In this document: positions 1 to 59,076 of the stretch, in pieces | How the letters are laid out: each line of letters opens with the position of its first letter | Numbering within the stretch: the stretch's first letter is position 1 | Assembly: GCA_017533605.1 (NCBI GenBank) | Contig: JAFWKF010000005.1 | Location: 1 to 59,076, forward strand | From: Candidatus Saccharimonadota bacterium | GTDB lineage: Bacteria; Patescibacteriota; Saccharimonadia; Saccharimonadales; Saccharimonadaceae | Length of the DNA stretch: 59,076 bases | Direction: 5' to 3' | Notes under the pieces: generated by a model | What the model was told of the DNA's origin: nothing | The model's input: only the letters and a program-made list of their open reading frames with translations | Databases searched by the model: none | Program-made: the position numbers and the translations under genes

Positions 1-31
1 CATCCTGAGCCAGGATCAAACTCTCCATTAA
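1..31 (-). rRNA. rrs: 5' end of 16S rRNA (partial)
   Basis: Read on the minus strand, this edge of the window gives the universal 16S 5' segment AGAGTTTGATCCTGGCTCAG, preceded by TTTAATGG. The gene runs out of the window, so only about 31 bases are present. The exact mature 5' end is estimated from the usual position of this motif. Confidence 0.95.
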
Positions 32-149
32 AGTATAAGTTTGTCAAAAACTCATAAAGTAAAACTGACGATGATTAATTGCACAACTAAATTGTTAAAA
101 TAATTCTAAAGTGCCATAAAATAACTACTCGCAGCTTTAGACTGTCCCC

Positions 150-178
150 ATTTTATCGCATGTATCTATCTTTGTCAA
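150..178 (-). promoter_or_regulatory. rRNA operon promoter
   Basis: On the minus strand a consensus -35 TTGACA (173-178) is followed by a 17-bp spacer and a -10 TAAAAT (150-155). Transcription would start near 143 and give a leader of about 110 nt before the 16S gene. The -10 hexamer includes the TAA stop codon of the upstream secreted-protein gene. Confidence 0.85.
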
Positions 179-1199
179 GAGTTTTTTTGCAATTTTTATT
201 TTTCTTATGGTTTGGCCAGAAGAGCCACGCTGCTGTACCTACCCCACTCGCAATAATTACCGCCATCCACCACGGCATTTCTACCACTTTTCCCTTTTCT
301 TCCTGGATTTCGCCAGTCTCCGGTGCTTCTATTCTCTCTGTTTCATTCTTCTGTTCAATTGCCACGGCAACTTCCCCGCCCAAACCAACCTCTGTCGTTA
401 GTGCCTCGCTAACACTAATCTCGTCTATAAAACCATTATCTTCTTCCACTATTTCTCTCGGTGGGGAATACCCCGATGCCTTTCCCGCCGCCAACATTAA
501 TTTACATTCCACCCCAGACTGGTAATCAAGTTCCGCCATACAAGAACCATAATCAAACTGCCCCACCGCATTAAAATAATTTGCTTCTGCCACATAGCCA
601 ATCTTGCCAAACGTGTTTTCGCTAAGATCCGTCCCTGCAGGTAACTCCACTTCCTCTCCAGGATTCAAGATATAGTCTTCCTCACTACCTATCTGCCAAC
701 CATATATTTTATGCGCTCCCTCTACCTCATCGTTCAAATAGTTTTCAATCGGCCCAGGCAAACTATAAATCTGTTCCGGATTCTCCTCAAACCACCCCAC
801 ATAAAGCATATTTAAATCTTCTCTCTCATCTATCCCCATTCTCCGCATCCACTCGTCTTCATCGTTATATAGCACCTTCACTACCCCTGTAGTCGGATTT
901 ACACTTGTCACCACAAACCTCTGTTCAATTAGCATCTGTAAAGATGAAAACTTGTTATCTTTCTCATTGCCGTTTTCTAGCTTAGAGAAAAACAGCTCAT
1001 CTCTACACTCTATATCCTCACCGCAAAGCTCCCGTTCCTCCTGCAACACTTCCTCCCTATAAGCTAGTAATTCTTCCACCGACCACCACGGCCACCCTTC
1101 ATCATCTTTAAACATCGCCGAAGTATTATCCGCCGAAAACCCAGCAAAAACCATGCTTAAAGTTAAAAATAGTATTAAAAGTAATGGGATTTTTTTCAT
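153..1199 (-). CDS. Secreted protein with signal peptide and C-terminal membrane anchor
   Basis: This 348-residue protein starts with a clear signal peptide: a KK start, a leucine-rich core, and a small-residue site near residue 23. It ends with a single membrane segment (about residues 308-328) and a basic tail rich in Lys and Asn. The exposed middle is acidic, with paired cysteines, and I do not recognise a domain in it. An APETG sequence lies about 15 residues before the anchor segment and resembles a sortase-type PxTG signal. The start is supported by an AGAGGAG ribosome site four bases upstream, inside an inverted repeat (1204-1231). The gene is co-directional with the 16S rRNA gene and its stop codon lies inside the rRNA promoter. 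It is probably a surface-exposed, membrane-tethered protein; its function is unknown. Confidence 0.85.
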   Translation of the reverse strand: MKKIPLLLILFLTLSMVFAGFSADNTSAMFKDDEGWPWWSVEELLAYREEVLQEERELCGEDIECRDELFFSKLENGNEKDNKFSSLQMLIEQRFVVTSVNPTTGVVKVLYNDEDEWMRRMGIDEREDLNMLYVGWFEENPEQIYSLPGPIENYLNDEVEGAHKIYGWQIGSEEDYILNPGEEVELPAGTDLSENTFGKIGYVAEANYFNAVGQFDYGSCMAELDYQSGVECKLMLAAGKASGYSPPREIVEEDNGFIDEISVSEALTTEVGLGGEVAVAIEQKNETERIEAPETGEIQEEKGKVVEMPWWMAVIIASGVGTAAWLFWPNHKKNKNCKKTLDKDRYMR

Positions 1200-1203
1200 A
1201 TAA

Positions 1204-1231
1204 CTCCTCTGTTATTTTATTTTCAGAGGAG
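1204..1231 (-). promoter_or_regulatory. Perfect 8-bp inverted repeat containing the ribosome site
   Basis: On the minus strand CTCCTCTG and CAGAGGAG are separated by 12 A/T bases, and the second arm contains the Shine-Dalgarno of the secreted-protein gene. If both arms are transcribed, the hairpin would hide the ribosome site. However, a plausible -10 (TATACT, preceded at 18 bp by TTGAAG) ends inside the first arm, so the repeat may instead be a protein-binding operator across the transcription start. Confidence 0.5.
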
Positions 1232-1311
1232 TATAGGCATACCCAACCAAAAACTTCAACCCTTTACCAATCAAAAACCCTACATAAGTGTTTTACTTAA
1301 ACCGTCTAGGC

Positions 1312-3783
1312 TTATTTTTTCTCTGTTTCTTCTTCTTCCTCAGGTAATACAATCCCAATCGAAGCCACCGTATCGCCTTCGCTCATCTTCATGATGCGTA
1401 CCCCTTGTGTAGCACGCCCAAGAGTCGGGATCTCTTTCATCGCTACTCTAATTGCCTGACCTTTAGTGGACATCATAATTACTTCTTTAGCTAAAGGATC
1501 AAGAGTATGCACCGCCACAATCGGCCCAGTCTTAGCAGTTACCGCTGCCACCTTAATCCCTACACCACCACGTTTATGAGGTGGGAAGTTAGAGACTAGC
1601 GTAGCCTTACCATAACCATTTGCCGAAACCGCAATCAATTTCTGCTTTGGGTCGGTAATTACATCCATACCCACAATTTCGTCTTTCGGACGCAGGCGCA
1701 TACCTCTTACTCCCATCGCCGATCGGCCCATCACGCGCACTTCTTTCTCGTTAAAGCGCGTTGCCTGCCCGGCAGAAGTAGAAATCACAATATCATGATC
1801 CCCTGTAGTTTCTTTCACCCACCTCAATTCATCGCCATCCGCCAGCTTAATTGCAATTAAGCCATTGCTGCGTACATTGTAAAAATCTTTAATCGCTGAC
1901 TTCTTAATCGTACCCTTCTTGGTAGCCATAAAGAGATAGCCCTCGGCCTTTGCATCACCCTGTTTAATAATCGCTGTAATCTTTTCCTCTGGGTGCATAT
2001 TCAGCATATTCACCGCTGCCGTACCCTTAGCTGCTAGAGAAGCTTGTGGTACTTCATAGGCCTTCATCCTAAATAGCCGCCCCTGATTTGTGAAGAACAA
2101 CAGATAATCGTGCGAATTAGCGGTCAAAATCTGCGCAATCACGTCTTCCTCTTTAGTGGTCATACCACGTTTACCTTTACCGCCCCTGTTTTGCTTTCTA
2201 AAATCAGTCTGCGGCACTCGCTTCATGTAATTCTCTGCGGTTAATAAAATCACGCTCTCTTCCTCTGGAATTAGTTCCTCTTCAGAGAACTTACCCACCT
2301 CGTGATTTATAATCTTACTTCGGCGCTCATCTCCATATTTCTCCTTAAGAGCCATAAGCTCCTCTTTAATCACGCGCAAAATTTCCTTCTCATCGGCCAA
2401 AATTGCCTCTAATTTCTTGATTAACTCGTGAAGTTGCCTTAATTCTTCTTCAATCTTATCGCGCTCTAACCCTTGCAAACGGCGAAGCTGCATCTGTAAG
2501 ATAGCATTTGCCTGAATTTCAGAGAGACCAAACCTCTTCATGAGCTGCTGATCCGCATCGTCATAAGAGGCGCGAATTACCTTAATTACTTCGTCAATGT
2601 TATCTAGCGCAATCTTTAACCCCTCTAAGATATGCGCGCGCTCCTTGGCTTTCTTTAGTTCAAACTCTGTACGACGACGAGTCACTACCTGTCGGTGTTT
2701 AATAAACTCCGCCAAAATCTCTTTTAACCCCAAAATACGAGGTTGTACCCCATCAACAAGAGCTAGCATATTATAGTGGAATGCAGTCTGAAGCCCCGTC
2801 ATCTTATAGAGCTGGTTCAAAATTTTCTTGGGGAAAGCATCCTTCTTTAACTCTACTACAATACGAATTTTACCCCTAGCAGATTCATCGCGCGCATCTG
2901 CGATATGGTCTAGTTTCTTAGCCAACACCAACTCACGGACCTTATCTATAAAGCCCTCTTTACTCATACCATAAGGCACCTCTGTAATTACGATGTTGTA
3001 ACGGCCATTCTTACGCTCTTCAATATTAGTGACTGCACGAATTACTACCGAGCCTTTCCCTGTAGCATAAGCTTGCTTCATCGGCTCACCGCCATAAACC
3101 TCAGCTCCAGTTGGGAAATCTGGCCCCTTTACGTGCTTCATTAGCTCATCTAGAGTGATATCAGGATTATCAATCTGTGCCACTGTGGCATCTACTAGCT
3201 CCCCAAGGTTATGAGGTGGAATATTAGTAGCCATACCTACCGCAATCCCCATCTGACCATTCAAGAGGATATTAGGCAGAGCCGCTGGCAAAACCACCGG
3301 TTCCTGCTCTGTACCGTCAAAATTATCTCTAAAATCTACGGTATCTTTCTCTATATCTGTTAAGAGCTCCGCCCCCACCTTATCCATACGGGCCTCAGTA
3401 TAACGATAAGCCGCCGGCTCATCCCCGTCCATCGAACCAAAGTTACCCTGCCCCTCAATCAAGGTGTAACGCATCTTCCACGGCTGAGCGAGGTTTACCA
3501 TTGCCATATAAATAGAGGAATCGCCGTGCGGGTGGTATTTACCCATTACGTCACCTACGATACGAGCAGATTTCACTGTGGCGTGCGGTGCCTTCCAGCC
3601 GTTTTTATTCATGGTATAGAGAATACGGCGATTTACCGGTTTCAAACCATCCCTTACATCAGGTAAAGCACGGTCCACAATTACAGACATTGAATAACGG
3701 AGGAAGTAATCTTCCATGGTATGCTCAACGGGTTTAATCTCAATTCCGTCTTGCTCTATTATTTCTTTCTTATCTTCTTCCAT
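1312..3783 (-). CDS. gyrA: DNA gyrase subunit A
   Basis: At 823 residues this is full length. It cuts and rejoins DNA as part of the A2B2 gyrase that introduces negative supercoils. The catalytic tyrosine is visible in AAYRYTE (Tyr about 128, preceded by the expected Arg). The C-terminal wrapping domain carries a GyrA-box-like QNRGGKGKRG, which favours gyrase over topoisomerase IV. In the quinolone-determining region HGDSSIYM, the first serine (about 89) matches E. coli Ser83, but the position equivalent to Asp87 is methionine (about 93). The start is fixed by an AAGGAGG ribosome site. It lies nine bases downstream of gyrB, in one transcript. Confidence 0.97.
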   Translation of the reverse strand: MEEDKKEIIEQDGIEIKPVEHTMEDYFLRYSMSVIVDRALPDVRDGLKPVNRRILYTMNKNGWKAPHATVKSARIVGDVMGKYHPHGDSSIYMAMVNLAQPWKMRYTLIEGQGNFGSMDGDEPAAYRYTEARMDKVGAELLTDIEKDTVDFRDNFDGTEQEPVVLPAALPNILLNGQMGIAVGMATNIPPHNLGELVDATVAQIDNPDITLDELMKHVKGPDFPTGAEVYGGEPMKQAYATGKGSVVIRAVTNIEERKNGRYNIVITEVPYGMSKEGFIDKVRELVLAKKLDHIADARDESARGKIRIVVELKKDAFPKKILNQLYKMTGLQTAFHYNMLALVDGVQPRILGLKEILAEFIKHRQVVTRRRTEFELKKAKERAHILEGLKIALDNIDEVIKVIRASYDDADQQLMKRFGLSEIQANAILQMQLRRLQGLERDKIEEELRQLHELIKKLEAILADEKEILRVIKEELMALKEKYGDERRSKIINHEVGKFSEEELIPEEESVILLTAENYMKRVPQTDFRKQNRGGKGKRGMTTKEEDVIAQILTANSHDYLLFFTNQGRLFRMKAYEVPQASLAAKGTAAVNMLNMHPEEKITAIIKQGDAKAEGYLFMATKKGTIKKSAIKDFYNVRSNGLIAIKLADGDELRWVKETTGDHDIVISTSAGQATRFNEKEVRVMGRSAMGVRGMRLRPKDEIVGMDVITDPKQKLIAVSANGYGKATLVSNFPPHKRGGVGIKVAAVTAKTGPIVAVHTLDPLAKEVIMMSTKGQAIRVAMKEIPTLGRATQGVRIMKMSEGDTVASIGIVLPEEEEETEKK

Positions 3784-3792
3784 ATTTCCTCC

Positions 3793-5778
3793 TTAAAAGT
3801 CCAAATCATCAAGATTAACAGATGCAGCTCCAGCCTGAATGAAGTTTTTACGGAGTTCGACCTGATCTCCCATCAGTTTTGTAAATACTGCATCCGCCTT
3901 TTCGGCGTCTTCTACATGAACCTTCACTAAGATACGGTTCTCTGGGTCCATCGTAGTTTCCCAGAGTTGCTTGGCATCCATTTCGCCAAGACCCTTAAAC
4001 CGCTGCTGCGCGGTGTAACCAGCTTGCTTAAACCTCTCTTGAGATTCGTCAATCTTAGTGCCAGCCTTGCGCTTCTCTTCAATCTTCTCGTTCAGTTTAT
4101 TCTCTAGTGCAACCTCATCATAAACATAATCTATCTTACGGGTGTTACCGGTGCCTTTAATCAAGCCAAACAGAGGTGGCTTAGCCAAATAAACGTGCCC
4201 TTCCTCTATCACCTGTGGCATATAGCGGAAAAAGAACGTCATCAGAAGTGTAGCGATATGAAGGCCATCCACATCGGCATCTGTCATAAAGATAATCTTA
4301 TCGTATCTGAGCCCATCAATATTAAACTGATCGCCAATTCCTACGCCAAGCCCCTTAATCAAAGAGACCAGCTCTTGGTTGGCTAGCATCTTATCTAGGC
4401 GAGCTCGCTCGGTGTTCAGCACCTTACCACGCAGAGGCAAAATCGCCTGTATCTGTGGATTACGCCCTTCCTTAGCCGAACCAGCTGCAGAATTACCCTC
4501 TACGATAAAGAGCTCGCACTCAGACCGGTCGCGAGAAGAACAATCCGCCAGTTTAGAAGGCAAGTTCAACCCCTCAAACGCCCCTTTACGAATCACATTA
4601 TCGCGTGCTGCCCTCGCTGCCTTCCTTGCTCTAGCTGCCAAGGTAGCCTTCCCAACAATTTTCTTTGCAATCGCTGGGTTTTCCTCTAGATAATAACCAA
4701 AATACTCGGTCATTACCTTATCTACATATCCACGCACCTCTGGATTACCGAGTTTATTCTTGGTCTGGCCTTCAAACTGTGGATCTGGCAACTTCACCAA
4801 AATCACCGCTGTTAAGCCCTCTTTAATATCATCGCCAGTTAGATTGTCTTCCTTCTCTTTTAAGAGACCATTTTTACGGGCGTAATCATTTACTGTACGC
4901 GTCAATCCTGTTCTAAACCCTACCACATGCATCCCGCCATCAGGAGTCAAAACGTTATTTGCAAACGGCTTTAAAGTTTCTGCATAAGAATCATTATACT
5001 GAAGCGCAATTTCTACCCCTGTATCACCAATCTGCTTATCTACATAAAAGATATCATCAGATAAGAGTTCCTTACCGTTATTGAGACGTTTCACATAACT
5101 CTTGATTCCCCCCTCAAAATAAAACGACTCATGCGCACCCGTGCGCTCATCTGTTACAGTAATCAAAATCCCCTTAGTTAAATACGCCTGGTGGCGAGCA
5201 TAATTAGATACCCAGTTATAATCAAAGGTCGTTGTCTCTTTAAAAATCGCCGGATCAGGATAAAAAGTAATAGAAGTACCAGATTCGCGCGGTGAACCCT
5301 TAGTCACCTTTAGCTCCATAGTCGGCTTACCGGTATCAAACTCAATGTGGTGAGTTTTTCCATCCCTATAAACCTCTGCGATCATGCTAGTAGAAAGAGC
5401 GTTCACTACCGAAGAGCCTACCCCGTGCAAACCAGAAGAAACCTTGTAACCCCCATCACCAAACTTACCCCCAGCGTGCAATACCGTTAAAACAGTTTCT
5501 AGAGTAGATTTACCCGTTTTAGGGTGCACGTCTACAGGGATACCGCGGCCGTTATCCTCAATTCTCACCCCACCATCTTTCAGGATAACAATGTCTACTC
5601 TGTTAGCATATCCTGCAATCGCCTCATCAATTGAGTTATCTGCAATCTCTTTAATCAAGTGATGCAAACCATCATAACCGGTAGAACCGATATACATACC
5701 AGGGCGCAGACGCACAGGTTCCAATCCCTCTAGTACTCGTATCTCTGATGAGTCGTAAGCTTCAGCCTTTTCAGCCAT
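3793..5778 (-). CDS. gyrB: DNA gyrase subunit B
   Basis: This 661-residue subunit supplies the ATPase and the metal-binding TOPRIM domain. Visible motifs are the GHKL ATPase residues in EIADNSIDEA, the QTK loop (EGQTKNKLG), and the TOPRIM TDADVDG. The TOPRIM glutamate lies in EGNSAAGSA (Glu about 427), where most gyrases read EGDSAGG; the aspartate equivalent to E. coli Asp426 is asparagine (about 429). The position equivalent to Lys447 is arginine (about 450). The chosen ATG (MAEK) sits seven bases after an AGAGG ribosome site; an alternative ATG lies two codons upstream. The promoter is at 5809-5837, and gyrA follows after nine bases. Confidence 0.97.
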   Translation of the reverse strand: MAEKAEAYDSSEIRVLEGLEPVRLRPGMYIGSTGYDGLHHLIKEIADNSIDEAIAGYANRVDIVILKDGGVRIEDNGRGIPVDVHPKTGKSTLETVLTVLHAGGKFGDGGYKVSSGLHGVGSSVVNALSTSMIAEVYRDGKTHHIEFDTGKPTMELKVTKGSPRESGTSITFYPDPAIFKETTTFDYNWVSNYARHQAYLTKGILITVTDERTGAHESFYFEGGIKSYVKRLNNGKELLSDDIFYVDKQIGDTGVEIALQYNDSYAETLKPFANNVLTPDGGMHVVGFRTGLTRTVNDYARKNGLLKEKEDNLTGDDIKEGLTAVILVKLPDPQFEGQTKNKLGNPEVRGYVDKVMTEYFGYYLEENPAIAKKIVGKATLAARARKAARAARDNVIRKGAFEGLNLPSKLADCSSRDRSECELFIVEGNSAAGSAKEGRNPQIQAILPLRGKVLNTERARLDKMLANQELVSLIKGLGVGIGDQFNIDGLRYDKIIFMTDADVDGLHIATLLMTFFFRYMPQVIEEGHVYLAKPPLFGLIKGTGNTRKIDYVYDEVALENKLNEKIEEKRKAGTKIDESQERFKQAGYTAQQRFKGLGEMDAKQLWETTMDPENRILVKVHVEDAEKADAVFTKLMGDQVELRKNFIQAGAASVNLDDLDF

Positions 5779-5808
5779 TTTCATACCTCTTCTTTTATAT
5801 ACCTCTCT

Positions 5809-5837
5809 ATTATACACCTAAAGCACAAAAAATTCAA
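5809..5837 (-). promoter_or_regulatory. gyrBA promoter
   Basis: On the minus strand TTGAAT (5832-5837) and TATAAT (5809-5814) are separated by 17 bp. The start would be near 5802, leaving a leader of about 25 nt with an AGAGG ribosome site. Confidence 0.75.
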
Positions 5838-5861
5838 GTAAAAATAGGCCTATTTTTCAGA

Positions 5862-8588
5862 TTATCTTATCTTAAAAACGTCACTTTCATCAGGCTCCGG
5901 CGCTGGAGCTGGTTCAGGTGTTGGGGGTAGTGTGGGTTCAGGTACCGACGTAGGTTCAGGCGTTTTCACCGATTCAGGTGATTCTGCCGTAAGATCATGT
6001 TTAGCCAACCATTCGTCTAAAAATCCCTTCTTAGCCTCGTCAGAGCCGCCAGAAGGCCTTTCTGGACCCAAAGTGCTATCACGCACCGGTTTTTGGTCAG
6101 AAGCCCCTTCTGCGGCTTCTGAAGCCTTATTTTCGGCTGCTTTTTTTCGCTCTACTATACTCCAACGATCTTCTATTTCCTTTTCCACTTCAGCACGAGT
6201 CTTACCAAACTTAGTAGCAGAATAAACCTTTAGCGTTTCCATCAATTCATCATTTGGCTCACCCATTGGTGCTGGTAAACTCATTGTAAACGGCGCCGAA
6301 GGCATATCAAACATCATCACCTTAGCCACCGCTGCAAAGTTTGGTGTCTTAGTCAAATCTTCAGCCGTAAAGGTAGGAGTAAATGCCTTTACCATCAAAT
6401 CCGCATCTGTTACACCTATACGTCCACAGATAATCGTCCCCACGTTGCCTAGTAACGCTTCCTTAATTTTATCTGTTAACTGCGTCATAAACTGGTTAGC
6501 CACAATCAAATTCAAACGATATTTCCTAGCTTCAGATAAGATTGATTCAAACGACTCTGTTGCGAAATTCTGAAACTCATCCACATATAGACAGAAATCC
6601 TTACGCTCGTCCTCTGGAATATCCTGCCTGCTCATTGCTGCCTGTTGGAATTTCATCACGAATATCATACCCAGTAGATTAGAGTTGACATCGCCAAGCT
6701 TACCCTTAGAAAGATTAACCAAGAAAATCTTCTTGTCATCCATAATTTCTCTGATATTAAATCCAGATTTCACCTGCCCTAAGGTGTTTCTCATTATAGT
6801 ATTAGCAATAAACGGTCCCCATTTAGAAGCAAACCAAGTTGTTACGTCACCCGCTTCGCTAGATCTCTGTGAAGCCGGAAACTCCTTAGTCCAATAATCA
6901 TATACTGCCTTATCTGTTACATACCTCAGTTTATACTTCACAAACTCAGGATCTGTAAAACACTGCGGAATATCAATAAATGTCGCCCCATCCGGATCAG
7001 ACATTAGAAGCAACGCTGCATTTCTAAACATATGCTGACCACGTGGACCAAAAATCCCCTGGTTTTGCGGGTCAAACAACGACTGCAACATAGAAATTCC
7101 CTCTTGTACAATGAAGTCTTTCTGATCATCATTGGTAAATTCAAACATATTCATACCTACCGGATGCTCAATATCAGATGGGTCGAAGTAAATCACATCA
7201 TCTATGCGTTCCTCTGGCACTCTCTTAAGTAGAGCTTCAACTGCATCACCATGTGGGTCAATAAAAGCAAACCCTCGTCCATCACACATATCCTGAAAAG
7301 CAATGTTCTCTAGAAATACAGATTTACCCATACCAGTTTGACCAATTACATACATATGGCGGCGCCTGTTCTTATCGTCTAGATAGATAGCCTTCTTCAC
7401 TCCTCTAAACTCATTCGTCCCCAAGAAGACACCTTCCGTAGCTAACCTAGCCGGCCCATCTACCTGTTTTGTCAGCTGTCTCTCAACCTGTGAATTCGGT
7501 ATCGCACTCTGTTCTGGAAGATGGAATATTGATGCCAGCTCTACGCTATTCAAGATACTAGAAGTAGCCCTACGTGGGAAAAACCTAAAAACATAATCTA
7601 TTACTAGCTTCTTTGAGTCCTTCAACGTGTTTACCTTAAAACCATTTAATTCAGGAGAATTAAACTGCGAGAAAGCGCTCACTACTCCCCCCATAATAGC
7701 CTCAGATCTAGAATGATCGCTAGAGCTAGCAACTATCCTAACTAAAGTTTCAAAAGCCGGAAACCGCATCTTATTAGTAATTGCCTCGACCTCATTCTGC
7801 TTTATGTTAGTCACCACCTCTGTTTTCTTTTCTTCACGCTCCGCTGGAGGTTCAAAAGGCGCTCTTATGATATCGATAGCCAGCTGACCAAATAAAGCCC
7901 CGCCAGTAGTGACCTTCTTCCCCTTTTGCATGTCCTCAACGTATAATTTACCCTTTGATGACCAATTTTTTTGTGCAGGCCGGAACAAAATTTGTACAGC
8001 CGCCCCTTCATTTTCCCTAACACTCGCAAGCGCATTTAAAATGCCCATCTGCGCATCTCTTTTCGTATCTTCATAAGTCGCAATCGGTAAATAATAATCT
8101 TTATTCAAGGTTAATTCCGCCCCAGCCACCGCATTTACGCCGTTCCCCCCCCTAAAAATGTTTTCTTCCAGTTTCTCCTCTATTCTCACGGTCGGATAAG
8201 ATGATTGTATAGCCTGTTTCACTGTTTCCACTAGAACAGCCGGTACTACAGCGTAATATCTGATAAGACCATCCTTGGCAATTATCTCAAATGAGAAATG
8301 ACGTTGCCCATAAAGTTTAGTTTTAAATCCTTTAGTTATAGTAGAAGATAAGATAGAATACATCACCTGAGCTTTAGATACAGATTCATTTGCAATATCA
8401 CGCTTATCGCGCCCACCTCCCTCAATATCATCAGTAGTAGGTGGCAAATGAATTAAAAGCGGCACCATCTTTAATCCTCGCTCGTACCTCTTGGCCTTTC
8501 TCATCTTTGAGATCTTCGCCCCAAAAACAATTGCTACAAGAAGTACTAAAGCTACCACTATAATCAAGACTACCACCCAAGTATCCAT
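5862..8588 (-). CDS. VirD4/TraG-like membrane-anchored DNA-transfer ATPase
   Basis: This is a 908-residue protein. An N-terminal membrane segment (about residues 5-25) is followed by a long mixed region. The motor domain begins with the P-loop GQTGMGKS (near residue 420), followed by AFIDPHGD. A Walker B strand LYVDEFQNF (near residue 650) and an EARKYRLNL segment match conjugative coupling and TraG-type ATPases. The C-terminus is a low-complexity Pro/Glu/Ala tail. Such ATPases pump DNA or protein across the envelope, and this one may act in DNA uptake or secretion with the comEC, comM and pilin-like genes in this window. That link is inference. It is preceded by two small genes (8647-9174, 9194-9547) in the same direction. 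Start ATG follows AGAGGTGGGGTA. Confidence 0.85.
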   Translation of the reverse strand: MDTWVVVLIIVVALVLLVAIVFGAKISKMRKAKRYERGLKMVPLLIHLPPTTDDIEGGGRDKRDIANESVSKAQVMYSILSSTITKGFKTKLYGQRHFSFEIIAKDGLIRYYAVVPAVLVETVKQAIQSSYPTVRIEEKLEENIFRGGNGVNAVAGAELTLNKDYYLPIATYEDTKRDAQMGILNALASVRENEGAAVQILFRPAQKNWSSKGKLYVEDMQKGKKVTTGGALFGQLAIDIIRAPFEPPAEREEKKTEVVTNIKQNEVEAITNKMRFPAFETLVRIVASSSDHSRSEAIMGGVVSAFSQFNSPELNGFKVNTLKDSKKLVIDYVFRFFPRRATSSILNSVELASIFHLPEQSAIPNSQVERQLTKQVDGPARLATEGVFLGTNEFRGVKKAIYLDDKNRRRHMYVIGQTGMGKSVFLENIAFQDMCDGRGFAFIDPHGDAVEALLKRVPEERIDDVIYFDPSDIEHPVGMNMFEFTNDDQKDFIVQEGISMLQSLFDPQNQGIFGPRGQHMFRNAALLLMSDPDGATFIDIPQCFTDPEFVKYKLRYVTDKAVYDYWTKEFPASQRSSEAGDVTTWFASKWGPFIANTIMRNTLGQVKSGFNIREIMDDKKIFLVNLSKGKLGDVNSNLLGMIFVMKFQQAAMSRQDIPEDERKDFCLYVDEFQNFATESFESILSEARKYRLNLIVANQFMTQLTDKIKEALLGNVGTIICGRIGVTDADLMVKAFTPTFTAEDLTKTPNFAAVAKVMMFDMPSAPFTMSLPAPMGEPNDELMETLKVYSATKFGKTRAEVEKEIEDRWSIVERKKAAENKASEAAEGASDQKPVRDSTLGPERPSGGSDEAKKGFLDEWLAKHDLTAESPESVKTPEPTSVPEPTLPPTPEPAPAPEPDESDVFKIR

Positions 8589-8646
8589 TACCCCACCTCT
8601 CCCCTCAAATTAATGTTGTAAAAAATACTAAAACAGATTAAACTAC

Positions 8647-9174
8647 TCATGCTGCCTTCCTCCACGGTGATGATTTATCTCCATAAGAAATCTTTAAAGC
8701 ATTTTCTGCAGCATTCCGCATTGCATCATTAAATAATGCAGCGCCATCTGGGTCATCCGGGTTCTCGCATAACTCCTTAATTGCTTTATCTATTTCTTTC
8801 ACGCCATGGGGGTCTAACTTATCTTTAATCTTTAATTTGTTTTCATCAATAGTAATCGCACGCTCTGCCACATCTGCTGGGCTAATCGGCGAATTGGCGC
8901 CTTCCATCTTTGGGGACTTATTTAGATCCACTACATCACCCAGACCAGGTGTTAAGTTTTCCTTAATATCACTATCCTGCTCTCCCCTCATCCTAGATAA
9001 ATCAATCACATTATTGCCAATATTCCTCATGTCTCGTTCCATCGGAGCAGCTAGACTTTCAGAGTTATTTTCATTTCTCCCATCAAATTCTTCAATACTT
9101 TCACTAGCGCCGTTTTCTACAGGCACAAAAAAATCCGGCACATCTTGGGTTTTTACAGGTTGACCATTATCCAT
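8647..9174 (-). CDS. Acidic soluble protein upstream of the TraG-like ATPase gene
   Basis: The 175 residues contain no recognised domain, signal peptide or membrane segment. The first half is acidic and low in complexity; the second half is likely helical (IDKAIKELCENP). The ATG lies exactly six bases after TAAAAT (9181-9186), itself preceded by TGA, which predicts a leaderless mRNA. The ATPase gene begins 58 bases downstream, so co-transcription and a partner role are plausible but unproven. Confidence 0.7.
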   Translation of the reverse strand: MDNGQPVKTQDVPDFFVPVENGASESIEEFDGRNENNSESLAAPMERDMRNIGNNVIDLSRMRGEQDSDIKENLTPGLGDVVDLNKSPKMEGANSPISPADVAERAITIDENKLKIKDKLDPHGVKEIDKAIKELCENPDDPDGAALFNDAMRNAAENALKISYGDKSSPWRKAA

Positions 9175-9193
9175 ATGCTTATTTTATCACACT

Positions 9194-9547
9194 TTATATT
9201 CTTTTGTATACTAAAAATTCCGCTAAAATCACGAAAACAATAATCAAACCTATTGTCCAGAAGCTAATCGCTCCAAAAGATCGTGCCATCAAAAGCATAA
9301 TTGGCCCAAACGCCAAAACCGCCGCGTACAAATAGTCTTTATTCCTAGTAGTAGTCTTTTTGAGTGCAATCCTTTGAAAAAGCTGCATTAGGAACGTAAA
9401 TAGTCCAAAACACACTATATAAACCGTTGTAAAAAATAATAAAACACCGAACGGACCTATGTCTGTCGGTGAAGTTAAAGTTGTTATTAGTATTAAAACT
9501 GCGAGTCCTATAATACTAATCCAACGAATAATACGGTTATGTTTCAT
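9194..9547 (-). CDS. Small four-helix membrane protein
   Basis: The 117 residues consist almost entirely of four hydrophobic segments (about 9-27, 34-56, 68-86 and 92-112) with short charged loops. I recognise no family. The ATG lies six bases after a TACAAT (9554-9559) preceded by TGA, the leaderless pattern seen at many genes here. It ends 19 bases before the start of the acidic gene that precedes the TraG-like ATPase. Confidence 0.75.
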   Translation of the reverse strand: MKHNRIIRWISIIGLAVLILITTLTSPTDIGPFGVLLFFTTVYIVCFGLFTFLMQLFQRIALKKTTTRNKDYLYAAVLAFGPIMLLMARSFGAISFWTIGLIIVFVILAEFLVYKRI

Positions 9548-9569
9548 AACCTTATTGTATCATATCTAG

Positions 9570-9764
9570 TTGATTCCCCCAAGAATTTTTTTGGAGGGAG
9601 GCGGGGGTTATCCGGCACTTAATAATCTAACTATTGACCTGAACCCTAATCCGCCTTTCCCTTTTGACCGCTTCACGTATAGTGAAGCATTGTCCTTATT
9701 AGCTGTTCTCTTTCGCTCTGATATTAAGAAGGTACTAACGAAAGAATTGCTAACGCGCTCTTAA
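9570..9764 (+). CDS. Possible small protein (TTG start)
   Basis: A 64-codon reading frame runs across otherwise empty sequence. Its C-terminal half looks protein-like, with mixed helical sequence such as YSEALSLLAVLFRSDIKK. A TTG start lies six bases after TATCAT (9558-9563), the same spacing as other leaderless genes, but there is no TGn extension and TTG is weak. It may be a real small gene, a remnant, or chance. Confidence 0.3.
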   Translation: MIPPRIFLEGGGGYPALNNLTIDLNPNPPFPFDRFTYSEALSLLAVLFRSDIKKVLTKELLTRS

Positions 9765-10104
9765 GCTAAGTAAACTTAGCGGAGCTCTAGGTAATTCCTA
9801 AGGTGTAATTTATGGCTAGAAATTACCTTTTCGCCCGCCAAATCCTATGGTTTTCTTTTTCTTTTCATTTTTGTTCCTTTTGTTTTTAAGTTTCTCTTTT
9901 AGTCATCACGACTGATTTCATATTAGCATAAACTCTTTAAAAAATCAATAGATTTGTTCAACTTTATAGGTGTAATTTTTACAACATCTTCCCCAATTAT
10001 TATCTGTACTATTTTATTACTCATTTTGTTGTAATATTTACAACGATATGGTGTTATTTGCCGCTAAAAACACATATTATGCCCTCTCATGCTCCACGCC
10101 ACTC
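9765..10104. other. A/T-rich non-coding stretch with small palindromes
   Basis: No convincing gene is present. There are hairpins GCTAAGT/ACTTAGC (near 9773-9790) and AGGTAATT/AATTACCT followed by TTTT (near 9790-9836), the latter perhaps a weak terminator for the 9570 frame. Two palindromes share the form TGTAA-N3-TTACA: 9971-9983 and the longer GTTGTAA-N3-TTACAAC at 10028-10044. They lie upstream of the tmRNA promoter and could bind a regulator. Confidence 0.4.
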
Positions 10105-10133
10105 TTGTCTTTTTTAATTAGTTATGTTAAAAT
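10105..10133 (+). promoter_or_regulatory. tmRNA promoter
   Basis: TTGTCT (10105-10110) and TAAAAT (10128-10133) are separated by 17 bp. The predicted start is a few bases before the GGGGCTG that begins the tmRNA acceptor stem. Confidence 0.75.
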
Positions 10134-10143
10134 ATAACCAGTT

Positions 10144-10499
10144 GGGGCTGACAAAGCTTAGACGGATTATTAACAGATACCAGGCGTACCGATTGAATAC
10201 CGTAAGTATTAAATAAGTGCTAAAAACACTAAAACCGCGCATGTTGCTTACATGCCGGCCTATGCCTAATTAATTCTAGGCTGGTTTTGGCTCAAGGTTC
10301 CGTAAAGTCAAAATTATCATACAACGGAAATATGGTCGTTTGATTGGCGCAAAATGACATGAAAATTTAGCCATGACGTTTGCTAGTTTCGTTTTCTGCA
10401 GCTAACAAAATAAGTCGAGATCAAAACAGAAGACTATGTGCGTAGAATGGTATCCACGTGATATTTCGGACCCGGAGGCAGTATCCGGCAGCTCCACCA
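10144..10499 (+). ncRNA. ssrA: tmRNA (ribosome rescue)
   Basis: The 5' GGGGCTG pairs with 3' CAGCTCC followed by ACCA, giving a seven-pair acceptor stem. Its third pair is G-U, the alanine identity element. An internal frame starting with alanine at 10219 encodes AKNTKTAHVAYMPAYA and stops at TAA (10267-10269), so this is the likely proteolysis tag. The tag is longer than the E. coli tag and ends AYA instead of LAA. The T-stem CCGGA/TCCGG is intact, but its loop reads GGCAGTA instead of the usual TTCRANT. Length (about 356 nt) is normal for one-piece tmRNA. Confidence 0.93.
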
Positions 10500-10525
10500 T
10501 GTTTGTTATCATACTTGCCGTTTTA

Positions 10526-10668
10526 GGCACTTTTTTGTGCCAAAAAAATAACTCTAAACATAGAAGAAGACCGGTAACTGCGAGGAAAACCGGTCTTCTG
10601 TGTAGAGTGTGGAGTTATTTTGGCTAAATTTTTATTTTGACCTTTTGAATAATTTTTTTATTCAAAAG
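10526..10668 (+). other. Three successive hairpins after tmRNA
   Basis: First, GGCAC-T6-GTGCC (10526-10541). Second, a long two-part stem: AAAATAACTC (10545-10554) pairs with GAGTTATTTT (10612-10621), enclosing AGAAGACCGGT (10565-10575) paired with ACCGGTCTTCT (10589-10599). Third, CTTTTGAATAA/TTATTCAAAAG with a T5 loop (10642-10668). At least one should terminate tmRNA transcription. The long second stem is larger than an ordinary terminator. From here to 10830 I see no gene. Confidence 0.6.
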
Positions 10669-10830
10669 CTACCTCTATAATAACGCGAAAAAATGCTAAT
10701 GTCAATAGTTTTTCTGAACAATTTTTGTATATTTTTCGCAGAGTTTTCCACAAGTAAATCATGTCCAAAATGTTTATGAAGTGGGTGGGGGGTTGAAGAT
10801 TTTTATTAGCCGTGGTAATTAAGGCCCATT

Positions 10831-12333
10831 ATGATTTCAGAAATACATTCCATGGTGCCGTGTGGCTTTGACGGCAAGCTAGTTGAAGTTGAAGGCAGTC
10901 TAAATCGCGGGCTTCCGGCCTTCAATATTGTGGGCATGGCTAACAAAACAATTAATGAAGCCAAGGAACGCGTGCGCAGCGCGTTACTAAACACTGGTTT
11001 TAACTTCCCCATCCAAAAAGTCACAATTAATCTCGCGCCGGCCGACCTGCCAAAAGACGGAGCCTTCCTTGATCTACCAATTGCTCTCACTATACTTACC
11101 CTGTCCGGCCAACTTTTAAACTCAGACACCAAAAACAAAGCTTTCGTAGGCGAACTATCCCTAAACGGTGAAATCAAGCCCGTACGTGGCATTATCAACC
11201 TGATAGAAGCCGCTAAATCCGCCAATTACCAAGAAGTTTATGTCCCTCTAAAAAACCTCTCTCAAGCCTCCCTCATCTCGGGCATCACTATTTACGGCGT
11301 AGATACTCTAAAAAACCTCTACCTTTCTCTTAAGAACCAGCTAACTTTACCGACAGTCACCACAGCCACTACTAAACCACCCAGAACCGACCCATCCACC
11401 CCTATTCTAGACCACATCCGTGGCCAAACCGCCGCTAAGCGCGCAATAGAAATCGCCGTTGCCGGTCACCACAATATCCTCATCTCTGGTCCGCCAGGAG
11501 CCGGCAAAACTCTGCTTGCTAAAACCGCCGCCAACCTTCTCCCACCTCTAAGCCCTCAAGAAATGACCGATATCACCAAAATCTACTCTATCGCCGGCCT
11601 AAATACAGATGAAATCATCAAAGATAGACCATTTAGAAGCCCCCATCACAGCGCCAGCGCCATCTCTGTTCTCGGTGGCGCTACTGGCCCAGGCGAAATT
11701 TCCCTAGCTCATAAAGGCATCCTCTTCCTAGATGAAATCCCAGAATTTCCCCGTTCAGTCCTAGAATCTCTTCGCCAACCTCTAGAAGACAAGCAAATCT
11801 CCATCTCTCGTGCCAATTTCAAAACCACCTACCCCGCCGATTTCATGCTAATCGCCACCATGAATCCCTGCCCTTGCGGCTACCTCGGCGACCCCACTCA
11901 TGAATGCAAATGCACCGAAGCCCAAATCCAAAACTACATCAAAAAACTCTCCGGCCCGTTATTTGATCGCATAGATATGAACATCACCGTAGCAAAAGTT
12001 GATAATAAAGATTTAAGGGCGCCTCTACCATCAACTAACCACGAACACACTGTTGTAAAAAATACTATAACAGAGGCAATTAACCGCCAAAAGGCCCGCT
12101 ATGATAAAGATGGCATTTTTAACAGTTCCCTTTCTTCCTTCCAAGTTTCCCAAAAACTAAAACTCGGCCCCGCCGCCGAAACGCTTTTGGCCAGCGCATC
12201 AGAAAAACTCAATTTATCCGCCCGTGCCTATTTTAAAACCATCAAAGTCGCCAGGACCATCGCTGACCTAGACGGTTCCGATACTATTAAACAAAGCCAT
12301 TTGGCCGAAGCGCTGACCTACCGCAAAAGCTAA
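10831..12333 (+). CDS. comM: ComM-family AAA+ ATPase (Mg-chelatase-like)
   Basis: The 500-residue protein has the ComM order. An N-terminal S5-like domain begins at GLPAFNIVGM, the AAA+ domain has P-loop GPPGAGKT (near residue 220) and Walker B ILFLDEIPEF (near 292), then ATMNPCPCGYLGD with its cysteine cluster, and a C-terminal Mg-chelatase domain. In naturally transformable bacteria ComM is a hexameric branch-migration helicase that helps integrate imported DNA. That fits with comEC and a pilin-like gene elsewhere in the window. The start matches the family N-terminus; its ribosome site is weak (AAGG). Confidence 0.93.
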   Translation: MISEIHSMVPCGFDGKLVEVEGSLNRGLPAFNIVGMANKTINEAKERVRSALLNTGFNFPIQKVTINLAPADLPKDGAFLDLPIALTILTLSGQLLNSDTKNKAFVGELSLNGEIKPVRGIINLIEAAKSANYQEVYVPLKNLSQASLISGITIYGVDTLKNLYLSLKNQLTLPTVTTATTKPPRTDPSTPILDHIRGQTAAKRAIEIAVAGHHNILISGPPGAGKTLLAKTAANLLPPLSPQEMTDITKIYSIAGLNTDEIIKDRPFRSPHHSASAISVLGGATGPGEISLAHKGILFLDEIPEFPRSVLESLRQPLEDKQISISRANFKTTYPADFMLIATMNPCPCGYLGDPTHECKCTEAQIQNYIKKLSGPLFDRIDMNITVAKVDNKDLRAPLPSTNHEHTVVKNTITEAINRQKARYDKDGIFNSSLSSFQVSQKLKLGPAAETLLASASEKLNLSARAYFKTIKVARTIADLDGSDTIKQSHLAEALTYRKS

Positions 12334-12409
12334 CCAGAAAATCTCTTGCATTTTCCCAATCTTTTTGGTATAATACTTCCAGGTTAATTCAAGAGAAGAA
12401 AGGACTACT

Positions 12410-12928
12410 ATCAAAAACAATTCACGGACAAAGCTTAACGGAGAGATTCGTTACGAACAGGTCCGCGTTATCGGCTCATCTGGTGAACAGCTAGGTATTA
12501 TGTCGAGTAAAGAAGCCCAATCTCTCGCGAATGAACGGGGAGTAGATTTAGTAGAAATCGCTGCTAACGCTAATCCGCCGGTCGTTAAAATCATCGATTG
12601 GGGTAAATTCCAATACCAAAAGATGAAAGAGGAAGCCAAAAACCGTAAAAAAGCTCGCGAAAAACAATCCGAGCTCAAAACCATGAAAATCGGTCTCAAG
12701 ATTTCCGACAACGACCTTAACATCAAAGTCCGCAAAATGCGTGGTTTCCTAGATGATGGTGATAGAGTAAAAATCATGATTATCTTTAAAGGTCGTGAAA
12801 TGGCCCACAAAGAAATCGGTAATGATTTACTAAACAGGGTTATTTCCCTACTCGGCGAAGACATCGTCACCGAAGGCAAAACGCAAATGAGTGGCCGCAA
12901 CCTATCTGTTCAGGTTCGTAAGAAATAA
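12410..12928 (+). CDS. infC: Translation initiation factor IF-3 (AUC start)
   Basis: IF-3 binds the 30S subunit and checks start codon-initiator tRNA pairing. The conserved N-domain (GEIRYEQVRVI, then GEQLGIM) begins upstream of the first in-frame ATG (12500), so an ATG start would delete it. In the same frame, ATC at 12410 lies five bases after AAAGGA, giving a complete 172-residue protein. E. coli infC uses the rare AUU for autoregulation; AUC would serve the same purpose. A TATAAT at 12368-12373 supplies the promoter. It heads the infC-rpmI-rplT-rpmB cluster. Confidence 0.93.
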   Translation: MKNNSRTKLNGEIRYEQVRVIGSSGEQLGIMSSKEAQSLANERGVDLVEIAANANPPVVKIIDWGKFQYQKMKEEAKNRKKAREKQSELKTMKIGLKISDNDLNIKVRKMRGFLDDGDRVKIMIIFKGREMAHKEIGNDLLNRVISLLGEDIVTEGKTQMSGRNLSVQVRKK

Positions 12929-13035
12929 TTAGGTAAGATACGACAAAAGTAATTTCCTACTTTCAAGATCTCCTAGTCGCACCTTTGTATGGCATTGTCA
13001 TACGCTAATATTAACTATAAATAAAGGAAAAAACT

Positions 13036-13230
13036 ATGCCAAAGTTAAAAACGCATAAAGGCACCGCCAAGCGCATCAAAGTTACCGGTTCCGGCAAACT
13101 AGTTCGCGAACGTGCTTTCGGGAATCACATTCTCGCTAAAAAATCTAAAGCCAGAAAACGCAACATGAAAACTGCTGCTACAATAGACGGCAAAATCGGT
13201 AAAAACATTAAGAAAGCATTGGGGGTTTAA
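13036..13230 (+). CDS. rpmI: 50S ribosomal protein L35
   Basis: This 64-residue basic protein has the L35 signature: [19 protein letters not shown] and KSKARKRN. It belongs to the large subunit. A TAAAGGAAAA ribosome site precedes it, and the usual infC-rpmI-rplT order is kept. The 107-bp gap after infC could hold an autoregulatory leader, but I see no strong structure in it. Confidence 0.96.
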
Positions 13231-13232
13231 TC

Positions 13233-13580
13233 ATGAGAGTTAAAAGAGGTGTCGCGGCTCACGCGAAACACAAGAAGTTATTAAATAAAACTAAAGGGAT
13301 GCAACATTATCGCCGCCGTAGTTTCCGTCTTGGCAAACAGGGCGTTATCAAGGCCTTACAATACAGCTATCGCGATCGCCGCAACAGAAAACGCGATCTT
13401 CGCGCCCTTTGGATTACCCGTATCAACAACGCTTCTAGAGAGTTAGGTCTTTCCTACTCCCAATTAATTGCTGGTATGAAAGCTAAAAACATCAACCTCG
13501 ATCGTAAAGTTTTAGCTGACCTCGCCGTTAATAACAAAGAAGCTTTTAAAGCAATCGTTAACGCAGTAAAGGAGAAATAA
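13233..13580 (+). CDS. rplT: 50S ribosomal protein L20
   Basis: This 115-residue protein matches L20 along its length: [16 protein letters not shown], then a [29 protein letters not shown]-like central region, then [10 protein letters not shown]20 binds 23S rRNA early in assembly and in many bacteria represses its own operon. It follows rpmI by two bases. Confidence 0.97.
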
Positions 13581-13581
13581 C

Positions 13582-13818
13582 ATGGCTATCTGTGAAATCA
13601 CCGGTAAAGGCAAAATGTACGGCCACAATGTTTCTTTCTCTCAGCGCCACACTCGCAAGGTCTTTAAGCCAAATGTGAGCAAACGCACGATTATCATCAA
13701 TGGCCAAAAGGTTAAATGCAATGTTTCTACTTCAGCACTTCGTACCCTCAAAAAGAAGGGTTTAATCGAATCGCCAAAAGAAGCAGCCGCTAAAAAAGCC
13801 GCCAAAAAGAGTAAATAA
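13582..13818 (+). CDS. rpmB: 50S ribosomal protein L28
   Basis: This 78-residue protein begins with the L28 pattern CEITGKGKMYGHNVS and continues with RHTRKVFKPNV, ending in a Lys/Ala-rich tail. Finding L28 as the fourth gene of the infC cluster is not the classic arrangement, where it usually pairs with L33. It starts one base after the rplT stop region and ends just before a strong terminator. Confidence 0.93.
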   Translation: MAICEITGKGKMYGHNVSFSQRHTRKVFKPNVSKRTIIINGQKVKCNVSTSALRTLKKKGLIESPKEAAAKKAAKKSK

Positions 13819-13833
13819 TTTACGCTTTAGAAC

Positions 13834-13861
13834 AAAAAACTGACCGTTCGGTCAGTTTTTT
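13834..13861 (+). terminator. Terminator of the infC cluster (bidirectional)
   Basis: AAAAAACTGACC pairs with GGTCAGTTTTTT around a short GTTC-type loop. The A-run and T-run make it work in both directions, so it also serves the convergent gene at 13872-14429. Confidence 0.93.
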
Positions 13862-13871
13862 GATTCATCTT

Positions 13872-14429
13872 TTATCCCTCAGTATTATCGACTGGTTTTT
13901 CTATAGATGCTTTCATAGCGCCAATGACTTCTAACGCACTTTTTGGCTGTTGGTCTGCACCGCCAAAAGCATCAATTAAAACTATGTTCTTCCCAGATTC
14001 CTTAACCTTTTCCTCATACGCATCGAGTACTCCGGGAATACCACGCATATCCTCTTCTCCCATATACTGAGAAATGTCCATATCTGGAATATCTTTATCA
14101 GAATCAAGAGTTGCCGCAATAATCGATAAATCAAGATACATGTCCCTACCAATTTCTCTCTTATCGCTACCCCTATCATCAAGAGCATTGGCAGTATGCT
14201 TAAAACGCAAACTAATTATTTTAGCAATTGCTTCAGGTGGAAGATTTTGGATATCACTCTTTAGAGCCTCCGCCTCCATTCCATTTGCATGCGTCAATCT
14301 ATTAACCATGTTTTTTTCATCTTCATCCCTTGTACCATATGTTTCCATCGGGTCTTTTACGGTACCAATCGGAAGATCGCTATTATATCCATCCCAATTT
14401 GATGAACCACTTCTTAATGTTTCTGTCAT
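13872..14429 (-). CDS. Acidic soluble protein, unknown function
   Basis: A 185-residue acidic protein with no signal peptide or membrane segment that I can see, and no family that I recognise. The N-terminal 40 residues look disordered; the rest is mixed helical. The start is well supported by AAAGGAGG and a TATAAT at 14448-14453 directly beyond the rnpB terminator. It resembles in style the acidic proteins at 8647, 22279 and 30999, but I cannot show homology. Confidence 0.75.
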   Translation of the reverse strand: MTETLRSGSSNWDGYNSDLPIGTVKDPMETYGTRDEDEKNMVNRLTHANGMEAEALKSDIQNLPPEAIAKIISLRFKHTANALDDRGSDKREIGRDMYLDLSIIAATLDSDKDIPDMDISQYMGEEDMRGIPGVLDAYEEKVKESGKNIVLIDAFGGADQQPKSALEVIGAMKASIEKPVDNTEG

Positions 14430-14459
14430 CTTTACCTCCTTTTTCTTATTATATCACAC

Positions 14460-14486
14460 AAAAATCACCCCGCTAAGGGGTGATTT
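14460..14486 (-). terminator. rnpB terminator
   Basis: On the minus strand AAATCACCCC, a TTAGC loop, and GGGGTGATTT are followed by T residues: a ten-pair stem right after the RNase P RNA. Confidence 0.85.
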
Positions 14487-14827
14487 CCGATATAAGCCTT
14501 CATTAAGCCGGGTTCTGTAACTATCTAAAAGATAGCCGGCAATCATCTATCTTGGTACTGCGTTGCCACAAGTACTCTAGCGGTAAACGTGCATCCTCGA
14601 GCAGAGGTCAATTAGCACTCCTTGCAACAGGTAGGGTTTGCCTCCGACACGCATCGCTACACATCGCTGTGGGCTCTTACCCCACTCTTTTCACCCTTAC
14701 CCCGTAAACGAGGCGGTTTAGTTTCTGTGGTACTTTCCCTATCCTTTCGGACGGTCGCTGTTAGCGACTACCTTGCTCTATGTTGCCCGGACTTTCCTCT
14801 TTTAAAAAGCGATTGCCTTTCAGGCTC
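14487..14827 (-). ncRNA. rnpB: RNase P RNA (bacterial type A)
   Basis: This is the catalytic RNA that trims tRNA 5' leaders. On the minus strand the diagnostic conserved regions are present in order: GAGGAAAGTCCGGGC near the 5' end and ACAGAACCCGGCTTA near the 3' end, about 260 nt apart, with paired arms between. A TATAAT at 14834-14839 places the start near 14827. Terminal P1 pairing appears short (AGCCT/AGGCT), so both ends are approximate. Confidence 0.95.
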
Positions 14828-14846
14828 CCCCTAATTATACCACAGA

Positions 14847-15755
14847 TTAGGCCCCAATTCTATCCTTACCGTTACGACGTGGAGCATTATGCTCGATATA
14901 ATCTATAATCTTAGAAGCCACATCTCTCCCGGTCACTTTTTCAATCCCGAACCCAGGCGAAGCATTCACCTCTAATACCAGAGGCCCGCGCGAAGATCGC
15001 ATCAAATCTACCCCACAGATATGAAGCCCCATTGCTTTAGCGGCTTTAATAGCGGTTTTCTTCTCTTCATCTGTTAGTTTAACTGGGGTACCCATGCCGC
15101 CCTTATGAAGATTAGACCTGAAGTCATCATCTAAAGATTGTCTCTGCATCGAAGCAATTACACGCCCACCTACTACAAATGCCCTAATATCCGTGCCAGC
15201 CGACTCCTTAATAAACTCTTGCAATAAAATATTCGTCCCATCCTCGTTATAGAGGTAAAACGCCTGCAAAGCTGATTTTGCTGCTTTTCTAGTATCAGCC
15301 AAAATCACCCCATTACCATGAGTTCCAGAGGCCAGCTTGATAATAACTGGTAATCCAATCTGTTCCAAAAGATCATCAATGTCCGAAGTATTCCTTGAGA
15401 CTAATGTCTTAGGGGTATCTACATCGTATTTCGCTAAAATCTGCGCTGCTCTCAATTTATCCCTTGCTCTAGTTATTGCCACAGAGGCAATCGGCGTATA
15501 AATCCCTTGCATCTCAAACTGACGTAAAACCGCACAACCATATCTGGTCATACCATTAGAAATTCTTGGTAAAACCGCATCAAATTTTGGAAGTTTCTCT
15601 CCCTTATAGTATACATCCGGATGCTTATCATCTAGAGAAAGGTAACAGTTTTTATACTTTACAACTTGCACCTTATGACCGCGTTTTTCAGCTTCTTCAA
15701 CAAGGCGTTTAGTTGAATAATTAGCGTTACCATTTGATAAAATAGCTAGTTTCAT
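14847..15755 (-). CDS. rimK: RimK-family ATP-grasp glutamate ligase
   Basis: The 302 residues contain the RimK N-domain (ending near ISNGMTRYG) and an ATP-grasp core: LPVIIKLASGTHGNGVIL (near 145) as the nucleotide loop, FIKESAGTDIRAFVVGG, and the metal-binding end LVLEVNASPGF. In E. coli RimK adds glutamates to the C-terminus of ribosomal protein S6. Its ATG overlaps the stop of the upstream retropepsin-like gene by four bases, a pairing also known from RimB-RimK systems, so joint control of ribosome modification is a reasonable inference. rnpB follows closely downstream. Confidence 0.88.
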   Translation of the reverse strand: MKLAILSNGNANYSTKRLVEEAEKRGHKVQVVKYKNCYLSLDDKHPDVYYKGEKLPKFDAVLPRISNGMTRYGCAVLRQFEMQGIYTPIASVAITRARDKLRAAQILAKYDVDTPKTLVSRNTSDIDDLLEQIGLPVIIKLASGTHGNGVILADTRKAAKSALQAFYLYNEDGTNILLQEFIKESAGTDIRAFVVGGRVIASMQRQSLDDDFRSNLHKGGMGTPVKLTDEEKKTAIKAAKAMGLHICGVDLMRSSRGPLVLEVNASPGFGIEKVTGRDVASKIIDYIEHNAPRRNGKDRIGA

Positions 15756-16267
15756 TTTTTTACTCCTTTCTTTGCTTTTTCAATGTATTCGCAATGAAAT
15801 TTATAAGGATCCTCCCTAAACTTTTTCTGTACCAGCTTCGTTTTGTGTCCCTTTTGGCGTACCATAGTATGGTTTTTAGATACATCAACCACAAATTTAC
15901 CACTAATAGTGCGCCTACCAATTAAAACAGGAAAGCTATTCTTACTTCTATCAGATAAAGTCACCATCGCTTTAATCTTGCGACCTTTTATCTTGAATAA
16001 CAGATGAGTCCGATAACGAATCTGTTCATGCCCAATCGAACTCCGAACCACCGCAACCTTAAAATTAGTACGCTTCAGAGTTTTACCAGTATAATAAGGA
16101 CTTTCCTCGTCAAAAAGACGAAAACATAGCACACCATCTTTATTAACTCTAATATGGCTAGCCCATACCGAAGAGGAATCCGCCCCAGTATCAACCTTAG
16201 CCGGCACTTTCTTAATGCCAGCTACATCAATATACTCATCAGAACCCAAAATCTCTAAACCGTTCAT
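15752..16267 (-). CDS. Retropepsin-like protease of the RimB / DUF785 family
   Basis: A 171-residue protein with the single-domain aspartic-protease motif AKVDTGADSSS (near residue 25) and the later VLIGRRTISGKFVVD strand, matching the family often labelled ATP-dependent zinc protease or RimB. RimB modulates RimK-dependent ribosome modification in Pseudomonas. It overlaps rimK by four bases. The ATG lies six bases after TATAAT (16274-16279), itself preceded by TGG, predicting a leaderless transcript. Confidence 0.85.
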   Translation of the reverse strand: MNGLEILGSDEYIDVAGIKKVPAKVDTGADSSSVWASHIRVNKDGVLCFRLFDEESPYYTGKTLKRTNFKVAVVRSSIGHEQIRYRTHLLFKIKGRKIKAMVTLSDRSKNSFPVLIGRRTISGKFVVDVSKNHTMVRQKGHKTKLVQKKFREDPYKFHCEYIEKAKKGVKK

Positions 16268-16287
16268 AGAGATATTATACCATAATC

Positions 16288-17139
16288 TTAATTCTTCTTC
16301 AAGATACGATCTATCGCCGCATTTGCTTCCGTATCTGCCACTACATTCTCAGATCGCGGAATATGTACAAAAGACACCGCCTCAAAATCCTCTATTTTAT
16401 CTGTTATATCCTTATAAATTGGTGCAATGTCCTGGTTTTTCACAGAGAAAATACCGCTTAGTTGGTTTACCACCATCAAACTATCGGATAGGAACTTCGC
16501 TGATTTATACCCCAGTTCAATTGCTCTTTCCACCCCTTTGCGCATTGCATAGTATTCTGCTACTCTAGAAGTCGCAAAACCGATAAATTCCCCACTCTGT
16601 TCCACAATCTTGCCACTGTTATCATGGATACAATAACCAATCCCTGCTGGCCCAGGATTACCCCTTGACGCCCCATCTACATTGATAATTACAGCATTTG
16701 CAGTATTCCTTGAATTTACTCTATCAGAAGTAGTCGCCCCTCCCTCAATTTCAATCACCGTGGCGCTAGCCTCATTCAGCCTAATATTTGAATTTGCAAA
16801 GTCCTTCACATACTTATAAGCTGTATATCTATCTCTAGGGTTTGGCTTCTTATCCCCTGTTACACCTAGCTCATAAACTATATATAAATTACTCAGCTGG
16901 CTAGAACCTTCAGGGGCCAAAAAAGTAATCACATCTTTAAGCTTCACTTTTGTTGCAACCAACCCCGTGTATTCAGCCAGCGAACGCACCATCGCTTCTT
17001 CCGGTTGTTCGCCAAACTTAATCTTCCCTGTTATAAGCTCCCAAAAAACCGGGGCTTCACTTCTACCCCGATTCCGCTTCAAAACTAACACCCCCTCGTC
17101 ATTTCTTACTATTCCAACTACGCGTATTCTTTGTTTCAT
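16288..17139 (-). CDS. NUDIX-like domain fused to RNase HI domain
   Basis: The N-terminal half (about 1-125) has a NUDIX fold. Its box reads GKIKFGEQPEEAMVRSLAEY then TGL; relative to MutT two of three metal-binding glutamates are replaced (RE to RS, EE to EY), so hydrolysis is doubtful. The C-terminal half (about 147-283) is RNase HI: VDGASRGNPGPAGIG supplies the first Asp, VAEYYAM the Glu, FLSDSL the second Asp, and NVVADTEA the last acidic residue. It should cut RNA in RNA-DNA hybrids. The ribosome site AAGAAGGTGGG is complementary to an upstream leader segment (see 17142-17285). Confidence 0.87.
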   Translation of the reverse strand: MKQRIRVVGIVRNDEGVLVLKRNRGRSEAPVFWELITGKIKFGEQPEEAMVRSLAEYTGLVATKVKLKDVITFLAPEGSSQLSNLYIVYELGVTGDKKPNPRDRYTAYKYVKDFANSNIRLNEASATVIEIEGGATTSDRVNSRNTANAVIINVDGASRGNPGPAGIGYCIHDNSGKIVEQSGEFIGFATSRVAEYYAMRKGVERAIELGYKSAKFLSDSLMVVNQLSGIFSVKNQDIAPIYKDITDKIEDFEAVSFVHIPRSENVVADTEANAAIDRILKKN

Positions 17140-17141
17140 TG

Positions 17142-17297
17142 CCCACCTTCTTTGAAAGCCTTACTAGCCTGTTTTCCCCGTAATTATACAAGGTGGGTAA
17201 AATCTTATGCTGAGTACCCACGGGTACAAAGCCACGAAATCCCTATAACATGATTATGTAGGAAAATCATGTCGCCAGTAAGGCTAACTTAATTATA
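17142..17297 (-). promoter_or_regulatory. Structured leader with promoter, possible cis-regulatory RNA
   Basis: An extended -10 (TGATATAAT, hexamer 17292-17297) overlaps the stop of the M50 gene and puts the RNA 5' end near 17285. That base begins AGCCTTACT (17277-17285), which pairs perfectly with AGTAAGGCT (17157-17165). Between them lie a CATGATT/AATCATG hairpin (17249-17271) and GTACCC-GT-GGGTAC (17214-17227). CCCACCTT (17190-17197) is complementary to the ribosome-site segment AAGGTGGG (17142-17149), and the two long-range pairings cross. A second TATAAT at 17183-17188 may start a shorter mRNA. I know no riboswitch class that fits. Confidence 0.6.
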
Positions 17298-17942
17298 TCA
17301 CATTCCTACTATCCAGTAAAAGAAGTTCAGAACTCCATTTACACCACCGCTCATCACCTCAGAAAACACCTCACCAAATAGTAGAATCATCGCATAAACT
17401 ACAATCACCCCATATCTCTCAATATTTGCTAAAAACTCTCTAATAAAATCCGGCGAAACTGCATATAGTACCCTAGAACCATCCAGTGGCGGCACCGGAA
17501 TCAAATTAAATATCATAAAACCAAGGTTAATTAATACTAATTCTGCAAAGATAAACTCCCATACTTCCCCACCTACTCCATATAACAGCCTCGTAAAATG
17601 CCCAATTAAAAAGAAGACAAAAGCCAACAAGAAATTCGTCACCGGCCCAGCCAACGCTGTCAGCGCCATTCCCCACTCTTTCCATTTTAGATTAGCAAAA
17701 TTTACCGGTACCGGCTTCGCCCCACCAAACACTGGCGCCCTTAGTATGTATAATACTACTGGCACAATAATGGACATATAAGGATCGATGTGTTTAAGCG
17801 GATTGAAAGTCAGCCTCCCCGCATCCTTTGCTGTGCGGTCCCCTAACCAATATGCCACCACCCCATGTGCCAATTCATGCAAAATTACCGACCCCACTAC
17901 AATTATTAAGACAATAATTATATAGCCAAAGTTTACATTCAT
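17298..17942 (-). CDS. Site-2-type membrane metalloprotease (M50 family)
   Basis: The 214 residues carry the zinc motif HELAHG in the first membrane segment (near residue 23) and the third ligand region NLIPVPPLDGSRVLY (near 162), with several other hydrophobic segments. This is the small, PDZ-free M50 type that cleaves membrane proteins within the bilayer, often for signalling. Substrate unknown. Its start abuts the stop of the MBL-like gene at 17943, suggesting one operon. Confidence 0.9.
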   Translation of the reverse strand: MNVNFGYIIIVLIIVVGSVILHELAHGVVAYWLGDRTAKDAGRLTFNPLKHIDPYMSIIVPVVLYILRAPVFGGAKPVPVNFANLKWKEWGMALTALAGPVTNFLLAFVFFLIGHFTRLLYGVGGEVWEFIFAELVLINLGFMIFNLIPVPPLDGSRVLYAVSPDFIREFLANIERYGVIVVYAMILLFGEVFSEVMSGGVNGVLNFFYWIVGM

Positions 17943-18389
17943 TTAGTTTAGGACCACCACCTCTTTTGTCGCTGGTAAAGAGTCCAGATTTTTCACCTTC
18001 AGCTTTTTCTCAGTATGAGCAGTTAGTTTGAGCTCAGAAACCATCGCATCTACATTCCCCATCGACACCACTAGTTTCGGTTCTATCTCGCGAATCGCCC
18101 TTACAGACGAGGTGCAGAGTACATCCGCCACAATATCGTCAAGATTCTCTTCTATCCCACCAATAATACCTATATGCATCCCCCCAATCTCAGCATCATA
18201 AATAGTTTTACCAGATTCAGTAGCAACGCCTCTAATACTTACGTCACCAATCTCAAATTCACCCGGCCCCCTAATTTTGCCCACCGCCAACCCCGCATCT
18301 ATTTCAGCATCAGCAATATTAAACTTTACCGCCGTTTTCTTGGTGCTAATCGTTATCTCATCTTGGTTTCTACTCTCAATTTCAAACAT
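17943..18389 (-). CDS. Degenerate metallo-beta-lactamase-fold-like protein
   Basis: The 148 residues look like a shortened member of the UlaG-like MBL superfamily: a GPGEFEIGDVSIRGV segment, a HIGIIGG turn and a late VVSMGN strand. The zinc-binding HxHxDH motif is absent, so enzymatic activity is unlikely. It sits between a winged-helix gene and the M50 protease, adjacent to both, and may have a structural or sensing role. Family assignment is moderate. Start: ATG after AGGAGGAAG. Confidence 0.6.
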   Translation of the reverse strand: MFEIESRNQDEITISTKKTAVKFNIADAEIDAGLAVGKIRGPGEFEIGDVSIRGVATESGKTIYDAEIGGMHIGIIGGIEENLDDIVADVLCTSSVRAIREIEPKLVVSMGNVDAMVSELKLTAHTEKKLKVKNLDSLPATKEVVVLN

Positions 18390-18396
18390 CTTCCTC

Positions 18397-19002
18397 CTAT
18401 TCCTTGATTATTTTCTCTGGATCAATAATTTCAGTGATTTCCATTTCCATCACCTCCGCAATAAAACGGTCTCTTACACTCTTGCGATAAGTAAAATCAT
18501 CTACCGACATAATCACATAATTAATCGGCTTCCCCTGTTTCTTCTCTATTACTTCCGCCCACCTTGTTAGTTTCTTAGTCTTATCATTACCGATAATCAA
18601 CATGTCAATCCCATCCTGCCCCGGCAAACGGTTAGTTACAATTAGTCCTTTCAAATAATTCTTCACCGGCCTGCAATAATCATCCCACGTAGACTCCTTC
18701 ACATCCTTCTCGCGCGTTGTATCAATTTTTTTAGTAAATATGTCCGTCAACGGCTTACAGAACGGATGTTTGTTGTTAGCCGAGTAATAAACTTTGTTAT
18801 CAAAAGTCTCATTCTTAATCACGCCAATACTCTCAAGATTAAGTAGCTCCCTCCTTACAGAATTTATCTGCTCATCAATTACTCTAGTCATTTCCCTTAC
18901 GTAAAAAGATTTAGACGGGTTTTCAAAGAATAAACGAAGCAATTTAGCACGAGTCTTCGAGCCAAATAACTTTTCCGTTGGAGTATTATTTTCCTTACTC
19001 AT
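18397..19002 (-). CDS. Winged-helix regulator with C-terminal nucleotidyltransferase-like domain
   Basis: The first 80 residues form a winged helix (LFGSKTRAKLLRLFF, then SFYVREMTRV and NSVRRELLNLESIGVI). The C-terminal part (about 105-195) has the alternating strand pattern of a minimal nucleotidyltransferase (IDMLIIGND, INYVIMSVDDFTYR). Such combinations are common in CPR genomes; targets are unknown. The ATG overlaps the end of miaA by eight bases, so it is translated from the same transcript. Confidence 0.7.
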   Translation of the reverse strand: MSKENNTPTEKLFGSKTRAKLLRLFFENPSKSFYVREMTRVIDEQINSVRRELLNLESIGVIKNETFDNKVYYSANNKHPFCKPLTDIFTKKIDTTREKDVKESTWDDYCRPVKNYLKGLIVTNRLPGQDGIDMLIIGNDKTKKLTRWAEVIEKKQGKPINYVIMSVDDFTYRKSVRDRFIAEVMEMEITEIIDPEKIIKE

Positions 19003-19744
19003 CCTGTATACATTTTAACACAAATGGATAAACTTCTTCAAGTTTTAACCAAATAATCTCCGGATTCCGTTTAAACCAAGTCATCTGACGTTTTGCTAAA
19101 TGCCAATCCTCGTAAAAACATTTCTTCTTCGCCTCATTTAGACTCATCTCGCCGTTCAAATATTTATATGCATATTCATAAATATCGCTCTTCATGGCTT
19201 GGCTTCCCCACCCATACTTAGCTACCAGCTTTTTCGTCTCGTCATACAATTCTTCTGAAAACATTTTTTCAATTCTTTGTTCTAATCTTTTACGTAGTTC
19301 CGGTGCTTCCCACTTAATTCCTACCAGTAAATAATCCCCTTTTATTTCGGTTCTATCTGAACAACTTTTTTGTTCAATATCACCAATCTTCTCACCAGTC
19401 GGTCCTTTAAAATGATAGTCATACACCAAGGCGTCAATATATAGTCCCGTACCACCCACGATCATCGGAACTTTCCCCCGCGCTTTAATTTCTTCTATCT
19501 TCTCCTCCGCATAGGCTTTCCAGTCCGCAACCGTAAATCTCTCTCCAGGCTCCACTAAGTCCAATCCATAATGTGGCACCCCATCCATTTCTTTTTTACT
19601 AGGTTTAGCCGTGCCAATATTCATTCCTTTATAAATCGCCCTTGAATCAGCCGAAATAATCTCACCTCCAATCGCTTTGGCAACCTTAATCGACACCCCC
19701 GTTTTTCCCGACCCAGTTGGTCCCAAAATAACTATTACAGACAT
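18995..19744 (-). CDS. miaA: tRNA dimethylallyltransferase
   Basis: MiaA isoprenylates A37 of tRNAs that read UNN codons. At 249 residues it is about 50 shorter than usual. It retains the P-loop GPTGSGKT, the catalytic DSRAIYKGMNIGTAKP segment, VGGTGLYIDALVYD and the C-terminal AKRQMTWFKRNPE. The insertion domain is reduced. It overlaps thrS by ten bases and the winged-helix gene by eight, so translation is probably coupled. Confidence 0.93.
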   Translation of the reverse strand: MSVIVILGPTGSGKTGVSIKVAKAIGGEIISADSRAIYKGMNIGTAKPSKKEMDGVPHYGLDLVEPGERFTVADWKAYAEEKIEEIKARGKVPMIVGGTGLYIDALVYDYHFKGPTGEKIGDIEQKSCSDRTEIKGDYLLVGIKWEAPELRKRLEQRIEKMFSEELYDETKKLVAKYGWGSQAMKSDIYEYAYKYLNGEMSLNEAKKKCFYEDWHLAKRQMTWFKRNPEIIWLKLEEVYPFVLKCIQDE

Positions 19745-21471
19745 TTCAAATATTTAGCGAGCTCAGTGAGTTTAATCTTCTCTTCCTTGTCACGTAGTCT
19801 CACAGAAACCACACCCGCTTCAGCATCTTTTGGCCCTACAATTAACACTGCAGGAATCTTTAAATCCGTTGCTCGTTTAATCTTCTTACCCAAAGAATCT
19901 GCCGACTCATCAACCGAATAGCGAATCTTATTCTTCTTAATCGGCTCTTCTAAGACTACACCATCAAGTATATCGGTAATCTTCTTTACATAATCACTAG
20001 TCTTATCGTTTACGGTCAAAATACGTACGTTCTCTGGTGCACACCACATTGGTAGCCACCCAGCAGTATGCTCCAGGTATACGCTCATAAATCGCTCAAT
20101 TGAACCAATCAAAGCACAGTGAATCATGATTGGCGTCTTCTTCGTGCCATCCGCATCGGTATACTCAAGTTTGAACCTTGCTGGCAAAGCGTAATCTAGC
20201 TGTACCGTAGCTAACTGCCATTCACGACTAATCGCATCTACCGCCATAAAATCCATCTTAGGCCCATACATTGCCGCTTCGCCTACCCCAATAAAGTAGT
20301 CCATATTAAACTTATCTGCCATCTCTTTGATTGAACTCTCCGCTTTCTTCCACATCTCTGGCGTACCAATATAACCATCCTTATCATCTCGGAAAGATAA
20401 GCGAAGTCTAAGCTTCATATCTATTCTCTTATATAAATCCTTTGCCGACTCAATTAATTCCCCAAATATATCACCTACTTGGTCCTCAGTACAAAACACG
20501 TGCGAATCGTCCTGCGTAATCGCTCTCACCCTAGAAAGACCGCCCAGCTCACCCTTCCTTTCATCACGATATACCATCGTAGTTTCAAGATATTTAATCG
20601 GTAAATCCTTATACGAACGTGGTAAACTAGCAAAAATTTGCGAATGATGCGGGCAGGATACTGGTTTTAGCGCTAAATGATCACCAGACTCTTGCGACAC
20701 AAACTGCAACATTTCTGGAAACTTCTCATAATGCCCCGAAGTTTTATAAAGATCAATATTTGCAATATGCGGAATGCAAACTTTTTCGTATCCCCGCTCC
20801 AACCTATAGCTCTGAGTAAATTCATTTAGTAAATCTCTCAAAATCGTACCACGTGGCGTAAATAACGGTAACCCCGAACCAACTAAATTAGAAAAACAGA
20901 ACAAATCTAGTTGTGCCCCAATCTTGCGGTGATCTCTGGCCTTAGCGTCTTCTTGCTGCTTCTCATAAGCCTCTAGTTCTTCTTTAGTTGGGAAAGCCAA
21001 CCCATAAATCCGTGTTAACATTTCCCTCTTCTCATCACCACGCCAATAAGCCCCAGCAATATGATCTAGTTTAAATACACCAATCTTGCTGGCATCCTTA
21101 AGATGCGGCCCCTTACATAAATCAGAGAAATCATTGTCAAGGTCATAAAATGAAACTTCTTCCCCCTTTGGCAACTCTTCAATCAGCTCTAATTTATATT
21201 TCTGTTTATTGTCCTTCGCCCATTTCAAAGCCTCTTCTCTTGAAACCACGCGTCTTGTCATGGTAAAACCGCGCTTAATTATCTCGTGCATCTTCTTTTC
21301 AATCTTAGCTAAATCCGCATCAGAAATCTTTGTCTTACCAAAATCAAAATCATAATAAAAACCATTGTCAATTGCTGGGCCAATTCCAAATTTAACATCC
21401 TTGTATAAATCTTGTACGGCCGCCGCAAGCACATGACTAAGCGTATGCCTCATTTTCTCAGTGTCGTTCAT
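19735..21471 (-). CDS. thrS: Threonyl-tRNA synthetase lacking the TGS domain
   Basis: This 578-residue class II synthetase charges tRNA-Thr. It begins directly at the editing domain (MRHTLSHVLAAAVQDLY), so the roughly 60-residue N-terminal TGS domain is missing. The catalytic core has KPVSCPHHSQIFA (zinc Cys), the class II motif with YRDERKGELGGLSRVRAITQ-like sequence, and an anticodon-binding domain from about residue 475. In motif 3 the common IHRA reads IHCA. The start follows AAAGGGAAAT, with a TATAAT about 30 bases upstream. Confidence 0.95.
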   Translation of the reverse strand: MNDTEKMRHTLSHVLAAAVQDLYKDVKFGIGPAIDNGFYYDFDFGKTKISDADLAKIEKKMHEIIKRGFTMTRRVVSREEALKWAKDNKQKYKLELIEELPKGEEVSFYDLDNDFSDLCKGPHLKDASKIGVFKLDHIAGAYWRGDEKREMLTRIYGLAFPTKEELEAYEKQQEDAKARDHRKIGAQLDLFCFSNLVGSGLPLFTPRGTILRDLLNEFTQSYRLERGYEKVCIPHIANIDLYKTSGHYEKFPEMLQFVSQESGDHLALKPVSCPHHSQIFASLPRSYKDLPIKYLETTMVYRDERKGELGGLSRVRAITQDDSHVFCTEDQVGDIFGELIESAKDLYKRIDMKLRLRLSFRDDKDGYIGTPEMWKKAESSIKEMADKFNMDYFIGVGEAAMYGPKMDFMAVDAISREWQLATVQLDYALPARFKLEYTDADGTKKTPIMIHCALIGSIERFMSVYLEHTAGWLPMWCAPENVRILTVNDKTSDYVKKITDILDGVVLEEPIKKNKIRYSVDESADSLGKKIKRATDLKIPAVLIVGPKDAEAGVVSVRLRDKEEKIKLTELAKYLKCL

Positions 21472-21508
21472 TTTATTTCCCTTTAATCTTATCTATACAT
21501 TATATCAC

Positions 21509-22174
21509 TTATTTTGTTTTCTTACCAATTCCCCCACGAATATTTAAAAGCTTACAAATCTTCCTCAAAGTCTCGTCAAAACTATCATAAATCTTTACGT
21601 TTTTACCAAAATAATCGCTTAGTTCCGCTCTTATATCACTAAACTGTGCACAGGCCAGCACCACTTCAATCTGGCTATTCATTTCTAGCCCCAAATACTT
21701 ATCTAGGACCTCACTAATCTCTAATTCCGTCAGTTCCCCATCATCAATCTTATCCGGCCAATCATCAAGAATAATAGTTTTAGTCTTTCTCTTAATTCTA
21801 AGCAGATAATTATAATAGCTAATAGTCTTAGACACCGCCTTCGTTGTTAAAACTATCACCTCTCGCTTAATAAAAGTATCCGGCATTTTTAGATCAAACC
21901 CTACAAATCTCTGATTTTTATATTTCCGCCTAAAAAACTTTAAACTTGTTACCGTCAGTAGATGATTTGCTAGCACAATCAGATCAACCTTACCTATGTA
22001 TGGCCTCAAAGCATTTACCGCCACTCTTCTCGCACTACGAGAGCTCATAAGTAGTTTATCAGCATTCCGCCAGTCAATCACCCTAATCACATCCACCACT
22101 GGCAATTCTTCACCCAGTTTATCTGCAAAACATTCCCCACCATACCCACCGTCAAAAACCACGACTTTAAGCAT
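21509..22174 (-). CDS. Glutamate-racemase-like protein with altered active site
   Basis: The 221 residues follow the MurI layout: VVVFDGGYGG at the N-terminus, a middle strand VDLIVLANHLLTV, and a late LACAQFSDIR. True racemases use two cysteines, in ACNT and GCTH. Here the first is replaced (ANH) and the second is kept without its histidine (CAQ), so racemisation is unlikely. It may be a non-catalytic paralogue or use another chemistry. A GGAAGG ribosome site supports the ATG. It precedes thrS by 37 bases in the same direction. Confidence 0.6.
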   Translation of the reverse strand: MLKVVVFDGGYGGECFADKLGEELPVVDVIRVIDWRNADKLLMSSRSARRVAVNALRPYIGKVDLIVLANHLLTVTSLKFFRRKYKNQRFVGFDLKMPDTFIKREVIVLTTKAVSKTISYYNYLLRIKRKTKTIILDDWPDKIDDGELTELEISEVLDKYLGLEMNSQIEVVLACAQFSDIRAELSDYFGKNVKIYDSFDETLRKICKLLNIRGGIGKKTK

Positions 22175-22246
22175 TTCATTCCTTCCCCCTCCACCGACCT
22201 AATTTTACAGCTTTCTTAAGCTTCAAAAAGTTCAAATTATCATTTA

Positions 22247-22262
22247 TGTAACACTTGTTACA
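22247..22262. repeat. Palindrome TGTAAC-N4-GTTACA
   Basis: A perfect six-pair inverted repeat lies between the MurI-like gene and the downstream end of the 22279 gene. It resembles the TGTAA/TTACA palindromes near 9971 and 10028 and might be an operator or a weak RNA stem. Confidence 0.35.
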
Positions 22263-22278
22263 AAAAACTTAATTTAAA

Positions 22279-22797
22279 TCAATCCTCTGAATAGCCATCC
22301 AAAAAATGTTCTAACCTTCTAAAGACTACTTCTCCCATCTTTCGATTTCCCTCGTCACCTAAACCACGATCTCTTAGTAAAACCTCATCTTTAATTGCTT
22401 CAATTGTTTCCCCCTCTCTATACTTATGTATACCATCTACTATCTCATCAAAATCAAAAGCCGACTCTACCGTCTCAGCATATTTTCGAAACTCATTGGC
22501 TCTTTCTTGCGACATACCAAAAATCGCTTCTGACGTTTGGATGTCTTTTATTTCGGCCTTCAATTTTTCGCTATGTTCATTTAAGGCATCACTAATACCC
22601 TGTGGGATATTTCCATTATACATCTTACGTAGTTCAAGACGCTCTCGAGAAAAATCTTCTAATTCTTGCTTTTTTATTTCAGAACCCCATTTCTTTCTTT
22701 CCGCACTAGTTTCAGCCCCCCCGCTAGCCGCTAAATCTTCCCAACCAGTCGGCGCATTCAAATCTTCATCGTGGCTATTAAAACTTTCACCAATCAT
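22279..22797 (-). CDS. Charged helical protein, unknown function
   Basis: This 172-residue protein has a disordered acidic start and a mostly helical charged remainder (for example GSEIKKQELEDFSRERLELR). No domain is recognised and there are no membrane segments. The chosen ATG (MIGES) has an AGGAGG site five bases upstream, while the longer frame start has none. It lies alone between the MurI-like gene and tRNA-Val. Confidence 0.72.
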   Translation of the reverse strand: MIGESFNSHDEDLNAPTGWEDLAASGGAETSAERKKWGSEIKKQELEDFSRERLELRKMYNGNIPQGISDALNEHSEKLKAEIKDIQTSEAIFGMSQERANEFRKYAETVESAFDFDEIVDGIHKYREGETIEAIKDEVLLRDRGLGDEGNRKMGEVVFRRLEHFLDGYSED

Positions 22798-22863
22798 TTT
22801 TCCTCCTCTTATTAAGTATAATAATAGCATACAACAAAAAATCGGCCAACTGAAACCGATATG

Positions 22864-22940
22864 TGGTGGGTTGTGAGGGGCTCGAACCCCCGACCTTCTC
22901 GGTGTAAACGAGACGCTCTAGCCAACTGAGCTAACAACCC
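22864..22940 (-). tRNA. tRNA-Val (UAC)
   Basis: A complete cloverleaf on the minus strand: acceptor GGGTTGT/ACAACCC, D-arm AGCTCAGTTGGCTAGAGC, anticodon stem TCTCG/CGAGA with loop TTTACAC (anticodon UAC), T-loop TTCGAGC, and an encoded CCA. Confidence 0.97.
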
Positions 22941-22963
22941 GCCAAACTATTATATCACATATC

Positions 22964-23848
22964 TTATATTTCTACCAATTCATACTCACGAGAACCTAAT
23001 CCTAAGCTCTCGGCATAAGGCAAAATTGCTCGCCCTTCCCTAGAATCAATTCTCTCCTTCAGCTTCTCCGCTCCAGGATCATCAGAATTCCAAATCATAT
23101 CAATAAATGCTTGGTCATTTGCCACCGGATCTAACGACGCTACAATACCTAAGTCTTCCATTACCGGATCACCCTGTTTGTAGTCGCAGTCGCAATCTAC
23201 CGCCAAATAATTCATCACAGTAATATATACTATCGGCTTACCTTGTTCCTTCAGATAATCCGCCACCGCCGTAGCCGCCTCAGCCATAGACTCAATAAAT
23301 TCCACTTGTTCATGCTTAGAGCTCCAACATTTATCCGGGTCATCAGTTTTACCACACGAATGAATATAAGCCTTCCCTCTCCTAGAAGCAATTCCAATGG
23401 ACTGATTCTTTAAGTTTGCGCCAAACCCACCCATAATGTGTCCTTTACCATGTGCCAAATTCACAAACGAATCATAATTTTTAAGATTCTTGCCCACAAT
23501 ATCATATTTTAAATACTTTCCATTCTTCACCGGAATCTCAAAATCACCCTCCGCGTCCATAATATCCACCTTCGCAAACGAAGTAAAACCATGTTTCTCC
23601 GCTACCTTCATATGATCATCAGCATTCGTACGCGCTCCAGGATAAGCCGTATTACACTCTAGTATCGTCCCCTTTAGCTTCTTCACAAACGGTCCGATTA
23701 ATTCGGCTTTTAAATATCCTTTTGCCCCGTCTTCACCGGTTGATACTTTCACCCCCACTTTACCAGGCAAATCCACTCCCAAAGCCTCATATATTTTAAT
23801 CAAACTTTCTGGCGTAATTTCACGCGTATAATAAACTTTTGATTTCAT
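22964..23848 (-). CDS. DUF362-domain protein
   Basis: This 294-residue protein fits the DUF362 family: KVGVKVSTGEDG near the start, the ECNTAYPGAR segment, VNLAHGKGHIMGGFGANLKN, and a C-terminal catalytic-looking LGIVASLDPVANDQAFID. It has scattered cysteines (CGKTDDPDKC, CDCDY) that could bind a metal or cluster, but no clear ferredoxin repeat. DUF362 proteins are often annotated as redox or iron-sulfur proteins without proven function. Start ATG follows AAGGAG. Confidence 0.85.
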   Translation of the reverse strand: MKSKVYYTREITPESLIKIYEALGVDLPGKVGVKVSTGEDGAKGYLKAELIGPFVKKLKGTILECNTAYPGARTNADDHMKVAEKHGFTSFAKVDIMDAEGDFEIPVKNGKYLKYDIVGKNLKNYDSFVNLAHGKGHIMGGFGANLKNQSIGIASRRGKAYIHSCGKTDDPDKCWSSKHEQVEFIESMAEAATAVADYLKEQGKPIVYITVMNYLAVDCDCDYKQGDPVMEDLGIVASLDPVANDQAFIDMIWNSDDPGAEKLKERIDSREGRAILPYAESLGLGSREYELVEI

Positions 23849-23865
23849 TTTAACTCCTTCCTTTA

Positions 23866-25488
23866 TTATTTTACTACTTTACGTGTTACATCAAACTTTT
23901 CCATATAAAGCCCTAACATCAGCCGCGTCTGTGAATAAAACGCCGCTAATGACTGATATATAATTGACGTTACTGGCATCAAAATCCATTGCAAAACCAT
24001 CAAAACATTCTTTCCTTTCCGATACTTTGCCGGACGCTTTGGCAACAACCTAAAAGACACCAATACCGACACAATCAACCCAATCGATGCAAAAGTTTCT
24101 ACCACACTCACGATATTAGGCAAATTGTATGCCACCATCGTATGCGCAGACATATTCATCAGGCTCGGTATCCAACCCCCAAACGCCACAATCGGCGCCA
24201 AAATCGCAAGCGTTACGTGCCCGTCTAAAAGCCTCCAAAACTTCGGAAACAGCTTCCAAAACGGCATCACTCGGTTTTCCCTAGACACGAACAATCTCGT
24301 CCCCACATACGCCACATCACTCGCCCCATAATACCATCGCCTCACCTGTACAAACTGAGCTTTAATCGTCTTCCACAAAGTCTCGTCAATCACTGCATCC
24401 TGATAAATCGGAATTCTGATTGGTAATACCTCATAATCCCCACTAAAGAAAAACAAACTCCGCCAATACTGATGCCCGTCTTCCACAATCGTCCTTTTAC
24501 TCCAAAAATCCATCGCCGCGAGCGCCTGTAAAGGCTGTGAATGCGAAGCAAAATTCCTTAGTGCATGTGGCCTCATCGTAGTAATTACATTAAAAAACGA
24601 ATTAGACACTGCAATTATCCGTGACGGCGCCGGTGCATCCCAAATATTATTCATAAATAAAGATACCGGCTGAAAACTCATTCTCTGCCGGTTCGGATGC
24701 GTGATAAACTCATAAGCCACACAGTCCAAGTACTTCTGCGCCATCCTGTTATCGCTATCTAGTGAAGTTACAATAATGTTTTCAATCGGCAACTTCTTCT
24801 CCGCCACATATTTTGCCACCGCATGCCCTGCATAAGTCAAATTTGGCCCCTTCCCTACAATCTCTCCAGGCAGATTATCTGGATGCTTTACAAGCAAAAA
24901 ATCACGAAACACTCCCTTATATTTGCTAGCCAACTTCTGCGCCACTTCTTCCATCGCTTCTCCACCCCTTTCCTCGTAAGCCAGTGTAAAAATAATCCGC
25001 TTATTTGGAAAAGACGTATTCTTCACTGCCTCCACCGACGGTCCCAACACCTCTTCCCCTTCGTTATATGCCGTCATAATCACCACATGATAAACTTTAG
25101 ACGGCTTAGGGTACTCTTTTTCCATCGCCGCCATCATCTTAAGATTGTCTAGATGCTCTTCAAAATGATAACTTTTACTTTCCTCACCATGCAACCTCTC
25201 GTAAGCTTCATGTGGATCTTCCAAATCCTCCAAACGTTTCCACCAATCCACACGCCCTGCACTTTTTATCACCTTATATCCTTGCACCGTCCGAAACGCC
25301 ACTCCAATCGCCTTCACTAAAGTAGATGCAATAATGATAAACAAATAAATCGCCCCAAGCACCGGCGAAAACCAAGACAACAGAAACAGCAAAATAATTG
25401 CCCCATAAGAAATCGCCCCCGGCAAAATCTCAAAAAACCGATAAAGCGGCTTACGCTTCCCCTGCGGAATCTCCAAATTTCTTCGCAT
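23866..25488 (-). CDS. Membrane GT2 glycosyltransferase
   Basis: A 540-residue integral-membrane enzyme with two N-terminal membrane segments (about 25-65), a GT-A domain and four more segments at the C-terminus. Catalytic features are HVVIMTAYNEGEEV, the DxD-like SLDSDNR (near 237) and a QVRRWYYGA (QxxRW) motif near 390. It resembles the cellulose-synthase-like GT2 group and probably makes an envelope glycan or glycolipid. Its ATG overlaps the stop of the 25488-25850 membrane gene (TAATG), indicating coupled translation. Confidence 0.85.
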   Translation of the reverse strand: MRRNLEIPQGKRKPLYRFFEILPGAISYGAIILLFLLSWFSPVLGAIYLFIIIASTLVKAIGVAFRTVQGYKVIKSAGRVDWWKRLEDLEDPHEAYERLHGEESKSYHFEEHLDNLKMMAAMEKEYPKPSKVYHVVIMTAYNEGEEVLGPSVEAVKNTSFPNKRIIFTLAYEERGGEAMEEVAQKLASKYKGVFRDFLLVKHPDNLPGEIVGKGPNLTYAGHAVAKYVAEKKLPIENIIVTSLDSDNRMAQKYLDCVAYEFITHPNRQRMSFQPVSLFMNNIWDAPAPSRIIAVSNSFFNVITTMRPHALRNFASHSQPLQALAAMDFWSKRTIVEDGHQYWRSLFFFSGDYEVLPIRIPIYQDAVIDETLWKTIKAQFVQVRRWYYGASDVAYVGTRLFVSRENRVMPFWKLFPKFWRLLDGHVTLAILAPIVAFGGWIPSLMNMSAHTMVAYNLPNIVSVVETFASIGLIVSVLVSFRLLPKRPAKYRKGKNVLMVLQWILMPVTSIIYQSLAAFYSQTRLMLGLYMEKFDVTRKVVK

Positions 25489-25850
25489 TAGCCTTCTCCA
25501 AGCAAACGAATCAATACTAAGAACGTTCCAAAAATCAAAATCGTTGTGATAAGTAGAAACAACTTTACCATCCCACTCCCGCGTTTATGGAAAATCCTAA
25601 TCGCTAGCAAACTATGTAGTACTCCAAAAAGTAGCGCCAGACATGGAAACGCCAGCATATCAAACCACGCCCCGTCACGATACCCACCAATGTCACCATA
25701 GCCAATCTTTACCACTGCACTATTCGGATTAAGATTCAAAATCGCATAAACTGCCAAAAACAGCGACAATAGTAAATTCAAAATCATAATGAGAAGTAGC
25801 CCACGCTCATTTTGATAAATTTTGATAAAGTCTTCCTTAAATGTCTTCAT
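25488..25850 (-). CDS. Small membrane protein next to GT2 transferase
   Basis: About 120 residues with three to four hydrophobic segments. No family is recognised. The ATG at 25850 (MKTFKED) is chosen over a TTG six codons upstream. The 5' end overlaps the DUF308 gene by 14 bases and the 3' end overlaps the GT2 gene, so the three form one tight unit, likely acting together in the membrane. Confidence 0.7.
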   Translation of the reverse strand: MKTFKEDFIKIYQNERGLLLIMILNLLLSLFLAVYAILNLNPNSAVVKIGYGDIGGYRDGAWFDMLAFPCLALLFGVLHSLLAIRIFHKRGSGMVKLFLLITTILIFGTFLVLIRLLGEG

Positions 25851-26451
25851 TTTTCTCAGTTTTGCCAATTAGTTTATCCATAATTATATTAATATACTGT
25901 ACAAACATCACATCCCCTATAATACCAATTATACCTGCTAGAATCATCATCCAACCGATTAGTGTTGCTACAGCGCCACTATAAAATACCACAAACACCC
26001 CCACGACTAGCATCATCAATGCCAGAATCAATACATACTTCCATGCCGCAATACTTGCCGCATGTAGTTTGATTGCAGTGTTAATTCTCACTAACGCTTC
26101 ATAAATCAAATAAATCCCAATTACAATTCTAAACACGTTCGCAATTTCTTCCCCAATAATCAAAAGAGTTATACCAATCAAAAGCGAAATCACCCCACCA
26201 AGTAAATTATTATTAAAGAAATCATTCTGCCCATTCACTAAGAAGTAATTAATTATCTGATAAGCTCCTTTTATAATAAAGAATGCTCCTACTACATAAG
26301 CAACTGCACGTATCACTTCATTTGGCCATATAACCAAAAAAAGGCCCAGAACAATGGTAGCAATAGATTCTACAACTGCTCCCCAAGCTGATTTTTTCAA
26401 ATCACCACCAACTTCTTCTATGGGTCGCTTAATAATTTCCGTTTTAGCCAT
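25837..26451 (-). CDS. DUF308/HdeD-like six-helix membrane protein
   Basis: The 204 residues form about six hydrophobic segments in the paired pattern of HdeD/DUF308 proteins (for example ATIVLGLFLVIWPNEVIRAV, then IVGVFVVFY-like repeats). HdeD is linked to acid tolerance in E. coli, but most members are uncharacterised. A GGAGG site precedes the ATG. It leads the operon with the small membrane protein and the GT2 transferase. Confidence 0.75.
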   Translation of the reverse strand: MAKTEIIKRPIEEVGGDLKKSAWGAVVESIATIVLGLFLVIWPNEVIRAVAYVVGAFFIIKGAYQIINYFLVNGQNDFFNNNLLGGVISLLIGITLLIIGEEIANVFRIVIGIYLIYEALVRINTAIKLHAASIAAWKYVLILALMMLVVGVFVVFYSGAVATLIGWMMILAGIIGIIGDVMFVQYINIIMDKLIGKTEKNEDI

Positions 26452-26467
26452 ATTTCCTCCTTAATAA

Positions 26468-26543
26468 TGGAGCCGATGGCAGGGCTTGAACCTGTGACCT
26501 GCTCGTTACGAATGAGCTGCTCTACCAACTGAGCTACATCGGC
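26468..26543 (-). tRNA. tRNA-Thr (CGU)
   Basis: Minus-strand cloverleaf: acceptor GCCGATG/CATCGGC with TCCA end, D-arm AGCTCAGTTGGTAGAGC, anticodon loop TTCGTAA (anticodon CGU), T-loop TTCAAGC, encoded CCA. The lowest anticodon-stem pair at the loop is a mismatch (A-C). Confidence 0.95.
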
Positions 26544-26558
26544 ATTAACCTTATTATA

Positions 26559-28034
26559 TCACGTTTTCTTGGCCTTACGCTTCTTCTTCACTGTCTTCTC
26601 TTCCGCCGGTTTTAGCCTTAAAGCTCGCATCAATTTTTGCCGTGCATGCGAAGTAATAATCCGATCCAGCCACGAGGTCTTGGGCGTCTGATTCTTAGAA
26701 GTCAAAATCTCCACAATATCGCCCTGTTCTAATCTTTTATTCAGATTACTCATCTTACCATTAATCTTTACCCCCACCACATGATCACCAATCTCCGAAT
26801 GTAATCTATATGCAAAATCCAGCGGCAACGCCCCCTTCGGTAAATCAATAATGTCTCCCTTAGGCGTATAAACAAAAATCTTATCCGCAAATAAATTTAA
26901 CTTCAATTTCTTTAAATCCACTTTCTTCCCTTCACGCAGTTTCGCCGCCGTAGTCTGAAGCTCGTTAATCCACAAAAGATTGGTCGGCAAATGCTCAATC
27001 TTCCCCTTCTTATAATTCTCAGTTAGCTTCTGCTCATTATAGTAAAAACTCGCCGCCAGCCCCCGCTCCGCATACTCATGCATCTCTCTAGTTCGTATCT
27101 GAAACTCCACGATATGTTTGTCTTTAGTTATCACCGTGGTGTGCAGCGACCGATACCCGTTTTGCTTTGGCATCGCGATATAATCTTTAATTCGTCCTTC
27201 CATCGGTGTATAAAGCGCATGAATCACACCCAGCGCCAAATAACAATCCGTAATATCCCCTACTATTATCCTCAGTGCCGTCAAATCATAAATCTCATTA
27301 ATGTTTTGATTGTGTTTAGCTAGTTTCTTGTGAAGTGAATAAACTGACTTCACGCGCCCAGAGATTTCAAAATCAATTTTCTCTTTTTTAAGCGCCGCAG
27401 TCACCTCTGCGCGTATCTTTTGTAAAGATTTCTCCGCCGACTTATTATACTTGGCAATCAAATTAGCCAGTTCCTCAAACCGCCTCGGATCCACGTATTT
27501 AAATGATAAATCAGATAGTTCTACCCTGAGAAGCCCCATATTCAACCGGTCTGCCAGCGGCGCAAACACCTCCAGAGTTTCCTTGGCGATTTTCTTTTGC
27601 TTGTCCGGCGGCAATGCCGACAAAGTCCTAAGGTTATGTAATCTATCCGCGAGCTTAATAATCAGCACTCTAATATCATCCCCTAGCGCAATCATCAACC
27701 GGAGAAAGTTATCTTTCGTAGCAGGTAGATAAGTGTCAATATCTCGCATCCCGTTACGCGCTGTAGATAGCTTCGTCACCCCATCCACCAAAAACGCCAC
27801 TGGCTCACCAAATTCACTTTTAATCTCTTCTAAAGTCAGCGGTGTGTCTTCTACTGTATCGTGGAGTAGCCCCGCAATAATCGTATCTTCATCCATCCCC
27901 CACTCTTCTAGAATCTTCTTTACAGCCAAAGGATGCACAATATAGGGCTCACCGGTTTTACGCATCTGCCCTTCGTGCGCCTTTCGCGCCATCTCAACCG
28001 CCCGCTGTACTCTCTCAGAATCCTTACTATTCAT
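26559..28034 (-). CDS. rel: RelA/SpoT-family (p)ppGpp synthetase/hydrolase
   Basis: At 491 residues it holds three domains: an HD hydrolase (YIVHPLAVKKIL then LLHDTVEDT), a synthetase (GRVKSVYSLHKKL, then KDYIAMPKQNGYRSLHTTV) and a TGS domain (IFVYTPKGDIIDLPKGA). The usual C-terminal helical, zinc-finger and ACT modules are absent. The intact HD residues suggest it can both make and destroy the alarmone. ATG lies seven bases after a TATAAT, close to the leaderless pattern. Confidence 0.94.
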   Translation of the reverse strand: MNSKDSERVQRAVEMARKAHEGQMRKTGEPYIVHPLAVKKILEEWGMDEDTIIAGLLHDTVEDTPLTLEEIKSEFGEPVAFLVDGVTKLSTARNGMRDIDTYLPATKDNFLRLMIALGDDIRVLIIKLADRLHNLRTLSALPPDKQKKIAKETLEVFAPLADRLNMGLLRVELSDLSFKYVDPRRFEELANLIAKYNKSAEKSLQKIRAEVTAALKKEKIDFEISGRVKSVYSLHKKLAKHNQNINEIYDLTALRIIVGDITDCYLALGVIHALYTPMEGRIKDYIAMPKQNGYRSLHTTVITKDKHIVEFQIRTREMHEYAERGLAASFYYNEQKLTENYKKGKIEHLPTNLLWINELQTTAAKLREGKKVDLKKLKLNLFADKIFVYTPKGDIIDLPKGALPLDFAYRLHSEIGDHVVGVKINGKMSNLNKRLEQGDIVEILTSKNQTPKTSWLDRIITSHARQKLMRALRLKPAEEKTVKKKRKAKKT

Positions 28035-28063
28035 TTATTCTATTATAACGCATCCTAGCGTAT

Positions 28064-28588
28064 CTACTCAACTGACAAAATCTTACCAGTACCTAACTCT
28101 AAATGTAGTAATCTCTGGTTCCTAGAGCCACGATATTTCAAACTTAGATCTCTCTCCTCCAAAATAAACGGTCCGTCAATCAAAGCGTCCAAAGATTTCA
28201 CTAGCTCCCATGGTTCCTTGCCGTATTTCTTAATTTCCTCATACGTAAAGCCCGAAAAACTCCATACATTCCAACCCAGTTCCTTCCTTACCCAATCCGC
28301 TAGTTCCTTACAAGCCTTTGCCTGCACAAACGGCTCTCCCCCGCAAAAAGTTAATCCAGTCTGCCCCTTGTATTTCTTAAGCTCCTCTTTAATCTCATCT
28401 ATGCTAATCAAGAACCCGCTCGCATAATCCCATGTTTCTGGGTTCTGGCAGCCTCTACAGTGGTTAGGACAACCCTGTGTCCATACCACTGCTCTTAGCC
28501 CATCACCATTTACAATATTATCGCGCTCTAGCGGCCCAGACAGCCTGATAAACCCATCTGGCGTTTCAACTTGCCGCGAAAGTTTCAT
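28064..28588 (-). CDS. nrdG: Anaerobic ribonucleotide reductase activating enzyme
   Basis: This 174-residue radical-SAM protein contains CPNHCRGC, the CxxxCxxC motif that holds the 4Fe-4S cluster, and the following GGEP-type segment FCGGEPF. NrdG generates the glycyl radical in NrdD. Its ATG overlaps the nrdD stop (TGATG), so the pair is translationally coupled. An upstream in-frame start seven codons earlier would lie inside nrdD and is less likely. Confidence 0.94.
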   Translation of the reverse strand: MKLSRQVETPDGFIRLSGPLERDNIVNGDGLRAVVWTQGCPNHCRGCQNPETWDYASGFLISIDEIKEELKKYKGQTGLTFCGGEPFVQAKACKELADWVRKELGWNVWSFSGFTYEEIKKYGKEPWELVKSLDALIDGPFILEERDLSLKYRGSRNQRLLHLELGTGKILSVE

Positions 28589-30786
28589 CAACAAGTGCCT
28601 TTCGCGCAAGCTTTAACCTTCTCAAATGGCAAATCGCCTTCTAAACGTCCACAATGTGGGCACCTATCACCAGAAATAATCCCCGAGAACCCACACACTG
28701 GGTCTCTATCTACTGGGTGGTTCACCGAACCATAGCCAATCCCTTCATCATGCATTTTGCGAATCACCGCCTCAAACGCCGGTAAGTTCTGTGATGGATC
28801 ACCATCTAACTCAATATAGGTAATATGCCCAGCATTACACAGATTATGATACGGCGCTTCAATTTCAATCTTCTCAAATGCCGAAATCGGATAATACACT
28901 GGTACATGGAACGAGTTCGTATAGAATTCTCTATCCGTTACACCCTTAATCTTACCAAATTCCTTACGGTCAATCTTAGTAAAGCGTCCTGCAATACCCT
29001 CAGCCGGAGTTGCTAGCAAAGTAAAGTTCAATTTATACTTCCTAGCATACATGTCACAGCGCTCGCGCATATGCGTAATAATATCTAGGCCTAAATCACG
29101 CGCATCATCATCTTCACCATGGTGCTTACCGGTCATCGCAACTAGCGTCTCCGCCAGCCCAATAAAACCAATAGACAAAGAGCCATGTTTGATCACGTCA
29201 CGCAAAGTATCGTTAGGCCCTAGCTTCTCGCTACCAAACCAGTTCCCTTGCCCCATTAAGAATGGGAAGTTCCTCACGTGCTGATTAGCCTGGAATTCAA
29301 ATCTTTCTAAGAGCTCATCTTTCACCAAATCCATCTTCTCATCTAATTCCTTATAAAAACCATCCCAATCCGCTTCCTTTCTTTCGCCAAGACAAATTCC
29401 GTGTTTAATCCCGATTCGTACCAAATTCACCGTTGTAAACGACAAATTCCCACGCCCCGTCACAATTCCATCAGATTCCGGGAACACTGAAGCAAATACC
29501 CTCGTCCTACAACCCATGGTTGCAATCTCTGTACGATAATCACCAGGCTTATAGTATTTCAAATTAAATGGTGCATCAATAAAGCAAAAGTTCGGGAAAA
29601 GCCTCTTCGCTGAAACTTCCATTGACCTCTGAAACAAGTCATAGTTCGGATCACCAGGATTATAATTCACACCAGATTTCACCTTAAAGATAGAGATTGG
29701 GAAAATCGGCGTCTCACCCTTACCTAATCCATTTGCCGTAGCTTCTAGCAAGTACTTAGAAACTAGCCGCCCAGACGGAGTCGTATCTGTACCAAAGTTA
29801 ATCGAAGTAAATGGCACCTGAGCCCCTGCCCGCGAGTGCATCGTGTTTAGATTATGTACAAAACCTTCCATTGCCTGCAAAGTTTCGCGCTCCACATCTG
29901 CGTTCGATACCTCAATTACTTCCTTCGGCCACTTTGCCTTCTTCAATTTATCATCATCGCCAAATTTCACGCTGTCTTTTACTTCTAAATTAAGCTTCTT
30001 ACCAGTAAATTTATTATATTTATCAAGATTTCGCTTCAAAGCCTTTCTAAAAGACTTGTCAACACCAGGTGCCATTGCATAATCAAAATTCGGAATAGAC
30101 TGCCCACCGTGCTGTTCGTTCTGGTTAGCTTGGAGTAAAATCGCCGCTAACGCTGCGTAACTGCCAATTGAATTTGGTGTGCGTAAATGCCCATGCCCAG
30201 TATTAAACCCGCCATTTTCAAATAATACAAACGGATCACTCTGGCAACAAGTCAAAGTCCCCGTCGCATAAAAATCCAAATCATGAATATGAATATCACC
30301 ATTATCATGCGCCGCTGCAATATCAGGGCGAATCATCAAACTCTTTGCAAAGACCTTAGAACCTTCCGCGCCAAATTGTAACATCTTCCCCATTGCCGAG
30401 TTACCATCTACGTTGGCATTGCTACGTTTAATATCAGAATCCTCAGAGGCATCTGCATGAGAAATTGTCCGGTAAATCATCATTAAGTCGCTTTTAGCGT
30501 CACGCACCCTAGAACGCTCCTGACGATAACGAATATATGCTCTAGCAGTCTTTTTAAATGAAGATTCCATCAAAACTTCTTCTACAATGTCTTGAATCTG
30601 TTCTACATTTGGTGTCCTCGCAGTAATCTTTTCTTCCGCTCTTTCCAGCACCTTCTCTGTTAAAGATTTCGCCCGATCGTGCTTAAACTCTTCCGTCGCC
30701 AGTCCAGCCTTAGCAATCGCCTCAGTAATTTTATTTGGGTCAAATTTCACGATTTTACCGTCTCTTTTGACAATTCTCTTGAACAT
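28588..30786 (-). CDS. nrdD: Anaerobic ribonucleoside-triphosphate reductase (class III)
   Basis: The 732 residues start with an ATP-cone (about 1-95, regulatory nucleotide site). The catalytic barrel contains TLTCCQSDP and GCRTRVFASV with the expected cysteines, and FYTNSFHVPV near the end. It makes deoxynucleotides without oxygen. Oddly, the C-terminus ends in CGFSG, then CPHCGR, then KACAKGTC: one usual zinc cysteine is replaced (DPVCG), and no RVCGY-type radical-glycine motif follows. Two NrdR-like boxes overlap its promoter. An AGGAGG ribosome site supports the start. Confidence 0.94.
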   Translation of the reverse strand: MFKRIVKRDGKIVKFDPNKITEAIAKAGLATEEFKHDRAKSLTEKVLERAEEKITARTPNVEQIQDIVEEVLMESSFKKTARAYIRYRQERSRVRDAKSDLMMIYRTISHADASEDSDIKRSNANVDGNSAMGKMLQFGAEGSKVFAKSLMIRPDIAAAHDNGDIHIHDLDFYATGTLTCCQSDPFVLFENGGFNTGHGHLRTPNSIGSYAALAAILLQANQNEQHGGQSIPNFDYAMAPGVDKSFRKALKRNLDKYNKFTGKKLNLEVKDSVKFGDDDKLKKAKWPKEVIEVSNADVERETLQAMEGFVHNLNTMHSRAGAQVPFTSINFGTDTTPSGRLVSKYLLEATANGLGKGETPIFPISIFKVKSGVNYNPGDPNYDLFQRSMEVSAKRLFPNFCFIDAPFNLKYYKPGDYRTEIATMGCRTRVFASVFPESDGIVTGRGNLSFTTVNLVRIGIKHGICLGERKEADWDGFYKELDEKMDLVKDELLERFEFQANQHVRNFPFLMGQGNWFGSEKLGPNDTLRDVIKHGSLSIGFIGLAETLVAMTGKHHGEDDDARDLGLDIITHMRERCDMYARKYKLNFTLLATPAEGIAGRFTKIDRKEFGKIKGVTDREFYTNSFHVPVYYPISAFEKIEIEAPYHNLCNAGHITYIELDGDPSQNLPAFEAVIRKMHDEGIGYGSVNHPVDRDPVCGFSGIISGDRCPHCGRLEGDLPFEKVKACAKGTC

Positions 30787-30822
30787 TTCTACCTCCTTCG
30801 TTTGTTCAGATTTTGATGTATG

Positions 30823-30876
30823 ACGCTATATTTAGTGCTTAATACCTAATATACACCACTAAATATGGATTTGCAA
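30823..30876 (-). promoter_or_regulatory. nrdDG promoter with two NrdR-like boxes
   Basis: On the minus strand TTGCAA (30871-30876) and TATATT (30848-30853) are 17 bp apart. One box with core CTAAATATGG on the plus strand (about 30856-30871) fills the spacer. The other, with core CTAAATATAG on the minus strand (30823-30838), lies just past the start site. Both match the NrdR consensus ending pattern C-wAtATaTw-G, about three helical turns apart, the arrangement by which NrdR represses reductase genes. Confidence 0.72.
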
Positions 30877-30998
30877 GACTTTTTATGCTTAAAATTCGTA
30901 TAAAAAATGGTGGGGCTTAATTCGCCAGGCTTTAACAATATACAAAGAAAACTAATATCAAAATGGTATAATAGTATTATTAGATAAAGGAAAATATC

Positions 30999-32000
30999 AT
31001 GGAAAATCCAAATAGTCCAATGGAACAAGGCGAAAACAATTATAGCCAGTGGAAATCACTAGCCGAGACTCCAGAACCACAGCGAGATGACGAAAGTGTT
31101 AGTGCCCAGGAAGAAGATATTGCCCAAAGATATGAAACGGCCGAAGAAGTTGACGAGGCTCTCGAATGCCTATATGAGCAAAAGGAATGGAAAGATAATC
31201 TTAATAAAATAGGTCAAACAATATTACATTGCATTGAAATGTCGAAAAATGACAGCAGCCTACAATTTAAAGATCATCCATTTTGGCGCGGACAAATAGG
31301 CGGCCCGGGCGGAGTTAATGTTGCCGCAATTACGAACGATGCCGAGTATGATTATTTTGAACCTGGTAGTGAACGCATTGCAAACGAGAACGAGAAGAAA
31401 ATCCTAGTCGGTACCGACTACAAGAAACTATTTGGTGAGCCATCAGTCAATGTTGATGGGTACGAAAGACCGGAAGGCGTAAAATTCGCCGATGAAACCA
31501 ATTTTACGTTCGAGAATAGAACCGATAACCAAAATATCCCAAGCCGAATTAACCACACACTTTACACCTTATTCGGCGAGAATACATTCAGTGAGTATGA
31601 AAAACAGCTTATTGAATACGGAATGGGGTTCGATGACTATTTTGACGCCGCAAAATATCCCGACGATGAAACTGCAATAGCAGCCGCAAATGAGCTCATT
31701 GAAATAGCTAGCGACATTGACAACGACGGCAAGCTCGAGGAGAACATCAATCGTCTCGAACAGACAAAAGAAGCATTCGAGAATGCCGCTCGAGAGCTAG
31801 CTGAACAGGAAGAAGCCGATAAGAATCAGCAAGAACTCGCAAGGATTGCCGAATCTATTAATAATGACGAAAAACTAAATCTCGAAAGCCTAAGACTAAT
31901 CTTTAGTGATAAAAACGATAACGACCCAACCGCAATCTCGATTCGAAATAGCATCGGCATCGAGGTTGGCGTTATCAAACAATTACTTGGCAAAGAATAA
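30999..32000 (+). CDS. Acidic helical protein, unknown function
   Basis: A 333-residue, strongly acidic, cytosolic-looking protein. Its C-terminal third is rich in Glu, Asn and Lys helices, while the middle contains aromatic and glycine-rich turns. I do not recognise a domain. The start has AAAGGAAA and a TATAAT about 30 bases upstream. It stands alone, divergent from nrdD. Confidence 0.75.
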   Translation: MENPNSPMEQGENNYSQWKSLAETPEPQRDDESVSAQEEDIAQRYETAEEVDEALECLYEQKEWKDNLNKIGQTILHCIEMSKNDSSLQFKDHPFWRGQIGGPGGVNVAAITNDAEYDYFEPGSERIANENEKKILVGTDYKKLFGEPSVNVDGYERPEGVKFADETNFTFENRTDNQNIPSRINHTLYTLFGENTFSEYEKQLIEYGMGFDDYFDAAKYPDDETAIAAANELIEIASDIDNDGKLEENINRLEQTKEAFENAARELAEQEEADKNQQELARIAESINNDEKLNLESLRLIFSDKNDNDPTAISIRNSIGIEVGVIKQLLGKE

Positions 32001-32006
32001 TCTGGG

Positions 32007-32126
32007 TCTATTTTTAACAAGGGATTTAACGGACAAAATTATAGAGGTAAATTACGATTTTTGATGGATTTTTGTCGTAAAAATGACATAAAAATAGCCC
32101 TCTATTTATACAAGGGATTTAACAGA
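32007..32126 (+). repeat. Two copies of a 26-27-bp direct repeat
   Basis: A segment TCTATTTTTAAC then AAGGGATTTAACGGA (32007-32033) recurs as TCTATTTATA then CAAGGGATTTAACAGA (32101-32126), about 93 bp apart in the gap after the 30999 gene. A TTACGA/TCGTAA stem lies between. No gene is visible in this gap. Confidence 0.55.
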
Positions 32127-32171
32127 TATTTACAGATTACGGAATAGTTAAAAATTATTTTATAACCTGAA

Positions 32172-32248
32172 TGGTGGGGATTACAGGGCTTGAACCTGTG
32201 ACCTTACGAATGTGAATCGTACGCTCTAGCCAACTGAGCTAAATCCCC
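32172..32248 (-). tRNA. tRNA-Val (CAC)
   Basis: Minus-strand cloverleaf: acceptor GGGGATT/AATCCCC plus ACCA, D-arm AGCTCAGTTGGCTAGAGC, anticodon stem TACGA/TCGTA with loop TTCACAT (anticodon CAC), T-loop TTCAAGC. It is the second valine tRNA in the window; its 5' end lies nine bases from the prfA -10. Confidence 0.96.
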
Positions 32249-32268
32249 AAATGTGGTATAATTATACC

Positions 32269-33283
<1,015 letters not shown>

Positions 33284-33306
<23 letters not shown>

Positions 33307-33928
33307 ACATACCGACTTTTACGGGCGCGATTTCTTGGTGACTAAAGATACCCTCATCCCTCGTCCCGAAACCGAACAGATAATAGATACAGTCTTATCC
33401 CTAGCCGGCAAACCATTTTTACCAGGCGTTAAAGCCCCCAAACCTAAACTTCCCCCAGGCTTTTCCCTGTTAGACGTTGGCACCGGCTCCGGCTGCATCG
33501 CCATCACCATTAAAAAAGAGCTTCCTCTTGCCAAAGTTACCGCTTCAGATATCTCAGAAAAAGCCCTCAAAGTCGCCCTCGAAAACGCCGATAACCTTAA
33601 AGCCGACATCACTTTCATCCACTCAGACCTCCTACAAAACACCCCAAAGTCCTACGATGTTATTGTAGCTAATCTCCCATATGTAGATAAAACTTGGGAC
33701 TGGCTAGACTTAAAAGCCCTCAGTGCCGAGCCCAGCCTCGCCTTGTTTGCCAAAGACCACGGTTTAGCCCTAATTAAGTCCTTAATAGACCAAATCGCAG
33801 ATAATCCTCCTAAATACTTCATCCTAGAAGCTGACCCTTGCCAGCACACTGCTATTGCTTCTTACGCTAAGCAAAAACATCTCCGTATTACCGCCACCCG
33901 TGGTTTTATATTAACTATTCAGCGTTAG
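33284..33928 (+). CDS. prmC: Release-factor glutamine methyltransferase (PrmC/HemK-like)
   Basis: The 214 residues contain the SAM-binding LLDVGTGSGCIAITI (near 66) and the substrate region DTLIPRPETEQII expected for PrmC. The catalytic tetrapeptide, normally NPPY, reads NLPY (in IVANLPYVD). The N-terminal helical domain of the usual 280-residue enzyme is missing. It overlaps prfA by 23 bases in another frame; this pairing with RF1 supports the assignment. Confidence 0.87.
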
Positions 33929-34616
33929 TATAAACGTTTGTTACATCATCAAGATCATCTACGGCTTCTAGTAGCTTCTCTAATTTTTCAGCATTTTCAC
34001 CCTCAATCGGCACATAAGTCGTAGGCACATATTGTTGCTCCGCACTAGTTACCGTCATGCCGCTCTCATCTAGAGCTTTTTTTACTTTCATCAGATCCGA
34101 AGCACTTGTATAAATTACAATTCCCTCATCTTCTTCTGTAGCATCTTCAGCTCCAGCTTCCAAAGCCGCCATCAGGGCGTCTTCACCCTTCTCACTGATC
34201 TCAATCACTCCCTTACGTGCAAACTGGAACATCACGCTCCCGGCATCCGCCATCCGGCCGCCGTTTTTATCTAAAGTATGACGCACCTCTGGCAAAGTCC
34301 GGTTTTTATTATCCGTAGCTACCTCAATCACAATACCAACCCCACCAGGCCCGTAAGCCTCGTAAGTTTCTTCAATCAAAGCCGCTGCCGACTTATCCGC
34401 TGCTCTCGCAATCGCCCGTTCAATATTCACTTTCGGCATATTGGCATGGCGAGCTTTCTCTAGTACCATCGCAAGACTCGGGTTCATCGCTGGGTCAGTA
34501 CCACCTCTAGCCGCAATCGCAATCTGATTCCCTATTTTGGTAAACAGCGCGCCACGCTTCGCATCTACTACGGCTTTTTGGCGTTTGGTCGTTGCCCATT
34601 TACTATGTCCTGACAT
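33915..34616 (-). CDS. yebC: YebC/PmpR-family protein
   Basis: A 233-residue protein with the family start MSGHSKWATTKRQKA and EAYGPGGVGIVIEVATDN. YebC homologues have been described both as transcription regulators and as translation factors that relieve ribosome stalling at proline-rich sequences. The 5' end lies inside the 3' end of comEC (49-base overlap), and the 3' end runs 14 bases into convergent prmC. Confidence 0.94.
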   Translation of the reverse strand: MSGHSKWATTKRQKAVVDAKRGALFTKIGNQIAIAARGGTDPAMNPSLAMVLEKARHANMPKVNIERAIARAADKSAAALIEETYEAYGPGGVGIVIEVATDNKNRTLPEVRHTLDKNGGRMADAGSVMFQFARKGVIEISEKGEDALMAALEAGAEDATEEDEGIVIYTSASDLMKVKKALDESGMTVTSAEQQYVPTTYVPIEGENAEKLEKLLEAVDDLDDVTNVYTNAE

Positions 34617-36064
34617 AATTTCTCCCGCTTATAATTGATTTTTACTTGCCTTAATTTTACCATCTCTTGCCAGAATAGTCCAATGCCAATCAGTAGATAA
34701 AACCAAAACACCTCCGTGCGATACGCCGGAATTTCAATCATAAACTGCTTCATCCCGCCAAAAAACTCTACCACAGCAATATGAAAATCCAAGAGCCGCG
34801 TGCCAAGCCACGCGACTATCATTTCAATCACGGGTATCCCCGCCACCACTCCGGTTAAAAAAATTAACCCCATTGCATAACCAAGTGTAGGTAAAATCAG
34901 TAGGTTCGCTACCACCGAAATCAGCGAAATTGTCCCATAAAAGTATAAAACAATAGGTAAAGTCATCAGAGTCGCCGATATTGTAGTAATAATTATTTCA
35001 GCGATAAACCCAGGTTTCTTTTCGCCGTAAAAAAATTTACTCAGGCGCGGCCCTAAAACCATAATTCCAGCAAAGCTCGCAAATGACAAAAGCCACCCCA
35101 GATTAATTACAAAATTCGGATTAATCATCAAGGTAATCGCCATCACAATTAAAATAATCCGCCACGGCGCAAATTTTCGCCCCACGTACCACGCCAAAAG
35201 CGTCAAGACCGACATTATCCCAGCCCTAAGTATAGACGGCGTAAAGCCCACCATCGCCATAAAAAATACCACAAATAGCAGCGCAAATAGCACTCCCGCA
35301 AATCGCGATATTCGTCCAAATATCTTCCTCGCCACCTCTACCAGAATTGACAAATGCGCCCCACTCGCCACCACAATATGCACCAACCCCACCATCCTTA
35401 GATTCTCGCTCAAATCATCCGGCAAACCAGACTTCATACCCAGTAAATATGATAACCCCAAATTCACCTGCGGCTCCGGTATAAGCCCTCTAATTCGCCG
35501 CGAAAACCAATTTCTAAGCTTAAGAACCAAACTCCCAGGCTCTGGGCGCTTTATGCCAATAACAGCCGGCCTATACATATACCCAGCATATGTCCCAAAC
35601 CCAGCTGAGAGCTTCCCTTTCACCGTCACTTCATCTCCTCGCGCCAAATCATCGTTCTGCTTCACCGAAATATAAATACTACCTCTTGTTTCATTTTCGC
35701 CAAGCTTTAAAGACACCATTTTAATCTTTGTCCCACCTTCATCCGTCTCGGGATCGCCATCAATTACACCAGTCACTAAAATCGTCTTTCCCTCAAACTC
35801 TCTAATATAATTCTCGCCAACAAGCTCTGCCGAAATCCGAAAAAAAGCCACTACCATCCCAGCAACCACCGCCAGAGCTATAAAAGCGAGTTTCGGCTTC
35901 AAGAATGCCACTACGAGCAATAACCCGCAAAATCCCAGCCAAATCGGCGAATTAAAGTAGTTTATTCGCCACACCAGCCCCACTACCACACCCGCCACAA
36001 CCCCTGCACAAAACCCCACAACAAACCACGACTGATGCACATTCTTCCCTAGTAGTTTAAACAT
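34568..36064 (-). CDS. comEC: ComEC/Rec2-family DNA-uptake channel
   Basis: The 498-residue membrane protein has N-terminal membrane segments, an OB-like soluble region (IREFEGKTILVTGVIDG) and the competence domain (LGLSYLLGMKSGLPDDL, VHIVVASGAHLSILV, FTPSILRAGIMSVL). It lacks the C-terminal metallo-beta-lactamase domain found in many ComEC proteins. ComEC forms the inner-membrane pore for single-stranded DNA import, fitting with comM here. A GAAGGGG site precedes the ATG; the 3' end overlaps yebC. Confidence 0.9.
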   Translation of the reverse strand: MFKLLGKNVHQSWFVVGFCAGVVAGVVVGLVWRINYFNSPIWLGFCGLLLVVAFLKPKLAFIALAVVAGMVVAFFRISAELVGENYIREFEGKTILVTGVIDGDPETDEGGTKIKMVSLKLGENETRGSIYISVKQNDDLARGDEVTVKGKLSAGFGTYAGYMYRPAVIGIKRPEPGSLVLKLRNWFSRRIRGLIPEPQVNLGLSYLLGMKSGLPDDLSENLRMVGLVHIVVASGAHLSILVEVARKIFGRISRFAGVLFALLFVVFFMAMVGFTPSILRAGIMSVLTLLAWYVGRKFAPWRIILIVMAITLMINPNFVINLGWLLSFASFAGIMVLGPRLSKFFYGEKKPGFIAEIIITTISATLMTLPIVLYFYGTISLISVVANLLILPTLGYAMGLIFLTGVVAGIPVIEMIVAWLGTRLLDFHIAVVEFFGGMKQFMIEIPAYRTEVFWFYLLIGIGLFWQEMVKLRQVKINYKREKLCQDIVNGQRPNAKKP

Positions 36065-36128
36065 GCACCCCTTCTACCATGGGTGCAAAATAACTTCAAC
36101 CCCCTACCCTGTGATATAATAGTCTTAC

Positions 36129-36205
36129 GCACCGGTAGCTCAGTGGATTAGAGCACTTGTCTTCGGAACAAGGGGTCGTGGGTTCGAATCCCTCCCGGTG
36201 TACCA
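36129..36205 (+). tRNA. tRNA-Arg (UCG)
   Basis: Acceptor GCACCGG/CCGGTGT (first pair G-U), D-arm AGCTCAGTGGATTAGAGC, anticodon stem CTTGT/ACAAG with loop CTTCGGA (anticodon UCG), T-loop TTCGAAT, encoded CCA. An extended -10 (TGATATAAT, 36115-36120) lies just upstream. Confidence 0.96.
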
Positions 36206-36217
36206 AGAAAACTAAAA

Positions 36218-36598
36218 CTATTTCTTTCTACTAGTTTTACGTTTTCTCGTTTTTTTATTGTTTTCAAAGTCTATAATTTGATTCTTAACTATATAATAAG
36301 TAATCGGTATCACGATAATAGCAATCAAGTTTGGATAATAATTCATTCCCCTTGACGAGCTAGACAATACTACACAAGAAAGTATGACAAGAACAGTCAC
36401 GACCCAAAAGCCCGCCATATAATTTTGAAGTACTTTTAGTGCAAGCTCAGGCTTTAATGTACCACGTTTAATTACATCATTTTTACGACTAATTAAACTT
36501 GCCATAAAGAAAATCCAGCCAAACGGGACAATACAAATCAATCCCCAAAGCTTACCTGTATCTTCCGTTATTCCATTTTTATTTGTTTTACTAGGCAT
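36218..36598 (-). CDS. Small membrane protein, unknown function
   Basis: The 126 residues include about three hydrophobic segments (GLICIVPFGWIFFMASLIS, FWVVTVLVILSCVVL, and a later IAIIVIPITYYIV) and a strongly basic tail. No family is recognised. AAAGGAG six bases before the ATG supports the start. It follows the large surface-protein gene by 18 bases in the same direction. Confidence 0.72.
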   Translation of the reverse strand: MPSKTNKNGITEDTGKLWGLICIVPFGWIFFMASLISRKNDVIKRGTLKPELALKVLQNYMAGFWVVTVLVILSCVVLSSSSRGMNYYPNLIAIIVIPITYYIVKNQIIDFENNKKTRKRKTSRKK

Positions 36599-36616
36599 AG
36601 CCTCTCCTTTCTTATA

Positions 36617-39600
36617 TTAGAATCTTCTATGACTCTTCTTCACACTATACAAATACCCACCAAGAATTATTCCTGCTATCAATCCACCAGGAAGCATGCC
36701 AAATAGCACATTCACGCCACTTTCATTATCGCTGTCACTCATAACGCCAGTATCTGGCACCGGCAAAATATCTTCTTCCTCTTCCTCATCTTCCTCAGGC
36801 TCTTCTTCCTTCTCTTCTGCTTCGACTATAAAATCAGCCGTAGCCTCGCCACCATTAGAAAACAAAACTTTCAAACTATGTTCAGAGGCGTCCAACGTGT
36901 CCAAATATTCAGCCGGTATACTAATAATAGTGCCACCATCGCCAGCCTCAGTAGTATAATACTGCGAGTCTAATAAAGCGCCGTCTACATACACCGTCCC
37001 GCCATCTTCAAACAGACTATAATTCGCATCAATCGTAAATCGTATTATTTCCTTACCACCCTTTATTCTATAAGATTGTCCGTCTCCATCTATCACTGAG
37101 TAAATTCTTTTTTCACCTAAGACCGTCACTTCAAAAGATTCAGTAGTGTAATTATTCATATCGCCATTCTCGGTATAAGTAACCGCATATCTATTACTGC
37201 CAGCTTTAATTTTTTCAGAACCATCAGCCCATGCTAAACCAACAGTCTCAAAATGAACCGAAGATAATTCATCATTTACATAGCCAGTTTTAACCGCATC
37301 AATCTCGTCTGGAGCAACTGAAGTCTTTTTATTAACAGTTAAACTATATATCGCCGAAGCTGCGCCATAATTAGCCGTGGCAGAAACATTAGCCGTGATT
37401 GTAGCAGTACCTGCACCCACAATCGTTACTTCCCCGCTAGTACCATCAATTGTAGCCACATCAGTATTACTAGACTGGTAAGAAATCGTACCATCACCAG
37501 AAGTTGTAGCTGCATTTGTAAACTTACTATCACCATAAGTCTTCGTGACTTCTGCATCCGCAAATGATACTGCCGGTGTAGCTTTAGAGACCGTCAAAGT
37601 ATAAGTTGTAGAAGCAGTATTATAATTACCAGTAGCAGCCACGGTAGCAGTAACAGTAGTATTACCTACACCAATTATCGTTACTTCGCCAGTACTACTA
37701 TTAATTGTGGCCACATCAGTATTACTAGACTGATAAGAAATCGTGCCATCGCCAGAAGTTGTAGCAGTATTAGTGAATTTAGCATCACCATAAGTCTTTG
37801 CCACCTCCGCATCTGCAAATGACACAGTCGGTGTGGCTTTAGATACTGTCAAAGTATATGTCGCCGAAGCAGCTTGATAATTAGTTGTAGCGGCAACATT
37901 AACCGTAATTGTAGCAGTCCCCGCACCCACAATCGTTACTTCTCCACTAGCGCTATCGACTGTAGCTACAGTTGTGCTATTAGAACTATAAGTCACCGTA
38001 CCATCACTGATCGTAGTAGCTACATTTGTAAATTTAGCATCGCCATAGGTCTTCGTCACAGCTATATTTTCAAATGAAATTGTCGTGGCAACCCTAGACA
38101 CCGTCAAAGTATATGACGCCGAAACCGAATTATAATTGCTCGTAGCGGCAGCGGTAGCCGTAATCGTGACAGTTCCCGCACCCACAATCGTTACTTCCCC
38201 ACTAGTGCCATCAATTGTAGCTACATTAGTATTGCCAGACTGATAAGAAATCGTACCATCGCCAGAAGTGACAGCCGCATTTGTAAATTTATCATCGCCA
38301 TAGACCTTGGTTATTTCCGTATTCGTAAATGAAACTGTCGGCGTGGCTTTAGCAACCGTCAAAGTATATGACGCTGAAGCCGAATTATAATAATCGGTAG
38401 CAGCCGCAGTGGCCGTAATTATAGCAGTTCCTGCACCTTTAATCGTTACTTCACCAGTGCTTGAGTTAATCTCAGCAACACTTGTATTGTTTGAGCTATA
38501 AGTTATAGTCCCACCATCTTCCGTTGCTGTAACGGTATTTATAAATTTATCATCACCAAATGTCTTACTAACCGATGAATCCGCAAACGAAACTTCCTGA
38601 TCAGAAACTACTACTTCCCATACCGCATACAAAGTCTTGTTGCTGCCTAACGTAATAGACGCACCACTGCTATAACTTGCGGTTGTTGCGCTGGACGACT
38701 CCGCCCATCCCAAAAAGTTATGGTGATTCCAAGTTGGCTTCGTAGTTGTTACCGTAGTAGTCACCTGCTTACGACTACTCTTTATTGTATTACTACTTAT
38801 TGACCCAGACGCACCATTTAAGTTATATGACAATGTGTATGTAAAATCCTCATCCGTACGTGCGATACAGCGCACAGCAGCCACATCGCCACTTATCTCA
38901 GCAGTCCTATAGCTAGACCCAGAATGATACCCATTAATAAAGAACACTCTCACTACATGGTAATCCTCTGATTCTTCAGAAGTCGTACTTGTCCAATAAA
39001 AACCATCTGTTCCTAGAAGATAAGGAAAACCTCTAATAAAATGAAACGGACCAAATCTCAAAGCCGACGAAGTCGCTTCAGAACCTTCTGTACCATCACC
39101 GTTTTCTTCAAATAAATTATATTTTTTCAAAAGGTTTTCATAATCACTTTGGCTAGGTAATTTCCAACCTGCCGGACAAAGCGAGTCAGAAGGGGTCATA
39201 TCAATACCAGTTTGATCAGACGGGTCAACATAATCAGCAGTTTGCGCAGTTGCCACTGTCCATGGATAACCATTCCCTAAACGATAGTGCCCACTCCCAG
39301 TATTTTGTATTCTTACAATATCTCTTGCAAATGAACCAGAAGGCTGAATATATATGTTGCCGCCTTCAATAAAACTATCATGCACCGTATAATAATCAAC
39401 TGTATTTATATTATTACCGTCAACTACGCTTTCTGCCTTTGGCAGTGTTGTAAATGTCGAACTAGTACTAATATCTGTATTGGTCGAATCTAAAGTAATA
39501 GTTGATCCAGTTGTCCCTAATCCCAAATTCTGTGTCATCCACACATTTCCATCTTCAAGCTTAGTTATATTATAAGTATTCCCATCTCGAGAATCAGTTA

Positions 39601-39838
39601 ACGCATAATGTTCATATTCCGTAGTCATACTTTCCTTTACACTGTCATTCATATCCTGCATACAAAGTGCACGCTCCGCATCACTACCACTAATATTTAT
39701 TGCATTCGGATTACAATTAACGACAGCTCTAGAGTTTTTCACGCCAGAGACAATTATACTTGTCCCCCAAACCGCCAAAAACAAAACAGACACCAAAATA
39801 ACGGCCACCGGCAACGTTCTCTTCGCACGAATCCGCAT
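36617..39838 (-). CDS. Large repeat-containing surface protein (FISUMP, InlB-B and Ig-like repeats)
   Basis: A 1073-residue exported protein. In order: an N-terminal membrane/signal segment (about 9-32); a FISUMP-type domain (DGNTYNITKLEDGNVWMTQN to VRCIART, about 85-330); a Listeria-Bacteroides InlB-B repeat (NLNGASG to LYAVWEV); five tandem Ig-like repeats of about 84 residues, each with TYGD-KFTN, TISYQS-type and GEVTIVGAGT motifs; an acidic Glu-rich linker; PVPDTG; one membrane segment; and a basic tail. The layout suggests a cell-surface adhesin, plausibly used for contact with host bacteria (inference). A TTCG-like terminator lies upstream at 39921. Confidence 0.88.
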   Translation of the reverse strand: MRIRAKRTLPVAVILVSVLFLAVWGTSIIVSGVKNSRAVVNCNPNAINISGSDAERALCMQDMNDSVKESMTTEYEHYALTDSRDGNTYNITKLEDGNVWMTQNLGLGTTGSTITLDSTNTDISTSSTFTTLPKAESVVDGNNINTVDYYTVHDSFIEGGNIYIQPSGSFARDIVRIQNTGSGHYRLGNGYPWTVATAQTADYVDPSDQTGIDMTPSDSLCPAGWKLPSQSDYENLLKKYNLFEENGDGTEGSEATSSALRFGPFHFIRGFPYLLGTDGFYWTSTTSEESEDYHVVRVFFINGYHSGSSYRTAEISGDVAAVRCIARTDEDFTYTLSYNLNGASGSISSNTIKSSRKQVTTTVTTTKPTWNHHNFLGWAESSSATTASYSSGASITLGSNKTLYAVWEVVVSDQEVSFADSSVSKTFGDDKFINTVTATEDGGTITYSSNNTSVAEINSSTGEVTIKGAGTAIITATAAATDYYNSASASYTLTVAKATPTVSFTNTEITKVYGDDKFTNAAVTSGDGTISYQSGNTNVATIDGTSGEVTIVGAGTVTITATAAATSNYNSVSASYTLTVSRVATTISFENIAVTKTYGDAKFTNVATTISDGTVTYSSNSTTVATVDSASGEVTIVGAGTATITVNVAATTNYQAASATYTLTVSKATPTVSFADAEVAKTYGDAKFTNTATTSGDGTISYQSSNTDVATINSSTGEVTIIGVGNTTVTATVAATGNYNTASTTYTLTVSKATPAVSFADAEVTKTYGDSKFTNAATTSGDGTISYQSSNTDVATIDGTSGEVTIVGAGTATITANVSATANYGAASAIYSLTVNKKTSVAPDEIDAVKTGYVNDELSSVHFETVGLAWADGSEKIKAGSNRYAVTYTENGDMNNYTTESFEVTVLGEKRIYSVIDGDGQSYRIKGGKEIIRFTIDANYSLFEDGGTVYVDGALLDSQYYTTEAGDGGTIISIPAEYLDTLDASEHSLKVLFSNGGEATADFIVEAEEKEEEPEEDEEEEEDILPVPDTGVMSDSDNESGVNVLFGMLPGGLIAGIILGGYLYSVKKSHRRF
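37320..38593 (-). repeat. Five tandem ~252-bp repeats within the surface-protein gene
   Basis: Five consecutive copies, each about 252 bp, encode the Ig-like domains. Copies 4 and 5 are very alike over long stretches, suggesting recent duplication or conversion, while copies 1-3 have drifted. Copy number could vary between strains. Confidence 0.85.
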
Positions 39839-39920
39839 TTTATTTTCCTTGTTTATTTATGTATAACCTTTACGCTTTAAATTGTACACCAATCTCATAA
39901 ATTGTCAAGTATAAAACCAT

Positions 39921-39947
39921 AAAAAATGCCAGGCCGAAGCCCAGCAT
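39921..39947 (-). terminator. Terminator of the coiled-coil gene pair
   Basis: On the minus strand ATGCTGGGC, a TTCG tetraloop and GCCTGGCAT form nine pairs (two G-U), followed by six T residues. It lies directly after the 39954 gene. Confidence 0.9.
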
Positions 39948-39953
39948 CTCTTT

Positions 39954-40631
39954 TTAGTGGCTTTTTACCTTTTCTAAAGCTTTTTTGATCCGCTCATGCA
40001 TAGCACAAGCAAATTCATACTCCGCCTTACAAAGGTCTCTTTCCTTTACGAGCTTCTCGTATTCTTCGTTTGCTACCTGCAAACGAATTTTCGCCGCGCT
40101 AAAAGCTTTTTCGGCCCTAAGATAGTCTCCTAATTCGCATTCAGGAGCTTCCCTTTCAGCCTCAGCTTTAGCATTGGCAATCTGCTTTTCTAACCTACAA
40201 ATTTCTTCATGGAATTCAAGCAGATGTCTCTTATGCTCGTAACCCTCACTCCGATGATACGATGCTTCCTTTTTGTCACGATTATCATAGGCAAAATCGG
40301 ATTTCTTAAAGCACTCCTCCATCAAAGCATGTTCAGTTTCAAACTTGAGCCGGAGTAGATCAATATGAGAATTCATATAGTCCTTATAATCTTCAAACTC
40401 GTCCCATACTCTCCGATAATTATCATCGGAAGCCTTGACCGCCTCATACTCCCAGTCTCTTTTGTCCTCAAGAGCACAATATTCGGTATAAGCAAGACTT
40501 CTACTCTTTGCGGCGCTAAGGAGTATCAACTCGCACTGCTCAAGTTTATCCTTCCATTCCTCTACCAGCCAAAAGGCTTCTTCCTCGTCCTTTTTCAGTT
40601 TCTCGATATCCAAATTCCTATCCAATTGCAT
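39954..40631 (-). CDS. Coiled-coil protein, family member A
   Basis: This 225-residue protein is almost entirely charged helix with heptad spacing. It has no signal peptide or membrane segment. The central block VWDEFEDYKDYMNSHIDLLR, and the following EECFKKSDFAYDNRD, have counterparts in the proteins at 40662 (VWRDFEDYREHTSSIIEV) and 56308 (DDCFKKAKMIKYEYE), so the three look paralogous. Start: ATG five bases after AGAGAGG, preferred over an in-frame GTG two codons earlier. The leader has CTAGTACTTTAAAA, shared with 56308. Function unknown; a structural or scaffolding role is a guess. Confidence 0.8.
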   Translation of the reverse strand: MQLDRNLDIEKLKKDEEEAFWLVEEWKDKLEQCELILLSAAKSRSLAYTEYCALEDKRDWEYEAVKASDDNYRRVWDEFEDYKDYMNSHIDLLRLKFETEHALMEECFKKSDFAYDNRDKKEASYHRSEGYEHKRHLLEFHEEICRLEKQIANAKAEAEREAPECELGDYLRAEKAFSAAKIRLQVANEEYEKLVKERDLCKAEYEFACAMHERIKKALEKVKSH

Positions 40632-40661
40632 CGCCACCTCTCTATTTTTAAAGTACTAGCA

Positions 40662-41309
40662 TTACTGGTTGGCAAGAGCTTTCTCAAGCTCTTTTTTCAC
40701 AACATCATATTCCTTACACAAAAGCCTGTATTCGGCTCTGAAAAGATCACTTGTTTCTTTTTTTTGCTCATACTCCCTCTCGGCTAAAGCGTAACGAACT
40801 TCGGCCTCTTCGTATTTTGTTTTTTTAGCATTATACTCGGCCGACCTCATAATGTTCTTTTCCGCAATTCGCCTTTCGCGCCTTATTCTTTCCTGCAAAT
40901 TAATAAGGCTGCTACTAAGGGCGTCTCGCTTTCGTTCGTGCTTACGCTTTTCTTCTTCAAGGCGATCCGCCTCTTCATTGTTCCCATTCTTACGCGCAAG
41001 CTTTGCGCCCTCTTTACATTCTCTAATCTGCCTTTTTTCTCTTTTGAGATAAATAGCTTTCACCTCAATAATAGAACTCGTATGCTCTCTGTAGTCTTCG
41101 AAGTCTCTCCAGACTTTTTCTGACAGTCTCAGAGTATCCTCCATCTTTTCAAACTCTTCTCGAAATATGTTCCTTTCCAACTTGGCGACCCTTAAGGTCT
41201 TTTCCGCATTCTGAGTCATCTTTTCGGTTACTTCCGCCTCTTCCAGCTTTTCGCACATAGCCAGAAAAACTCTGGCCTTCTCTCTTTTCAGCTCTTCTAT
41301 ACTTTTCAA
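40662..41309 (-). CDS. Coiled-coil protein, family member B (TTG start)
   Basis: A 215-residue charged helical protein, paralogous to its neighbour (24 bases downstream) and to the 56308 protein. The only in-frame start before a stop is TTG at 41309 (MKSIEELKRE). Its surroundings, GGAAG-TTG and then AGTATAGAAGAG, align with GGAAG-ATG and CATATAGAAGAA at the 56308 gene, so the TTG stands where the relative has ATG. A nine-codon leaderless frame precedes it (41331-41360). Function unknown. Confidence 0.77.
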   Translation of the reverse strand: MKSIEELKREKARVFLAMCEKLEEAEVTEKMTQNAEKTLRVAKLERNIFREEFEKMEDTLRLSEKVWRDFEDYREHTSSIIEVKAIYLKREKRQIRECKEGAKLARKNGNNEEADRLEEEKRKHERKRDALSSSLINLQERIRRERRIAEKNIMRSAEYNAKKTKYEEAEVRYALAEREYEQKKETSDLFRAEYRLLCKEYDVVKKELEKALANQ

Positions 41310-41330
41310 CTTCCATCACCAACCTTTCTC

Positions 41331-41360
41331 TTAAAATTCTAGCTTCGCCACCAAGCTCAT
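41331..41360 (-). CDS. Nine-codon leaderless upstream ORF (MSLVAKLEF)
   Basis: ATG lies six bases after TATAAT (41367-41372), itself preceded by TGT: the same spacing as the leaderless genes in this window. The frame ends in TAA within the leader motif GCTAGAATTTTAA shared with the coiled-coil relatives. It could be a leader peptide controlling the downstream gene, or simply the mRNA 5' end. No protein evidence. Confidence 0.4.
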   Translation of the reverse strand: MSLVAKLEF

Positions 41361-41426
41361 ACTTATATTATAACACATCTCTATAGAATTGCAAAACAAC
41401 TGTTTTTAAAGTATAATCATAGGTAG

Positions 41427-41501
41427 GCACCCGTAGTTCAACGGATAGAACATTGGTTTCCGGAACCAACGATATCGGTTCGATTCCGGTCGGGTGTACC
41501 A
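41427..41501 (+). tRNA. tRNA-Arg (CCG)
   Basis: Acceptor GCACCCG/CGGGTGT, D-arm AGTTCAACGGATAGAAC, anticodon stem TTGGT/ACCAA with loop TTCCGGA (anticodon CCG), T-loop TTCGATT, encoded CCA. A TATAAT lies at 41412-41417. Confidence 0.96.
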
Positions 41502-41534
41502 GATTCAAAAAGTATGATATAATATATATCACAT

Positions 41535-41611
41535 GGTACCGTAGCTCAGCTGGTTAGAGCGTGGGACTCATAAGCCCAAGGTCGGTGGTTCAATCCCACC
41601 CGGTACCACCA
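41535..41611 (+). tRNA. tRNA-Met (CAU), probably elongator
   Basis: Acceptor GGTACCG/CGGTACC with normal first pair G-C, so not the initiator type (which has a mismatched first pair). Anticodon stem TGGGA/GCCCA with loop CTCATAA (anticodon CAU), T-loop TTCAATC, encoded CCA. CAU could also mark an isoleucine tRNA with modified C34, which sequence alone cannot exclude. A TGATATAAT promoter lies just upstream. Confidence 0.93.
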
Positions 41612-41615
41612 TACA

Positions 41616-41638
41616 AAGGCTCAAGTCAGCCTTATTTT
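41616..41638 (+). terminator. Terminator of the tRNA-Arg/tRNA-Met unit
   Basis: AAGGCT-N6-AGCCTT followed by ATTTTGT, four bases after the tRNA-Met CCA end. Short but well placed. Confidence 0.6.
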
Positions 41639-41665
41639 GTTACAACCACAACAAACTAATACTAA

Positions 41666-42469
41666 CTAAATAGTCAAATGTTGCTCAGTGATTTTTATTG
41701 CACCATTATCGATATCAACAACAAAGAACACTCCGTCAGGTTTCCCATTGCCATCTACATCTTCGACCAATGAGCCAACAACATAGTAATCAATTTCATC
41801 CTCCACTAAATGCTTCGTCCAATGCTGATGACCAGAAAAAACACATTTTACAGTGTCGCTACTCTTTAATATCTTCTTTAATTCTGCCCGATTATCTAAC
41901 AATGCCAAATCATTGTTTTCTCCAAACCAATAGTTGTTTTTCATATCGTCATCATCGGCTATACCATAATGGCAAAAAATAATCGTTGGAACACGATGAC
42001 ATGATAAATCTTTTTTCAACCAATCCAAATCCTCATCGCAAATAAACCTTGAGCGAGAAACAAAACCTCTTTTTTCCTGTTTTTCCTCATCAACACCAAG
42101 TCCTAAAAAAACTAAATGATAACCCATAAAATCAATCGAATAAGTCAAATACTGTACATCCATTATTTTCGCCACTTCATTTCTATCCAAAACCTTAAAC
42201 TCATGATTACCCGGCACAACAAAACACGGCATAGTAAAACCCTCAAAAAAACTCAACGCACGCCGTAATAGCTTAGCATTTATATCGCTATCACCAGTAT
42301 CTTCAATATAATCACCCAAAAAAACACAAGCATCTGGCTTTATATTTTTATTAGCTTGATCTTTTAGCCTATTCATCAACTCTTCAGCATACTGGGAAAG
42401 TTTTCTTCCTCTCGGCTCATAGTGTTCCTTATCGGCATAATGCAAATCCGAAAAAACAAGTAATCTCAT
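41666..42469 (-). CDS. Calcineurin-like metallophosphoesterase
   Basis: The 267-residue protein has the five metallophosphoesterase motifs: FSDLHY (DxH), FLGDYIED (GDxxD-like), VVPGNHEF (GNHE), IFCHYGIADD and FSGHQHWTKH (GHxH). It probably hydrolyses phosphoesters using two metals; substrate unknown (no signal peptide). The start at 42469 (MRLLVF) lies six bases after TATAAT (42476-42481), preceded by TGG; a longer frame would begin upstream of the transcription start. Confidence 0.9.
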   Translation of the reverse strand: MRLLVFSDLHYADKEHYEPRGRKLSQYAEELMNRLKDQANKNIKPDACVFLGDYIEDTGDSDINAKLLRRALSFFEGFTMPCFVVPGNHEFKVLDRNEVAKIMDVQYLTYSIDFMGYHLVFLGLGVDEEKQEKRGFVSRSRFICDEDLDWLKKDLSCHRVPTIIFCHYGIADDDDMKNNYWFGENNDLALLDNRAELKKILKSSDTVKCVFSGHQHWTKHLVEDEIDYYVVGSLVEDVDGNGKPDGVFFVVDIDNGAIKITEQHLTI

Positions 42470-42555
42470 GCCATGATTATACCATACCTTCAAATAGCTA
42501 TAACTCATGTGGACGCCCTATAACTCACCCACCATTTTTATGCTATAATAACACT

Positions 42556-42942
42556 ATGAAAAAACGCGGCTTTACTATTTTAGAAATAATTATCGTAGCA
42601 ATTTTTGCTAGCTTACTTTTAATCTTCTTCTTCATCCAAAAATCCAACATCGACGCTATGGAGCGTGACGAAGATCGTAAAGTCGCCATTAATGCAATGT
42701 ATTATGCCCTTGAAGAAAGCTATTACAAAAATCACGGCTACTACCCAGAATTTATCTCCGAAGACAATATCAAAGTCATCGATCCTTCCCTTTGGACCGA
42801 TCCAAACGGCTTTAATCTCGGCGACCCACAAAGCTCTTATTCTTACGAAGCCGCCAACTGCAAAGACGGCAAATGCAAAGAATATACTCTAAAAGCCGAG
42901 CTCGAAAAAGAAGACGCCTTTATTAAATACAATCGTAATTAA
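42556..42942 (+). CDS. Type IV pilin-like protein
   Basis: This 128-residue protein starts MKKRG-FTILEIIIV: a basic leader, the prepilin-peptidase site after Gly5, Phe at +1, Glu at +5, then a long hydrophobic helix. The C-terminal globular part has two cysteines (CKDGKC). It fits a major or minor pilin used for DNA uptake, twitching or host contact. The ATG is six bases after TATAAT (42544-42549), preceded by TGC. Its 3' end overlaps the convergent PH-domain gene by four bases. Confidence 0.9.
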   Translation: MKKRGFTILEIIIVAIFASLLLIFFFIQKSNIDAMERDEDRKVAINAMYYALEESYYKNHGYYPEFISEDNIKVIDPSLWTDPNGFNLGDPQSSYSYEAANCKDGKCKEYTLKAELEKEDAFIKYNRN

Positions 42943-43499
42943 CCTTCTTTATAGTCAGAAATCAGTTTCGAAATCGCTTCCAGCGTTTCTGGAGAAATGT
43001 CAGCATATTTAAACGTATAAGTCGTTTCATCACCCACGGTCGCTAATCTCAAAGTCCCATAGCGGAATATCTTCTGCCAAATTCCCTCTTGTCTAAAGCT
43101 TGCGTCCTCCACTTTAGACAATTCAATTATATTTGTAGATGTAGAAGCTGGTGAAGCCATTTTAAGCTGTATTACATGACGATTAGTGATAAAAAGCCTA
43201 TTTCCACGATAAATCATTATCGAAATCATCCCAATTACGAAAGCCGTGACAATTAACGCTACTAAAATGATAAAGATGAAATTCCTCCCCATATCATCAA
43301 GTCTAGCTTGGCCCATCAAAGAGAACAAGAATATTAATAATATAAAAATCAGAGCCAAACTTATACCGCCTAGAATTAATGCTAAAGAAATCCTTGCCCT
43401 AAAAAAAGCGAATTCTACATATTCGCCATCTTCAAGTTTGAGCCCCGGAAAATCTCGTTTACTTCTTTCATGTCTAATTTTGTCTAGAGATTTATCCAT
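42939..43499 (-). CDS. Membrane protein with bacterial PH domain
   Basis: The 186 residues have two membrane segments (about 37-62 and 73-93) followed by a bPH-type domain: YRGNRLFITNRHVIQL, IELSKVEDASFRQEGIWQKI, FRYGTLRLATVGDE. This matches small membrane PH-domain proteins common in Gram-positive and CPR bacteria. Role unknown. AAAAGGAG precedes the ATG; it follows ruvB by 18 bases and is probably co-transcribed with it. Confidence 0.83.
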   Translation of the reverse strand: MDKSLDKIRHERSKRDFPGLKLEDGEYVEFAFFRARISLALILGGISLALIFILLIFLFSLMGQARLDDMGRNFIFIILVALIVTAFVIGMISIMIYRGNRLFITNRHVIQLKMASPASTSTNIIELSKVEDASFRQEGIWQKIFRYGTLRLATVGDETTYTFKYADISPETLEAISKLISDYKEG

Positions 43500-43517
43500 A
43501 ATAACTCCTTTTTATAA

Positions 43518-44534
43518 TTATAACTTATTTTTAGAGTTTTGTAAATGCTTCCTCCCCTTTTCCGTTACTATTCTTCCCTTTGGCGTTCGCGCGAGTAGAC
43601 CAATCTGCAAAAGGTATGGCTCATAAAAATCCTCAATCGTAGTAGATTCATCCCCTGTTAAAGCCGCAATCGTAGTTAGTCCCACCGGTCTATCTCCATA
43701 GTTTTCATACATCAATTTCAGCATATTCCGATCCGCCGGATCTAACCCCAAATAATCAATTTCCATTAAATCTAGAGCACTCTCGGCGATCTTAGCATCA
43801 ATTATCCCATCGCCGTTCACATCAGCATAATCTCTTACTCGCTTAAAAATCCGGTTCGCAATCCTCGGCGTTAAGCGCGAACGCGTAGCTAGAAGCTTAG
43901 TCGCCTCAGGCTTAATCTCGGTTTTCAATATTCCCGCCGTCCGATTAATAATTTGTTCAATCTCCGGCTCCTTATAATACTCTAATCTATGAATCATCCC
44001 AAACCGATCACGCAGTGGTCCCGCAAGCGACCCAGTTCTAGTTGTCGCCCCAATCACCGTAAAATGTGGCAAATCCAACCGCACGCTCCGCGCCGCCGGC
44101 CCCTTTCCTATCACAATATCCAGTTTGTAATCTTCCATCGCTGAATACAAGACTTCTTCAACTGCCCTCCGTAGCCGATGAATCTCGTCAATAAACAAAA
44201 TATCGCCATCTTTTAAATTAGTTAAAATAGATGCCAGATCTCCAGCCCGCTCAATTGCCGGCCCACTAGTCACTTTTAATGACGCCCCCAGCTCATGCGC
44301 AATCACCCCAGCCATGGTAGTTTTACCCAGTCCAGGAGGACCATATAATAATATATGGTCTAAAGTACTGCCGTCTTTACGTTTTTTTACCGCTTCAATC
44401 GCAAGTTTCAGATTATTTTTAAGATGAGTCTGCCCAATATATTCCTTAAAAGTAGTCGGTCTGAGACTAATCTCAATCCTCTCTTCTTCCTTATCATCTG
44501 CCACCATGGGCTCCACTAACCTCTCAATTGCCAT
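43518..44534 (-). CDS. ruvB: Holliday junction DNA helicase RuvB
   Basis: The 338 residues are full length: [16 protein letters not shown]-loop GPPGLGKTT, Walker [29 protein letters not shown] sensor, and the C-terminal winged helix ([12 protein letters not shown]). RuvB drives branch migration with RuvA. The ATG is six bases after TATAAT (44541-44546), though without the TGn element. It is divergent from dnaK. Confidence 0.96.
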
Positions 44535-44581
44535 ACTTGCATTATACTACAAACAGAGATAATAATAAACTTTTTCTAAGT

Positions 44582-44667
44582 TTGTCATAAAAAGGCTAAA
44601 AACTTAAAAAATAGTGATGGAAAGCCGGTACTGAAATACCGGAAGGATTCCATCAAATTATTTTTTT
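44582..44667 (+). ncRNA. Candidate short structured RNA upstream of dnaK
   Basis: A possible promoter, TTGTCA (44582-44587) and TAAAAA (44605-44610), 17 bp apart, would start RNA near 44617. There, GATGGAA pairs with TTCCATC and encloses CCGGTA/TACCGG (44616-44654), followed after six bases by seven T residues (44661-44667). The layout resembles a small RNA with a terminator, or a regulatory element, in the ruvB-dnaK gap. The -10 is weak and the T-run is not immediately next to the stem. Confidence 0.45.
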
Positions 44668-44734
44668 AAATTTTTACCTAAGACAAACATGAAAAAGTTT
44701 ATTTTTACCTATTTTTACCTTTATATTAGCAGTC

Positions 44735-44799
44735 TTGACAAACGAGTGCTAGTGATATACAATAGAGACATATTAGCACTCCCACCCAATGAGTGCCAA
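44735..44799 (+). promoter_or_regulatory. dnaK promoter with CIRCE operator
   Basis: TTGACA (44735-44740) and TACAAT (44758-44763) are 17 bp apart. Downstream lies TTAGCACTC-N9-GAGTGCCAA (44773-44799), one base off the CIRCE consensus bound by the heat-shock repressor HrcA. A further half-site, GAGTGCTA (44744-44751), sits between -35 and -10. hrcA itself is not in the window. Confidence 0.92.
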
Positions 44800-44826
44800 C
44801 AAAAAGTTAAAGAAAGTGAGGAAAAA

Positions 44827-46713
44827 ATGAGTAAAATAATCGGTATTGATCTTGGCACCACTAACAGCGCATTTGCTTATATGGTTGCCGGCAAACCAGA
44901 GGTAATCACCAACGCCGAAGGTGATCGTACTACCCCATCCGTAGTAGCCGTCACCAAAAAAGGCGAACGCCTAGTCGGCAAAGTCGCCCAGCGCCAACGC
45001 GTTACCAATCCTAAAAACACTATTTATGGTATTAAGCGTCTTATCGGTCGTAAATTCACCGACAAAGAGGTAGAACACGACAAAGACATCAGCCCATACA
45101 AGATTGTCAAAAAAGGCAATGGCGTAGCTGTAGAGATGGATGGCAAAGAATATACCCCAGAAGAAATCTCCGCTATGGTTTTGTCTAAAATCAAAGCTGA
45201 TGCCGAAGCTTTCCTTGGCGAACCAGTCACCGAAGCTATCATTACTGTTCCAGCCTACTTTGACGATTCTCAGCGTCAAGCCACTAAAGATGCCGGTAAA
45301 ATCGCTGGTCTAGAAGTCAAACGTATTATCAACGAACCTACCGCCGCCGCATTGGCTTACGGTCTAGAGTCCAAAAAAGACGAAAAAATCGTTGTCTTTG
45401 ACCTTGGTGGTGGTACCTTTGATGTTTCTATTTTGGAACTCGGTGATGGCGTATTTGAAGTTATGTCCACCAACGGTGATACTCACCTCGGCGGCGAAGA
45501 CTTTGATAACATCCTAGTTAACTTCCTCGTTGATGAGTTCAAGAAAGACTCCGGCATTGATATTAAAGGCGATGCCGCTGCCATGCAACGTGTTAAAGAT
45601 GAAGCCGAAAAGGCCAAAAAGGAGCTTAGCTCATCTACTTCCACCGACATCAATCTTCCCTTCCTTTCTGCCGATGCCGATGGTCCTAAACACTTTGAAT
45701 ATACTCTTACCCGCGCCAAACTAGAAGAACTAGTTAGTGAGTTAATCGATCGTCTTGAAGAGCCAGTCAAAAAAGCTCTTAAAGACGCCAAACTTACTAC
45801 CAAAGATATTGACGAAGTTGTCATGGTTGGTGGTATGACTCGTATGCCAGCTGTTATTGAGAAGGTTAAATCCATCTTCGGCAAAGACCCAATGCAGGGC
45901 GTTAACCCAGACGAAGTCGTTGCTGTCGGTGCCGCTATTCAAGGTGGCGTCCTCCAAGGCGATGTGAAGGATATTCTCCTTCTTGACGTTACTCCACTCA
46001 CCCTCGGTATTGAAACCATGGGCGGTGTCCGTACTCCATTAATTGATCGTAACACCACCATTCCTACGTCTAAATCCGAGGTCTTCTCTACCGCTTCTGA
46101 TAATCAACCTCAGGTAGAAATTCACGTCCTTCAAGGCGAACGCGAATTTGCCGCCGACAACAAATCCCTCGGCCGCTTCATCCTAGACGGCATCGCCCCC
46201 GCACCTCGTGGCGTGCCACAAATTGAAGTCACCTTTAATCTTGACGCTAACGGCATTCTAAATGTCACTGCCAAAGACAAAGGCACCGGCAAAGAGCAAT
46301 CCATTACCATCCAAAACTCTGGCAACATGAGTAAAGATGACATTGAAAAAGCTCAAAAAGAAGCCGAAGCCCACGCCGAAGAAGACAAGAAGAAAAAAGA
46401 CAATATTGATGCCAAAAACCACCTAGAAAACACCATTTATCAAGCCGAAAAAATGCCATCTGATTTTAAAGATAAGATCGGTGATGACGACAAAGAAACC
46501 ATCAAAAAGGCCGTAGAAGAAGCCAAAAAGGTACTAAACGACGATAAGGCCGACAAAGATGCTTATGAAGAAGCTACTAAAGAGCTTAGCGACAAAATCA
46601 TGCCTATCGGCGCAAAAATGTATCAAGCTGAGTCTAACGACACCAAATCTGATGATAAAAAACCAGATGATGGCAAAGATGATGCTGTAGAAGGCGAAGT
46701 CGTAGATAAATAA
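44827..46713 (+). CDS. dnaK: Chaperone DnaK (Hsp70)
   Basis: At 628 residues this is a complete Hsp70: [51 protein letters not shown] in the ATPase, then the substrate domain ([14 protein letters not shown]) and an acidic EGEVVDK end. It folds proteins with DnaJ and GrpE, neither of which is present here. The ATG after AAAGTGAGGAAAAA is chosen; the longer frame upstream crosses the promoter and CIRCE. Expression is likely HrcA-controlled. Confidence 0.97.
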
Positions 46714-46723
46714 TCTACACATA

Positions 46724-46757
46724 AAAAATACTCTCTACTAATCTAGAGAGTATTTTT
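46724..46757. terminator. Bidirectional terminator between dnaK and 46764 gene
   Basis: AAAAATACTCTCTA, a six-base loop, and TAGAGAGTATTTTT: a 14-pair stem with A-run and T-run, serving both converging genes. Confidence 0.93.
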
Positions 46758-46763
46758 GTTACT

Positions 46764-47396
46764 TTATACTTCAGGTTTTGGAGCTTCTGGTTGTTGCACT
46801 TCAATCTTTTGTGGCTTCGGTGCTGGCGCTGCTTCTGCTGCTGGCTTCGGAGCTGCCGCTGGTTTTGCTTCAGCTGCAGGTTTTGGCGCTGGCGCAGGTT
46901 TCGGCGCCGGTGCTTCCTCATCCTTCACGACCACCGCTCTAATATCCGATGTATTCTCCCATAATACAATAATCGCCATCATCATTTCCATCATAATTCT
47001 AAGGAATATATTCCCAAACACCATTGTCGCAAGTCCAATTCCAATCATCGGGAGTACCATTTCATCGCGCCCTTGACACATTATAATCACGCTCATAATC
47101 GTCAAAAGGACTGCCAAAAACAAATATACGAATTTAATAATACCCGAAATCAAAATTGAACGAAAATTCAGATACTCTCTTAACCATTTTACAAATCTAC
47201 TTCTTGGTGCTTTCTTCTTTTCTACAATCAAAACAAACACTAAAATTGTTATAATTAGCGCTACAATTAATGCAATTATTACTACTCCAGTACTAACTCC
47301 ACTAAACGTGTCACCAACAGAAGAACCGCCACCAGATGAACCCCCAGCAGCATCCATCACGCGGCTAGCATTTTTTGTTAAAAACATACTCTCCAT
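46764..47396 (-). CDS. Membrane protein with Ala/Pro/Lys-rich tail
   Basis: The 210 residues have a Gly/Ser-rich start, three hydrophobic segments (about 36-60, 80-104 and 112-142, the last two methionine-rich), and a repetitive tail of APKPA-type units. No family is recognised. The tail may extend through the wall or bind a partner. AAAGGAAA four bases before the ATG supports the start. Confidence 0.72.
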   Translation of the reverse strand: MESMFLTKNASRVMDAAGGSSGGGSSVGDTFSGVSTGVVIIALIVALIITILVFVLIVEKKKAPRSRFVKWLREYLNFRSILISGIIKFVYLFLAVLLTIMSVIIMCQGRDEMVLPMIGIGLATMVFGNIFLRIMMEMMMAIIVLWENTSDIRAVVVKDEEAPAPKPAPAPKPAAEAKPAAAPKPAAEAAPAPKPQKIEVQQPEAPKPEV

Positions 47397-47471
47397 AGTT
47401 TCCTTTCAAGCATTAGCTTTATAACCCTATTGTACCATAAATTACAATATCAAATATGCTATAATGTATCT

Positions 47472-48227
47472 ATGAAAATTATCTTTCCAGAGTTAAATCA
47501 AAACTTAGTTGCAACTGAAGCTATTAAATCCTTCCCTGACACAGAATTCATCCCAGCCGATAGTCTAGATCAAGCGGCTAAGATGTTACAGTCCGGTCAA
47601 GCCGACTCCATGATTTCCGGCCTAGACTACTCCTCGCGTGATGTCCTTCTGGCCTACAAAGACCACATCTCACTTAGTTCTGACTTCTTCTCCAGTTGTT
47701 TTATCTGCCAAAAAGACGACCAAATCATTGCCATCGCCGATGGAGGCGTTAATAAACAACCAACTAAAGAACAACTTTATTGTATAACCGAAGATACCGC
47801 GAAAACCTACCAAGCCTTTACCAACAATCAACCTAGAATTGCCATGCTTTCCTACTCTACTTACGGCTCCGGCGGCAAAAATCCAGATCTTGAAAAAATC
47901 CACTTTGTAATTGATAAAATCAAACAAAACCACCCTGACTTTATTATTGATGGCGAAATGCAACTAGACGCCGCCGTTAATCCCGAAGTCGCCGCCAAAA
48001 AGACCAAGGGAAGCCCCATCAAAGGCGAGGCCAACATCCTCATCACTCCAGACCTAAATTCCGGCAACATTTTATATAAATCTCTGGAGCAATTCGCCGG
48101 CTTCACTATCGCTGGCCCCATCATCCAAGGCTTTAATATTCCTCTCGCCGACCTCTCCCGCGGCAGCACCGTAAAAGACACAATTTTAACTATCAAAGTT
48201 TTATTAAGCCAACTTAAAAGGAGTTAA
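47472..48227 (+). CDS. pta: Phosphate acetyl/butyryltransferase family protein
   Basis: A 251-residue protein covering the PTA/PTB catalytic domain: RIAMLSYSTYGSGG, DGEMQLDAAVN, and ITPDLNSGNI then PLADLSRGSTVKD. Phosphotransacetylases interconvert acetyl-CoA and acetyl phosphate. It is shorter than usual (about 330) and acyl preference cannot be told. The ATG at 47472 lies six bases after TATAAT (47460-47465), preceded by TGC. glmM follows two bases after its stop. Confidence 0.87.
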   Translation: MKIIFPELNQNLVATEAIKSFPDTEFIPADSLDQAAKMLQSGQADSMISGLDYSSRDVLLAYKDHISLSSDFFSSCFICQKDDQIIAIADGGVNKQPTKEQLYCITEDTAKTYQAFTNNQPRIAMLSYSTYGSGGKNPDLEKIHFVIDKIKQNHPDFIIDGEMQLDAAVNPEVAAKKTKGSPIKGEANILITPDLNSGNILYKSLEQFAGFTIAGPIIQGFNIPLADLSRGSTVKDTILTIKVLLSQLKRS

Positions 48228-48229
48228 AT

Positions 48230-49546
48230 ATGAAATACTTTGGCACTGATGGTATCAGGCAAAAAGCCGATGCTTTTACCCCAGAATTCTTAAGTTTTAT
48301 TGTTAAAGGCCTCGTAAATTACGGCGGCGACAAAATCAAAGTCTTCATCGCTGGCGACAATCGCGAGTCTAGCGAATGGATCCTTTCGGACATTAGCACC
48401 GCGCTAGAAACTCTAGGCACCGAATATTTTAACGCTGGCATCCTTCCAACTCCCGCTATTAATTATTGTTTTTATCAAATGGGATTTGATTTCGCCATTG
48501 ACGTTACTGCCTCCCACAATCCCCATACCGACAACGGCATCAAAATCTTTGAACGTGGCAAAACTAGCGGTGTTAAACTTTGCGAAGAAGGCTGCCAAAG
48601 TATAGAAGACGCTATCATTAAAGCCCAAGTCTTCCCTCTCGTTGCCACTAGCCTCACAGACGACCTCCACCAGCAAGCCCTAGAACTCTACCGACAGCAC
48701 CTATTAGACTATGTTGGCCAAACCAACTTTAACAATCTCAAAATCGGCATGGACTGCGCTAACGGTGCTACTAGCGTGATTAATAAAACCGTTTTTGAAG
48801 AACTCGGCGCCAACATCACTCTCATAAATTGTAACGAAAACTATAACACTAAAATCAACGACAACTGCGGCAGCACCCACACCGAAATGCTCCAAGAACT
48901 TGTTAAAAACGACAAACTAGATTTTGGTGTAGCTTACGACGGCGATGGCGACAGATGCTTACTCGTAGATAATACCGGCACGATAATTGACGGTGACGAC
49001 GTTTTAGCCATCCTCGCAGATTATTATAGACTTCCTGCCATAGCCACCACAGTCATGGCAAACCAAGGCTTAATTAACTGGGCTAAAGACCACAATATTA
49101 AAACCGAAATCACCGCCGTAGGCGATGCTAATGTCAAAGCTGCCATGGACCAAAACTCCATTTCCTTAGGCGGCGAACAATCCGGCCATATCATCCTGCC
49201 AAACGAATCCACGGGCGACGGCATGCTCACCGCTCTCGTAATGACCAAAGTCGTCACCGACACTAAAAAATCCTTACACGAACTCGCCAACGCCATGCAA
49301 AAATCTCCCCAAGTCATCGTTAATCTCACTGCTTCCCCAGAAATGAAAACCAACCTCAAAGAAAGCAAAAAAGCTAAAGAAACTTTATTAGAATATAACC
49401 AAAAACTAGATAAAATCCACGGTCGCCTACTCGTACGTCCTTCTGGCACCGAAAACTTAATCCGTATCGCTATGTGGGGAGATGACGAAAAAACCATCAC
49501 CACTCTCGCCGATGAACTAAAAACTAAATTGGAGGAAATTTTATGA
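48230..49546 (+). CDS. glmM: Phosphoglucosamine mutase
   Basis: The 438 residues match GlmM: KYFGTDGIRQKAD, the phosphoserine loop VTASHNPHTDNGIKIF, the metal loop YDGDGDRCLLVD, GGEQSGHIIL, and RPSGTENLIRI. It converts GlcN-6-P to GlcN-1-P for UDP-GlcNAc and peptidoglycan. AAAAGGAG precedes the ATG. It sits between pta and an acetyltransferase that overlaps its stop by four bases. Confidence 0.94.
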   Translation: MKYFGTDGIRQKADAFTPEFLSFIVKGLVNYGGDKIKVFIAGDNRESSEWILSDISTALETLGTEYFNAGILPTPAINYCFYQMGFDFAIDVTASHNPHTDNGIKIFERGKTSGVKLCEEGCQSIEDAIIKAQVFPLVATSLTDDLHQQALELYRQHLLDYVGQTNFNNLKIGMDCANGATSVINKTVFEELGANITLINCNENYNTKINDNCGSTHTEMLQELVKNDKLDFGVAYDGDGDRCLLVDNTGTIIDGDDVLAILADYYRLPAIATTVMANQGLINWAKDHNIKTEITAVGDANVKAAMDQNSISLGGEQSGHIILPNESTGDGMLTALVMTKVVTDTKKSLHELANAMQKSPQVIVNLTASPEMKTNLKESKKAKETLLEYNQKLDKIHGRLLVRPSGTENLIRIAMWGDDEKTITTLADELKTKLEEIL

Positions 49547-49983
49547 TTATCAAAAAACTAGACAAATATTCTGAAGCTACTGCAAATAGAATTCGCGAAC
49601 TTTTAATCCAACTTTCTCGCAGTGGCAAAGACCGCGGCGAAATACCCAAAGAATGGTTTGAAGACCTCATTAATTCCGACTATCACGACATGCTCGTGGC
49701 CTACGACGACGATGATAAAATCATTGGTATCGCCACTCTTTCCGTCACCATGGGCCCCATCACCAGAAAAAACGCCTACCTAGAAGATTTCGTCACAGAC
49801 CAAACCGTGCGCGGTCAAGGCGTTGGCTCTGCTCTCTGGCAAGCTATGCTAGACTGGGCTAAAGAAAAAGGTTGCGGCAATCTAGTCTTTACCTGCGGTG
49901 TCGGCCGTGAAAAAGCCCAAGAATTCTACAAAAACCACGGTGCCGATATTTACGATACTAATTTCTTTCGCAAAGCGATATAA
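49543..49983 (+). CDS. GNAT-family N-acetyltransferase
   Basis: The 146 residues have the GNAT acetyl-CoA loop VRGQGVGSALW, the preceding strand AYLEDFVTDQ, and a late EFYKNHGAD. This resembles eukaryotic-type glucosamine-phosphate acetyltransferases in general layout, and the ATGA overlap with glmM supports amino-sugar acetylation, but the substrate is inferred only. Its 3' end overlaps the convergent ligase gene by 26 bases. Confidence 0.85.
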   Translation: MIIKKLDKYSEATANRIRELLIQLSRSGKDRGEIPKEWFEDLINSDYHDMLVAYDDDDKIIGIATLSVTMGPITRKNAYLEDFVTDQTVRGQGVGSALWQAMLDWAKEKGCGNLVFTCGVGREKAQEFYKNHGADIYDTNFFRKAI

Positions 49984-51382
49984 GTAACGCCGGCAAAAGA
50001 TAAATCTGCAAAGCGTTCGGTAGTCCAGAAAAGAACATCAAAGTTATTCCATAAGCCACTAAAATCGTTAAACTAAGTGGTACGTTTTTGCGCCTAAACA
50101 CAGCTCGCACAATTAACACAATTGTGAGTACCAAAAACGCCACGCCCACCAAACCAGTCTCAAGAAGCAAGCTAGCATATTCATTCTGTACAATTTCTTT
50201 CGGCGCCGGCGAAAGTCCATTTACGTACAACGCTTGCCCAGCTCCACCTAGCCCCACGCCAAACATCACAGTCTTAAAATCTTTAGACCATACACTGATA
50301 GCAGCGTCAGTTAGTCTTAGACGCGTATCCGTAGATTCTGACACATAACCATCATAAATCGCCGTCTCATTCTCCTCTAAACTTTCCTCCGTATTCTCTT
50401 CCCCATCATCTTTAATAGCTTCATCACTTTGTTCTCTCACATCAATCACGCCAAGAGACAAATGATTCAAAACTTTCGCCACACCAGTCTGATAAGTATC
50501 GTCCGTGTGGCTCGCATCTGCCATAATACCCTGTAAATTTAGTGTAAACAAAAATGCAATAACAATCATCAGCCACATTTTGCCCAGTGCCCAAAAGATT
50601 TTTTGTCTGCAAAGCATCGCGGTCATAAAAATCATACTTACCACAAACGCATAAATCGCCCCCCGCGAAAACGTCAAAAACAATGTAATTGTAAGTATTA
50701 AAACTAAAGCTATGCTCATTGAGGACCGTAAGCTTGGGCGAGCGCCCTTGAGCGTGTCCGAAATGGGCATAGCTTTAGTTACGTATATATACATTGCCAC
50801 TATCGTTGGCGCCAACAACAAATTCCCCATAAACTGCGGTTCTATCGCAAACCCATTCGGATGCGGAAACCCAAACATCTGGTAAGTACAACCCGCGCAC
50901 AGCAAGCTATACTCCCGCGAAACTCCCACAATATCCAAAATACACTGCACAAAACACCAAACACAAATTACTAGCGTAGACCCAAAGAATACTTTAAAGA
51001 ATTTTTCCTTAAACCCATCTTCAGAAAACAAACTCTTCAGTTGCCAGAACGAAAATCCCGCAAAATATATCAACCACAAAATCCCGACCGTGAGTAACCC
51101 CCTCAAACTATTCAGCGACCACAAAACCGACAAGCTCAGAAAAATCGGAAACAGCAACCAACCCCAATACTTAAAAATTTTGTTCAAAAATTTCCTCTTT
51201 ATTAGCATAAAGAACGCCAAAATATCAAACACCACCAGCCAAATAATTGGCAAAGAAATCTCAAAGTTCATTGATTCACTACTGCCAAAATGAATCAATG
51301 GATAATACGAAAAAAACAACACTCCCGGCAAAATGTAAATCAAAAACCTAAAAAACTTTTCGGCTTTATTTAGTTTTGTCAT
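49958..51382 (-). CDS. O-antigen ligase / polymerase-like membrane protein
   Basis: A 474-residue protein with 10 or more membrane segments and one large external loop (about 300-390, containing SLGVIDVREQSDE and RLRLTDAAISVWSKDF). FGVGLGGAGQALYVNG followed by VQNEYASLLLETGLVG matches the Wzy_C/O-antigen ligase family. It probably joins or polymerises surface glycan units. It overlaps the upstream glycosyltransferase by 17 bases and is last in the polysaccharide operon. Confidence 0.85.
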   Translation of the reverse strand: MTKLNKAEKFFRFLIYILPGVLFFSYYPLIHFGSSESMNFEISLPIIWLVVFDILAFFMLIKRKFLNKIFKYWGWLLFPIFLSLSVLWSLNSLRGLLTVGILWLIYFAGFSFWQLKSLFSEDGFKEKFFKVFFGSTLVICVWCFVQCILDIVGVSREYSLLCAGCTYQMFGFPHPNGFAIEPQFMGNLLLAPTIVAMYIYVTKAMPISDTLKGARPSLRSSMSIALVLILTITLFLTFSRGAIYAFVVSMIFMTAMLCRQKIFWALGKMWLMIVIAFLFTLNLQGIMADASHTDDTYQTGVAKVLNHLSLGVIDVREQSDEAIKDDGEENTEESLEENETAIYDGYVSESTDTRLRLTDAAISVWSKDFKTVMFGVGLGGAGQALYVNGLSPAPKEIVQNEYASLLLETGLVGVAFLVLTIVLIVRAVFRRKNVPLSLTILVAYGITLMFFSGLPNALQIYLLPALLISLCERN

Positions 51383-52505
51383 CTACAAAATCCTTAATTT
51401 CCTTGTCAAAGCGCTCAATATCAAATTTATCAGCAGTCTTTGGGATTTTATTTCGATTAAATTTCATTTTTTCAAATCTCATAATCGCTTCTGCTAGCCC
51501 TTTCGCCGACTGCGGTTTAAATAAAACTCCATTCTCGCCATCAATAATATAATCATTAGCCCCACCTACGCCAAACGCAATCACCGGGCATCCCGCCGCC
51601 AACGCCTCTACCGGCGCAATTCCAAATGGTTCTAGACTCGGGAACAAATATCCTTTCGCCCCAGCCAAATATTCTGCCAGTTTTTTCTTGTCCATAATCG
51701 GCAAAAACTCCACCAACCCAGAATCCTTTGCCAACCTTTCTAGCTTTTTGTGCTCTGGCCCATTGCCAATTATCACTAACTTCCTCTGCGTCATCATACA
51801 AGCCTTAATCGCAAGATCAATCTTTTTCCAATTTACTTGTCGCGAAGTCGTAATAAACTTATCACCAATTTCCGCCTTCTTCGCTGGATTTTTAAAATCA
51901 CTAATCTCCACTGGAGGATGAATAATCTTAGCCTCACGCTTATAATGTTTTTTGATTTGCTTCTTAGCATAGTCAGAAATCGTAATATAATAATCTGGAT
52001 TCTTCGCCGCTTTTAAATCGGCTCTTCTAAGTGGCACCAAAAGAACCTTAAAGAAAAATCTAACCAAAGGATTAAGCAACCCAAATCCAGGGTTTTTAAT
52101 ATATTCATCACGCATCTGCCAATAATACTGAGTCGGCACATGACAATAAGAAATATGGATTCCGTTTGGATTTTTTACATTTTTCTTACCCTTATCATGA
52201 AGTCGCTTTCCAGACTTCACGGCCTTTGCCTCTGCCCCTGTTACAGAAATAATCAAATCATATTCAGAAAGATCTAAATGCGAAAAATACCATTGTCTAA
52301 AAGGCCCCAGAACCCGGCGCATACCGGCCGGAAACTTTTGCAACCAACCAGTGCGAATGTCCACACCTTTAAACCAATCAATCCCCTTCTCATCATATTG
52401 CGAAGTATAAATTGGCGCCTCCGGATACAAATGATGTAGCTCCAACAAGACCTTTTCCGCCCCACCCACGTTAGTAAGCCAATCGCATACTAGGGCAACT
52501 TTCAT
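51366..52505 (-). CDS. GT4-type glycosyltransferase
   Basis: The 379-residue GT-B enzyme starts KVALVCDWLTNVGGAEKVLLEL and ends with the nucleotide-sugar site LFPSLEPFGIAPVEALAAGCPVIAF (Glu-x7-Glu type). It resembles mannosyl- or rhamnosyltransferases of O-antigen and capsule clusters. Cytosolic, membrane-associated. It overlaps both neighbours in the operon. Confidence 0.9.
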   Translation of the reverse strand: MKVALVCDWLTNVGGAEKVLLELHHLYPEAPIYTSQYDEKGIDWFKGVDIRTGWLQKFPAGMRRVLGPFRQWYFSHLDLSEYDLIISVTGAEAKAVKSGKRLHDKGKKNVKNPNGIHISYCHVPTQYYWQMRDEYIKNPGFGLLNPLVRFFFKVLLVPLRRADLKAAKNPDYYITISDYAKKQIKKHYKREAKIIHPPVEISDFKNPAKKAEIGDKFITTSRQVNWKKIDLAIKACMMTQRKLVIIGNGPEHKKLERLAKDSGLVEFLPIMDKKKLAEYLAGAKGYLFPSLEPFGIAPVEALAAGCPVIAFGVGGANDYIIDGENGVLFKPQSAKGLAEAIMRFEKMKFNRNKIPKTADKFDIERFDKEIKDFVDDKTK

Positions 52506-53926
52506 TTTGCCCCATCTCTCTTTAACACTGATACGATAGTCTTAAAGAAAATTGAAAGGTCTAGCATGAGTGACCAATTCTTCACATAATAAATATCCAG
52601 TGCTCGCCTTTCTTCAAACGAAATATCCCTTCGTCCGGACACCTGCGCAAAACCTGTTAATCCAGACTTTACGGTTAAAATCAGTGATCTATCACCATAA
52701 TCACGTAATTCTCCAGGCAACAATGCCCTCGGCCCAATCAAAGAAATATCACCCTTTAATATATTGAACAATTGCGGTAACTCATCAAGCGAAGTTTTAC
52801 GAATAAAATGCCCAAACTTAGTAATTCTTGGATCGTTTTTAAGATAGTCTCCATCAGCACGATATTTTTTAATCAGCTCTGGTTTGCCCATCTTCTTAAA
52901 TGCCGCCTCCGCCGGCATCCCACTATACTCCTGCTTCATTGACCGAAACTTATAGCAATTAAATTTGCGGTTATACTGCGTCAATCTCTGGTCGGTATAA
53001 ATCGCCGGCGCCTTAAAATCACTAACTTTTAATATAATCCAAGTAATCAGCATCGGAATTGCTGCGATAATAATTGCAACCAAACTAAACAAAATATCAA
53101 ACAAGCGCTTCAGTACCACATACCCACCAGAAAGTGGCGTTGCTTTTACTAGCACTGCAGGTGTATTTCCTACTAACTCCAATTCACCAAAATGTGAAGA
53201 AAGCGCCGTCTCACTTGGCACAAAATAGTATAATAAATGCCGATTAATCGCCTGACGATAAACATATTCTGTAGATTTTTCATCCGTCTGAAAAATCACA
53301 TCCACATCCGCCTTCTTTAAAGCATCTTTTAAAGAAGAATACTGTTTAGTCTTCAAATCTCTCGGTATAAACTTACGATTCGCCACTACGCCGGCCAATC
53401 TATAACCCGCTTCCGGCGTTGCAGTTATATAATCTGCCAAATACTCAGTATTTTTATGATTCCCGACAATCACTACCCGTTTCGTGCCATAATCTTTCTT
53501 AAAAATCATCCTCACAAAGAATCTAATTACAATCCGCCCAATTAACAAGAATATAAACGACAAAATTGCCGCTGTAATTGCCATTACTCGCACCGGAAAA
53601 AGATCATCGCCCTTAAAGAAATCATATACAATCAGCGCCGCCACGGCTAAAACTGCCGCTAACACCAACCGACCTCTCTCTGGTAATCGCGACTTGCCAA
53701 GAAATATATCTTTCCGATAAAGCCCCAGCACTGCAAGAATAATTATCAAAATCGGTATCAAAGTCGCCACCGTAGCGAGATAATCGTAAAACTGAAACTC
53801 AAAAACATATGGTCGTGGATCAATTTTCACACGAATGTAATATGCCATCGCAAAAGACAGCATCAACATCAGCGCATCCCCTATTATTAAACACAACCTT
53901 AAAACAAAATCGGACTTTTTCCGCAT
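52502..53926 (-). CDS. Polyprenyl-phosphate sugar-1-phosphate transferase (WbaP-like)
   Basis: A 474-residue priming enzyme for surface polysaccharide. N-terminal membrane segments (about 8-130), a Rossmann domain (KRVVIVGNHKNTEYLADYI), another membrane segment (near 280), then the catalytic domain: YKFRSM, RKTSLDELPQLFNILKGDIS, IGPRALLPGE and FAQVSGRRDIS. It starts repeat synthesis on undecaprenyl phosphate. The ATG is six bases after TATAAT (53933-53938), preceded by TGC, giving a leaderless start to the operon. Confidence 0.93.
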   Translation of the reverse strand: MRKKSDFVLRLCLIIGDALMLMLSFAMAYYIRVKIDPRPYVFEFQFYDYLATVATLIPILIIILAVLGLYRKDIFLGKSRLPERGRLVLAAVLAVAALIVYDFFKGDDLFPVRVMAITAAILSFIFLLIGRIVIRFFVRMIFKKDYGTKRVVIVGNHKNTEYLADYITATPEAGYRLAGVVANRKFIPRDLKTKQYSSLKDALKKADVDVIFQTDEKSTEYVYRQAINRHLLYYFVPSETALSSHFGELELVGNTPAVLVKATPLSGGYVVLKRLFDILFSLVAIIIAAIPMLITWIILKVSDFKAPAIYTDQRLTQYNRKFNCYKFRSMKQEYSGMPAEAAFKKMGKPELIKKYRADGDYLKNDPRITKFGHFIRKTSLDELPQLFNILKGDISLIGPRALLPGELRDYGDRSLILTVKSGLTGFAQVSGRRDISFEERRALDIYYVKNWSLMLDLSIFFKTIVSVLKRDGAK

Positions 53927-53945
53927 AAGTATATTATAGCATTTT

Positions 53946-55772
53946 TTACTCTACAGTAACAGACTTTGCTAAGTTCCTTGGCTGGTCAACATTTAGCCCC
54001 TTAGCCACCGTTACATAATACGCAAATAGTTGCGAAATCAAATTCATCAAAATCGGAGTGAATATTTCCATAGATGTTGTAATTTTTATTACGTTCTCTA
54101 CTGGCAAATCAAAACTGTCTTCATTAGTCACCGCTATCACATGTCCGCCTCTCGCAAGAACCTCCTGTGTGTTCGATACCGCTTTTTCGTATAATTCCCC
54201 TTTTGGCAAAAATGCCATTACAAAGAATCTATCATCAATTAGTGCCAGTGGTCCATGTTTTAATTCACCAAAAGCATACGCATTTGCATCAATATAAGAA
54301 ACCTCTTTTAATTTCAAAGCTCCTTCCATTGCGGTAGGATAAGCCGTATCGCGACCCAAATAAATTGCATGCTCATATTCTGCATACTTCTTAGCTTCCA
54401 TTTTAATAGTGTTCTGGTATGCCCCAAGTACCTCCCGAATCTCATTCGGCAATTTAAAAATCTCCTCCACATAAGGTCTAATGATTGTGTTTCTTACTCC
54501 CTTAGCCTCTGCAATAGTTAAACCAAACATCACCATCGCAATCACTTGCGAAGTAAATGCTTTAGTAGATGCTACCGAAATTTCCGGTCCCACATGCACA
54601 TAAGTACCGCCATCTACTTCTCTAGCGATAGTTGAACCAATCGCATTTACAATCCCAATTGTCTTCACGCCCTGTTTTTTAATTTCACGTAGACATGCCA
54701 AAGTATCCGCCGTTTCGCCAGACTGCGACACTATAAGAGCCACCGAATCTTCCGGAACATAAGCCTGCCTATAACGATATTCACTCGCGATAACTACTTC
54801 CACCGTTATTTCTGGCGTAAATTTTTCAATGTAATATGCCGCTAAAAGCCCTGCGTGATAAGCCGTGCCGCACCCCACAATTATCAAATGTTTAATTTTT
54901 CTCAGCTCCGCTTCGCTAAGTCCAGGTCCACCCAATCTTACTGTTCCGTCTTTTATATTAACTCGCCCTCTCAGCGTTTCCATTAAAGATTCTGGTTGCT
55001 CCATAATTTCTTTTAACAAAAAGTGTTCATAGCCACCCTTTTGAATCGCCGCAAGATTAGTTTCAATCTCTTCCACTTTTGCAGACACTGGCTCAGCGTT
55101 CAAAGTCTTGATATCAACGCTGTTCTTCGTAACTCTCGCCACTTCACCATCGTTCAAATAAATTGCTCGCTTTGTATGGCCCACAAGAGCCGATGCATCC
55201 GAAGCAATCAAAGTTGCCCCATCACCAATACCAATTACTAGAGGCGAACCACTTCTTGCCACCACAATCTCATTTGGGTTATCTTCAGATATTACCGCAA
55301 TTCCATAAGTTCCTTTTGCAAGTTTAAGAGCCTGCACTACAGCATTTGCAAGTGGATACTTACCATCACCATAAAACGAATTGATTAATGCAGCTAACAC
55401 TTCCGAATCCGTCTCAGATTTAAATTCATGTTCCTTTAAGTGTTCTTTTAACTCTTTATAGTTTTCAATAATCCCATTGTGTACCAAATACAACTTACCT
55501 GCCCGATGCGGGTGCGCGTTAGCTTCACTTGGTTCACCATGCGTAGCCCATCTTGTGTGTCCAATTCCAATTTTGTCATCACGTTTTTTTCGTGCTAACC
55601 TCTCCTCTAAGTTACTAATCTTTCCTTTCGCTCGGATTAAAGTCGCCTTTCCATCATCATTAATTGTCACTATTCCAGCCGAATCATAGCCACGGTATTC
55701 CAGCCTCTTTAATCCAGAGATCAAAAAGTCCTGCGCATTATTATCTCCAACATATCCTACAATTCCACACAT
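53946..55772 (-). CDS. glmS: Glutamine-fructose-6-phosphate aminotransferase
   Basis: The 608-residue GlmS makes GlcN-6-P, the entry to amino-sugar synthesis. The catalytic cysteine is residue 2 (MCGIVGYVG); GHTRWATHG, a linker, and two SIS domains (SQSGETADTLACLRE; YLGRDTAYPTAMEGALKLKE) follow, ending with NLAKSVTVE. AAAGGAGG precedes the ATG. No glmS ribozyme-like leader is visible; the tRNA-Lys lies about 80 bases upstream. Its product is the substrate of GlmM 4 kb away. Confidence 0.96.
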   Translation of the reverse strand: MCGIVGYVGDNNAQDFLISGLKRLEYRGYDSAGIVTINDDGKATLIRAKGKISNLEERLARKKRDDKIGIGHTRWATHGEPSEANAHPHRAGKLYLVHNGIIENYKELKEHLKEHEFKSETDSEVLAALINSFYGDGKYPLANAVVQALKLAKGTYGIAVISEDNPNEIVVARSGSPLVIGIGDGATLIASDASALVGHTKRAIYLNDGEVARVTKNSVDIKTLNAEPVSAKVEEIETNLAAIQKGGYEHFLLKEIMEQPESLMETLRGRVNIKDGTVRLGGPGLSEAELRKIKHLIIVGCGTAYHAGLLAAYYIEKFTPEITVEVVIASEYRYRQAYVPEDSVALIVSQSGETADTLACLREIKKQGVKTIGIVNAIGSTIAREVDGGTYVHVGPEISVASTKAFTSQVIAMVMFGLTIAEAKGVRNTIIRPYVEEIFKLPNEIREVLGAYQNTIKMEAKKYAEYEHAIYLGRDTAYPTAMEGALKLKEVSYIDANAYAFGELKHGPLALIDDRFFVMAFLPKGELYEKAVSNTQEVLARGGHVIAVTNEDSFDLPVENVIKITTSMEIFTPILMNLISQLFAYYVTVAKGLNVDQPRNLAKSVTVE

Positions 55773-55853
55773 TCTACCTCCTTTTAGGTTAATCCCATTA
55801 TATCACAAGCTATCTTTAAAAAATAATTATTTTATGATATAATATATTCACTC

Positions 55854-55930
55854 GGTCCGGTAGCTCAGTTGGTTAGAGCACGAGCCTCTTAAGCTTGGTG
55901 TCGTGGGTTCGAGCCCCACCCGGATCACCA
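55854..55930 (+). tRNA. tRNA-Lys (CUU)
   Basis: Acceptor GGTCCGG/CCGGATC (second pair G-U), D-arm AGCTCAGTTGGTTAGAGC, anticodon stem CGAGC/GCTTG with loop CTCTTAA (anticodon CUU), T-loop TTCGAGC, encoded CCA. An extended -10 TGATATAAT (55838-55843) lies upstream. Confidence 0.96.
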
Positions 55931-55940
55931 AATGAAGGTA

Positions 55941-55972
55941 TTATTAAACCCGCCGTAGTGCGGTGTTTTTTT
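55941..55972 (+). terminator. tRNA-Lys terminator
   Basis: AAAC-CCGC, a CGTAGT loop, and GCGG-T-GTTT with seven T residues, just after the tRNA. Confidence 0.75.
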
Positions 55973-56215
55973 ATTCTGTACTTAAGTTAACAGAAACGTT
56001 CCCGCCGTCTAATTCTGGTAGGTTATTAATGTGTCCAATCTTTGAGTAACTATAGCTTGTATCGAATGATTCATAGAAGATTACGAGACAGTTATCACCA
56101 AATAACATTACATCACCGGCTTCGATATGCTTCGGGCTATAAGTATTTGTTGGTAGAGATTCATTTTTTTAAAGATATTAATTACTATTTTTTCACGATT
56201 ATTTTGCGCACCCAT
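55971..56215 (-). pseudogene. Frameshifted cyclophilin-like-fold gene
   Basis: The 3' frame encodes LPTNTYSPKHIEAGDVMLFG followed by NCLVIFYESFDTSYSY and SKIGHINN, typical of small bacterial cyclophilin-like-fold proteins, but it has no start of its own. A leaderless ATG (56215), six bases after TATAAT (56222-56227), opens a different frame (MGAQNNREKIVINIFKK) that reaches a run of seven A residues. Adding one A would join the two frames into about 81 residues, still shorter than normal. It is either decaying or read through by slippage at the A-run. Confidence 0.6.
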
Positions 56216-56249
56216 TATCACATTATAATACCATGATGTTAAAGCGATT

Positions 56250-56274
56250 AAAAAGGCCAGTCTATACTGGCCTT
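56250..56274 (-). terminator. Terminator of the third coiled-coil gene
   Basis: On the minus strand AAGGCCAGT-ATAG-ACTGGCCTT followed by T residues: a nine-pair perfect stem, 34 bases after the stop of the 56308 gene. Confidence 0.9.
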
Positions 56275-56307
56275 CTCAGGTAGGTTGGGTTTTGCTATTT
56301 AAGCAAA

Positions 56308-56907
56308 TTAAATCTTTATGTCTCTATATTCTTCAAATGCCTCCTCAACCTCTTTTAAGAGTTCACTCTCTTCCCTCTCTAAGCGTTCACGGATGGATTT
56401 CTTCTTTTCATAGTCCTTCTTCACTCGCCGAAGCTCATCTTCAAGAAGATCGCATGCACGCTCTAATCCTTCGCTTTCGTTTTTTGCTTCACTTAAGGCT
56501 TCTTCTTTTGCCTCTTTTAATTTTCTCACCTTTTCGTTCAGAGCATCACGCCGCTCCTTACGACTGTAAGCTCTTGCAAAATATACTAAAGCGAGTTCCT
56601 CTTCTTCATACTCATACTTAATCATCTTCGCTTTTTTAAAGCAATCGTCCATTTCTTCATGAACAGCGTTTGCTTCTTTGCTATACTCCTTAATCAAAGA
56701 AATGTTACGATCACGTACGAGATAATAAGCTTCCCAGATTTCATCAATCCGACCTTCCATCGTGTCAATTTCGGCATTAAGCCTATCACATTCTTCCCTG
56801 GCCTTTCTCTCCAACTCATACATTCTGTCAGTACGCCTCTGGGCGTCTTTGTATTCTTTCTCAACCAATTTCAATCGTTCCTTTGCTTCTTCTATATGCT
56901 TAGACAT
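56308..56907 (-). CDS. Coiled-coil protein, family member C
   Basis: A 199-residue, almost wholly helical charged protein related to those at 39954 and 40662: its middle block IWEAYYLVRDRNISLIKEYS followed by EEMDDCFKKAK aligns with theirs. No signal or membrane segment. The leader contains TTAGTACTTTAAAA and a long GGGAGGTTGGAAG ribosome region, both shared with the relatives. Possible promoter -10: TATATT. Function unknown. Confidence 0.8.
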   Translation of the reverse strand: MSKHIEEAKERLKLVEKEYKDAQRRTDRMYELERKAREECDRLNAEIDTMEGRIDEIWEAYYLVRDRNISLIKEYSKEANAVHEEMDDCFKKAKMIKYEYEEEELALVYFARAYSRKERRDALNEKVRKLKEAKEEALSEAKNESEGLERACDLLEDELRRVKKDYEKKKSIRERLEREESELLKEVEEAFEEYRDIKI

Positions 56908-57087
56908 CTTCCAACCTCCCTTTTAAAGTACTAACTTCTAGTTACTCCAGCTAATATACCATAAGATATTAAAAAATCAAGTCACTTCTTATTTCACCTA
57001 CAAATCGCCGTCAAAACCCGCCGCTTGCCTATATGCCTAATATACTTTTACGATCTCATCTTTGAGCCAAAACAATTTCTTGAAGTT

Positions 57088-57993
57088 TTAATTCCCTAGC
57101 GTCTTGATTTTCTTAAAATCTACTTTTTCTACTGCCTCACGCAAAGCCTTTTCCGACCCATAATGCGTTCTTCTTTCTGGCGCATCTGACAACATATGTT
57201 GCGCATACGGAAAACTCACAGCTCGCTCTAAAACTCCGCCTAGCTTGCCGGTTCCGCAAAGCACCTCTGCTTTTCTTACCTTATTAATTGGAATTTCTAA
57301 AGCTTGTTTCATCTCTTCCGGAAAGAACGTTAGCGAGAACAAATCCGCATCCTCTTCACCAGCTAACCGTCCATAGGCGATTGAAGTATTCCCTTCAATC
57401 CATAATCGGCTATCTAGTTTCCGCATCTTCGCGCCCTCTAAATTCATTTCGCAGCGCGCATATTTTTTCAGAGTTTCATCCATCATATCGCAGACAAAGT
57501 CCCCTTCGCACGTTGTCGTCATCACAGCCCTTGAAACATCCGGCGATTTCAGCCCATGCTTCGCATCGTACGATATAGTGTCGCTGATGTAATCGCAAAT
57601 AATCCATGAAAGTAGCCCTGTTTCCGCATTCTCCGCCACGAGGTAAAATTCTGTCCTCGCACCCCAAAATACGCTCGAATGTACTCTAAACATTGTCACG
57701 ATACCGTAATATTTTGGCGTATCACCTTCAAAAATCGCTGATTTTGCCGGTCTGAAATTTTCCGGCAAGAACTTCTGCATTTTCTCTGGTTCGGCGATCT
57801 CATAAAACATAAACGAACAATACGGTTCCACCACAAACGGCATCTTATCCGCCTTCTTAGTTGCCGAAGATACGATTTTCCGCTGCACCCACACCGGCAA
57901 ACGTCGTAATTTCGTCTGCATATAAGTCACTTTCCCGACTTCCATCGGGTCGACCAATTTTTCTACCGCCTTTGCATATTCCAAAATATTCAT
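57088..57993 (-). CDS. Protein of unknown function, possibly acetoacetate-decarboxylase-like fold
   Basis: A 301-residue soluble protein. I do not recognise it with confidence. Its central block (YYGIVTMFRVHSSVFWGART, then LLSWIICDYISDT) has the strand-rich look of acetoacetate-decarboxylase-like or DUF2071-type proteins, but I see no decisive lysine motif. The ATG lies six bases after TATAAT (58000-58005), preceded by TGC, and is divergent from the 58050 gene with a near mirror-image promoter. Confidence 0.6.
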   Translation of the reverse strand: MNILEYAKAVEKLVDPMEVGKVTYMQTKLRRLPVWVQRKIVSSATKKADKMPFVVEPYCSFMFYEIAEPEKMQKFLPENFRPAKSAIFEGDTPKYYGIVTMFRVHSSVFWGARTEFYLVAENAETGLLSWIICDYISDTISYDAKHGLKSPDVSRAVMTTTCEGDFVCDMMDETLKKYARCEMNLEGAKMRKLDSRLWIEGNTSIAYGRLAGEEDADLFSLTFFPEEMKQALEIPINKVRKAEVLCGTGKLGGVLERAVSFPYAQHMLSDAPERRTHYGSEKALREAVEKVDFKKIKTLGN

Positions 57994-58049
57994 AAAACGA
58001 TTATAGCATGCATATATAATATATATGTAGTGCGTGCTATAATGAACGC

Positions 58050-58334
58050 ATGGATGACTATGATGAATATGACGACGAGGATTATGGCCTCGATAAAGAA
58101 GACGACGATTTAGACGAAGAAGAAAGTAGCAACGATGATGGCTACTATGACGCTTCTTATTATGAAGCTCTTGGCATAGACGACGGCCGCTTTGACCGAG
58201 AACATCACATGCTCCCTCACTCCGGTTTTGGTTCTTCTGTTAATTTAGAAGAGCTCGACGAAGATCAGCGCGAAGCTTACGAACTCGGCTACGGCATCGG
58301 TGCAGAAGATTATGATCTGCACGACGACAATTAG
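58050..58334 (+). CDS. Short Asp/Glu-rich acidic protein
   Basis: The 94 residues are dominated by Asp, Glu and Tyr; the C-terminal third (LDEDQREAYELGYGIGAEDY) may fold as a helix-turn. No family is recognised. The ATG is six bases after TATAAT (58038-58043), preceded by TGC: a leaderless start. The 3' end overlaps the convergent 58331 gene by four bases. Confidence 0.65.
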   Translation: MDDYDEYDDEDYGLDKEDDDLDEEESSNDDGYYDASYYEALGIDDGRFDREHHMLPHSGFGSSVNLEELDEDQREAYELGYGIGAEDYDLHDDN

Positions 58335-58768
58335 TCTTTTTTCTTCTTAAACAATTTCGCTAAATGCGACGCATAACTAGCTTTTTCAGCCACATCAATC
58401 GCATCACCTACACCTGGCACTCTCCGCACTTCATCATAAACTTTCTGATGCACTGCCGCCCGCGTCGGAACTACGTTTCTTAAAGCTTGCTCCGCCGCAC
58501 TTTGCACCGCACCCACCGCCGCACCTTTTACGGCGTTCTTAGTTGCACATTTCGTCGCAATTTCCGTAAACAGATCCATGTATTTTTGATTAAGCGGACT
58601 TTTCTGAAACTCCGTTTCGAATTCCCCCACATCCTTACACTTCTCCCCCAGCTTTTCGATTTCGGCAAATAATGCGTCAATCTTTTTCTGCGCTTCTGTA
58701 TCGATTTCAAAACTATTCGCATACGCCGCTTTCCGCGCATCAATACTTTGTTTAATGATCTTATCCAT
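58331..58768 (-). CDS. Small helical protein with basic tail
   Basis: The 145 residues are mostly helical (IDARKAAYANSFEIDTEAQK), with an alanine-rich middle (VKGAAVGAVQSAAEQAL) and a KKKKD end. The middle could be amphipathic and touch a membrane. No family is recognised. ATG six bases after TATAAT (58775-58780), preceded by TGA. Confidence 0.65.
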   Translation of the reverse strand: MDKIIKQSIDARKAAYANSFEIDTEAQKKIDALFAEIEKLGEKCKDVGEFETEFQKSPLNQKYMDLFTEIATKCATKNAVKGAAVGAVQSAAEQALRNVVPTRAAVHQKVYDEVRRVPGVGDAIDVAEKASYASHLAKLFKKKKD

Positions 58769-58831
58769 GTTTTTATTATATCACCCAACAAACCACTTGC
58801 ATTTTATATCGTAATCATTTACAATTATCTT

Positions 58832-58907
58832 AATAGCAAGTGCTAGAAACTTGCTAGGTCTACGGGAGACCTTACTGTTCAAGATCGGCTTGGACAGTAA
58901 TTTTTTT
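58832..58907 (+). ncRNA. Novel small RNA of three tandem hairpins
   Basis: TTGCAT (58797-58802) and TACAAT (58820-58825), 17 bp apart, predict an RNA starting near 58832. It folds as TAGCAAGT/ACTTGCTA (58834-58856), AGGTCT/AGACCT around ACGGG (58856-58872), and TTACTGTTCAAG/CTTGGACAGTAA (58872-58900) followed by seven T residues. So a complete small transcription unit of about 76 nt with almost no unpaired sequence is visible. It has no sizeable reading frame and matches no class I know. It is antisense to the end of the 58872 small ORF. Confidence 0.75.
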
Positions 58908-58955
58908 AGTTTTAGGTTTACGAGTTAGTTTGAAATGAAATTCAATCTCTAGCAT
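58872..58955 (-). CDS. Possible 27-residue basic peptide
   Basis: ATG at 58955 follows a strong GAAAGGAG site at five bases. The frame (starting MLEIEFHFKLTRKPK) is lysine-rich and stops at TAA inside the terminator stem of the opposite-strand small RNA. It could be the last short gene of an operon entering from beyond the window edge. Confidence 0.4.
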   Translation of the reverse strand: MLEIEFHFKLTRKPKTKKITVQADLEQ

Positions 58956-59019
58956 CGCGACTCCTTTCGTTTTTGTTTTCACAAAATACTACGGAAATCT
59001 ACAACCCGACTATCTAGCA

Positions 59020-59076
59020 TCATCGCGGCAGATTCCCGTTGAGAGATTCGACCCTAACGGCCCACCATCCAGAACC
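59020..59076 (-). CDS. C-terminal end of an ORF cut by the window edge
   Basis: A minus-strand frame runs in from outside the window and ends at TGA (59020-59022), its last residues reading WWAVRVESLNGNLPR. A 14-codon frame begins at an overlapping ATG. Too little is present to identify it, and coding status is uncertain. Confidence 0.25.
   Translation of the reverse strand, partial: GSGWWAVRVESLNGNLPR

Follow-up and report, generated by a model that had tools for sequence, protein, structure and literature searches.

Most known type I toxins are hydrophobic transmembrane helices. In hok/sok, a metastable leader is combined with an antisense RNA, Sok, that covers the leader region of the hok mRNA, and many chromosomal paralogues exist. 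The hok mRNA also adopts a 5'-3' closed fold (PMC6733600). The fst/RNA II pair of par(pAD1) is expressed from convergent promoters and overlaps at a terminator hairpin, with a leader that is able to cover the Shine-Dalgarno (SD) sequence; such loci are small and are also found on chromosomes (PMC7472228). Fst itself is a transmembrane helix; the terminator of par(pAD1) works in both directions, and complementarity between its sRNA and leader arises from direct repeats (PMC7472228). The aapA/IsoA systems of Helicobacter are present in several chromosomal copies, each with a cis-overlapping antisense RNA, a 5'-3' interaction within the mRNA, and alternative leader structures that can mask the SD (PMC6733600).

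Here we describe a locus at the end of a 59,076-nucleotide stretch of Saccharibacteria DNA (the window), in which an sRNA lies opposite a small peptide gene. The sRNA is very probably a true antisense regulator of this gene. We also favor, with moderate confidence, the view that the sRNA belongs, as the antisense partner, to a small two-gene module that occurs repeatedly and would work like a type I toxin-antitoxin system, based on the convergent small genes, the structured leader, the antisense coverage of the open reading frame (ORF) end and 3' untranslated region (3'UTR), the 5'-3' contact, the many copies, and the preferential survival of the antisense gene. That the peptide is a toxin seems similarly plausible. 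The features of the sRNA strand are as follows.

58797 to 58825, plus strand: predicted sRNA promoter, read from the sequence (-35 TTGCAT at 58797 to 58802, 17-bp spacer, -10 TACAAT at 58820 to 58825)
58832 to 58907, plus strand: predicted antisense sRNA transcript of about 76 nt, with an inferred start and its end at the T7 terminator
58834 to 58856, plus strand: sRNA hairpin 1, with a conserved CUAGRAA loop; 7 of 7 tested pairs changed on both sides in relatives
58857 to 58871, plus strand: sRNA hairpin 2, present only in the subclade of the window; an unpaired linker containing GGUUGG in other members
58872 to 58907, plus strand: sRNA hairpin 3 (58872 to 58900) and T7 (58901 to 58907), an intrinsic terminator; 11 of 13 pairs changed on both sides

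The initial annotation had placed a self-contained sRNA with a promoter, three hairpins, and a T7 run at 58797 to 58907. All of these elements are present, and the predicted RNA folds with an MFE of -31.8 kcal/mol, compared with -17.8 +/- 3.1 kcal/mol for shuffled sequences (z = -4.48; 0 of 200 shuffles as good). It is matched by our covariance model, R1, over 58833 to 58907 (65.6 bits), and it fits no known family, as had been supposed, since Rfam yielded no sRNA match at either the gathering or a relaxed threshold. The description of the promoter as near-consensus with 17-bp spacing holds for the spacing, which is retained in 59 of 76 relatives, but not for the sequence, since TTGCAT-17 bp-TACAAT has only 8 of 12 consensus bases; a generic promoter scan made no call at 58797 to 58825. 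The equivalent position in family members nevertheless reads TTGAC(G/T)-17-TATAAT, and at least 10 of 12 consensus bases are found in 41 of 76 copies, relative to 0.5% of shuffles. In many copies, among them L012, L047, and L046, an inverted repeat overlaps the sRNA promoter or flanks it on both sides (CTACCATTA..TATAATGGTAG and related sequences). A perfect stem of at least 9 is present in 28 of 74 copies versus 1.4% of shuffles, but the repeat differs in sequence from copy to copy; it may represent an operator or a 3' hairpin of the mRNA.

The compensatory changes whose absence from relatives was to count against the sRNA were readily found. Among 48 aligned members, 18 of the 20 pairs of hairpins 1 and 3 exhibited changes on both sides, with 156 double-changed cells relative to 57 in shuffles and a covariation score of 0.417 (shuffles, 0.204 +/- 0.011; slid alignment, at most 0.139). 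The loop is the most conserved part of the sRNA. The three-hairpin form, in contrast, holds for the window and its subclade only, as the typical family sRNA consists of two hairpins and an unpaired linker. Within the subclade, the middle stem has its own compensatory change, being GGUCU/AGACC in the window and L084 and GCCU/AGGC in L079 and L080.

The sRNA was also said to overlap the 3' end of a small ORF on the other strand and hence to be possibly antisense, and both statements were borne out: the complement of its terminator hairpin encodes the last codons of the minus-strand ORF at 58872 to 58955. The features of this strand are listed below.

58841 to 58847, minus strand: loop UCUAGCA in the 3'UTR of the peptide mRNA, the antisense counterpart of the sRNA hairpin 1 loop and partner of the leader motif
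58872 to 58955, minus strand: peptide gene, stop included (MLEIEFHFKLTRKPKTKKITVQADLEQ, 27 aa), with homologues at 70+ places in the genus and under purifying selection
58956 to 59076, minus strand: structured 5' leader of the peptide mRNA, with leader homologues; cut by the contig end, its promoter and 5' end lying outside the window (full-length relatives, L080 and L084)
58961 to 58967, minus strand: SD of the peptide gene, AAAGGAG, conserved in intact members
58991 to 59002, minus strand: leader strand 3, GUAGAUUUCCGU, located 5' to the SD; forms a predicted 12-bp duplex with strand 2 in the window
59013 to 59019, minus strand: leader motif UGCUAGA, with complementarity to the loop in the 3'UTR; a 6-nt motif within it covaries with that of the sRNA loop (68 of 72 copies)
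59028 to 59040, minus strand: leader strand 2, AACGGGAAUCUGC, with alternative pairing to strand 1 or strand 3
59069 to 59076, minus strand: leader strand 1, GGUUCUGG, lying in part beyond the contig end; pairing with strand 2 is possible, own partners pairing better than exchanged ones

Outside the sRNA overlap, the pN/pS of the peptide ORF was 0.24 when pooled and 0.18 among the nearest neighbors; judged by this purifying selection and its SD, the ORF is a real gene. Family members are 23 to 34 residues long (e.g., MEIEFYFRFKRKPKTKKVTVVVEDEQ and the more distant MRRRFVFALVVRLFRKEITIRIEW and MKNSLTLALKFGSKTKKVTIRFEW) and cationic, and for most of them the hydrophobic moment is higher at strand than at helix periodicity. 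An AlphaFold model of the peptide consists of two strands at low confidence (pLDDT 61), and the peptide is probably a cationic beta-hairpin. It had no family match in Pfam, NCBIfam, or PADLOC and no convincing one in PHROGs. A viral origin was considered and rejected, since a back-translation pattern of the peptide found no true member in IMG/VR.

By BLASTN of related genomes, another copy was detected in the window's own genome, and four further genomes of the genus also had copies; of 174 genomes of the genus, 45 gave a match in a peptide search, and covariance model R1 detected 99 places in 55 of 170 genomes, with up to six in one genome. The 97 sRNA-bearing copies that we examined all belong to the window's Saccharibacteria genus. 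Titled records bearing the peptide were Saccharibacteria assemblies, mostly from the guts of sheep, goats, yaks, and water buffalo. A spread across Patescibacteria was not seen: order-wide peptide, sRNA, and leader searches gave confident matches in this one genus only. Weak profile matches outside the genus (E above 0.004) lacked sRNA or leader support and were set aside, and peptide-pattern matches from other phyla or from viral contigs proved to be unrelated sequences.

Paralogous copies have about 390 bp in common, from roughly -215 to -240 up to +153 relative to the start codon, and nothing outside this unit, which sits between unrelated flanks, several times per genome; many copies, the window's included, lie at contig ends. 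The flanks were varied, and no recurrent gene or linked cargo was seen among the neighbors. Relatives of a very acidic 94-aa ORF (MDDYDEYDDEDYGLDKEDDDLDEEES..., 58050 to 58334, plus strand) lie near these loci in other genomes of the genus. A motif, AAGCCTAGGCGG / GCCTAGGCTTAA, recurs just outside the unit, upstream of the leader promoter, and is sometimes duplicated (L010, L060, L063, L099, L100, and L188); L100 has an apparent second, ORF-less unit in tandem. Given the very small genomes of Saccharibacteria and their life on other bacteria, several module copies in a genome of ~0.7 Mb need explaining.

The sRNA is not self-contained in most of these places, since 78 of the 97 are two-gene units in which an SD-preceded peptide ORF, usually with a structured leader, lies opposite. 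In these 78, the SD and ORF are intact, whereas in the other 19 the sRNA was kept and the start, SD, or reading frame was lost. All intact peptide genes that we found were accompanied by the sRNA (78 of 78), and peptide and leader searches turned up no intact ORF that lacked an sRNA, although the searches favor sRNA-bearing copies and type A leaders were left out of the leader models. The intact count includes L013 and L101, whose ORFs have altered C termini. Because some of the 19 copies are related, independent ORF losses are fewer; we estimate about a dozen such events. Internal deletions that fuse the leader to the terminator hairpin occur in L185, L098, and L201 of one genome and in L186, L189, and L191; they remove the SD and ORF start and leave the sRNA intact. 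Apparent leader-only copies in G186 and G033 were rejected as plain terminators.

These patterns bear on a rather unlikely alternative, in which the sRNA regulates, as a cis-antisense RNA, a small protein that is not toxic and acts, for instance, on the epibiont envelope or the host bacterium, so that the locus would be a regulated small gene and not an addiction or defense module. Such a protein would agree with a conserved, soluble-looking peptide that is under purifying selection, matches no toxin family, and is patchily present in about a third of the genus, but both multicopy, dispersed units and loss of the ORF from units that keep the sRNA are less expected of a useful host gene.

The full-length leader of the peptide mRNA is about 190 nt long and lies between a second, inward-facing promoter and the SD. 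It contains a conserved hairpin whose inner helix covaries. The G-rich strand 2 found better partners in its own strands 1 and 3 than in those of other copies (0 of 5,000 permutations for each, in a test in which kinship between copies remains). Since the strand 1-2 and strand 2-3 pairings overlap, the leader is probably a switch. The SD could also be covered by the downstream one of these strands in many copies. L009 (G000:C6:38915-38992) and L207 have an intact ORF, SD, and sRNA, and the conserved leader is absent from them.

Copy by copy, the leader and the sRNA loop carry an identical N-CUAG-N motif. Given the antisense orientation of the sRNA relative to the mRNA, this identity makes the leader complementary to the loop in the 3'UTR of its own mRNA. 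Six leader:3'UTR base pairs are possible in 68 of 72 copies, a count made after four leader motifs (L057, L065, L192, and L213) had been reassigned by eye. Among distinct motif pairs, 28 of 31 can pair, compared with 8.7 expected (0 of 20,000 permutations, with kinship between copies remaining in the test). Rare changes are followed by both sides (CCAG/CCAG, CUGG/CUGG, CUAGU, and CUAGC), and nearly every deviation at the -1 position or within the core combines a leader U with an sRNA C, which leaves a U-G pair. In the flanks of the 6-nt motif, Watson-Crick agreement was not above chance. This pairing presumes an mRNA that extends through the 3'UTR hairpin, and the lack of a T-run after the peptide stop codon fits an mRNA that runs on in this way. 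The peptide mRNA would accordingly have the 5'-3' long-distance interaction that marks aapA/IsoA-like regulation. We also considered direct leader-sRNA kissing via the CUAG palindrome and rejected it, since 12 of 31 motif pairs were compatible with it versus 8.4 expected (1,034 of 20,000 permutations as high) and CCAG/CCAG and CUGG/CUGG break the kissing interaction.

At the DNA level, the leader and sRNA motifs are inverted repeats. These, the position of the ~390-bp unit between unrelated flanks, and its abrupt ends near the two outer -35 boxes are what would be expected if the unit were mainly a non-autonomous mobile DNA element, its motifs serving a trans-acting transposase or integrase and its RNAs being incidental. 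We regard this as improbable, since the hairpins covary as RNA, the -1 and core deviations almost all keep a U-G pair that would be meaningless for DNA, the peptide is under selection, and the promoters, SD, and terminator are conserved; a recurrent neighbor gene was likewise not seen. Least probable of all is that the main targets of the sRNA are other mRNAs, reached in trans with the CUAG loop as a seed, and that the ORF overlap is secondary, because although 19 copies have an sRNA and no ORF and the loop is so well conserved, a common trans target would not make the loop covary copy by copy with the leader of its own unit.

Under the type I-like reading, the full-length peptide mRNA would be held inactive in a 5'-3' closed fold. 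The sRNA would pair with the 3'UTR loop first and then with the ORF end, which would block or destroy the mRNA, and the unopposed peptide, as a cationic probable beta-hairpin, would harm the cell. A bolder extension, which we put forward tentatively and consider doubtful, is that the locus represents a self-spreading RNA-peptide element of a new class. Mobile, ~390 bp long, and lacking a transposase of its own, it would persist by means of a toxic beta-hairpin peptide under antisense control, and its sRNA would displace the leader from the 3'UTR loop that both share.

We know of no earlier type I-like system in Patescibacteria, and a small search of the open-access literature found none described there. 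If the module is a toxin-antitoxin system, it would extend type I systems to this phylum, add the cationic beta-hairpin as a class of toxin peptide to the usual transmembrane helices, and introduce an mRNA logic in which a single 3'UTR loop is contested by leader and antisense RNA. The covariation supplies definite base pairs for mutation.

As in a type I system, a small peptide gene here faces an opposite-strand RNA with real complementarity to its ORF and 3'UTR, and both are conserved. Like par(pAD1), the module combines a small peptide mRNA with a short antisense RNA from convergent promoters, overlapping at a terminator hairpin, has a structured leader that could cover the SD, and occupies small chromosomal loci. 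It falls outside the Fst family, however. The peptide has no Pfam or NCBIfam match and, unlike the transmembrane helix of Fst and the hydrophobic helices of most type I toxins, is cationic, mostly amphipathic at beta periodicity, and probably a beta-hairpin. The shared hairpin is not a bidirectional terminator, since the T-run is on the sRNA side only, and the leader motif, in contrast to the par(pAD1) direct repeats, has the same sense as the sRNA loop and is hence complementary to the mRNA 3'UTR. With aapA/IsoA, the module shares several chromosomal copies, a cis-overlapping antisense RNA, a 5'-3' interaction, and alternative leader structures possibly masking the SD; it differs in its peptide, in belonging to Patescibacteria, and in a contact that is a 6-bp motif pairing on the very loop that the antisense RNA covers. 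With hok/sok, it shares an antisense RNA and many chromosomal paralogues and would share the 5'-3' closed mRNA fold and the metastable leader, whereas its antisense RNA covers the ORF end and 3'UTR and Sok the leader region. The layout of the module is closest to that of par(pAD1), and the logic of its mRNA closest to that of aapA/IsoA and hok.
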